DNA from: Nitrospirota bacterium
GTDB taxonomy: Bacteria; Nitrospirota; Thermodesulfovibrionia; Thermodesulfovibrionales; UBA6898
Reading direction: 5' to 3'
DNA: 37,018 bases
Assembly (NCBI GenBank): GCA_016217695.1
Contig: JACRHE010000001.1
Location: forward strand, 1 to 37,018
Part shown: positions 1-37,018 of the stretch, in pieces
How the letters are laid out: every line of letters begins with the position of its first letter
How positions within the stretch are numbered: position 1 is the first letter of the stretch
Position numbers and translations under genes: made by a program
The notes under the pieces: generated by a model
What the model was told of the DNA's origin: nothing
Seen by the model: the letters and a program-made list of their open reading frames with translations, nothing else
Database searches by the model: none

Positions 1-1053
1 GACGCAGGGAAGAATATCCATGAAGGCGGCGGCAGTTACAGCTTCGTGGACCTCAACAGGGCAGGGGTGCCTCTGATGGAGATCGTGTCGGAGCCGGATA
101 TCAGGAGCCCGAAAGAGGCTGCGGAATATATGAAAAAGATCAGGGCGATTGTGAGATATCTCGGGGTCTGTGACGGCAATATGGAACAGGGCTCGCTCAG
201 GTGCGACGCCAACGTGTCAGTGCGTCCGGTGGGACAGAAGGAGTTCGGCACGCGCGCAGAGGTGAAGAACATCAACTCCTTCAGGTTTGTAGAAAAGGCG
301 ATCGAATACGAGATAAAAAGACAGATAGGCGTTATACAAGACGGCGGAAAAGTGATACAGGAGACGCGGCTCTGGGACCCGGGCAGGGGCATAACCGAAT
401 CCATGCGCTCCAAGGAAGAGGCGCACGATTACAGGTATTTCCCTGAGCCTGACCTTGTCCCGATCATGGCCGACAGGCAATGGATAGAAGAGATAAGGGA
501 GGCTCTGCCTGAGCTGCCGGATGCCAAGAGGAAGCGCTTTGTTTCAGAATACGAGCTTCCTGAGTACGACGCCGATCTCCTGACATCGGAAAAATACGTG
601 AGCGAATGGTTCGAGGAGGCTGTGAAGGCAGGCGGCCAGGCAAAGTCGGTATCGAACTGGATGATGGGCGAGCTGATGAGATGCCTAAACGAAGAGAATA
701 AGACCCTTGAGCAGATCAGCCTCAGGCCTAAGCAGCTGGCCGAAATGCTTAGGCTCATAGACAACAACACCATAAGCGGCAAGATAGCAAAGACAGTCTT
801 TGAGGAAATGTACAGGACAGGCAGGGATGCTGATCTGATCGTCAAGGAAAAAGGTCTTGTGCAGATAAGCGACTCGTCAGCCATCGAACAGGCTGTCGAA
901 GATGTGCTCTCAAAGAACGCCTCCGAAGTCGAGAGGCTGAAGGCGGGAGAGGAGAAGCTCTTTGGCTTTCTCGTGGGCCAGGTGATGAAGGCCACAAAGG
1001 GGAAGGCCAACCCCCAGATGGTTAACGACCTGATCAAAAAAAGACTCTCCTAA
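1..1053 (+). CDS. gatB: Asp/Glu-tRNA amidotransferase subunit B (3' part)
   Basis: GatB is the subunit of the GatCAB amidotransferase that binds misacylated Glu-tRNA(Gln) or Asp-tRNA(Asn) and activates it for transamidation in the cytoplasm. The frame is open from base 1, so the gene begins before the window. The ORF-track start at 46 is an internal GTG (Val), not a real start. Visible are the family segments [17 protein letters not shown] and RCDANVSVR, and [18 protein letters not shown]. The C-terminal YqeY-like tail ([18 protein letters not shown]) is complete. About 350 residues are present against roughly 475 in the family, so about a quarter is missing upstream. A hairpin-bearing dispersed repeat follows the stop. 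Its presence suggests the organism makes Gln- and/or Asn-tRNA indirectly (family knowledge). Confidence 0.97.
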
Positions 1054-1090
1054 CCCCATATATTTAGGAATCACAAGTAAAACCTCGCTA

Positions 1091-1139
1091 TTTGTCATTG
1101 TATTTAAGTCCCCTCCTTCGGAGGGGTGGAGGGGTGGGT
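1091..1139 (+). repeat. Dispersed repeat family 1, copy 1 (CCCCTCC hairpin)
   Basis: The sequence TGTCATTGTAT, a short variable piece, then GTCCCCTCC, a 3-nt loop, GGAGGGG and TGGAGGGGTGGGT. It can fold CCCCTCC/GGAGGGG. A second, nearly identical copy lies at 8919-8967. It sits just 3' of gatB, but no T-tract follows the stem, so a terminator role is unproven. Confidence 0.7.
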
Positions 1140-1298
1140 AGATTTCTTTCGTGCCCTTCGTAAGCGCCAGCTATCAAAAATATCTCCCGTTTGCTCGGAG
1201 CAGACAATGCAAATCATTAAAAGCATGCTCGTATTGACGAAAGGCTTTGAGGATTGCCTGCCCCGCCATCTGCAACAACGCAAGTCCCTGACGCCTGA

Positions 1299-3983
1299 TT
1301 ACTGCCTCGGTATTGTAAAGTTATACGACCACCAGGAGGTCCAGTAATAATCATTTGGGCCAAAGAGGCTCCATCCCTCACTATGATGCGGCCCCAGCGT
1401 CTCGGTGATGTTGCAGCTCAAATATTCTTTGTTATAGATGCAGCTTCCAACATAAGCTCCCCCAAGCTCGACAGTGCCTTCCTCTTTTGCGATTCCGGGC
1501 TCAATTATGTACTGCGTTCCATAGGTTGAGGCACTACACTTCATGCCATCGCCTACAAATTCCCAGCCCAGTTTGTTGTTTACCAATATGTCGATCGCTT
1601 TCCCTGGCGTTACAGTTGTCCAGAAAGTGGCCGGCCCGCCCTGATCCGAACAGGTGCCGTAGACCTTATTTTCAGCTATCACCTCAACTGAGATGCCCGC
1701 TGTTCCGGAACCTGAATAAGTGAGAGCGGTCGGGCAGAAATCGAAGTCCGTCTCGGTCTCCTCGGTAATGAATTCGTATCTGATATCGCTGTCAAACGGT
1801 CCTCCTCCGCTCTTCCAGCTCCAGCAGTTGCCTGCCCCGAAACTCCAGGCTGCCTGAACATCGCAGCCGTTGGCAAGATTGTGCATGCAATTCGAAGCCC
1901 CCCAGGACCCGCATCCATAGGTCTTGAGGCATGACTCGAAGCAGTCGTCGTGCCATCTGCAACCCTCATGCGTCTTGCATGTCTTGATTATCCATTTGGT
2001 CTTTTCACCTGTGTTATTCTCTCCATCAGTGAGACATCGCCACTCTTCTGCGTCGACGCAGTTCGCCGGTGCGCAGTCAGGGCCGCAGGTACCCCTGCAT
2101 CTTGAGCCGCAAGTGCCGAACTCGCGGCCGTTCGTCGGCTCCGGAGTTGCAGCTGATGTTGCAGACCCTTCAAGGGCGCCTTCTCCATCCAGAGGGAAGT
2201 AGCCATAGACATGCGGTATCGGCGTCTCGTTGGAAAGAATCACCAGCGACGGCACTTCAAGTCCATTAAGACTATTAGTCGCAAGGTCTGTAAAGTATCT
2301 GCAGGAAGAGTTGACCGCAGTGTTCTGCACAGCAGTGAGGCGGTCGGTCGAGTTATATTTCAGGACCATCTGCCAGGGCATCAGAAGGGCGGCAGCTGCT
2401 GAGGGGTCCATACCCGTTGCCCTGCATCCGATCTCAAGAGGGATCAAGGCTATGGCCTTTGAAAGCTCGCCTGAGGCAAGGTCTGTAATCGCAGACTTTT
2501 CAGAGGCTGAAAGGCTGCCGTTGCCGTCCATCGTTAAGCCGTTCCATGTGATGGAACCCTTGCCCGGCTCACTGAGGCTGACCGACAGCTGTTTCTGGCT
2601 GCTGTCAAGAAGTATGGAGGCTGTGGCCTTTCCATTGCCTCCGGGAGCTGCGTTGAACCTGAAGGTGCGGTTGTCGCTAAAGGTTATATATCTGCCGCTC
2701 ACCTCTCCTGAGCTGCCGGTCGGGTCGAGCTCCAGCTCTCCTGCCAGGATCCTTCCTCCTGCTACCTTAAACCTGATCTCATTGGAATTTCCGCTTTCAG
2801 CTCCGGGTCCGTAAGCCCCGACAGCGAAGTAGTACATGCCTGCCGGTATCCAGGAAACGCTCATCGGCCCCAGCTGAGTATTAGTTCCAAGCTCTATGCT
2901 TCCTGCATAATTTCCAGGCCCTGCTCCGAAATATCCCCTGTATCCGCTCGCTCCTGCTGCAGCATCCCACAGGATCGTTATGGCATCGCCCTGATATGAA
3001 TATCTCAGGTTGGAAGGAGACGAGACAAGGGAAGCTGCCGACTTCGTAAATGAGATCTCGTTTGAATATCCGCTCTCCCCCGAAGAATTATAAGCCTGCA
3101 CAGCAATATAATAAGTCCCTGCCGGAAGCCAGCTGACATCAATAGGCCCTATCTGCGTAATGTTTCCCATGTCGAACTCATAAATATAATTACCTGTTTG
3201 GAGCCCTGCGCTTAATCTGTATCCGGTGGCCCCTGTTACGGCATTCCATGAAATGGTCAGGCTGTTTTCTGACAGGGTATGGTGAAGGTTCTGCGGGGCC
3301 TGAGGCGCCGAAGGTCCTGCTGCGTTTAAAGGACCCGCACATACATTGTCGAAGCGGACATCAGTGCCGGATTCCTGGGCAGTGAGCCAGAGCGTGTTGA
3401 TGAGAAGCGGAGCCATTGCGAAATTACCCTGAAACTTAAGGGAGGTATCCTGCCTGTTTATGCGAAGGGTAATCGCATTTTCGGAGTATGCGACTCCAAT
3501 TGAATTAACATTTGCGCCTGCAGCCAGCTTTTCAGACTGATACCACGCCTTATTGACAACATCCCAACCTATGAGATAGGCATTGCCTGAGCCGAAGATG
3601 ATCGCGCCCACGCCGTCAAGTGTACGCTGATCCACACCCAAATATGCATCGCCGTTTGTAAACGGGTAGATGCCGTAAGCGCCGCCCTGCGGCAGAAGAT
3701 CCCTGTAAACATCCACGTCGAGCGTGAAGAAGTCATAAGGATAGAAGGCGGCCTCTGCATGAGCCATCTTTCCTGATGTGATCTGGTCGACATTGAGCAT
3801 CTCTCCTTGCAAAGACCAGCTGCCGTTGGACCACGTCCAGCTGTTTGCCGACAGCCCGGAGAAATCCTCAAAAAAATACGTGCAGGAATCGGTTACAGAG
3901 GCTGCTTCGACCGGGTTCATCATAACAGGGACCATAATAAGCGAAAAGATCAGAACAGCTTTCAGCGCTGCGGCTCTTGACAT
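1299..3983 (-). CDS. Secreted FN3 protein with Cys-rich phospholipase A2-like domain
   Basis: Predicted exported protein of 894 aa. The start was chosen at the ATG preceded by AAGGAGG seven bases away; the longer track ORF adds 14 unlikely residues. A signal peptide (MSRAAALKAVLIFSLIM...VEAA) is followed by a jelly-roll/concanavalin-like stretch (about 30-215). Two fibronectin-III-like repeats come next (about 225-315 and 320-405), sharing the SWxPAGxYYxAVxAY pattern. A region of unknown type follows. At about 620-730 a Cys-rich module contains CGSRCRGTCGPDC and, near residue 676, GCRWHDDCFESC. The latter resembles the CCxxHDxCY catalytic signature of secreted phospholipases A2. A beta-rich C-terminal part follows. 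Lipid hydrolysis is inference from the His-Asp motif and Cys pattern only; a non-catalytic binding domain is possible. The gene is divergent from the kinase at 4295. Confidence 0.8.
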   Translation of the reverse strand: MSRAAALKAVLIFSLIMVPVMMNPVEAASVTDSCTYFFEDFSGLSANSWTWSNGSWSLQGEMLNVDQITSGKMAHAEAAFYPYDFFTLDVDVYRDLLPQGGAYGIYPFTNGDAYLGVDQRTLDGVGAIIFGSGNAYLIGWDVVNKAWYQSEKLAAGANVNSIGVAYSENAITLRINRQDTSLKFQGNFAMAPLLINTLWLTAQESGTDVRFDNVCAGPLNAAGPSAPQAPQNLHHTLSENSLTISWNAVTGATGYRLSAGLQTGNYIYEFDMGNITQIGPIDVSWLPAGTYYIAVQAYNSSGESGYSNEISFTKSAASLVSSPSNLRYSYQGDAITILWDAAAGASGYRGYFGAGPGNYAGSIELGTNTQLGPMSVSWIPAGMYYFAVGAYGPGAESGNSNEIRFKVAGGRILAGELELDPTGSSGEVSGRYITFSDNRTFRFNAAPGGNGKATASILLDSSQKQLSVSLSEPGKGSITWNGLTMDGNGSLSASEKSAITDLASGELSKAIALIPLEIGCRATGMDPSAAAALLMPWQMVLKYNSTDRLTAVQNTAVNSSCRYFTDLATNSLNGLEVPSLVILSNETPIPHVYGYFPLDGEGALEGSATSAATPEPTNGREFGTCGSRCRGTCGPDCAPANCVDAEEWRCLTDGENNTGEKTKWIIKTCKTHEGCRWHDDCFESCLKTYGCGSWGASNCMHNLANGCDVQAAWSFGAGNCWSWKSGGGPFDSDIRYEFITEETETDFDFCPTALTYSGSGTAGISVEVIAENKVYGTCSDQGGPATFWTTVTPGKAIDILVNNKLGWEFVGDGMKCSASTYGTQYIIEPGIAKEEGTVELGGAYVGSCIYNKEYLSCNITETLGPHHSEGWSLFGPNDYYWTSWWSYNFTIPRQ

Positions 3984-4294
3984 CGAGACCTCCTTATTTA
4001 AACAAGTCGGTTTATTTTCCCCCAAACACCTCTTTTTTGTAAACCCAAACCCTCAAAGCCTTTCAAGGGTATGAGAACTGGAGAGCCGCGGTAAGCGGAG
4101 GCAGGCAAACTTCAAGAGCCTTTCAAGGCGATATGATTTGATCAGGGCATGGCAGTGTAATAATCGCTCTCCCATGACCATTCGATGAGGACAGGAGTGT
4201 CGGCGGTCGGCGTGGAGTGCCTGCTAAAGTTTTGCGCCGGTATTCCGATAAATAGATACACACTAATATGTCTTGATAAACAGAGGAATCAACT
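3984..4294. other. Divergent intergenic region
   Basis: This 311-bp gap holds the RBS of the minus-strand secreted protein (AAGGAGG at about 3989-3995), dispersed repeat family 2 (about 4049-4155), and the leader of the kinase gene, with AGAGGA before its ATG. No convincing ORF or tRNA was seen. Confidence 0.6.
4049..4155 (+). repeat. Dispersed repeat family 2, copy 1 (interrupted)
   Basis: AACCCTCAAAGCCTTTCAA and GCGATATGATTTGATCAGG...CATGGC match the contiguous element at 16210-16256. Here the two halves are separated by about 60 bp bounded by the 12-bp direct repeat AGCCTTTCAAGG (4057-4068 and 4117-4128). The pattern fits an insertion or a local duplication. Confidence 0.65.
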
Positions 4295-6580
4295 ATGCCC
4301 ATGTCCGGCGGAAAAGAATCATTTCCAGTGCTGCGGCAGTATCCGGTGGCGTTGCTTGCGGCATGGTCGGTCCTCGTGCTCATTTCAATAGCCTTCAATA
4401 TCTATCAGAGCCACCAGGAGACACTTGAGAAGGCCCGCATCGAGGCAAGGACATATTTTGAGCTGAACCTCTATTACCGGAAATACATCGCAGGCCTGGG
4501 AGGAGTATATGCGCCTGTCGATAAGGTAGAGCCCAATCCTTTTCTTGACGTGCCTGAACGGGACGTCACCACAACCGACGGAAAAAAGCTGACCCTTATG
4601 AATCCTGCATACATGACGAGGCAGGTCTTTGAAATCATCAGAAAATATTCTGAGCTGCCTGTGCTCAACAAGCTCACCAGTCTGAAAAATGTTAACCCTG
4701 CAAATTATCCTGATGCGTGGGAGAAAAAGGCGCTCCTTGGCTTTGAAAGAGGGGAGAAAGAGGCCAGCGTTGTGATCAATATGAATGGGAGGCCTTATCT
4801 GAGACTGGCCATGCCGTTTGTGACTGAGGAGGCCTGCCTGAAGTGTCATGAACATCAGGGGTACAGCATAGGAGATATCAGAGGGGGAATAAGCATGGCT
4901 GTTCCGCTTGAGCCCTATTTTGCAAGTGAAGCCAATACGAGAAGGACGATAATCCTCAGTCATATGCTTTTGTGGTTTCTGGTAAGTGCGGCCATCGTTG
5001 TCTTCACAAGGAAGAGCATGACACAGCAGCGGCAGTTAGCTGAGAGTGAATGGAAATTCAGGACCCTTTCCGAATACTCTGCTGACTGGGAGTTCTGGGT
5101 CACCGGTGATAATGCGATCCTGTTTATGACGCCATCCTGCAGCGACATCACAGGATATGCCCCGGAGGAGTTCAATGAAAACCCGCGGCTTATGACAGAC
5201 ATCATCCATCTGGATGACAGGGCTCTGTGGCAAAAGCATCTGGACGATTTTACGCTACCCCTGCACGATGAGATGGAGTTCCGGATTATTACAAAGGAAG
5301 GAGAGGTGAAATGGCTTTCCCATATATGCCGGCCCATCTTTAAAGAAAATGTCTTTCTCGGCAGGAGGGTCAGCAACAGGGACATAACCGACAGGAAGAA
5401 GCTGGAGGCGCAACTCCTTCAGGCCCAGAAGATGGAGGCTGTCGGACATCTTGCAGGCGGTATAGCGCATGATTTCAATAATATCCTTACTGCGATAATA
5501 GGATACTGCAACCTGCTGCAGATGAAGATGGAGAAGGGCTCCCCGCTCAAAAACTATATCGATCAGATACTCTCGACAGCCGAGAAGGCCTCCTCCCTTA
5601 CCCATCAGATCCTCATATTCAGCAGAAAGCAGGTGATTAACCCGAGGCCCGTGAACCTCGGCGAGATCGTCAGGGATGTGGAGAAGCTGCTCACGAGGCT
5701 TATAGGTGAAGATATCGAGCTGAAGACGGAGGTCTCAGGAGATGATCTTGTTGTTATGGCGGACAGGGGCCAGATAGACCAGGTCCTGATGAACCTGGCA
5801 ACGAATGCTCGGGATGCCATGCCCGGTGGAGGACTGCTCAGCATCAGTACCGAGAAGGTCCATATCGATGCTGATTATGTCAGGGTTCACGGCTACGGGA
5901 TACCCGGCAGCTATGGCGTCATCTCTGTCTCTGATTCAGGAACAGGCATGGATCAGGAGACGAGAAAGAGGATATTTGAGCCCTTCTTTACCACAAAGAA
6001 TTCGGGCAAGGGTACAGGCCTCGGCCTTTCTATGGTCTACGGGATTGTCAAGCAGCACAACGGATATATAAACGTATACAGCGAGCAGGGGAACGGGACC
6101 ATCTTCAGGACATACCTGCCTCTCACAGATGAGCGTCTGGAACCGGCACTGATGAAGATGCCGCATCAACAATACGGAGGAACTGAGACGATCCTCCTGG
6201 CTGAGGATAATGAGGAGGTGCGGAGCCTTATCAGGCATGTGCTCGAGGAGTCCGGATATAAGGTGATAGAGGCGGTGGACGGAGAAGATGCCGCAGCCGT
6301 ATTTCAGAAATACAGAAGCGAGATAAAGCTCCTCATATTTGATGTGATCATGCCCAGGAAGAGCGGCATAGACGCTTATGAAGAGATCAGTGCGACAAGT
6401 CCAGGCACAGACGTGCTTTTCATGAGCGGCTACACAGCGGATGTCCTGCTCAATAAAGGCATATTGAAGGAAGGGCTGAATTTTATCTTAAAGCCGGCCT
6501 CACCTGTCGAGCTGCTTCAGAAGGTGGGAGAGCTCCTTGAGAAAAGCCGGAAGCTGAAGGGCGCAGGGCATGCTGCTTAG
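4295..6580 (+). CDS. Hybrid histidine kinase with Tll0287-like heme sensor domain
   Basis: Membrane sensor kinase of 761 aa. TM1 is at about 14-33. A periplasmic Tll0287-like (DUF3365) domain spans about 40-215 with a c-type heme motif CLKCH near residue 181. TM2 (HMLLWFLVSAAIVVF) follows at about 222-243. A PAS domain lies at about 255-370. The dimerisation/phosphoacceptor box GGIAHDFNN has its His near 391. The HATPase region has [14 protein letters not shown] and [20 protein letters not shown]-terminal receiver (about 640-755) has LLIFDVIMP (Asp near 682) and FILKPAS. AGAGGA seven bases upstream supports this start. The covalent heme suggests redox or gas sensing (inference). The kinase core closely resembles that of the gene at 29974. 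No separate output regulator is adjacent. Confidence 0.93.
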   Translation: MPMSGGKESFPVLRQYPVALLAAWSVLVLISIAFNIYQSHQETLEKARIEARTYFELNLYYRKYIAGLGGVYAPVDKVEPNPFLDVPERDVTTTDGKKLTLMNPAYMTRQVFEIIRKYSELPVLNKLTSLKNVNPANYPDAWEKKALLGFERGEKEASVVINMNGRPYLRLAMPFVTEEACLKCHEHQGYSIGDIRGGISMAVPLEPYFASEANTRRTIILSHMLLWFLVSAAIVVFTRKSMTQQRQLAESEWKFRTLSEYSADWEFWVTGDNAILFMTPSCSDITGYAPEEFNENPRLMTDIIHLDDRALWQKHLDDFTLPLHDEMEFRIITKEGEVKWLSHICRPIFKENVFLGRRVSNRDITDRKKLEAQLLQAQKMEAVGHLAGGIAHDFNNILTAIIGYCNLLQMKMEKGSPLKNYIDQILSTAEKASSLTHQILIFSRKQVINPRPVNLGEIVRDVEKLLTRLIGEDIELKTEVSGDDLVVMADRGQIDQVLMNLATNARDAMPGGGLLSISTEKVHIDADYVRVHGYGIPGSYGVISVSDSGTGMDQETRKRIFEPFFTTKNSGKGTGLGLSMVYGIVKQHNGYINVYSEQGNGTIFRTYLPLTDERLEPALMKMPHQQYGGTETILLAEDNEEVRSLIRHVLEESGYKVIEAVDGEDAAAVFQKYRSEIKLLIFDVIMPRKSGIDAYEEISATSPGTDVLFMSGYTADVLLNKGILKEGLNFILKPASPVELLQKVGELLEKSRKLKGAGHAA

Positions 6581-7236
6581 GACTTCACTATCCTGCCGTC
6601 TTTAAGTGTGACCACCCTGTCTGCGCGGCCTGCAAGCTCCTGGTTGTGGGTGACCATGACCACCGTATATCCCCTGAGGTGGAGGGACTTAAGCAGGCCG
6701 AAGATCTTTTCACTGTTTTCGGTGTCGAGATTGCCTGTTGGCTCGTCTGCCAGGAGTATCTCCGGAGTATTTACGAGCGCCCTGGCTATGGCGACCCTCT
6801 GCATCTCTCCGCCGCTTAACTGGCCCGGAAGGTGATGAGTTCTGTTTTGAAGTCCGACCATCTCCAGAAGAGATTCGATCTCTCCTTTTTGTGCCGGCCT
6901 TCTGCTGAAGACAGCCGGAAGCCTTACGTTATCGAATACACTGAGTCCCGGGATAAGGTAAAACTGCTGAAACACAAACCCGATCTTTTTCCTCCTTGTC
7001 CCGACCAGCTCTTTTTCGGTCATATGCTCTGCGCGCATAGGACCTATCTTTACCGAACCCCTGGTGGGAAGGTCGAGACAACCGAGTATATGCATGAGAG
7101 AGGTCTTTCCCGCACCCGAGGGACCCACTATCGAGACAAACTCAGCCACGGAGATCACGAGATCTATTCCCCTCAGGGCATGGACCTCTTCTGCGCCCCT
7201 TTTATAGATCTTTTCTACTCCTGCAAGCTCTATCAT
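6577..7236 (-). CDS. ABC transporter ATP-binding protein (LolD/MacB type)
   Basis: Cytoplasmic ATPase of 219 aa powering the FtsX-like permease encoded just upstream. Walker A GPSGAGKTS lies near residue 40, the signature is LSGGEMQRVAIARAL, Walker B is LLADEPTGNLD, and the switch His is in VMVTHNQEL. The start MIELAGVEKIYKRG was chosen because its ATG overlaps the TGA of the permease (ATGA), a translational-coupling arrangement; the 14 extra residues in the track belong to the permease region. The 3' end overlaps the convergent kinase gene by a few bases. Family members extract lipoproteins or export peptides and macrolides; the substrate cannot be read here. Confidence 0.95.
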   Translation of the reverse strand: MIELAGVEKIYKRGAEEVHALRGIDLVISVAEFVSIVGPSGAGKTSLMHILGCLDLPTRGSVKIGPMRAEHMTEKELVGTRRKKIGFVFQQFYLIPGLSVFDNVRLPAVFSRRPAQKGEIESLLEMVGLQNRTHHLPGQLSGGEMQRVAIARALVNTPEILLADEPTGNLDTENSEKIFGLLKSLHLRGYTVVMVTHNQELAGRADRVVTLKDGRIVKS

Positions 7237-8396
7237 CCCCTGATCGCCTCTATGGGGCTTATCCTTGACGCCTTCCATGCCGGATAGAGCCCAGACAGGA
7301 TACCGATGAAGGAGATGAAGGCTATGCTCAGCAAGGCAATGCCTGCGTCGAAGCTGACCATATTGCCGCCCGGCACATATGGCATAACCTTTCGCACAAA
7401 GGCCTCTATAAGACCGCTGCCCGTAACAGAAAGAAACAGGCCTGTGAGGCTTCCGGTCATGGTAAGAAGAGCGGCCTCCTTCAGGATGATCCTGAATATG
7501 TCCGGCCTTGACGCGCCTATCGCCCTCATCATGCCGATCTCCTGAGTCCTCTCAAACACAGCCATGAGCATGGAGTTCATTACGCCGAAACCGCTCACGA
7601 TAATGGCCACGAAGGCCATTGAGAGACTGAGCGCCTTTGCAGAGGCGGCAAGGTTGGCTATGCTGTTCATCACCTGGTTCATGGTCACGATCTGGATGCC
7701 CGGAACCTTTTCAGAGAGTGCGTCGGTTATCTTTGTCAGAAGAGCCGGGTCTTTTACACGCACGCCGATAGCGGTCGCTCCTGAGGGCTTTTTGAAGACA
7801 GCCTGCGCTGTTACAAAGGGGATATAGATGAAGGCATCGTCCTGGCTGCCGGTCTTTTTCACGATGCCTGTTACAGTGAAGGTCCTGCTGATATTAGGAT
7901 AGGAGATCGTGCTTCCAGGCTTTATACCCCTGTGGGAAGCCACTTCTGAGCCCATGAGCACCTCGTTTTCTCCCTCAGGTATCTTTCCATCTATCTCCCA
8001 TGAGGGTTTCAGCAGCCCGATCTTCTGCATCTCCATGCCGTAGACAAGGTCGACCCTTCCTTCTTCCGGATTCGGAAGTTGAGACACCAGGAGCGGTGAT
8101 GCAAACTCTATATCATCAGCCGCCTTCACCTTTTCCAGAACCGACAGGTCGAGGAACTTGGGTATTACGGAGCCGTGAAGCACCAGGGAGGCCACCTCGT
8201 GGGGGCACCCTGAGGGAACGACCATGAAATGCAGGCCGGTCCTCTGAAGCTCGCGCTCAAGACCCTTGTGAAAGCCCTTGTTAAAGGAAAGGATAGAGAG
8301 GAGGACTGCTGCTGAAACGGCGATGCCGAGCATGGTGAGCACGCTGCGTGTTTTATGCCTTGCAAGGTTTGTAAAGGCGAGGCGAAGAAAGACCAT
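7233..8396 (-). CDS. FtsX-like/MacB-type ABC permease
   Basis: Inner-membrane permease of 387 aa with the MacB topology. The N-terminal TM (ARHKTRSVLTMLGIAVSAAVLLSI) is followed by a periplasmic core domain (about 45-230) and three C-terminal TMs. The latter include FVAIIVSGFGVMNSMLMAVFERTQEIGMMRAIGA and the ending GLYPAWKASRISPIEAIRG, both hallmarks of the FtsX family. The ATG overlaps the TAA of the upstream lipoprotein gene by one base (TAATG), and its own TGA overlaps the ATPase start. This gives a compact three-gene operon. It works with the ATPase as a mechanotransmission-type transporter rather than a channel (family knowledge). Confidence 0.95.
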   Translation of the reverse strand: MVFLRLAFTNLARHKTRSVLTMLGIAVSAAVLLSILSFNKGFHKGLERELQRTGLHFMVVPSGCPHEVASLVLHGSVIPKFLDLSVLEKVKAADDIEFASPLLVSQLPNPEEGRVDLVYGMEMQKIGLLKPSWEIDGKIPEGENEVLMGSEVASHRGIKPGSTISYPNISRTFTVTGIVKKTGSQDDAFIYIPFVTAQAVFKKPSGATAIGVRVKDPALLTKITDALSEKVPGIQIVTMNQVMNSIANLAASAKALSLSMAFVAIIVSGFGVMNSMLMAVFERTQEIGMMRAIGASRPDIFRIILKEAALLTMTGSLTGLFLSVTGSGLIEAFVRKVMPYVPGGNMVSFDAGIALLSIAFISFIGILSGLYPAWKASRISPIEAIRG

Positions 8397-8755
8397 TATC
8401 TCAGTTCTCCGCCGAGGGCCGACACCTGTATCTCCTGCTCAAAGAGGTTGACGGTGCCGGAGACCTTTACAGGTCTGCCCATGTTTGGAGTGAGCGAGAG
8501 GTTTGCAGGGGCAAGGTTTATGAATACCTGGCCTGTGTCGTCCTGCAGGACGAACCAGCAGCCGTTGCTTCCGCACTGAGAAGATATCTTGCCCTGAAGG
8601 GTCACAACTTTGCCGAGCAAAGAGGAGTCAAGGAAGATATCCTTCACCTTTTTTTCAGGGGCGGCCCTGTCTATGCCTGAACCGAATTTCTGTCCTGAAC
8701 ATGCAGAGAGCATGAACAGGAGGATGACAACTGAAGCCACAATATTTTTTCTCAT
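8396..8755 (-). CDS. OB-fold lipoprotein, first gene of the ABC operon
   Basis: Predicted lipoprotein of 119 aa. The start MRKNIVASV was chosen because AAGGA precedes it and because it gives a proper signal peptide ending in the lipobox LSAC. The mature part has an OB-fold-like pattern: GKVVTLQGKISSQ, then CGSNGCWFVLQDDTGQVFIN, then PVKVSGTVNLFEQEIQVSALGG. The CGSNGCW pair of cysteines could form a disulfide or bind metal (inference). It resembles small periplasmic tRNA_anti-like or DUF4920-like proteins, but membership is not certain. The gene is coupled to the permease by TAATG, suggesting a periplasmic partner of the transporter. Confidence 0.85.
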   Translation of the reverse strand: MRKNIVASVVILLFMLSACSGQKFGSGIDRAAPEKKVKDIFLDSSLLGKVVTLQGKISSQCGSNGCWFVLQDDTGQVFINLAPANLSLTPNMGRPVKVSGTVNLFEQEIQVSALGGELR

Positions 8756-9060
8756 AACATTCCTTATCGCTGGATTTAGGATATACAACGTCGTTTAGGA
8801 ATTTTAACAGGAAAGATATGAAGAAATTGTGAAAGAGACAAGCGAAGATTCTTGTCATGAAAGAGGTTAACCTTCTTAAGTACACCATCCTTAGAATTCT
8901 GTTTGTATTTTGTGGCTCTGTCATTGTATCGAAGGTCCCCTCCCTGGAGGGGTGCAGGGGTGGGTTGATAGTTTCATACAGGTCTCTCATGAAAGGATTT
9001 CCCTGCAGAATCAGTCTGACTTGCTGATAACCTTCCGGCTCATGAGCATTCGCAAAGTTT
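8756..9060. other. Intergenic region holding a dispersed repeat
   Basis: A 305-bp gap between two minus-strand genes. It carries copy 2 of dispersed repeat family 1 (8919-8967). No gene with coding character was seen; the long minus-strand track ORF crossing it is an out-of-frame shadow of the beta-propeller gene. Confidence 0.6.
8919..8967 (+). repeat. Dispersed repeat family 1, copy 2
   Basis: TGTCATTGTAT, a spacer, GTCCCCTCC, CT, GGAGGGGTG, C, AGGGGTGGGT. It matches the element at 1091-1139 except in the spacer, the loop and one base. It can form the hairpin CCCCTCC/GGAGGGG. Confidence 0.7.
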
Positions 9061-10494
9061 TTATTCCGGCGGGTAGAGATAAAAGGCGACTCCTTCAAGT
9101 CTGAACTCGGGATAGGTTTGAAGGATGCTGTTTTTTTCGTCTTCGTCGATGGTATAAAAGTGACGACCGGCCACATTGAAACGGTAGACCGGCAGGGTTC
9201 CTTCTTCCTGGTTTGAAGGGAAGGCGTAAAAGGCGACTCCTTCGAGGCGGAAGCCGGGATAGTTCTGAAGGATGTCATTTTTCTCGGATTCATAGATTGT
9301 CCAGAGGTGATGGCTGTCTGCATTAAAACGGTATACAGGCAATGTGCCTTCGACAGGACTTGCCGGGGGTATGGCGCAGAAGGCGGTCCCTTCGAGATGG
9401 AAGCCGGGATAGTTCTGAAGGGTGTCATTTTTTTCCTTTTCATATATGGTCCAGAAATAAAAGCCACCCGAGACATTGAACCTGTAAACAGGAGATGAGG
9501 CGGGATAGGCATTGCAATAAGGAATAGGGGCTGACTGGAGGATTATTCCATCGATTCCAAAACCCTTGCTTCCAATAGCAACAAAGGTGCCTTTTCCATA
9601 GGAAATTCCGGAAAGCAATTCAGTTGTAACTGAGGGTGCTGTTGACCATGTAAGACTGTCGGTTGAATAGAGGATTGTTCCGTAGTTTCCAACCGCAACA
9701 AAAAAACCATTTCCGTATTTGACACCGTGAAGACCAGGGATGCTTTCATATGCCTGTGTCCATGTTATACCGTCGGTCGAGGTAAGAATGTAACCACTTG
9801 TCATGACATGATTAGTAGAGGACCAGGATACGATGACAAATGTTCCATTGCCATAAGTTCCGCTGCTCAGATAATCAGATCTAAAAGTCCTGGCTGGTAT
9901 TGGTAGGCCCGGTTCTCTCTTTGTCCACAGCAGACCGTCCCGGGATGTCATGATGATTCGACTGCCAAAGGCAACAAAAGTTCCATTCCCATATATAATA
10001 TCATCAAAATTAGTATCGGCTGTTGCGACTGGTGTCCACGTTATTGCATCCGCCGATTTCAGAATTTTGCTGCCGTAAACAGAGACAAATATCCCGTTTC
10101 CGTAAGTTATTCCGGAAGAGCCAGGGAATGTTTCTGAATTATTCAATGTCCAGTTCTTTCCATCAGCCGATGTGAGGATTAAGCCGCGGCTGGCAAAAGC
10201 AATGAAGTTGCCGTTTGCATAAGTCACTGAGTAGAGAAACCTGCAACCATCCGGAAAGCATATAGAGAAAGAGACCGGAGTCCAGTCAGTTCCATTCGAA
10301 GACGTGAGAATCGATACGCCACCGACCGCAACAAAAGTACCATTTCCGTAAGCGACATCGTAGAGATCATATCCATATCCCAGCTTGGGGGTCTTTCCCT
10401 GGTGCCAGTTGTCCAGCGGACCGGCATGAGCCGTGCTGACGGCGAATGATAAAATGAGAAAGGATATGAGGACAATAAGGTGCTTCCTATGCAT
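9061..10494 (-). CDS. Secreted seven-repeat beta-propeller protein with DUF5648 repeats
   Basis: Exported protein of 477 aa. The start MHRKHLIVLISFL was chosen because GGAGGG precedes it and it yields a signal peptide ending AHAG; the track ORF adds 45 N-terminal residues with no support. Residues about 35-330 hold seven copies of a motif like YGNGTFVAVG followed by ILTSxDGxxWT. These are BNR/photosystem-II-stability-like repeats, consistent with a seven-bladed propeller. The C-terminal 150 residues are three repeats of the type PVYRFNxxxxxxWTIYExEKNDILQNYPGFxLEGVAFYA, matching DUF5648. The function is probably extracellular binding or surface display; no catalytic motif was seen. A 15-bp tandem repeat lies upstream. 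Confidence 0.88.
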   Translation of the reverse strand: MHRKHLIVLISFLILSFAVSTAHAGPLDNWHQGKTPKLGYGYDLYDVAYGNGTFVAVGGVSILTSSNGTDWTPVSFSICFPDGCRFLYSVTYANGNFIAFASRGLILTSADGKNWTLNNSETFPGSSGITYGNGIFVSVYGSKILKSADAITWTPVATADTNFDDIIYGNGTFVAFGSRIIMTSRDGLLWTKREPGLPIPARTFRSDYLSSGTYGNGTFVIVSWSSTNHVMTSGYILTSTDGITWTQAYESIPGLHGVKYGNGFFVAVGNYGTILYSTDSLTWSTAPSVTTELLSGISYGKGTFVAIGSKGFGIDGIILQSAPIPYCNAYPASSPVYRFNVSGGFYFWTIYEKEKNDTLQNYPGFHLEGTAFCAIPPASPVEGTLPVYRFNADSHHLWTIYESEKNDILQNYPGFRLEGVAFYAFPSNQEEGTLPVYRFNVAGRHFYTIDEDEKNSILQTYPEFRLEGVAFYLYPPE

Positions 10495-10550
10495 AAATCC
10501 CTCCATGACAATGTATGACTTCATTTTACGGATAACAGGCACATTTGGCA

Positions 10551-10580
10551 ACTGAGATTCCGGACACTGAGATTCCGGAC
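10551..10580. repeat. Perfect 15-bp tandem duplication
   Basis: ACTGAGATTCCGGAC occurs twice head to tail, about 57 bp upstream of the beta-propeller gene start. It may be a paired regulator site or a replication-slippage product. Confidence 0.75.
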
Positions 10581-10642
10581 AAATATGCTGACAAGTTCCG
10601 GCATGATAAGGTAAAATTACATCCTGCAATATAATCCGATAT

Positions 10643-10732
10643 GGAGAGATGGCCGAGCGGCTGAAGGCGCACGACTGGAAATCGTGTGTGGGGTGAAACT
10701 CACCGAGGGTTCAAATCCCTCTCTCTCCGCCA
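10643..10732 (+). tRNA. tRNA-Ser (anticodon GGA)
   Basis: The acceptor stem GGAGAGA pairs with TCTCTCC, followed by discriminator G and an encoded CCA. The D-arm is GGCCGAGCGGCTGAAGGC. The anticodon stem CACGA/TCGTG encloses CTGGAAA, giving anticodon GGA. A long variable arm (GTGGGGTGAAACTCACC) and the T-arm GAGGGTTCAAATCCCTC are typical of class II serine tRNAs. Confidence 0.97.
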
Positions 10733-11042
10733 TACCCTTGTTATGAAGCTGAGATAATCCTTCCAGGCCGTACCCAGGCGACCCGGCTCGCAGCGGCGAC
10801 AACGGGTCCGATAATATGGGCCTTCTTTTGAGGAACTTTTTCCTTGCCGCACTGGAACTGTTCGACCGCATGGAGCATAATGACAGCAATTTGAAGGCGC
10901 TTGAGGCCATGAACAGCCGGCAGGAGACGCCGGCAGATGAGCTGACGGCAGAGGAGCTTGAAGGATTCAGAAGATGGCTTGAAGGGGATGAGCAGTAATA
11001 TGGGTTTGCGTGCTTTGACCCTCTCAATTAAAATGGCTTAGA
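10733..11042. other. Intergenic region between tRNA-Ser and tsaD
   Basis: A 310-bp gap. Its only candidate gene is the 60-aa plus-strand ORF at 10816. No integrase or attachment-site-like duplication of the tRNA end was seen. Confidence 0.5.
10816..10998 (+). CDS. Possible small acidic protein (60 aa)
   Basis: A short ORF with a hydrophobic N-terminal half (MGLLLRNFFLAALELFDRME) and a charged, acidic end (DELTAEELEGFRRWLEGDEQ). The composition is plausible for a real amphipathic helical protein and differs from the antisense frame. No good ribosome-binding site is visible and the family is not recognised. It may be a chance ORF. Confidence 0.35.
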   Translation: MGLLLRNFFLAALELFDRMEHNDSNLKALEAMNSRQETPADELTAEELEGFRRWLEGDEQ

Positions 11043-12071
11043 TCACAGCTGGAGGTAGGCGCGGGGGTTAAGGTCAGGACCGGCGATCTCATTTTTCAGG
11101 AAGTGGTGGTATCCGGCAGAGGCGATCATCGCAGCGTTATCAGTGCAGAGAAAGACGGGAGGTATAAACACCCCGATGCCTTTGTCTTCGCCCATCTCTT
11201 TCATCCTTTTGCGTAACCCGCTGTTTGCAGCTACGCCTCCTGAAAGAGCAATCTGCCTGATCCGGTTTTTCTTTATCGCCCATTCCGTCTTTCTTACAAG
11301 GACGTCTATGACCGCAGCCTGAAATGATGCTGCGATATCGTTTAGCAAGGATGAAGGATGAAGGATGAAGGATGAACTTCCCGTCCTCTGACCTCCTCTT
11401 TCTTTTCTCAGAAAGTTCAGCACGGCTGTCTTTAACCCGCTGAAACTGAAGTCAAGGGTCTCGGGGAGATAGGCCCGGGGGAAGTCGATGGCCTTTGGAT
11501 TGCCGGCCTCAGAAAGCTTATCTATGACAGGTCCTCCGGGATAGCCGAGGCCGAGGAGCTTTGATACCTTGTCATAGGCCTCTCCAGCTGCGTCATCGCG
11601 CGTCCTTCCTATCTCGGCATATTTCCCGTATTCCTCTGCTATATAAAGGCTTGTGTGGCCTCCGGAGACGACCAGTGACAGATAGGGAAATGTTGGCGCA
11701 GGTGTTTCGAGAAAAGGTGACAATATGTGACCTTCAAGGTGATTTACGGCAACAAGCGGTATGTCCCTGGCATAACATACTGCCTTTGCAAACGAGCATC
11801 CGACGAGGAGGGAGCCTATGAGTCCAGGTCCATGACATACAGCTATGGCTGACACGTCCGCAAGGGAGATGCCGGCTGCCAGGAGCGCCTCATCAACTAC
11901 GGGCATTATCATCTCCAGATGCCTCCGTGAGGCGAGCTCCGGCACTATGCCCCCGTATTTGGCGTGAATGTCTGATTGGCTCGACACAATGTTCGAGACT
12001 ATCCTTTTGCCGTCTTCGACTACTGCTGCCGAGGTGTCGTCGCAGGATGTGTCAATTCCCAGAATGAGCAT
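11043..12071 (-). CDS. tsaD: tRNA N6-threonylcarbamoyladenosine synthase subunit TsaD
   Basis: Cytoplasmic ASKHA-fold enzyme of 342 aa that transfers threonylcarbamoyl from TC-AMP to A37 of ANN-decoding tRNAs, with TsaB and TsaE. It starts MLILGIDTSCDDTSAAVV and has the metal-binding AVNHLEGHILSPF (HxxxH), VSGGHTSLY, DDAAGEAYDKVSKLLGLGYPGGP and ALSGGVAANSGLR. Length is normal. Near residue 237, in a normally variable loop, a four-copy AAGGATG tandem (as read on the plus strand) encodes SSSFILHPSSLL, unlike other TsaD proteins. The partner gene tsaE lies at 14143 on the other strand. No obvious terminator was seen beyond the stop. Confidence 0.97.
   Translation of the reverse strand: MLILGIDTSCDDTSAAVVEDGKRIVSNIVSSQSDIHAKYGGIVPELASRRHLEMIMPVVDEALLAAGISLADVSAIAVCHGPGLIGSLLVGCSFAKAVCYARDIPLVAVNHLEGHILSPFLETPAPTFPYLSLVVSGGHTSLYIAEEYGKYAEIGRTRDDAAGEAYDKVSKLLGLGYPGGPVIDKLSEAGNPKAIDFPRAYLPETLDFSFSGLKTAVLNFLRKERGGQRTGSSSFILHPSSLLNDIAASFQAAVIDVLVRKTEWAIKKNRIRQIALSGGVAANSGLRKRMKEMGEDKGIGVFIPPVFLCTDNAAMIASAGYHHFLKNEIAGPDLNPRAYLQL
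11347..11374. repeat. (AAGGATG)x4 heptamer microsatellite inside tsaD
   Basis: Four exact tandem AAGGATG units on the plus strand. Since 7 is not a multiple of 3, gain or loss of a unit would shift the tsaD frame unless it changed by three. Confidence 0.9.
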
Positions 12072-12103
12072 GGGATATTATATAGGGTCGGCAGGTGACT
12101 TTT

Positions 12104-12147
12104 CAGTAAAAGAAGACCGCCTTATCTGAGGCGGTCTTCTTTTACTG
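12104..12147 (-). terminator. Perfect 19-bp stem terminator hairpin
   Basis: The arms CAGTAAAAGAAGACCGCCT and AGGCGGTCTTCTTTTACTG are exact reverse complements around a 6-nt loop. The GC-rich top and A/T-rich base give a U-run on either strand, so it can act in both directions. It most likely ends the minus-strand secreted-protein gene whose stop is at 12180 and insulates tsaD. Confidence 0.85.
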
Positions 12148-12179
12148 CTGTCGGTTGAAGGGCAGACTGTCAGCCATTT

Positions 12180-12734
12180 TTAGAGTTGCTCAGGATAAAG
12201 TACATAGTACCACTGACATCCCAGGGCTGTTGAACAGTATTCCAGGTCTCCGATATGATAGCGGGCTACGCTATCATACCAGTACTGATAATCGGGGAAA
12301 CGATAGTAGAAGTGCAGCTCACCCTCACGACCCATAACGCTGCCGTCGCACCCGTAATCCTGTCCCCAGCTGCCATCCTTCCAGGAGCTTCCATAGAAGA
12401 ATTTTGCTTCCCATGCTGCGTAAGGATCATCGGGGAAATAGCCGCCATCGACAATTATACGCAGCCACCCCAGGGCCTCTCCTGCGTTGAGGTAGACGTT
12501 CCCGCCGCATATGCCGTTTACATCAGCGAAGCCGCCTATCATATCGTTTGAGGTGTCATAGATAAGGTAAAAGTATCCGGTTCTCGGATATGCGCTGTAC
12601 TCATAGAGGTCGAGGGTTAGAAAAGTTATCCTCTCGGCAGAAGAGATGCCCGGGATCAGGATAACGCCGATCAACAAAAGGGTGCAGACGACTCTCAGGA
12701 ACACTTGTTTTCTTTTTTGCCGTGCCATAGCCAT
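12180..12734 (-). CDS. Small secreted aromatic-rich protein, unknown function
   Basis: Predicted exported protein of 184 aa. Of several nearby ATGs, the one about seven bases after AAAGGAGGA was chosen, giving MAMARQKRKQVFLRVVCTLLLIGVILIPGISSAE as a signal peptide. The mature region is rich in Tyr, Trp and Gly (YPRTGYFYLIYDTSNDM, WEAKFFYGSSWKDG, FHYYRFPDYQYWY-like stretches). It has a few cysteines (GICGG, DYGCDG, LEYCSTALGCQW) that could form disulfides. It looks like a compact beta-rich extracellular domain. No family is recognised. The gene is monocistronic, followed by a strong hairpin terminator. Confidence 0.8.
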   Translation of the reverse strand: MAMARQKRKQVFLRVVCTLLLIGVILIPGISSAERITFLTLDLYEYSAYPRTGYFYLIYDTSNDMIGGFADVNGICGGNVYLNAGEALGWLRIIVDGGYFPDDPYAAWEAKFFYGSSWKDGSWGQDYGCDGSVMGREGELHFYYRFPDYQYWYDSVARYHIGDLEYCSTALGCQWYYVLYPEQL

Positions 12735-12940
12735 AACCATTCCTCCTTTAACCAATGGATTATTACGCACCCCCTGGAGCTGATCAGAAGGGAGTACCCG
12801 CCCACATTTTTATTAATCGTCAGTTTTCATCTAAAACTTTAATCAATCTGCAAATTCTCTGCCGTGAATGATAAAATGTCAGCGAACTCAGGATGGCAGT
12901 CGAGGCAATTGGTCGATTGGTTCCGATATTCCGTGAAAAT

Positions 12941-13612
12941 ATGAAAAAGGTCATTGTCTTCAGTGAATTCAGAGAAATCCTTCAGCAGGGAGAGAGCATT
13001 CTCTTAAGGGAAAACATTGCGGTGTATACTGCAGAATCTCCTGAAGAGATTGCGCTGACCCATCGAAAGGAGAGGGTCGACCTTATAATCGCACCGCTTC
13101 AGATGCGGGGGATTGCCGGAGATGATCTTTGTCTGCTGATCCGGCAGGATAAGGCCCTTAAGGCAGTATCTATTATACTTATAACCCCGAAGGATAAAAC
13201 GGCGATGGAAAAATGCATAAGGGCCGGAGCAAATGCCTGCATCCCCCTGCCTGTGAAGCCTGAAAGGCTCTTTGGCAAGATGACCGAGCTTCTGCACATA
13301 TCCGAACGTCAACGGCTGAGATCTATGATAAAGGTCTCTGTCAGCGGGAAAAGCAGTGACCGTGAATTCTTCGCCTTTGCCGAAAACATAAGCGTATCAG
13401 GCATGCTTATCGGCACTGACATGATCCTCTCAAAAGGAGACAGGATAAGTTGCACCTTCTATGTCGACCGCAGGATTACGGTGGCGGGGGAGATCGTCAG
13501 GGTAGAGAAAAAGGGGCCGGACTTCATCTATTACGGCATACACTTCACAGAGCTTAATCCCGAAATCACGGATGAGATAGCATGTTTCGTCAGGAGCAAC
13601 CGTCGCGTCTGA
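12941..13612 (+). CDS. Receiver-like/PilZ two-domain protein
   Basis: A 223-aa cytoplasmic protein. Residues 1-105 follow the response-regulator receiver pattern: KKVIVFSEFREI, DLIIAPLQM, SIILITPKDK, GANACIPLPVKPERL. At the phosphoacceptor position the usual Asp is replaced (DLIIAP instead of DLIILD), so phosphorylation is unlikely. Residues 115-215 form a PilZ c-di-GMP-binding domain with an RQRLRSMIKV arginine motif and ENISVSGMLI in place of D/NxSxxG. The start at the ATG before KKVIV matches the receiver start; an upstream ATG at 12893 is possible. Neither has a strong RBS. Likely a c-di-GMP effector without phospho-input (inference). Confidence 0.85.
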   Translation: MKKVIVFSEFREILQQGESILLRENIAVYTAESPEEIALTHRKERVDLIIAPLQMRGIAGDDLCLLIRQDKALKAVSIILITPKDKTAMEKCIRAGANACIPLPVKPERLFGKMTELLHISERQRLRSMIKVSVSGKSSDREFFAFAENISVSGMLIGTDMILSKGDRISCTFYVDRRITVAGEIVRVEKKGPDFIYYGIHFTELNPEITDEIACFVRSNRRV

Positions 13613-13697
13613 GCATCTCAGGCATAAGACAATCATAAGACCGCACAAAATCCCTGTTTCATGTGGTAAAATGTGTACAAAAATCAAGAGGGGTTAT

Positions 13698-14168
13698 ATG
13701 CTGAAGGCCAAAGACATAATGCATACCGATGTGATTACCGTCTCTCCCGAGACTACAGTCGAGGAGCTCGGGAGGCTCTTTATCGAAAAGGGGATCAGCG
13801 GCGCCCCTATACTCGATGCAGATAACCGGCTCTACGGGATCGTTACCGAAAACGATCTTATCAAGCAGAATAAAAGATTTCATATCCCCACTCTCATAAG
13901 GCTCTTCGACGCGATGATCCCTATTGAGGGCTTTGCCTCTGTTGAAGATGAGATCAGGCGCATGTCGGCCTCCAAGGTCGCGGACATCTGCATCCGTTCT
14001 GTCATAACCGTGGACCCTGAGACATCCCTCCAGGATATCGCTACGATCATGTCTGAAAAGGGGGTTCACCTGCTTCCGGTCCTGAGCAGCGGCACGCTCG
14101 TCGGCATTATCGGGAAGATAGACGTGATCAGGGGAACACTCGGTGAAGCTGACAGGCAGCAGTCCTGA
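13698..14168 (+). CDS. Tandem CBS-domain protein
   Basis: A 156-aa protein consisting of one CBS pair (Bateman module). The first CBS runs from KDIMHTDVITVSPETTVEELGRLF to RLYGIVTENDLI, the second from VITVDPETSLQDIATIMSEKG to GTLVGIIGKIDVIR. CBS pairs bind adenine nucleotides and regulate partner proteins (family knowledge); no catalytic domain is attached. AAGAGGGG six bases before the ATG supports this start over the longer track ORF. The end overlaps the tsaE start by 26 bases, making it the first gene of a CBS-tsaE-nadK-UDG run. Confidence 0.92.
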   Translation: MLKAKDIMHTDVITVSPETTVEELGRLFIEKGISGAPILDADNRLYGIVTENDLIKQNKRFHIPTLIRLFDAMIPIEGFASVEDEIRRMSASKVADICIRSVITVDPETSLQDIATIMSEKGVHLLPVLSSGTLVGIIGKIDVIRGTLGEADRQQS

Positions 14169-14583
14169 GGATACAGAAGCTATTGGCTATAAACTGGGAA
14201 GGCTCCTGAAGGCAGGGGATGTGGTCGGCCTCTATGGAGATCTCGGGACAGGCAAGACAACGATGGTGAAAGGGATCGCAAGGGCCTTCGGCATCGGCAG
14301 CAGGGACGTCACCAGCGCCAGTTTTACCATCATAGCTGAATACGCGTCTAGCCCTCCCTTTTATCACATCGACCTTTACCGCATAGAGAGGGGCTCGGAT
14401 CTTGACGATACAGGAATTTGGGACTGTCTGGGAAGGGAGAGCGTTGCGGTGATAGAATGGGCTGAGAGGATAGGCGACGAGCTCTCGCGGGATTTCATCA
14501 AGGTCTTCCTTACAGATTTGGGCGACGGAAGAAGGGAAATAGCGATCGATGGGATACATGAAGAAGATTGGAATAATCTGTAA
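14143..14583 (+). CDS. tsaE: tRNA t6A biosynthesis ATPase TsaE
   Basis: A P-loop ATPase of 146 aa that resets the TsaBD complex during tRNA t6A37 synthesis. Walker A GDLGTGKTTMVKGIARAFG is followed by VTSASFTIIAEY, the YHIDLYRI segment and VAVIEWAERI, all typical of the family. It starts with GTG inside the end of the CBS gene, and AGGGGAAC lies upstream at usable distance. Its last residues overlap the start of nadK. Length is standard. The gene partners tsaD, which lies 2 kb away on the other strand; tsaB and tsaC are not in this window. Confidence 0.95.
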   Translation: MKLTGSSPEDTEAIGYKLGRLLKAGDVVGLYGDLGTGKTTMVKGIARAFGIGSRDVTSASFTIIAEYASSPPFYHIDLYRIERGSDLDDTGIWDCLGRESVAVIEWAERIGDELSRDFIKVFLTDLGDGRREIAIDGIHEEDWNNL

Positions 14584-15409
14584 ATCCGGAAGGCACGAAG
14601 CCCGCGAGATCCTGGAGGAACTCCTGCCGTGGCTGAGGCAGAAGGGATACAAGACCTTTGTAGATGCTGATATGGCGGCGATTCTGAATATCGGGGGCTT
14701 CAGCCGTGCCGATATTGCCTCCAGCTCCGACGTCATACTAGTGCTTGGCGGAGACGGCACCATGCTCGGCGTCAGCAGGCTCGTAGCCGAAAAGGGCATC
14801 CCGATACTCGGCATCAACCTCGGCGGCCTCGGCTTCATAACCGAGATAAACCGCGACGAGATCTTTGAGGCGGTCGACAGGATGCTGACCGAAGGCTGCG
14901 CGTCTGAAGAGCGGCTGATGCTGACCGCCAGGATACACAGGGAAGGCAAAAAGATAGCCGAGTATACTGTGCTGAACGATGTCGTCATCAATAAGGGCGC
15001 CCTTGCAAGGATCATAGACCTGGAGACGTTCATCAACGGCTCGTATGTCACCACGTATAAGGCTGACGGCCTTATCATCTCAACTCCGACAGGCTCTACC
15101 GCCTATTCCCTCTCAGCAGGCGGACCTATCATATATCCCACCCTTGACAGCATCGTGCTGACTCCGATCTGCTCCCATACCTTAACCAACAGGCCGATCG
15201 TGCTGCCGGGCGATTTCACAATAGCTATAACTCTCAAGACCCAGAGCGAAGACGTCTACCTGACCCTTGACGGACAGGTCGGATTCTCCCTGAAGATGAA
15301 CGACATCATCGAGATAAACAAGTCAGAACACAAGACGAGGATACTCATCCCGTGTGAGCGCGATTATTTCAAGATCCTCCGGACGAAGCTGAAGTGGGGT
15401 GAGAGATAG
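14558..15409 (+). CDS. nadK: NAD kinase
   Basis: Cytoplasmic NAD+ kinase (283 aa) making NADP+ from NAD+ and ATP or polyphosphate. The start MKKIGIICK is the conserved family N-terminus, and an ATG three codons earlier is less likely. The GGDGT nucleotide motif (VLGGDGTMLG) is near residue 63, with GINLGGLGFITEI after it. The family block TYKADGLIISTPTGSTAYSLSAGGPI is present, and TLDGQ precedes the C-terminus. It overlaps tsaE by 26 bases, and the next gene starts within 8 bases of its stop. Confidence 0.97.
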   Translation: MKKIGIICKSGRHEAREILEELLPWLRQKGYKTFVDADMAAILNIGGFSRADIASSSDVILVLGGDGTMLGVSRLVAEKGIPILGINLGGLGFITEINRDEIFEAVDRMLTEGCASEERLMLTARIHREGKKIAEYTVLNDVVINKGALARIIDLETFINGSYVTTYKADGLIISTPTGSTAYSLSAGGPIIYPTLDSIVLTPICSHTLTNRPIVLPGDFTIAITLKTQSEDVYLTLDGQVGFSLKMNDIIEINKSEHKTRILIPCERDYFKILRTKLKWGER

Positions 15410-15416
15410 CATCCAT

Positions 15417-16184
15417 ATGACAATCAGAGGCGCCGGCTCAGGCAGGGATATCTTCAAAGACGTTATGACCATGCTCGAATTTTATCAGGAGTTCGGCCTC
15501 GAGGCCATTTCTGTAAAACTGGTGGAGGCGCCGACCGGCCTGGAGGGGTCTGTGAAGACAAAAGAAAGAGAACCCCGGTTACGCTCCGTTGTCAAAACAG
15601 GGCTGAAGACGGCGGCTGATACCGAAGGGAAGGCAGCTGCGCTTGCCGCCGTGCGCGAGGATATGGGCGATTGCCTGAGGTGCAACCTTTCCAAAAACAG
15701 GAAGCATATCGTATTTGGGGAAGGCAACCCCTCCGCCCGCCTCATGTTTATAGGCGAGGCTCCGGGTAAGGAAGAGGACATACAGGGGCTTCCTTTTGTG
15801 GGCGAGGCCGGGATGCTCCTGACGCGGCTGATAGAGAAGATGGGGCTGAAAAGAGCCGACGTCTATATCGCCAACATCGTCAAGTGCAGGCCGCCTATGA
15901 ACAGGGACCCTGAAAAAGAAGAGATCGCGACCTGCAGGGGATTTCTCGAAAGGCAGATAGAGATAATACAGCCTGAGGTGATTATGACTCTCGGCAGGAT
16001 AGCTCTTCAGGCGCTCATGGATAATCCCGAGCTGAAGATTTCTGCTGTGAGGGGGAAATTTTTCGATTACCGCGGGATACCGGTGATGCCGACCTTTCAT
16101 CCGGCGTATCTGCTGCGGAGTCCCGGAGAAAAGATAAAGACGTGGGCGGATGCGCAGAAGGTGATGAAGAGGCTCGGCTTGTAG
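15417..16184 (+). CDS. Family 4 uracil-DNA glycosylase (Fe-S)
   Basis: DNA repair enzyme of 255 aa that removes uracil from DNA. Family 4 motifs are present: [23 protein letters not shown] near residue 112, [16 protein letters not shown], and [11 protein letters not shown] near the C-terminus. The four cysteines expected to hold a 4Fe-4S cluster are visible (CLRCN pair, KCRPP, TCRGF). An N-terminal extension of about 75 residues precedes the catalytic core and includes [21 protein letters not shown]. The start is uncertain: GTG at 15399 overlaps nadK, while ATG at 15417 follows GAGAG. Family 4 enzymes are common in thermophiles and anaerobes. Confidence 0.93.
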
Positions 16185-16209
16185 CTCGAAAAGGCTTTGT
16201 CGTGGCAGA

Positions 16210-16256
16210 CAACCCTCAAATCCTTTCAATGCGATCTGATTTGACAAGGGCATGGC
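16210..16256 (+). repeat. Dispersed repeat family 2, copy 2 (contiguous)
   Basis: AACCCTCAAATCCTTTCAA, then GCGATCTGATTTGACAAGG, then GCATGGC. It matches the interrupted element at 4049-4155 with a handful of substitutions. Both copies lie about 140-155 bp upstream of a plus-strand gene. Confidence 0.65.
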
Positions 16257-16410
16257 GTATGGAAAGCAGGACTTAAACGGATAAGACATACCGCATATTG
16301 TTCTCAGAGGGGCTTCCGATGCCGTAAGGAATCGCTGCGATAGGCTTTTCGGATAGCCCGCCACGACGGCGCGGTAACAGACGTAAGATCAATTCACCAG
16401 GAGGTTTAAT

Positions 16411-16914
16411 ATGGATGTGCTCTGGGCACCATGGAGGATGCAATATATCAAGGCGCCGAAGGAGGGCGGGCCTGCATGTCTTTTCTGCGATAAACTGGAA
16501 AATGTAAGGGACAGGGAAAACCTGGTGCTCTTCCGGAGCAGCCATACCTTTGTTGTGATGAACCCCTATCCCTACAATAACGGACACCTTATGGTATTGC
16601 CCTATCAGCATGTCCCGACCCTCGAGGATCTTGGCGATGAGGTCCTGCTCGATTTCATGAAGGTCACGCGGTACAGCCTCGATGCATTGAAAAAGGCGTT
16701 TATGCCCGAGGGGTTCAATGTCGGTATAAACTTCGGGAAGGTCGCAGGAGCAGGACTGGGCGAGCACCTGCACCTTCATATTGTGCCGAGATGGGGTGGA
16801 GACGCCAGTTTTATGACTGTTGTGGGAGAGGTCCGCGTGATACCGGAACATATCATGACCACCTATGACACCCTTTTTTGCGTCTTCAATCCGCAGCATG
16901 AAGCGAAAAAATAA
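16411..16914 (+). CDS. HIT family nucleotide hydrolase/transferase
   Basis: Cytoplasmic histidine-triad protein of 167 aa. The catalytic HxHxH motif is GEHLHLHIVPRWGGD near residue 118. A CLFCDK motif near residue 25 suggests a structural zinc. MNPYPYNNGHLMVLPYQHVP is the typical core. It resembles the Ap4A phosphorylase-like branch of bacterial HIT proteins, which act on dinucleoside polyphosphates (family knowledge; substrate not shown). A strong RBS (AGGAGG, seven bases before ATG) fixes the start. The gene follows a 225-bp gap containing repeat family 2 and precedes the parvulin gene by 12 bases. Confidence 0.93.
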   Translation: MDVLWAPWRMQYIKAPKEGGPACLFCDKLENVRDRENLVLFRSSHTFVVMNPYPYNNGHLMVLPYQHVPTLEDLGDEVLLDFMKVTRYSLDALKKAFMPEGFNVGINFGKVAGAGLGEHLHLHIVPRWGGDASFMTVVGEVRVIPEHIMTTYDTLFCVFNPQHEAKK

Positions 16915-16926
16915 TCAGCCATAAAA

Positions 16927-17865
16927 ATGAAAGGCCTTGTCAGCGCCATCCTGCTCCTGCTTTTTTCTGCTCTCTGCTTCAGTCTACGGGCCGAGGCAGC
17001 AGCGGATATCCTCGCCTCGGTTAATGGTGAAAATATCAGTATGCCGGACTATCGCGTGTTCGTGACTATACTTGATCCTTCACTCGACAGGGAAAAGGTG
17101 GATGAAAAGATACTCAGAAAGCTTATCGAGGAGAAGATATTTGTCCAGGAGGCCGGTAAAAAAGGGATGACCGTCACCGATGAGGAACTGGAGAAGGGCA
17201 TAGCCGATTTTCTGAACCGCATCAACTTTCCCTATGAGGAACTGCAGAAGAGGATAACAGGGCAGGGCATGAATATGGATGACTACAGGAAGCTGTTCAG
17301 GGAGAATATGGTAATGTCCCTCTATATCCGGAGCGAGATAAATGCCTCAGTGAAGGTGACTGATGAAGAGGTGTCGCAATATTATCATCAGAACCGGCAG
17401 TCTTTCCTGAAGACGCCGGCGCTCATGAAGGTGAAGGCCTTATTCATAAGGCTGGGAGAGAAGCCTTCTCTGACTGAGGTCACCGACCTGAAGATACGGG
17501 CTCTGAAGATATACGCCGAGATCAGGGCCGGTATATCCATCGAGACGGCTGTAATCCGGTACGCAGACGAAGCTCAGAAGAAAAACAACGGCTATCTCGG
17601 CGAGTTCGGCAGGGGAGAGCTCATGCCGGCGCTGGAGCAAAGGCTTTCAGGCATGAAGGAAGGTGAGATCAGCGGTCCTGTCTGGATCAGGGAGGGTTTC
17701 TATATCCTGCAGCTCATTCAAAGGACTGAGACCAGCTACATATCTGCTGAAGAGGCAGGAGACAGGATAAAGGCCATCCTGAGGAAAACGAAACAGGAAG
17801 AGAAGCTCAATGAATGGAAGAGATCCCTATGGGAAAAAGCATCCATAAGCATATCGCCGCGATAA
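16927..17865 (+). CDS. SurA/PrsA-like peptidylprolyl isomerase
   Basis: Exported folding factor of 312 aa. A signal peptide (MKGLVSAILLLLFSALCFSLRAEAA) is followed by a SurA-N-like chaperone region: ILASVNGENISMPDYRVF, VDEKILRKLIEEKIFVQEA and VTDEEVSQYYHQN. A parvulin (PpiC) domain spans about 150-265, with VKALFIRLG, YADEAQKKNNGYLGEFGRGELMPALEQRLSGMKEGEISGPV and EGFYILQLI. It should assist outer-membrane and periplasmic protein folding. The next gene starts inside its 3' end, so the two are probably translated together. Confidence 0.93.
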   Translation: MKGLVSAILLLLFSALCFSLRAEAAADILASVNGENISMPDYRVFVTILDPSLDREKVDEKILRKLIEEKIFVQEAGKKGMTVTDEELEKGIADFLNRINFPYEELQKRITGQGMNMDDYRKLFRENMVMSLYIRSEINASVKVTDEEVSQYYHQNRQSFLKTPALMKVKALFIRLGEKPSLTEVTDLKIRALKIYAEIRAGISIETAVIRYADEAQKKNNGYLGEFGRGELMPALEQRLSGMKEGEISGPVWIREGFYILQLIQRTETSYISAEEAGDRIKAILRKTKQEEKLNEWKRSLWEKASISISPR

Positions 17866-19382
17866 TATTTTGCATCTTCCTTCTCAATGCGGGTATCTGC
17901 CTGGGCGCGGAGACCGCTCTGCAGGAGCCCGGACTCTTTGAGAAGGCCTTTGATCATTATCTCGCATACGAGCCTGATAAGGCCGCTGAACTTTTTGACA
18001 GGTTTGTAAGGGAATTCCCTGAAAGTCCGGCCCATGACGCTGCACTTTTCTGGAAGGCAAAATCCCTGCTTGTCTTAAAGAGAGCGGACGAGGCAAGGAC
18101 AGTATTTGCTGATCTCTCCGTAAGATTTCCTGAAAGTCATTTTGCGGCCTTTTCGCGCCAGGAGCTGGAGACACTTGAGTATGCTCCAAAGGAAGATAAA
18201 AAGGTCATAAAGGATGATGCGGAGCTTAAGTCAGTCAAAGAGAAAGAGGAGCACGACAAAGAGGTAAAAGCCCTGCGGGCGAGACTTCAGGATCAGGAAA
18301 AAAGATACGGCCAGGCAGAGGCTGCGCTGAAAAAGGCCTTTGAAGAGAAGGCAGAAAGGGACGTGAACCTGCTCGAAAGGGAGGCGCTGCTCGATGGTAT
18401 AAGGAGCTGCAAGGCCGAATACGAGCAGCTCAAGGCGGATATAAGGATGCAGGAGGAGCAGAGAAAGGCCTCCGAGGCAGGCTCGCCTTCTGCACGCATG
18501 CAGAGGGAACTGAATGAATTAAGACGGGCTAACGAGGCCCTGACAAAGCAGGGCAGCGAGATGAGGGCGGAGCTCGAATCCCTGAGAAGCGGCTTAAAGG
18601 ATTATTCGAGGCCTGCAGTCAGGATTGGAGAGAGTACCTATTCGGTTCTCCAGATGATGGAGGAGAATTATAGTGCGTCAGGCGCCCTGTCGAAGATCGG
18701 CGCAGAGCCTGTCCCCTGGAGAAGATGCAACACCAAAGAGGACTTCATTATCGGGCAGCTGCTCTATCTCAGGGCAAAGGCTGCAGGGATAAAGACAGAA
18801 GACGCTGCGGAGCTGTTGGCAAAGAAACATTTCCTTGACGACAGGGAACGGGCATATCTCGTCAAACATCTCGCGGTGGACGAGCTCGTAAGAAAAGAGA
18901 TGGCTCCGCCTGAGGTGGGTGAGGTTGAACTGAGGGGCTATTATGAGGTGAACAGGAAGGACTTTCTCGTTCATGCGGAAGAGAGGATAATAGAGACTCT
19001 AAGCCTGAATTACAGGAAAGAGGATGAGCAGCAAAGGGCCTCCCTGGCCTCGGAACTGCAGCGTGAGGCGATAAACGGAAAGTCCCTGGAAAATATATAC
19101 CGCTTTATGCCTGATATGCTTGAATACGGAAAAGGCCGGCTGACAGACCTTCCGGACCTTCTGAGACAGAGGGCGGAAGGTCTGAAAGATGGCGAGATAA
19201 TCAAGTTCGCGACTGAGAATGAATTTATAATAATCCAGATGCATTTTCAGGGACCTCTCTACAGGCCTTTTGAGGTGGTGCGCGATGAGATCAGAAACAA
19301 GATCATCTCCTGGAGCAGTCCTGAGCAGAAGCTGGAGAGCTGGCTGAACGAGATGAGAAAGGAGGCGGTTGAACTGAAATGA
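17829..19382 (+). CDS. TPR/coiled-coil/SurA-like fusion protein
   Basis: Exported protein of 517 aa. The start at MGKSIHKHIAAIIFC was chosen for its signal peptide (ending CLGAE); MEEIP five codons earlier is the alternative. Residues about 25-110 form BamD/CpoB-like tetratricopeptides (AFDHYLAYEPDKAAELFDRFVREFPES). About 115-250 is a highly charged coiled coil. About 255-515 is again SurA-like: VRIGESTYSVLQMMEEN, ELRGYYEVNRKDFLVHAEERII, then a parvulin-like stretch GRLTDLPDLLRQRAEGLKDGEIIKFATENEFIIIQM. The parvulin signature is degenerate, so isomerase activity is doubtful. It overlaps the preceding parvulin gene by 37 bases. Probably a periplasmic chaperone or adaptor (inference). Confidence 0.85.
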   Translation: MGKSIHKHIAAIIFCIFLLNAGICLGAETALQEPGLFEKAFDHYLAYEPDKAAELFDRFVREFPESPAHDAALFWKAKSLLVLKRADEARTVFADLSVRFPESHFAAFSRQELETLEYAPKEDKKVIKDDAELKSVKEKEEHDKEVKALRARLQDQEKRYGQAEAALKKAFEEKAERDVNLLEREALLDGIRSCKAEYEQLKADIRMQEEQRKASEAGSPSARMQRELNELRRANEALTKQGSEMRAELESLRSGLKDYSRPAVRIGESTYSVLQMMEENYSASGALSKIGAEPVPWRRCNTKEDFIIGQLLYLRAKAAGIKTEDAAELLAKKHFLDDRERAYLVKHLAVDELVRKEMAPPEVGEVELRGYYEVNRKDFLVHAEERIIETLSLNYRKEDEQQRASLASELQREAINGKSLENIYRFMPDMLEYGKGRLTDLPDLLRQRAEGLKDGEIIKFATENEFIIIQMHFQGPLYRPFEVVRDEIRNKIISWSSPEQKLESWLNEMRKEAVELK

Positions 19383-19444
19383 CCGGAAGCGGCCTTCAGC
19401 AAAACTGCATCAGGCGGGGGGACGGCATTCTCTCTCATCCTCGT

Positions 19445-19459
19445 CCCGATCAGATCGGG
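19445..19459. repeat. Short inverted repeat (CCCGATC-A-GATCGGG)
   Basis: A 7-bp perfect stem with a one-base centre, flanked by CCTCG/CCGAGG that can extend it imperfectly. It lies about 60 bp after the SurA-like fusion gene. There is no T-run, so it may be a protein-binding palindrome or a weak 3' hairpin. Confidence 0.5.
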
Positions 19460-19586
19460 ATTCCGAGGCACCGGGCCGCCCACCTGGTCGGTGAGGCAAT
19501 ACGGCCCGCTGAAACCGTTCGAATGCATCCTCTCGCCGACTCTAAGGCGGATTCCGGATTATGACACGGCTTGGGTGGAGAATTTC

Positions 19587-19871
19587 ATGAGCACCTGCGG
19601 GGTATGCAAGCATGGCAGCGATACTAAACCCGGCGGCCAGAAACCTTCTCCGGGCACAGCCTGGTGTCTTCACCGGGGAGTTCAGATGGCAAAGAACAGG
19701 CAGATGCCCTGTTTTGTCCCTGTCGGAGGAGTAAAGCCGAAACACTGCATTGACTGCAAGAAGTCCAGGATCATAAAGCCTTCCGGTGAAACGCCTCAGC
19801 TGGGCAATGTCTGGTGCGAAAAAAAGCATGCAGAGATCAACAAGCACCGCAGCATGGAATGTTTTGAGTAG
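19587..19871 (+). CDS. Small protein with duplicated four-cysteine motif
   Basis: A 94-aa soluble protein; family not recognised. The start was chosen at MSTCGVCKHG, eight bases after GGAG. The longer track ORF has unlikely residues upstream. It is an internal duplication. Cysteines lie at 4, 7, 27 and 42, and again at 54, 57, 77 and 92, so both halves have the identical spacing C-x2-C-x19-C-x14-C with a period of exactly 50 residues. Shared residues include KPxGxxPxxGxxWC and KxRxMxCF. Each half could bind one zinc or an Fe-S cluster (inference). It is separated from the upstream gene by 204 bp and faces the converging membrane-protein gene. Confidence 0.85.
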   Translation: MSTCGVCKHGSDTKPGGQKPSPGTAWCLHRGVQMAKNRQMPCFVPVGGVKPKHCIDCKKSRIIKPSGETPQLGNVWCEKKHAEINKHRSMECFE

Positions 19872-19926
19872 CAGAAGGAGTTCTCACCTCGACAGTCTTT
19901 TCTTCATTGAGTCCTGGCTGCGTGCG

Positions 19927-21672
19927 TCAGGGGATGGTATATAGAGTCAGCCCTTTGTCACTGGCTATCACCGGAAGGTTGAGATGCCAGTCAGCAGGCG
20001 TGAGTATGTCAGTTACCTTGAAACGGCTTCTTATCATCTGCCACTCGGCCAGGGCTCTGTTTTCCCACAAAGGCCTGTGCAGATCGGTTATGACAGCAGA
20101 GTTTTTTTGTCCGGCCGGAGGCTCTGAAAAGATGTCCAACCCGTAGACGTCCCGCAGAATAGCGTTTAATTCAGGGCCGGACTCGGGAACGTAAGGCAAG
20201 AAATCAAGCCCACCGCCGTCCAGCAATACAGGACGGCGCGTAACCATTTGTATAAGGTGAAGATCTGCGGCGGTAAGCAGCAGACCCTCCCGTTCTGAAA
20301 TGATCGCAAAAAATTGATCGTTGGTCATATTACGGAAATCCCCGGTGATCTCGTCTCCGTGAAATATAAGGTTATAGGCAGCAGGAGCGACAGTTGTCAT
20401 TGCCGTCACCAGAAGCACCAGGCCGATCGTAATTGCATGCAGTTTTTCGCGGCGCAGAGAGGCCTTTTCTGCGATGGAGCAGGCAGAAGGGTACAAAATC
20501 GTCAGCAGCGCCCCGATGCCGGCTACATAATAAAAGAGGGCCTTCAGGTCCGGAAACAGGAGGAGCAGGAGAGACCCCCCGAAAAATAGGGGCAGAGTCA
20601 GGCGACCTGTCGTGGATGAGCCTAATATGCCTATTGTCATCGCCATAAAGGCGATGTTCGCAAGATTGAAATATCTGAAAGGCATCAGGACATTCAAGAA
20701 GCTGGACTTGGGTAACTGAATGGCGGCAGCCGAAAAGACAATAGAACAGACAACGGATACCGCAAAAATGCTGCTGATCAGTCTGACTGACCGAGGTGTC
20801 GTTTTCCTCGTTATCACGGTGATGCCGATAAGGCAGTTCAGAAGAGCGATCCTTATTCCGGGTGAGTCCCAGCCCGTAATGCTTCTGTGCAGATCAAAAT
20901 TCTCTATGAAGCTGTCCAGGTACTGGCTCTTCAACTGGGTATCCAGAACAGGCAGGTCCGCAAATAACCGGTATTGATATCCGAAACTTGCAAGACCGAG
21001 AAGGCAGCCCAGCATGGAAAAAATCACGATGGAGGAGCGGTAAGTCCGAAAGGTTTCGGCGTTGAAAAAAAACGAAACCGAGATGATGATAATCATAAAA
21101 ACGCCCAGAGACGGATGCACTGCCGGTGACAGACCTGCGAGGAGAGCGCCGGTCCTGAAATTGCCGGTCCCCAGGAAGCCTGCAGTCATGAGGATATAGG
21201 AAAGTCCGAGTATTCCGTAAGAGTGGGAGGTCCCCATGAGCCAGATAGGATATGCGTGGCCATAACCGACGAGATTCAGACCATAGACGAACAGAGGGCT
21301 GATCAGCGACAGCAGATAGTCTCTGCTGAAGGAAAAGGTTACAAGATACAATGCAGCGCAGGAGACTGCACCCATGAGGCCGGCAATGAGAAGGCTTAAG
21401 CTTATTTCAGAGACCCCTGCTGCAAGGAGCAGGGCGCCGGCCTGATTCAGCAGAGACCAGACCTTTATATGGTAGAGGTACATCGGATTGTTGACGGGGT
21501 ACTGTACAATGCCTGCCAGGACCTGTCCCGTCTCCACCGGCACCTGCCATGTGGGGGGGTGGTTTCCGACAGCGATCAGAAAGCCGAAGGCGGCGGATAT
21601 GATAAGCGCCGCATATGACTTGCGGTTCCAGAGTGATTCTGCCATGGAGTTAATCCACGTTTCCTTGTCCAT
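19927..21672 (-). CDS. Multi-pass membrane protein coupled to brnTA
   Basis: Inner-membrane protein of 581 aa with about a dozen hydrophobic segments from residue 20 to 430, including AALIISAAFGFLIAVG, ISLSLLIAGLMGAVSCAALYLV and FMIIIISVSFFF. A soluble C-terminal part of about 140 residues follows. The loop after TM1 (HPPTWQVPVETGQ) and PAVHPSLGVFM could carry functional residues. The layout recalls GT-C-type glycosyltransferases or related polyprenyl-dependent enzymes, but no family is assigned. Its ATG overlaps the brnA stop by one base (TAATG), implying co-translation with the antitoxin. No other RBS is evident. Confidence 0.85.
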   Translation of the reverse strand: MDKETWINSMAESLWNRKSYAALIISAAFGFLIAVGNHPPTWQVPVETGQVLAGIVQYPVNNPMYLYHIKVWSLLNQAGALLLAAGVSEISLSLLIAGLMGAVSCAALYLVTFSFSRDYLLSLISPLFVYGLNLVGYGHAYPIWLMGTSHSYGILGLSYILMTAGFLGTGNFRTGALLAGLSPAVHPSLGVFMIIIISVSFFFNAETFRTYRSSIVIFSMLGCLLGLASFGYQYRLFADLPVLDTQLKSQYLDSFIENFDLHRSITGWDSPGIRIALLNCLIGITVITRKTTPRSVRLISSIFAVSVVCSIVFSAAAIQLPKSSFLNVLMPFRYFNLANIAFMAMTIGILGSSTTGRLTLPLFFGGSLLLLLFPDLKALFYYVAGIGALLTILYPSACSIAEKASLRREKLHAITIGLVLLVTAMTTVAPAAYNLIFHGDEITGDFRNMTNDQFFAIISEREGLLLTAADLHLIQMVTRRPVLLDGGGLDFLPYVPESGPELNAILRDVYGLDIFSEPPAGQKNSAVITDLHRPLWENRALAEWQMIRSRFKVTDILTPADWHLNLPVIASDKGLTLYTIP

Positions 21673-21944
21673 TACATTTTTTTATGCACCTTCTCAGACA
21701 GCCAGACTTTGATAAGCGACTGGTAAGGCACATCACGCTTGTTAGCCTCGATCTTTATCTGTTCCAGGAGTGAAACCGGCAATCTGATCGATATTGACTG
21801 AGTGGACAGCTTGAGATTTGGGAAGCGTGCGCGTTCTGCCTTTGACCAGTCAAGATAATCCGTAGAGTCGTGAGTTTCCCAAAATTCGCGCTCTTCAGCT
21901 TCAGACTTGAATTGGGGGACCGGCTTAAGGTCTTTCCTGCTCAT
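21672..21944 (-). CDS. brnA: BrnA-type antitoxin (CopG/RHH)
   Basis: A 90-aa antitoxin. MSRKDLKPVPQFKSEAEEREFWETHDSTDYLDW is the typical CopG-antitoxin N-terminus that contacts the toxin. LSTQSISIRLPVSLLEQIKIEANKRDVPYQSLIKVWLSEKV is a ribbon-helix-helix DNA-binding unit. The start was chosen after AGAGGAG; the track ORF runs 61 residues further into brnT in another frame. In this family BrnA neutralises the RNase BrnT and, with it, represses the operon. The gene overlaps brnT by 20 bases. Its end (seven A residues, then TGTAATGG) overlaps the start of the membrane-protein gene. Confidence 0.93.
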   Translation of the reverse strand: MSRKDLKPVPQFKSEAEEREFWETHDSTDYLDWSKAERARFPNLKLSTQSISIRLPVSLLEQIKIEANKRDVPYQSLIKVWLSEKVHKKM

Positions 21945-22227
21945 AAATACTCCTCTCTTTGCGATGCATTGCCCGTGCGGAAATGATCCGTATTTTTGTA
22001 CCACTGCTCCGGAGAGTGAAGCTGACGTGCAACAACCGTTCTTCATTTGTCTTTCCCAGGGCATGAAATCGCGGTTCACCATGACTATGTTTCTTATCCG
22101 GCAATAACAGCAACGGCTCGTTGACAAAGACCTGCTCTGCTTCCGTTTGTGTTACGCCATGCTTTTCATTTTTTCGTGTATTGCCCGAGTCCCATTCAAA
22201 CCCTTCGATGCCCCGCAAATCTATCAC
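21925..22227 (-). CDS. brnT: BrnT-type ribonuclease toxin
   Basis: A 100-aa toxin of the BrnT/DUF497 family, a RelE-like fold RNase that stalls translation. Family hallmarks are GFEWDSGNTRKNEKHGVTQTEAEQVF, GEPRFHALGKTNEERLLHVSFTLR and RIISARAMHRKERSIYEQ. The start is GTG; no upstream Shine-Dalgarno is visible and the predicted transcription start falls at or next to this codon, so the message may be leaderless. The toxin precedes the antitoxin, the usual order for this family. Confidence 0.93.
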   Translation of the reverse strand: MIDLRGIEGFEWDSGNTRKNEKHGVTQTEAEQVFVNEPLLLLPDKKHSHGEPRFHALGKTNEERLLHVSFTLRSSGTKIRIISARAMHRKERSIYEQERP

Positions 22228-22231
22228 GGCT

Positions 22232-22262
22232 GTATATTACAGTGATATACCAAAATTGTCAA
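22232..22262 (-). promoter_or_regulatory. brnTA promoter with overlapping operator
   Basis: On the minus strand, -35 TTGACA (22262-22257), a 17-nt spacer and -10 TAATAT (22239-22234). The 19-bp near-palindrome GTATATCACTGTAATATAC (22232-22250) covers the -10 box, as expected for autorepression by BrnA or BrnTA. It lies only five bases before the brnT GTG. Confidence 0.75.
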
Positions 22263-22280
22263 TGGCGTGGACGCATAGTT

Positions 22281-22306
22281 GGCAACCGGCACAGCTGCCG
22301 GTTGCC
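22281..22306. terminator. 11-bp stem hairpin after kimA
   Basis: GGCAACCGGCA, loop CAGC, TGCCGGTTGCC, a perfect stem. On the plus strand it is followed by a T-rich run; on the minus strand, the kimA sense, no U-tract follows. It probably marks the 3' end of kimA and separates it from the brnTA promoter, but its strength in that direction is uncertain. Confidence 0.5.
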
Positions 22307-22315
22307 TTTCTTCTC

Positions 22316-24130
22316 TTATTTTTTCAGGTGAAACGGCACGCTTGTCGATACCACTCCCTTTTTAAATAAAAGTATTCCCTTGAGAAAAAGTGCAGTCTGG
22401 TTGTGCAGAAGTTGATGCCACCACTTTGTCGGCACAAACTCCGGCAGCACTACTGTGATGACGCCGTCAGGATATTTTTCGCGTATGCCATCAATATAGT
22501 CCATCAGAGGTTCTGTCACGGACCTGTATGGCGAATGCAGGATTTCGAGTCTTACTCCCATGCATCGCTCGTCCCACTTCTCCTTCATCTTCCTGGTCTC
22601 GACAGGGTCAATGTATACATAAACGGCAGTGACGTCGTGAGATAGGGCCTTCCCGTATTTTATCGCCCCGATGACCGCCTGCTGCATGCCCGAGATCGGG
22701 ACAATGACCGAGTGATGCTGATAATCCCTTTCGTCGACAATGCAGCTATCCAGGGATAACTGCTCGGCAACGGAGCTGTAGTGCTTATTGACTTCTTTGG
22801 CAAGGTAGACGAGAAGAGGGATGGCGATAAGCACCATCCAGGCCCCCTGACTGAATTTTTCAACTGCGATGATGATGAGAACCACTCCTGTGACTGCTCC
22901 TCCTGTGCCGTTGATGATTGCGCTCTTGAACCAGCCTTTTCCCCTGTCTTTTACCCAGTGCCTAACCATACCAATCTGGGAGAGAGTGAAGGCAGTGAAA
23001 ACACCTACTGCATACAGAGGAATTAGTGAGTGGGTGTCGCCTTTGAATATCACCAGCAGCAGGGCGGAGAGAATTCCGAGTATCAGTATGCCGTTTGAAA
23101 ATACAAGCTTGTCGCCGCGATTGCTGAGCTGTCTCGGCAGGTAGCGGTCATTCGCCATGATGGAGGAGAGCCTCGGGAAGTCCGCATATGAGGTATTGGC
23201 TGCAAGGATAAGTATAAGGGCCGTGGCGAACTGTATCACGTAGTAGATAATGCCTTTGGAAAAGACGGTCCTTGCGAGCTGTGAAAGCACCGTTTCATCG
23301 GCACTCGGCAGGATTGCGTAGTGATTGGCGAAATAGGCTATGCCGATGGTCAGGATAGCCAGGGTGAAGGCCATCCACACCAGCGTTGTACCGGCATTCT
23401 TGGCCTCCGGCGCCTTAAAGGCCTTGACCCCGTTTGAGACCGCCTCGATGCCTGTGAGGGTCGCACAGCCGGAGGCAAAGGCCTTCAGTATGATGAAGAC
23501 CGGGAATATAGCTGAACCGCTTTCCCTGATCTCGGCATAAGGGAGACGGGGCAGGCCGAAGGCTTTCATGAAACTGGCGCCTATGAGCAGGAGCAGACTT
23601 CCGATGAAGATGTAGACCGGCAGGGAGAAGACCTTGCCGGATTCCCTCACCCCCCTGAGGTTCATAAGCGAGATGAAGAGTATCGCAGAAAGACAGAGCG
23701 CGATAGCGTGATCTTTCATCGAAGGGAAGGCAGATGTTATTGCTGCTATGCCTGCGGACACGCTGACCGTGACAGTAAGAACGTAGTCGATGAGAAGGGC
23801 AGATCCTGCAATAAGGCCGGGATAGTCTCCGAGGTTGTCCTTTGCCACGATGTAGGCTCCGCCGCCCGAGGAGTATGCATGGATCGTCTGGTAATACGAT
23901 GTGGCCACGATCGCCACCAGAATGACGATAGCGACCGCAATGGGCAGCAGGTAGTTAAGGAGGGCTGCCCCGCCCAGCACCAGGGCGAACAGTATCTCTT
24001 CAGTTCCGTACGCCACTGATGAAAGCGGGTCGGATGAAAAAACAGCCAGCCCCATGGTTTTCGACAGGCGCTCGTGTTTTTCCTTGACTGATTCGATAGG
24101 ACTGCCGATGAGAAAACTTTTGATAGACAT
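22316..24130 (-). CDS. kimA: KimA-type c-di-AMP-controlled K+ transporter (APC family)
   Basis: Inner-membrane potassium importer of 604 aa, close to the 607 aa of the Bacillus KimA/YdaO protein. The start MSIKSFLIGSP was chosen because AAAAGGAGAAGTGTC precedes it. Family signatures include KTMGLAVFSSDPLSSVAYGTEEI, SSGGGAYIVAKDNLG, FASGCATLTGIEAVSNGVKAF and FTLSQIGMVRHW, spread over about 12 TMs. A cytoplasmic C-terminal domain of about 150 residues (SVIVPISGMQQAVIGAIKYGKAL) follows. Its leader is a ydaO riboswitch with a transcription terminator, so high c-di-AMP should switch it off. The P-type ATPase and Usp lie a few kb away. Confidence 0.93.
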   Translation of the reverse strand: MSIKSFLIGSPIESVKEKHERLSKTMGLAVFSSDPLSSVAYGTEEILFALVLGGAALLNYLLPIAVAIVILVAIVATSYYQTIHAYSSGGGAYIVAKDNLGDYPGLIAGSALLIDYVLTVTVSVSAGIAAITSAFPSMKDHAIALCLSAILFISLMNLRGVRESGKVFSLPVYIFIGSLLLLIGASFMKAFGLPRLPYAEIRESGSAIFPVFIILKAFASGCATLTGIEAVSNGVKAFKAPEAKNAGTTLVWMAFTLAILTIGIAYFANHYAILPSADETVLSQLARTVFSKGIIYYVIQFATALILILAANTSYADFPRLSSIMANDRYLPRQLSNRGDKLVFSNGILILGILSALLLVIFKGDTHSLIPLYAVGVFTAFTLSQIGMVRHWVKDRGKGWFKSAIINGTGGAVTGVVLIIIAVEKFSQGAWMVLIAIPLLVYLAKEVNKHYSSVAEQLSLDSCIVDERDYQHHSVIVPISGMQQAVIGAIKYGKALSHDVTAVYVYIDPVETRKMKEKWDERCMGVRLEILHSPYRSVTEPLMDYIDGIREKYPDGVITVVLPEFVPTKWWHQLLHNQTALFLKGILLFKKGVVSTSVPFHLKK

Positions 24131-24161
24131 GACACTTCTCCTTTTAGCGGGCAAAAAGGAG

Positions 24162-24187
24162 AAAATAAAAAACCGCCGGGAGGCGGT
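24162..24187 (-). terminator. Riboswitch expression-platform terminator
   Basis: In the kimA sense the stem is ACCGCC, TCCC, GGCGGT, followed at once by TTTTTTATTTT. It lies between the ydaO aptamer and the kimA start codon, the classic position for an intrinsic terminator controlled by the aptamer. Confidence 0.88.
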
Positions 24188-24209
24188 CTTCATTTCAGGC
24201 CTTTGCCCT

Positions 24210-24340
24210 TCCAAGTGCCTACGAGGTTAGCTGACGGGCTCGGGATTGGAAGTTCCCTATCCTTTCGGAATACGCCCCAATTATTGGGTCCCCCGCGTCC
24301 ATTCCCATCAATGATGGTAAATGGACCTCGGCTACAATAT
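24210..24340 (-). promoter_or_regulatory. ydaO/yuaA (c-di-AMP) riboswitch
   Basis: In the kimA sense the leader contains, in order, a P2-like stem GTCCATT/AATGGAC, GCGGGGGACCCAA, TTGGGGCG, CCCGAGCCCGTCAG and CAGCTAACCTCGTAGGC. The last two blocks are the near-invariant core of the ydaO-yuaA aptamer, which binds two c-di-AMP molecules (family knowledge). It ends about 25 nt before a terminator and sits upstream of a KimA-type gene, the best known target of this riboswitch. The exact outer P1 pairing could not be fixed by eye. Confidence 0.93.
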
Positions 24341-24347
24341 TTGAGTT

Positions 24348-24377
24348 ATCCTAACTCCGGAAAAACAGCTTTGTCAA
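24348..24377 (-). promoter_or_regulatory. kimA promoter
   Basis: Minus-strand TTGACA (24377-24372), an 18-nt spacer and TAGGAT (24353-24348). The predicted transcript begins near 24341, directly in front of the riboswitch. Confidence 0.6.
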
Positions 24378-24417
24378 GGCCTGGTCAGGCACGGCGCGAT
24401 ACGGCAAATTTTACCTG

Positions 24418-25368
24418 TTATTCAAGCGGAGTGCCGTCACGAAGATCTTCATAAAACTGCCTGAGATCCGGCAATCTCTTGGAATCCATGATTTTCATCC
24501 CGCTGCGCGGATGCTCATTGAGCACGCCGGTGATCATATAGGGGATGTGGTATCCCCATTCAACCTCTTTTTTCATCGGGATCAGGGATTCCTGTATTAT
24601 CTCAAGGACCGGCCTGATGTCAAACTTCGGATTCTTCAGAAAATTGAGCAGCAGCTCGATGGGACAGTTGCCCGCTCCCCTTCCCATGCCGTAAAGAGTC
24701 GCATCCAGGTAGTTTATCCCTGCGATTATCGCCTCGATGGTATTGGCAAACGCCAGCTGCTGGTTATTGTGGGCATGCATGCCGAGCTGCTTTCCGGGAA
24801 GCGCAGCGAAGTATTTTTTGGCAAGGAAATGTATCTGCTCCGAGTACATCGCGCCAAAACTGTCGACAAGATAAATTATCGGGACATGGCTTTTTGCAAG
24901 GTCCTCGAGCGCCTCATCGAGGTCCTTCTCAAGAACCTTCGAAACTGCCATCAGGTTTATGGTCACCTCATAGCCCTTTTCCATGCAGTGGTGGGCCAGG
25001 TCTATGCCTTTGTCCACTTCATGTGCATAGCATGCCACCCGTAACATGTCAAGAACACTGTCTTTTTTGTTAGGTATATCCTGAAAATCGACCCTCCCGA
25101 TGTCTGCCATCGCAGAAAGCTTTATCTTCCTGTCTTCGTCTCCGACGATTCTTTTCAGATCATCTTCCGTGCAAAACTTCCATGCTCCGTTATCCTGCCT
25201 GGAAAAATACTTCTCCGAGGATTTATATCCGATCTCCATATAGTCAACGCCTGCTTTGGAAAGGGCGTCAAAAATCTTGCGTACAAAATCGTTGCTGAAC
25301 TGCCATTTGTTTATCAGGCCGCCATCGCGGACTGTACAATCCAAAACCGTTATCTGAGGGCGAAACAT
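24418..25368 (-). CDS. DRE-TIM metallolyase (HMGL-like aldolase)
   Basis: Cytoplasmic TIM-barrel enzyme of 316 aa in the pyruvate-carboxyltransferase/HMG-CoA-lyase-like superfamily. The active-site start is ITVLDCTVRDGGLINKW. Other barrel motifs are VDYMEIGYKSS, VTINLMAVSK, YLVDSFGAMYSEQ and the metal-binding HAHNNQQLAFANTIEAI. A GMGRGAGNCPIELLL block follows, typical of 4-hydroxy-2-oxovalerate aldolase/homocitrate synthase relatives. The exact substrate is unknown; such proteins cleave or form C-C bonds of 2-oxo acids. It is downstream of, and co-oriented with, the KDPG-type aldolase at 25478, from which it is separated by 109 bp. CCTCCAAAAAA-type sequence near 25379 provides a GGAGG-like RBS. 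Confidence 0.9.
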   Translation of the reverse strand: MFRPQITVLDCTVRDGGLINKWQFSNDFVRKIFDALSKAGVDYMEIGYKSSEKYFSRQDNGAWKFCTEDDLKRIVGDEDRKIKLSAMADIGRVDFQDIPNKKDSVLDMLRVACYAHEVDKGIDLAHHCMEKGYEVTINLMAVSKVLEKDLDEALEDLAKSHVPIIYLVDSFGAMYSEQIHFLAKKYFAALPGKQLGMHAHNNQQLAFANTIEAIIAGINYLDATLYGMGRGAGNCPIELLLNFLKNPKFDIRPVLEIIQESLIPMKKEVEWGYHIPYMITGVLNEHPRSGMKIMDSKRLPDLRQFYEDLRDGTPLE

Positions 25369-25477
25369 ATTTTATAAACCTCCAAAAAATTATTTTCGTA
25401 GATGCATCATCACACGAACGGAATATTGAATTATACACTATCAGTCAGGCCTCACGCGAGAGACAACGGGCAAGCCG

Positions 25478-26143
25478 TCAGACCGGGCTTATTTCGCCGG
25501 CGTACCCGGTAATCCTCTCAACGAATTTCGCGGCCAGGCCGGTGATCGAGGCCCAGTCTCCGACCGAGATAAGATCCCGCTTCAATATGGAAGAGCCCAC
25601 AAGAATACATGAGGGATTCACTTCAAGATACTGAGAGATATTGTCGAGGTTCAGGCCTCCGCTGAGCATATAACGTATAAACGGCAAAGGCCCCCGTATT
25701 TCCCTAAGGAAGCCCAGCCCGCCCATCTGGACGAAGGGAAATAGTTTAATGATATCCCCGCCTGCCCTGTAGGCATTGTATATCTCAGTCGGTGTGCTTG
25801 CCCCTGGGATGGATATCACACCCTCCTTTTTGGAAAACCTGATAATTTTTTCATCGCAGTTGGGACTTACAATATATCCGGCGCCGGCCTTCAATGCCTT
25901 CTTTGCATCCCGGACATTCAGGACAGTTCCGGCTCCAACCGTGACCCTTGAGTCCGCGCTTAACTCTTTTATGACGTTTTCAGCGTCGGGGACAGTGAAC
26001 GTAATTTCCACGAACCTGACCCCTCCTTCTATACATGCCGCAGCGGCCTTATACGCCTGTTCAGGAGTATCAGTGCGAACCGCGACCATCAGTTTGCATT
26101 TTTCGATGCTCCTGATTAAGGCTGAGCTCCTCTCAACAGTCAT
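25478..26143 (-). CDS. KDPG/KHG-type aldolase
   Basis: Class I aldolase of 221 aa (family about 213), cleaving 2-keto-3-deoxy-6-phosphogluconate or 4-hydroxy-2-oxoglutarate to pyruvate plus an aldehyde. Expected active-site positions are present: Glu in VRFVEITFTV, Thr in VGAGTVLN and the Schiff-base Lys in DIIKLFPF. The usual KLFPA has become KLFPFVQMGG. GGLNLDN and ILVGSSILKR complete the barrel. The start MTVERSS was chosen because CAGGAGG lies upstream; the track ORF adds 12 residues. A near-consensus promoter and a palindrome precede it. It is followed by the DRE-TIM metallolyase, so both may act on 2-oxo acid substrates (inference). Confidence 0.92.
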   Translation of the reverse strand: MTVERSSALIRSIEKCKLMVAVRTDTPEQAYKAAAACIEGGVRFVEITFTVPDAENVIKELSADSRVTVGAGTVLNVRDAKKALKAGAGYIVSPNCDEKIIRFSKKEGVISIPGASTPTEIYNAYRAGGDIIKLFPFVQMGGLGFLREIRGPLPFIRYMLSGGLNLDNISQYLEVNPSCILVGSSILKRDLISVGDWASITGLAAKFVERITGYAGEISPV

Positions 26144-26210
26144 CTTTCCGGCCTCCTGCGAAAAATATCCTGCTGCCATTAAAATGCTGAAGCCTCATGG
26201 CTTCTCCCTT

Positions 26211-26256
26211 TTGACAGCCCGTTGTCAATACTAAAAAACAGAGGCGGAATTGTCAA
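26211..26256 (-). promoter_or_regulatory. Aldolase promoter and palindromic operator candidate
   Basis: Minus-strand -35 TTGACA (26256-26251), 17-nt spacer, -10 TAGTAT (26233-26228). The inverted repeat TTGACA-ACGGGC-TGTCAA (26211-26228) abuts the -10 box and covers the expected start site, a good position for a repressor. The regulator is unknown. Confidence 0.6.
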
Positions 26257-26295
26257 GGAAAGAGCTGAAGATCTCTTTCCCGGATGTATCCGGAA

Positions 26296-28968
26296 CTATA
26301 AAGCGGATTTTGCAGCGTGATGCGGCTGAGCATACCTGAGGACCGCCTTTCGTGCCTCCTCGGCAAAGAACAGGACAAAGGCAAAAGGGATGAGGACGAG
26401 CCATATGGATGAGGAGATTGGATAGGTAGCGAATATCCTGTTGCCCCAGGGGTGGTAGACGATAAAGAACTGGAGCGCCAGTTCAAAGGCTATGCCTGCA
26501 AATATCAGCCTGTTTGTGAAGAACCCGATGCTGAAGACAGACTCCCTCGATGATCTGCAGGCGAAAACATTTGCGACCTGCGTTATCACTATCCCTGTAA
26601 GACACGCGGTTGTGGCCTGCATATACAGTATGTTGTTTGCCTGGAGTATCTCTCCCCAGTGCCAGCCGCCCTGATATAAAAGCCAGAAAAAGCCGAACAT
26701 GCATGCTGCTGCCTCGAAAGGACCGAGGAAGAAATAGGCCCTTGCGATCAGCGGGAAGTTCAGCATCCTTTCCCCGGGCCTCCTCGGCGGCTGTTTCATG
26801 ATCCCCTGTGTCGGCCTTTCAGCTCCAAGGGCGAGGGCAGGCAGCATATCGGTCCCAAGGTCGACCGCCAATATCTGCATGATGGTCAGAGGGAGAGGAA
26901 TTCGCAGGAGTATATAAGAGAGGTAAGGCACCGCCTCAGGAATATTGGACGCGAAGATGTACGTAATGAATTTCCTGATATTCTCATAGACCGTCCTTCC
27001 TTCCTCGACCGCATTAACGATCGTCGCAAAATTGTCATCGAGGAGAACCATGTCGGAGGCCTCTTTGGCCACATCGGTGCCGGACATGCCCATCGATATG
27101 CCGATATCCGCCTTTTTCAGCGCCGGTGCATCATTTACTCCGTCGCCGGTTACCGCCACGACTTCACCTTCTCCCTTGAGTATGGAGACGACGCGCATCT
27201 TGTGCTTCGGCGTCATTCTCGAAAATATGACCTCTTTATGCGTAAGCGTCTTGCGCAGCTCATAGTCACTCATCTCACCGAAGCGCCTGCCCTCTACAAT
27301 GACAGGATCGCTCTGTATGAGGCCTATTTCCCGGCCGATGGCCACCGCTGTCCTGCTTGCATCGCCGGTAATCATTATCACCTTTATTCCTGCCTCGTTG
27401 CACTTGCCGATCGCTTCGGGCACTTCAGGCCGCGGCGGGTCTTCAAGTCCTATGAGGCCGAGAAAAATCATGTCCTGCTCAAGAGTTGAGAGATCAGGAC
27501 CGGGACGGTCTTCCATATCGCGATGGGCGAAGGCCAGGACCCTCAGACCCCTGTCCATGAGACTTTGACAGGAATCAAGTATCTTAGACCTGACCGCATC
27601 ATCTATCAATGTCTTGCGTCCTTCTTTCAGAAGGTGGCTGCAGAGGGGCAGAAGTCCTTCGACAGAGCCCTTCGAAAATGCGAAGACCTTTCCTCCTGTT
27701 CTGTTTACCGTAGACATACGTTTTCTTTCGGGGTCAAAGGGTATCTCGGCAAGGCGTTCATTTTCGATATCCCCGATCATTTCCCGTGCAGTTTTCAGGA
27801 TGGCAGTCTCCGTGGGATCGCCCTTATACTGTCCTTCCATAAACCGGGCATTGTTGCAGAGAAGGGCGGTAATCAGTAGTTCAGGCGCATCTTCCTTATG
27901 AAGGTCGCCGGTATTAATGGTTCTATCGTATACCCACAGCCTGGATACGGCCATCCTGTTTTGGGTAAGCGTCCCTGTCTTGTCGGTACAGATGACCGAA
28001 ACTGAACCGAGCGTCTCAACAGCTGTAAGAGTTTTGATGAGGGCCTTTCTCTTTGCCATCCTCTGGCTTCCCATTGCGAGGGACAGGGTTACGGTAGGAA
28101 GCATTCCCTCGGGGATAAGCGCGACCGTAATGCCGATCGCAAAGATGAAGTTGTCCCAGAAGTTCCTGCCGATTACGAAGCCAAGACAGAAAAAGAATAT
28201 GCCTACGCCTGCTGCGATTGCGGCAACCACTCTTGTTGCCTTTACGATCTCCTTCTGAAGAGGGCTCAGACCCGGTTCAACGGCGCTTGTGAGAAGGGCT
28301 ATCCTGCCGAACTCTGTCCTCATGCCTGTTGCGAATACGGCGGCCATGCCTGAGCCGCTCACAATGGTCGTCCCTGCAAAGGCTATGTTGGAACTCTCCA
28401 TGAACTCGCCCTGAAACGGATCACTACTTCTCGAAAGCGGTTCCGCCTCCCCGGTGAGAGGGGCGTTGTTCACCTTCAAACCTGAGGACTCTATGACCCT
28501 GGAATCAGCCGGAACCTTGTCACCCTCTGAGAGGATCATCACGTCCCCCGGTACGACTTCACCTGCCGTGATCTCCTTTTCTCTGCCGTCTCTGAGGACC
28601 CTTACGAAAAAAGGGAGGAGTTTTTGCAGTTCTTCGAGAGCCTTTTCAGCGCGGTATTCCTGGATGAAAGTGAACACCGCATTTATGAATATCACGGCCA
28701 CTATGGCGATGCCGAGGGTGAGCATTCCCTCACCGGGATGCAGATATTCTGAGAGAAACGACATGGCTGAAGCTATCCAGAGGAGTATGGCGAGAAAGTG
28801 GGTGAACTGGTCAAGGAACCTGATCAGCAGGGATCTTCTCCCAACCTCTGTGATCTTATTGGGGCCAAATTCGGAAAGGCGCCTTCCGGCTTCATCTTCA
28901 GAAAGCCCGGTTTCCGATGTCACAAGGGTATGAAATACGTCATCCTTCGAGAGGCTATGAATTTTCAT
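26296..28968 (-). CDS. P-type ATPase, Na,K/Ca-type (P2, IIC-like)
   Basis: Membrane cation pump of 890 aa. A cation-ATPase N-domain (about 5-70) precedes the TMs. Key sites: LTGEAEPL near 171 (A domain), IPEGMLPTVTLSLAMGSQRMA in M4, phosphorylation site ICTDKTGTLTQNRM near 329, MITGDAS, and VTGDGVNDAPALKKADIGI near 610. In M5-M6 is PLPLTIMQILAVDLGTDMLPALALGAE (about 690-715). The DLGTDM and PEGML segments resemble animal Na,K/H,K-ATPases more than PacL-type Ca2+ pumps, which have PEGLPAVVT. Transport of K+/Na+ is therefore a reasonable inference, not proof. The ATG lies within the usp gene 3' end (14-base overlap), indicating an operon. Confidence 0.93.
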   Translation of the reverse strand: MKIHSLSKDDVFHTLVTSETGLSEDEAGRRLSEFGPNKITEVGRRSLLIRFLDQFTHFLAILLWIASAMSFLSEYLHPGEGMLTLGIAIVAVIFINAVFTFIQEYRAEKALEELQKLLPFFVRVLRDGREKEITAGEVVPGDVMILSEGDKVPADSRVIESSGLKVNNAPLTGEAEPLSRSSDPFQGEFMESSNIAFAGTTIVSGSGMAAVFATGMRTEFGRIALLTSAVEPGLSPLQKEIVKATRVVAAIAAGVGIFFFCLGFVIGRNFWDNFIFAIGITVALIPEGMLPTVTLSLAMGSQRMAKRKALIKTLTAVETLGSVSVICTDKTGTLTQNRMAVSRLWVYDRTINTGDLHKEDAPELLITALLCNNARFMEGQYKGDPTETAILKTAREMIGDIENERLAEIPFDPERKRMSTVNRTGGKVFAFSKGSVEGLLPLCSHLLKEGRKTLIDDAVRSKILDSCQSLMDRGLRVLAFAHRDMEDRPGPDLSTLEQDMIFLGLIGLEDPPRPEVPEAIGKCNEAGIKVIMITGDASRTAVAIGREIGLIQSDPVIVEGRRFGEMSDYELRKTLTHKEVIFSRMTPKHKMRVVSILKGEGEVVAVTGDGVNDAPALKKADIGISMGMSGTDVAKEASDMVLLDDNFATIVNAVEEGRTVYENIRKFITYIFASNIPEAVPYLSYILLRIPLPLTIMQILAVDLGTDMLPALALGAERPTQGIMKQPPRRPGERMLNFPLIARAYFFLGPFEAAACMFGFFWLLYQGGWHWGEILQANNILYMQATTACLTGIVITQVANVFACRSSRESVFSIGFFTNRLIFAGIAFELALQFFIVYHPWGNRIFATYPISSSIWLVLIPFAFVLFFAEEARKAVLRYAQPHHAAKSAL

Positions 28969-29797
28969 GACGGGGCCTGAAGATGATGAGGTCGCAGGGG
29001 GAATTCCTAAGCAGTTCTTCCACTGGATTGCCTTTCACAATGGAGCTGAACATACTTCTCTGACTCGCGCCCATGATGATGAGATCATGCCTTTTTGCCG
29101 ACGCCTCCAGCGCGATGGTTTTGCCGGTCCTGCCGGGTACAGTTCCACCGGTGTGGATGACCTTATACCTTTTCATGTGTCCCATGAAATGAGAGATGTC
29201 CTTCGGCAGCTTTTCTTCCCATTGAAGCGGCGTAAGGTGGACCTCACCATGAAAGAATTTCGACATAGGTGCAGGGGCATGAAAGAGGAAGACGTTTGCG
29301 CCGAAGGCCTGCGAGATCCTGGCCGTAAAGTAGACCCTCTCTTCGACATGATCGATCCTTGCCTTTAGCGGGACGAGGATATTCTTCGGATGTATCCTTC
29401 CGGCATGCACTACCCGTACGAGAGCGACAGAGCAGGGCAGTCTGAGAGACAGGCTGCGCGCCACAGTGCCTGTAAAGAATCTTCTCTCCACATCCGCTTT
29501 CCTCGTTGATGCAAAGACAAGATCGATGCCCTCTTTTTTTGTGAGTTCCCCGATCCTCTTTACAGGGTCCCCTGACTCCGTTAGCGCTTCCACTTCCACA
29601 CCTGCCTTTTCCGCCTCAACGAATATCCTCTTCATCGCCTCCTCAGCACGGTCAAGAACCGCAGAAGGCTGAGCTTTTTCAGCAATAAAGCAGAGAAAGA
29701 GCTTTGCTTCACAGGCCGCCGCAAGCTTGAGGGCATATCTTGCGGAGACCTCGGAGTTCAGATGTTCATTGACGGCAGCGAGGATCTTTCTGTACAT
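28955..29797 (-). CDS. Tandem universal stress protein
   Basis: A 280-aa cytoplasmic protein with two Usp domains. The first (1-130) begins MYRKILAAVNEHLNSEVSARYALKLAA and includes FFTGTVARSLSLRLPCSVALVR. The second (about 138-280) begins HPKNILVPLKARIDHVEERVYF and ends IIMGASQRSMFSSIVKGNPVEELLRNSPCDLIIFRP. The nucleotide loop GxxG-x9-G(S/T) is only partly kept in each half, so ATP binding is uncertain. It is the first gene of a two-gene unit with the P-type ATPase. This suggests a regulatory or stress link to ion pumping, a pairing often seen for transporter-linked Usp proteins. Confidence 0.92.
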   Translation of the reverse strand: MYRKILAAVNEHLNSEVSARYALKLAAACEAKLFLCFIAEKAQPSAVLDRAEEAMKRIFVEAEKAGVEVEALTESGDPVKRIGELTKKEGIDLVFASTRKADVERRFFTGTVARSLSLRLPCSVALVRVVHAGRIHPKNILVPLKARIDHVEERVYFTARISQAFGANVFLFHAPAPMSKFFHGEVHLTPLQWEEKLPKDISHFMGHMKRYKVIHTGGTVPGRTGKTIALEASAKRHDLIIMGASQRSMFSSIVKGNPVEELLRNSPCDLIIFRPRHENS

Positions 29798-29973
29798 GAT
29801 TAATTACAAGATATCATCCGGAAGGCGTGAAATCAATCGCGGATTTCGGGAAAAGGATTGTCCTGGAAATTGATACTCCCATGCTATAAAATATCGGCAG
29901 GGTCAGGATTTAAGAGATGAGCGATGGAAGTATTTAACCCGGATCTGAAAAAAAAGGAGAGCACTGTTTAATC

Positions 29974-32292
29974 ATGGCCGCTGACGAACAAGCCTCGGGC
30001 ACAGGTTTAACAGTATTTGGCGGCATCATCTATGGCTTTATAAAGTCGGGTCATGATCTTCACATTATCGCCAGTGCATCCGCAGATGCACTGATCAAGG
30101 ACATCAATCCCTCCGGCTGGTATCCCCTTCAGATCCTCTTCGGGCTGCAGGAATTCGTAATCAACCATTTCAGCGACTCGGCTCCTGTCTTGCAGAGAAT
30201 CGGCGCTGCGATGATGGACAGCTGGTATCATAACGGTCCCGGCAAAAAAATTATCCGCAGCGGTACGGATTTCCTGCTTTATCAGAGCAGTTCCGAGGGA
30301 TACAGAAGCGTTGTGCGTGGGCCGGAGAGGCTGCTTGGAAACTTCAGTCTGGTAGAGATCGATGACCGGGAGGGCACGGCTTTCATTCACAGTACAACCC
30401 CGTTTAACCGTGATCTCGAGAAGGGGATTATCCTGGGCGGAATGTCGGCTGCAGGAGATCTCGATCAGATCAGTATCGACAACAGCGCTGATAAGGACTA
30501 CTTCAGGATCCGCTTCCACAGAGACGTCAACGCGAGGATAAATGATCTTGTTGCGTCTGAACACTGTCCGGAAGGCGTCAGCCTCGTAAGCAATGATATT
30601 GCGGACCTGTTTTACAAATTTAAGGGACTCCAGGCCGAGCTCGAAAGAGAAAAGGCATACGGCAGATCATCCCGGCAGCATATGGAAGCGGTAATCAGTG
30701 CGATAGGAGAGCGCGATTTCTGGATAAGGGAATCCCAGAGGGTCGCGCGTCTGGGGTCTTATGTCCTGGACATCCGGGCAGGCACGATCACTACGTCTGA
30801 GATACTCGATGATATCTTCGGCATCGGGCCGGATTACGACAAGTCCGTCAGCGGATGGCGCGTCCTTATCCATCCGGATGATCGGGAGAGGGTGATGAAA
30901 TATTTCGCGGATGTGATCAACAGTAAGAAACACTTTGAAGCCGAATACAGGATTCTTCGTCCCGTGGACGGGCAGGAAAGATGGGTATTTGGCCTAGGCG
31001 AGGTGGTTCCGGACAGTAACGGCATGCCTGTGAAGATGCTCGGCACGGTACAGGATATAACAGAGCGCAGGCTGGGGGAGGAGGAGCTGAGAAAATACCA
31101 TGATCACCTCGAAGAGATGGTCGGGCAACGCACCAGGGAATTGGCTGCCTTAAATGATCAGTTGCGGCAGTCCCAGAAACTGGAGGCGGTCGGGCTTCTT
31201 GCCGGAGGGATTGCCCATGATTTCAGCAATATACTCACAACGATAAAAGGGGCACTGTATCTCATACGCAAGAAACTGGAGACAGAAAGTCCCCTGATAA
31301 AATATGCCGAACAGGCCCTCTCCTCCATCAGCAAGGCCAACAGCCTTACGCAGAGTCTGCTTGCCTTCAGCAGAAAACAGGCCATCATCCTGCAGCCGGT
31401 GGATCTTAATGAGATAGTAGAGAAGACGGCAAATCTCCTGGCCCAGATCATAGGTGAGCACATTGAATTGGATATTAAGCTGACCGTTGACAAGACAGTT
31501 GTCATGGCTGACATTAACCAGGTTGAACAGGTGCTGTTAAATCTTTCAACGAATGCAAGGGATGCGATGCCTGATGGCGGCAAACTGCAGATAAAGACCG
31601 GCATTGCTGGTATGGATGAAGCATTTATTAAGGAACACGGTTTCGGAGCCGCCGGCAGCTATGTTCTGATGACAGTTGCCGATACAGGGATGGGGATAGA
31701 GGACACAATAAAGGAAAAGATATTTGAGCCGTTTTTTACTACCAAGGTTTTGGGGAAAGGGTCAGGTCTGGGGCTTGCGGTAATCTATGGCATAGTAAAA
31801 CAGCATAACGGGTATATTGATGTAGAGTCCGAATATCTGAATGGGACAACTTTCAGGATATACCTTCCTTTAGTGGAAGCAACTGCCGCGCATTCTCATA
31901 TTGGAGCTGTTGAGCCTGCTGAAGGAGGATGCGGGACGATACTTTTTGCGGAAGATGACGAGGATGCCAGGAGGATATTGAGTGAGGTACTGAGACTGTC
32001 CGGGTACAGGGTCATAGAGGCAAAGGACGGAGAGGATGCTGTTAAGGCGTTTATGGGACATAAGGAGCGGATCGATCTCATCATGCTTGACGTGAGGATG
32101 CCCAGAAAAAACGGAAGGGAGGCATATGAGGCGATCAGGCGGGTGAGTCCCGGGAGCAAGTTCCTGTTTGTGAGCGGCTACACGGACGACATAATAGACA
32201 GTCACGGAATCAGAGAGGAAGGATTTAACTTCATATCAAAGGCCTCATCTCCGGATGAAATTCTGGAAAAGATACGGCTGGTGATTGAATGA
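29974..32292 (+). CDS. Soluble PAS hybrid histidine kinase
   Basis: A 772-aa cytoplasmic hybrid kinase without TM segments. The N-terminal 185 residues ([22 protein letters not shown]...[19 protein letters not shown]) are an unassigned sensory region. A short coiled coil follows, then a PAS-3-type domain (about 253-365, [15 protein letters not shown] to QDITERR). The H-box is GGIAHDFSN (His near 415), with Ser replacing the usual second-position Asn. The HATPase has [14 protein letters not shown] and [18 protein letters not shown]. The receiver (about 650-770) has IMLDVRMP (Asp near 706); its usual KP is KA. AAGGAG lies about 15 bases before the ATG, rather far. The catalytic half is a paralogue of the kinase at 4295. 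Confidence 0.9.
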
Positions 32293-32303
32293 GTAGTTAC
32301 TGC

Positions 32304-33152
32304 TTAGGGCAGTGCGATGTCATGCAGCTTCACCGGTGTCTTTATCAGCGCCTTCGGCGTTGCAACAAAGATCGTCATCTGCGCCTTCTCCGACATCTGG
32401 TTTTCGAATTCATATACCCTCACTTCGCCCATGGTCATGGATGAGGTATTCCTGATCTTTTTTCCGTCTTCATCGGTAAATTCTATGGCTATCACCTTAG
32501 ACTCAGGGTCCTTGATATTTAAGATAACGCTGTTTTCCCCGACCTCCATCATGCTGCCGAACATTGAGCTGAAGGCCTGAACAAGGGCCTCTCCGAACTC
32601 CTTTGCCACGGCGCCTTCCTTTTCCTTTGCCTCTTTTTTCTTCTGCTCTTTTATCTCATCGAACTGTTTTTTTGTCAGGACAGTGACGCTCACCTTGGCT
32701 GTCTTAAGGGCCTTGTTGTCCAGGGCCTTGCCTGTTTTTGCCATGAAGTTCTTTGTAGCGGCTGTTGCGTTGGCGTCTTTCTTCGGCACAAAAAGGATCA
32801 CCTCTCCTGTCAGTTCCTGAATGACCGAGGCCTTTCTCGACGGGTTCTTCAGCTTTACCTCCACCTCTGCCTGCCCTACGTTATATTCATCCGGTTTCGC
32901 AAAGTCCTGTTTCCCCTCTTCGGTCTTTATAAGGTCTCTCCCTGTATCGTCGACAGCCTTTGTTATCTTCAGCTTCAGGCCCTTTGCATCTCCGACCACA
33001 TCCCCCATAACCTTTAATTTGAGCTCCAGTCCTGCGAAGAACTGTCCGGTAGTCCTGTTGTCCTTCACTTCGCTAACCGATACCCTGATGTCGCCGGCGT
33101 ATGCAACTGATGAGACTAGAAGAACGAGACATATCAAAAAGAAATTTTTCAT
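32304..33152 (-). CDS. Secreted protein of unknown function (282 aa)
   Basis: Predicted exported protein. The start MKNFFLICLVLLVSSVAYAG was chosen for AAGGAGG eight bases upstream and a clean signal peptide; the track ORF is nine residues longer. The mature N-terminal half is beta-rich (DIRVSVSEVKDNRTTGQFFAGLELKLKV, QAEVEVKLKNPSRKASVIQELTGEVILFVP). A Lys/Glu-rich helical linker (DEIKEQKKKEAKEKEG) leads to a second beta-rich part (SVILNIKDPESKVIAIEFTDEDGKKI...VATPKALIKTPVKL). No catalytic motif or recognised family; it may bind a partner in the periplasm. It is convergent with the kinase gene and has its own 313-bp upstream gap. Confidence 0.85.
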   Translation of the reverse strand: MKNFFLICLVLLVSSVAYAGDIRVSVSEVKDNRTTGQFFAGLELKLKVMGDVVGDAKGLKLKITKAVDDTGRDLIKTEEGKQDFAKPDEYNVGQAEVEVKLKNPSRKASVIQELTGEVILFVPKKDANATAATKNFMAKTGKALDNKALKTAKVSVTVLTKKQFDEIKEQKKKEAKEKEGAVAKEFGEALVQAFSSMFGSMMEVGENSVILNIKDPESKVIAIEFTDEDGKKIRNTSSMTMGEVRVYEFENQMSEKAQMTIFVATPKALIKTPVKLHDIALP

Positions 33153-33465
33153 GATTTCCTCCTTATGTTCTATGCTCATACCCTACCGCATTTTGGATGT
33201 TTTGTGAACTGCCACCCGCTCCTTTCCAGGCTCTCCGGAGATATTCTATCGGACTTTTTCGCCGTGAGGAGTGTCTTTAAAGGCAGGAACAGGGTTTTGT
33301 CCTGGCCACTGACATGACGCACCTCCTTGTTACGTTAAATTATGCCTGAAACAGGCTCAACAATCTCTTCCTCCGTCATACAGTGATACCTTTTTTTCGA
33401 CATGCCGGTAGAAAAACCCCAACTCCATTTGACTCCCTGAAGCTCCAAGAGTCTTTGCCGCTGCC
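33153..33465. other. Intergenic region, no gene seen
   Basis: A 313-bp gap between two minus-strand genes. It holds the RBS of the secreted-protein gene near 33155-33162 and a small hairpin GCCTG-AAA-CAGGC near 33344-33356. No RNA gene or coherent ORF was recognised. Confidence 0.5.
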
Positions 33466-34911
33466 CTAGGCCTCTTCCTCAAGCCCCGGCAGAGCAATGC
33501 TCGCGGTTATTTTGTTTTCAATAAGGCACTGGAGCATCTCAAGTTCGTCCTTGTCAAACCAGGTTATGCCGCAGACATTGCAGCGGTCTATCTCGAGCAG
33601 ATATGCAAGGCTGTAGAACTTTCTGAACATAGTATTCCTGCATTTGGGACACTTCAGCGGATGGCTGAGCTTTATTGAAGCGCTGCGCAGTCTTCTGACC
33701 GTGAGGTTCCGCTGATTATCCGTCAGGACCGCCTTTGCCAGGGATCTTATCCTGTCTGTGCAGGGCACTTCCCTCCGCGCTAATATCCTCGGGATCTTGT
33801 TGTTTTCGACCATGATGCCGCCGCAGGAATAACACTGGTGGACCGTTGTCTTTTCGTAGGACATGACAAACAGGGATTCCTTGCAGGAAGGGCAGGCGAA
33901 AGAAGAGACCTCACCGGTGGGTGACATGTCCCCGGTCCCTGTATTTACCTCAGGTCTGACTTTAAGTGCCGACTTGTTCATATGCGCGATCATTAAAAGG
34001 GTCTTTATCCTTTTGCTGATCGGCGGATGAGTTGCCATCAGGTTTGACCACCACCCCTCTGATTCATCGAGTTCTCCGGGCTCCGGATTGACTATGCAGA
34101 GCATCTCGATACCGCTGCTGATGAGGCCTACCCCTGTCCAGCCCCTGGACAGGATATATAATACCTCTGCCATTGCAAGCGGATTGCGTGTCATGCGGAT
34201 GGATGCAGCATCAGCCCTGTACTCACGCTCTCTGGAGATGAGCATATTCAGCATCTGACTCAGCCTGACCAGAACCCAGAAAAGAAGGAAGGCAGGATGG
34301 TATCCCCTGTACTTCTCCTCGTCGATATTGCGGAGCTTCTCAAGAGCTGACGCGTACATCCCGAAAAAACTGGCAGCCACGGTTGTCTCCATGCAGTCAC
34401 CTGAAAGGATATGATAAGCCTCATGGGCCATAACAGCCTCCATCTGGGCGCGGCTGAGTTTTGAAAGCAGTCCTTCGGTTACTGCTATTACCGCCTCGCC
34501 GTTGAGGTCATCGACTGCCAGGGCGTTCATAGAAAGACTCGGAATGACCATGCAGCTCATCTTTCTGGTGTTTCCTGTGGCGATATGGAGTTCCTTGGTG
34601 ATGTTTATTAACTGCATATGCAGACTGTCTTCGGGGTCTGGGGGAGCTGCATCGAGCTGCCTGATCACTCTTTGGACAGCTCCGGATGCCGCAAACCAGA
34701 AATGCATCCCGCCTGCGATAAGAGAGAAGGCGAAGATGGCGGCAAGGTTGAGAGGGTTGGTTACTGAATAAAGAAAAAGAAAAGGAAAGATGACTGACAG
34801 GCCCAGCAACAAAAATATTGCGGCAAGGAAATAAAGACAGATAAGGGCGAGCAGAAGGACTCCGATCCTCCAGCTTTTCTGCTTCTCTATCTCGATGAAT
34901 GTCAGGGGCAT
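33466..34911 (-). CDS. M48 (HtpX-like) membrane protease with zinc-ribbon tail
   Basis: Membrane metalloprotease of 481 aa. Two TMs at about 15-75 are followed by SCMVIPSLSMNALAVDD and the zinc-binding helix VMAHEAYHILSGD (HExxH as HEAYH, near residue 164). The third-ligand helix EREYRADAASIRMTRNP follows, and THPPISKRIKTLL marks the family end. Residues about 330-475 hold two TFIIB-type zinc ribbons. The first is ACPSCKESLFVMSY with CYSCGG. The second is KCPKCRNTMFRKFY with CNVCGITWFDKDELEML. HtpX proteases degrade misfolded membrane proteins; the ribbons are an added substrate- or protein-binding part (inference). It lies 23 bp after lemA, a pair often found together. Confidence 0.93.
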   Translation of the reverse strand: MPLTFIEIEKQKSWRIGVLLLALICLYFLAAIFLLLGLSVIFPFLFLYSVTNPLNLAAIFAFSLIAGGMHFWFAASGAVQRVIRQLDAAPPDPEDSLHMQLINITKELHIATGNTRKMSCMVIPSLSMNALAVDDLNGEAVIAVTEGLLSKLSRAQMEAVMAHEAYHILSGDCMETTVAASFFGMYASALEKLRNIDEEKYRGYHPAFLLFWVLVRLSQMLNMLISREREYRADAASIRMTRNPLAMAEVLYILSRGWTGVGLISSGIEMLCIVNPEPGELDESEGWWSNLMATHPPISKRIKTLLMIAHMNKSALKVRPEVNTGTGDMSPTGEVSSFACPSCKESLFVMSYEKTTVHQCYSCGGIMVENNKIPRILARREVPCTDRIRSLAKAVLTDNQRNLTVRRLRSASIKLSHPLKCPKCRNTMFRKFYSLAYLLEIDRCNVCGITWFDKDELEMLQCLIENKITASIALPGLEEEA

Positions 34912-34934
34912 GGGTATTTAATGAAGGCCGGTAT

Positions 34935-35498
34935 TCATTTCGGTCGGGCGGACATATCGGCCTTCGGCAGGGCGCGGTCCTCTGCATCCGCAGAGAAATA
35001 TTCTGCAGGCCGGAAATGAAAGACAGAGGCGATAATGTTATCCGGGAATACCTCTATTTTCGTCCTGAAGTTTGCGACAAGGTCATTATAGAACTGCCGG
35101 GCAAAGGCGATGCGGTTTTCCGTTGTTGTAAGCTCTTCCTGAAGCCGCAGGACGTTTTCATTGGCCTTGAGGGTCGGGTAATTCTCGATCACTGCCAGGA
35201 GTCCTGACACTGCCTGGCTGAGCCCGATCTCAGAGACCGCTTTTTCATGAAAGCTGGAAGCTGACAGTGCCTTTGTTCTGGCCTTAACCACCTTTTCAAG
35301 GGTCTCCTGTTCAAAATCCATATAACCCTTGACTACAGTCACGAGATTGGGGATAAGATCATGTCGTCTCTTTAACTGAACATCGATCTGGTGCCATGCG
35401 TTTTTTACTTCCACGCGGAGCGTAATCAGTCTGTTATATGCCAGAACCGCCCAAGCCGGGGGTATGACAACTATAAACGCTATTAAAAACCATGTCAT
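34935..35498 (-). CDS. lemA: LemA family membrane protein
   Basis: A 187-aa protein with one N-terminal TM (MTWFLIAFIVVIPPAWAVLAY) and a helical cytoplasmic or periplasmic bundle. The LemA hallmark NRLITLRVEVKNAWHQIDVQLKRRHDLIPNLVTVVKGY is followed by EQETLEKVVKARTKAL. LLAVIENYPTLKANENVLRLQEELTTTENRIAFARQFYND is also present. The function is unclear in general; LemA genes are commonly adjacent to HtpX-like proteases, as here, implying a role in membrane-protein quality control. The stop and the protease start are separated by 23 bp. Confidence 0.95.
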   Translation of the reverse strand: MTWFLIAFIVVIPPAWAVLAYNRLITLRVEVKNAWHQIDVQLKRRHDLIPNLVTVVKGYMDFEQETLEKVVKARTKALSASSFHEKAVSEIGLSQAVSGLLAVIENYPTLKANENVLRLQEELTTTENRIAFARQFYNDLVANFRTKIEVFPDNIIASVFHFRPAEYFSADAEDRALPKADMSARPK

Positions 35499-35556
35499 TT
35501 GTGGACCGCCTTATTAAGAGTATCCTGCATACATTTCATTCTTAGGGCTGAACTAA

Positions 35557-36390
35557 TCAATTTTTGTCTTCTCCCATAAGACTCCGGTCATAGAGTTCTT
35601 TTTTGCTCAGGCCATACTGGACTGCAACGCGGCTGACCGCATCCTTACGCCTGATCCCCTTCTTCATGAGGCTGCCTATCTCCTTCAGCGCTTCGTCAGC
35701 CGACACGCCGCTCTCTCCCTGCCTGCCTTCAACTACAATTACATATTCCCCCATAATTCTGGAATCCCTGAGCCTTGCAGAGACTTCCGGAAGAGGACCC
35801 CTCTGCACCTCTTCATGGAGTTTTGTTATCTCCTTGATGACAACGGCCCTTCTCTGTCCGAATATCTCAGCCATATCTGCTATCGTATCGAGGACCCTGT
35901 GAGGCGCCTCATAAAAGACGACTGTTCTTTTTTCAAGGCTTAATTCTTCCAGGACCTTTTTTCTTTGAGTCTGCCTGGGAGGAAGGAACCCGGAAAAGAT
36001 GAATTCTTCAGTCGAAAAGCCTGCTACGGATAGCGCAGCTATGACGGCGGTCGGACCGGGGACAGGCACAACACGGATGCCTTCTTCTATCGCCTTCCTT
36101 ATCAGGACACCGCCGGGGTCTGAAATCCCTGGGGTGCCGGCATCCGATATCAGGGCGACTGACTGTCCTGACAGGAGCCTCTTTATGGTTTCTTCAGCCT
36201 TGATCTTTTCCTTTTCGCCCCAGTAGCTGATGAGCGGTTTTGAGATGCCGTAATGGGTCAGGAGCTTAAGGGAGTGGCGTGTATCTTCTGCAGCGATCAG
36301 GTCCACCTCTTTCAGTATGCGCAGCGCCCGGAGGGTAATGTCCTCGAGGTTGCCTATGGGCGTGGAGACTATGTAAAGGGTGCCTTTCAT
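35557..36390 (-). CDS. rsmI: 16S rRNA C1402 2'-O-methyltransferase RsmI
   Basis: SAM-dependent methyltransferase of 277 aa that modifies C1402 in the ribosomal P site. Tetrapyrrole-methylase-fold motifs are all present: LYIVSTPIGNLEDITLRAL at the N-terminus, LIAAEDTRHSLKLL, ALISDAGTPGISDPG near residue 82, VPVPGPTAVIAALSVAG, FSGFLPPR and TVVFYEAPHRV. A C-terminal helical segment (EALKEIGSLMKKGIRRKDAVSRVAVQYGLSKKELYDRSL) is typical. Length is normal. No strong RBS is seen before the ATG. It is 58 bp upstream of lemA in the same direction. Confidence 0.97.
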   Translation of the reverse strand: MKGTLYIVSTPIGNLEDITLRALRILKEVDLIAAEDTRHSLKLLTHYGISKPLISYWGEKEKIKAEETIKRLLSGQSVALISDAGTPGISDPGGVLIRKAIEEGIRVVPVPGPTAVIAALSVAGFSTEEFIFSGFLPPRQTQRKKVLEELSLEKRTVVFYEAPHRVLDTIADMAEIFGQRRAVVIKEITKLHEEVQRGPLPEVSARLRDSRIMGEYVIVVEGRQGESGVSADEALKEIGSLMKKGIRRKDAVSRVAVQYGLSKKELYDRSLMGEDKN

Positions 36391-36529
36391 ATAAATCTTA
36401 AGCTCGAATCTCTAAGCCCGAACAAATCCGGAATCATAAAAAGGTTCCGATAAAATTAACATTGAATTTGCTGCCATTCGACATTGTTTCGTATTTCGTG
36501 TTTGGTATTTCTGTTTTTTTGTCGCTGTT

Positions 36530-36781
36530 CTACTGGACATTCAGCATCTTCCTGAGCCTTTTGTCGGTTCTTATGATTTCATCAACATCATCACCTGCTA
36601 GCTCCCAGGTATAATCGTCTTTTGCCGACCTTTTCAGCTTTATCCTGACCGGCTTCTTCGTCTTTATCGGCTGGTGTTCTGGGTTATTTTTGAATACGAA
36701 ACCCTCCTTTTCCGCAGCAAAAATTCCGGTGCTGAGGCAAAGTAAAAACGGCAGGAGCGAAAATGCTGCTGACAGCCTCAT
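36530..36781 (-). CDS. Small secreted basic protein (83 aa)
   Basis: Predicted exported protein. A signal peptide (MRLSAAFSLLPFLLCLSTGIFAAE) is followed by about 60 mostly charged residues (KTKKPVRIKLKRSAKDDYTWELAGDDVDEIIRTDKRLRK). No family is recognised. Its ATG overlaps the TGA of the upstream zinc-ribbon gene by one base (TGATG), so the two are probably co-translated. The mature part looks like a small periplasmic domain. Confidence 0.8.
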   Translation of the reverse strand: MRLSAAFSLLPFLLCLSTGIFAAEKEGFVFKNNPEHQPIKTKKPVRIKLKRSAKDDYTWELAGDDVDEIIRTDKRLRKMLNVQ

Positions 36782-36969
36782 CAGAAAACAAGCCCCTGGT
36801 CAGGTTTGAATGACTTGATCGATGAAGTTATCCACCCGAGATCATATGACTGGCCGCAGTTAGGGCAGATGAGGCAGATCTTGACTCTGCCTTTACCCTT
36901 TGACCTCCTGAAAAAGACGTGAAATCCTTTTTTGTAGTCACAGCTCAAGCAAACCCTGAAGTCTTCCAT
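36781..36969 (-). CDS. Small zinc-ribbon protein (62 aa)
   Basis: A soluble 62-aa protein with two CxxC pairs, CLSCDYKKG near residue 7 and CPNCGQSYDLGW near residue 35, plus one more Cys (KICLI). The pairs are spaced for one structural zinc. A CAGGAG site before the ATG supports the start. The upstream partner, if any, lies beyond 37018. It overlaps the following small secreted protein gene by one base. The function is unknown; comparable ribbons act as adaptors in RNA or protein binding. Confidence 0.82.
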   Translation of the reverse strand: MEDFRVCLSCDYKKGFHVFFRRSKGKGRVKICLICPNCGQSYDLGWITSSIKSFKPDQGLVF

Positions 36970-37018
36970 TAGTAACTCCTGTATCTGTTGGTTATCGGAA
37001 ACCGCCTGTCACTGCCAA

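Follow-up and report, generated by a model that had tools for sequence, protein, structure and literature searches.

In the window (the whole 37,018-nt stretch of DNA analysed, positions 1 to 37,018 of contig JACRHE010000001.1 from a Nitrospirota bacterium), the region that separates the end of an aldolase-like gene (24418) from the ATG of kimA (24130) carries, on the minus strand and in this order, a promoter, a c-di-AMP aptamer, an intrinsic terminator, a hairpin that sequesters the Shine-Dalgarno (SD) sequence, and the start codon (Table 1). The preliminary description of this DNA had placed a promoter, a ydaO core, an intrinsic terminator and a ribosome-binding site ahead of kimA, and all of these were located in that order; it did not mention the hairpin that sequesters the SD downstream of the terminator, nor the broader family of platforms described below. 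The promoter matches the sigma-70 consensus at 10 of 12 positions, and of 86 related leaders, 74 have TTGAC about 43 nt ahead of P1, compared with 10 of 369 control windows. In the window one reading frame runs open from the tail into kimA; the idea that it is an extended or leader ORF was dropped because the frame is not conserved.

Table 1. Features of the kimA leader and of kimA, with the evidence on which each is based
Feature	Position	Strand	Basis
Sigma-70-type promoter: TTGACA (24377-24372), 18 nt, TAGGAT (24353-24348)	24348..24377	-	
c-di-AMP (ydaO/yuaA) riboswitch aptamer, RF00379	24201..24343	-	cmscan
Pseudoknot loop strand CUUCCA	24247..24252	-	sequence and pairing conservation in relatives
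Pseudoknot tail strand UGGAAG, aptamer 3′ end	24208..24213	-	sequence and pairing conservation in relatives
Tail GGGCAAA, complementary to UUUGCCC of SD hairpin; proposed switching strand	24202..24208	-	inference
Intrinsic terminator: hairpin GAAGACCGCC-UCCC-GGCGGUUUUU, with a U-rich tract reaching about 24162	24168..24191	-	
SD-sequestering hairpin UUCUCCUUUU-UGCCCGCU-AAAAGGAGAA, loop GCCC at 24152-24149	24136..24163	-	folding, conserved in relatives
Shine-Dalgarno (RBS) GGAG	24138..24141	-	7 nt ahead of kimA ATG
kimA, 604-aa KimA-type K+ importer	22316..24130	-	PF13520; PDB 6s3k

The product of the downstream gene is an APC-superfamily protein (PF13520 match) whose sole match in the PDB is KimA (6s3k, residues 4-607, E 4.9e-162), which bears out its earlier assignment as a KimA-type K+ importer. 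Its nearest named loci, 70% identical, are in Nitrospirae MAGs, in agreement with the Gram-negative lineage that had been suspected, here the Nitrospirota. The genome also encodes kup, without an aptamer. Elsewhere on the minus strand of the window, 21672-22227 holds a CopG-type antitoxin gene (PF12441) with a short upstream ORF resembling a BrnT-type toxin partner, and 26296-29797, upstream of the kimA region, an 890-aa type II cation-transporting P-type ATPase adjoining a tandem universal stress protein.

RF00379 matches the window over the full length of the model (1-134 of 134) with 80.7 bits (E 2.1e-17; gathering score 38). The Infernal search that had been suggested as a check thus returned a strong match, and this covariance-model match alone settles that the aptamer is more than chance. 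The two core blocks of the ydaO aptamer pointed out earlier, GGGGGACCC and GTCAGCTAACCTCGTAGGC, are both found in the sequence. The aptamer is the only RF00379 copy in the genome and ends 71 nt from the kimA start, with the terminator in between. Crystal structures of ydaO describe a pseudoknot (PMC5393176), and this pairing of a hairpin loop with the 3′ tail is also present in the window aptamer. Across 85 leaders the loop-tail pairs are intact in 99% of cells, with compensatory changes (the pair variants include CUUCCA/UGGAAG, CUUUCA/UGAAAG and CUCUUU/AAAGAG). One leader upstream of kimA (L072 in genome G052) has a 224-nt c-di-AMP aptamer, one helix of which contains a large insertion.

The genome searched for signalling genes is 87% complete and consists of 221 contigs. 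It encodes a diadenylate cyclase DAC domain (PF02457, E 1e-42) that is nearest to CdaA, with a TIGR00159 score of 182.9 bits, below the cut-off of 188.8, for a protein cut by a contig end. A YbbR (cdaR-like) gene and then glmM follow the cyclase gene; the order cdaA-cdaR-glmM is known from Firmicutes. The search for a DisA- or CdaA-type cyclase, the other check that had been suggested, therefore found the CdaA type, and the c-di-AMP signalling that had been implied for this lineage is matched by an encoded cyclase. A candidate for the c-di-AMP phosphodiesterase, a 317-aa DhhP/NrnA-like protein (DHH/DHHA1, with a DHHA1 match), adjoins a truB-like ORF, both names being given by reading the sequence. 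By analogy with the known class, the RNA switch in the window very probably senses c-di-AMP.

The terminator stem has 10 pairs followed by a U tract, and 0.6 comparable sites would be expected for the region in shuffled sequence. Most related leaders have a hairpin and U tract at a like distance after P1 (U tract from about 46-55 nt), and the stem pairs are preserved in 43-49 sequences of a 49-leader alignment. Consensus folding of the sequence ahead of the 3′ terminator arm, done to look for a shared antiterminator, yielded almost nothing and no conserved helix, and single-sequence folds differed from leader to leader and shared no helix. GCCC in the terminator loop was considered as the main partner of the tail and dropped, because the modelled tail pairs mostly with the SD region (8.1 expected pairs versus 0.6 with the terminator loop) and because the loop in the window is UCCC; pairing between the tail and the terminator loop was not significant when native and swapped combinations were compared.

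The aptamer occurs in 74 of 396 genomes of a phylum-wide sample. Among 61 relatives, 30 have the aptamer, 58 a DAC cyclase and 25 kimA, and the aptamer directly precedes 22 of these 25 kimA genes; the three without it (G028, G040 and G060) all belong to family f3. The kimA relatives in these three genomes, and also L033, L034 and L037, are about 62-64% identical and have no upstream RF00379 match. We compiled 90 leaders, comprising the window, 86 from other genomes of the phylum, L036, L038 and the verrucomicrobial L040. The first gene after the aptamer is kup in 29 and kimA-like in 53, a count that includes the distant L040, G080 and G063-type group (29-36% identity), which may be other APC transporters; the other 8, by reading of their translations, are mostly kdp operons or TrkH-like (trkH). 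In four leaders (L046, L104, L105 and L058) a small exported protein of about 90-108 aa, with the signature SPxPEEVKPG..TVC.IHI.Y....ECKFPK, lies between the c-di-AMP aptamer and kdpA-like genes, and L077 has a shortened form of it ahead of kimA. A literature search for c-di-AMP or the ydaO riboswitch jointly with Nitrospira(e) found no papers.

Since almost every first gene in the 90 leaders is a K+ importer, the window element is an ordinary representative of an established class in a phylum that has received little study. Judged from its sequence distribution, the survey shows predicted c-di-AMP control of K+ uptake by a ydaO-type switch to be widespread in Nitrospirota rather than a Firmicutes speciality. 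An RNA switch ahead of a K+-uptake gene in Nitrospirota thus suggests that the known Firmicutes circuit also runs in this little-studied Gram-negative phylum, where, according to the modelling below, translation appears to be under an additional lock.

We consider it highly likely that the leader is an OFF switch ahead of kimA, responsive to c-di-AMP and limiting K+ uptake by termination. In this class, c-di-AMP binding promotes termination, and ydaO/kimA elements are OFF switches (PMC6488665, PMC9960051). Our reading takes the ligand, the OFF sense and termination from that work, whereas the aptamer, promoter, terminator, KimA, cyclase and conservation are seen here. The preliminary description had proposed a complete c-di-AMP switch before kimA, with K+ control implied, to be given up if either a covariance match or a cyclase were missing; both are present, and the proposal stands. 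The promoter would start the RNA at the aptamer or just before it. High K+ would raise c-di-AMP, and two c-di-AMP would fix the aptamer in its pseudoknotted form (CUUCCA paired with UGGAAG), with the 3′ tail held in this pairing by its first bases; by analogy with the class, the terminator would form in this ligand-bound state and kimA would stay untranscribed. At low c-di-AMP the tail would be released, the terminator bypassed, presumably through an antiterminator, and KimA made. A second and less certain layer may act on the read-through RNA, in which a hairpin would conceal the SD until the released tail GGGCAA paired with UUGCCC of this hairpin and opened it.

Several observations bear on this second layer. 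In most Nitrospirota terminator-type leaders an added hairpin hides the SD and bears a conserved GYCC; the stretch from terminator to start folds with CUCC paired to GGAG, and in the window the hairpin has a predicted energy of -11.0 kcal/mol and a fully paired SD. At least three-quarters of the SD is paired in 94% of 51 leaders versus 46% of 126 control genes, the latter chosen by an automatic ORF rule that may include false genes. This GYCC and the GGGC behind the pseudoknot strand are complementary, with pairing possible in 47-49 of 49 leaders. In folding models of the 51 leaders, SD openness drops from 0.57 for a free tail to 0.17 for a blocked one; it is 0.22 when GGGC is broken and 0.33 when GCCC is broken, and reaches 0.65 in the compensatory double mutant. 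With shuffled tails the average is 0.41, so the effect of the tail is in part unspecific and reflects general purine-pyrimidine pairing. The modelling suggests, with less certainty than the termination step, that the freed tail may open the SD through GGGC-GYCC pairing in read-through RNA.

A different arrangement is found in 12 leaders before kup or kimA that have no terminator and in which the SD lies within the tail strand (GAAAGG, UGGAGG), so that ligand binding would hide the SD directly in the pseudoknot. In 11 of the 12 a short ORF of about 14-28 codons (for example MTVQPTRRPSIVFPH) starts just after the tail SD and ends at or overlapping the transporter start (-30 to +12 nt from it). 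Shuffled sequences give an expectation of 1.8 (P 2e-9, for leaders that are interrelated and a set picked after the pattern was seen). Most of the transporters behind these short ORFs have no SD of their own, and in two further leaders, G299_C56 and G327_C50, the tail appears to be the SD of the transporter itself. The short-ORF leaders are G016 L048, G025 L064, G026 L060, G019 L065, G003 L061, G022 L054, G029 L051 and G256 L092, and, ahead of kimA, G334 L097, G398 L119 and G393 L120.

These arrangements point to a tentative general model, which we rate a little below an even chance, in which the 3′ pseudoknot tail of the aptamer serves the Nitrospirota switches as one output strand for several platforms. 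It would either form a double lock, with the ligand-gated tail governing both the terminator and, via GGGC-GYCC, the SD hairpin, or, where the terminator is absent, hold the SD in the pseudoknot strand and drive a short ORF whose translation is coupled to that of kup or kimA. The window would be of the double-lock type. A competing explanation, to which we likewise give slightly less than half of our belief, is that the switch acts through the terminator only, and that the SD hairpin and GYCC have no regulatory role, being ordinary leader structure or a GGGC/GYCC pair kept for another reason such as first-hairpin antitermination or RNA stability. Indeed, four Bacillota plasmid kimA leaders, standing in for the Bacillus subtilis platform, have the same aptamer and a terminator but, inspected by eye, neither the SD hairpin nor the GGGC tail, so the class works without them. 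The window itself also fits this explanation: its terminator and its SD hairpin can both be made out clearly, but release of the tail has a weak effect, the modelled SD openness being 0.19 for a free tail and 0.00 for a blocked one (0.81 in the compensatory double mutant), and support for tail opening is therefore weaker here than in relatives. Furthermore, native pairs between the tail and the SD loop had no advantage over swapped ones (p 0.11-0.99), and we therefore claim no covariation; the GGGC-GYCC pair is nearly invariant, and covariation therefore cannot prove the pairing. Against an SD hairpin of no consequence, the GYCC block is conserved better than anything else between terminator and SD, where the sequence on either side of it drifts, and 88% of leaders have a GCCC ahead of the SD, compared with 9.5% of control genes (Fisher 3e-24, a value that overstates the case because the leaders are interrelated and the control set may include false genes). 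A GGGC tail is also associated with an upstream GCCC across leaders (39/54 versus 2/17, in related leaders that are not independent).

Two further explanations concern the switch as a whole, and we regard both as very improbable. An aptamer whose specificity has drifted to a similar ligand, such as a different cyclic dinucleotide, would fit a score of 80.7 bits, which lies towards the lower part of the range among relatives, but the core blocks agree with the RF00379 consensus throughout, a DAC cyclase is encoded here and in nearly all of the 61 relatives, and the targets, like those of the known class, are K+ importers. Equally improbable is a decayed relic that has lost switching: in both of the states that were modelled, the SD hairpin of the window is stronger than usual, yet all parts are intact and in the usual order, with a full-length aptamer, a 10-pair terminator and a conserved promoter.

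With a terminator plus SD hairpin, an SD in the pseudoknot and a coupled leader ORF, the Nitrospirota offer a natural series of platforms on one aptamer, a test bed for the evolution of riboswitch output, and it is these platform variants that are worth following.

Compared with known systems, the window is closest to the kimA (ydaO) switch of Bacillus subtilis in aptamer class, expected OFF logic, terminator platform and downstream kimA. It differs in belonging to a Gram-negative phylum and in the compact SD-sequestering hairpin straight after the terminator, with a GYCC complementary to the tail, which the Bacillota plasmid kimA leaders do not have. The kdpFABC switch of Bacillus thuringiensis likewise combines RF00379 with a terminator on a K+ importer operon, although operon and phylum are different (PMC6488665); kdp is an RF00379 target in Nitrospirota too. 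A precedent for a translational c-di-AMP switch is nlpC of Corynebacterium glutamicum (PMC9960051), which is a cell-wall gene without a terminator, whereas the window has a terminator and an SD hairpin together; the terminator-less Nitrospirota relatives, unlike nlpC, have the SD in the pseudoknot strand and a coupled short ORF next. The kup leaders described here also resemble the B12 riboswitches of Mycobacterium tuberculosis, in which a switch with a different ligand and aptamer is likewise reported to be tied to translation of a short upstream ORF (PMC11260477).
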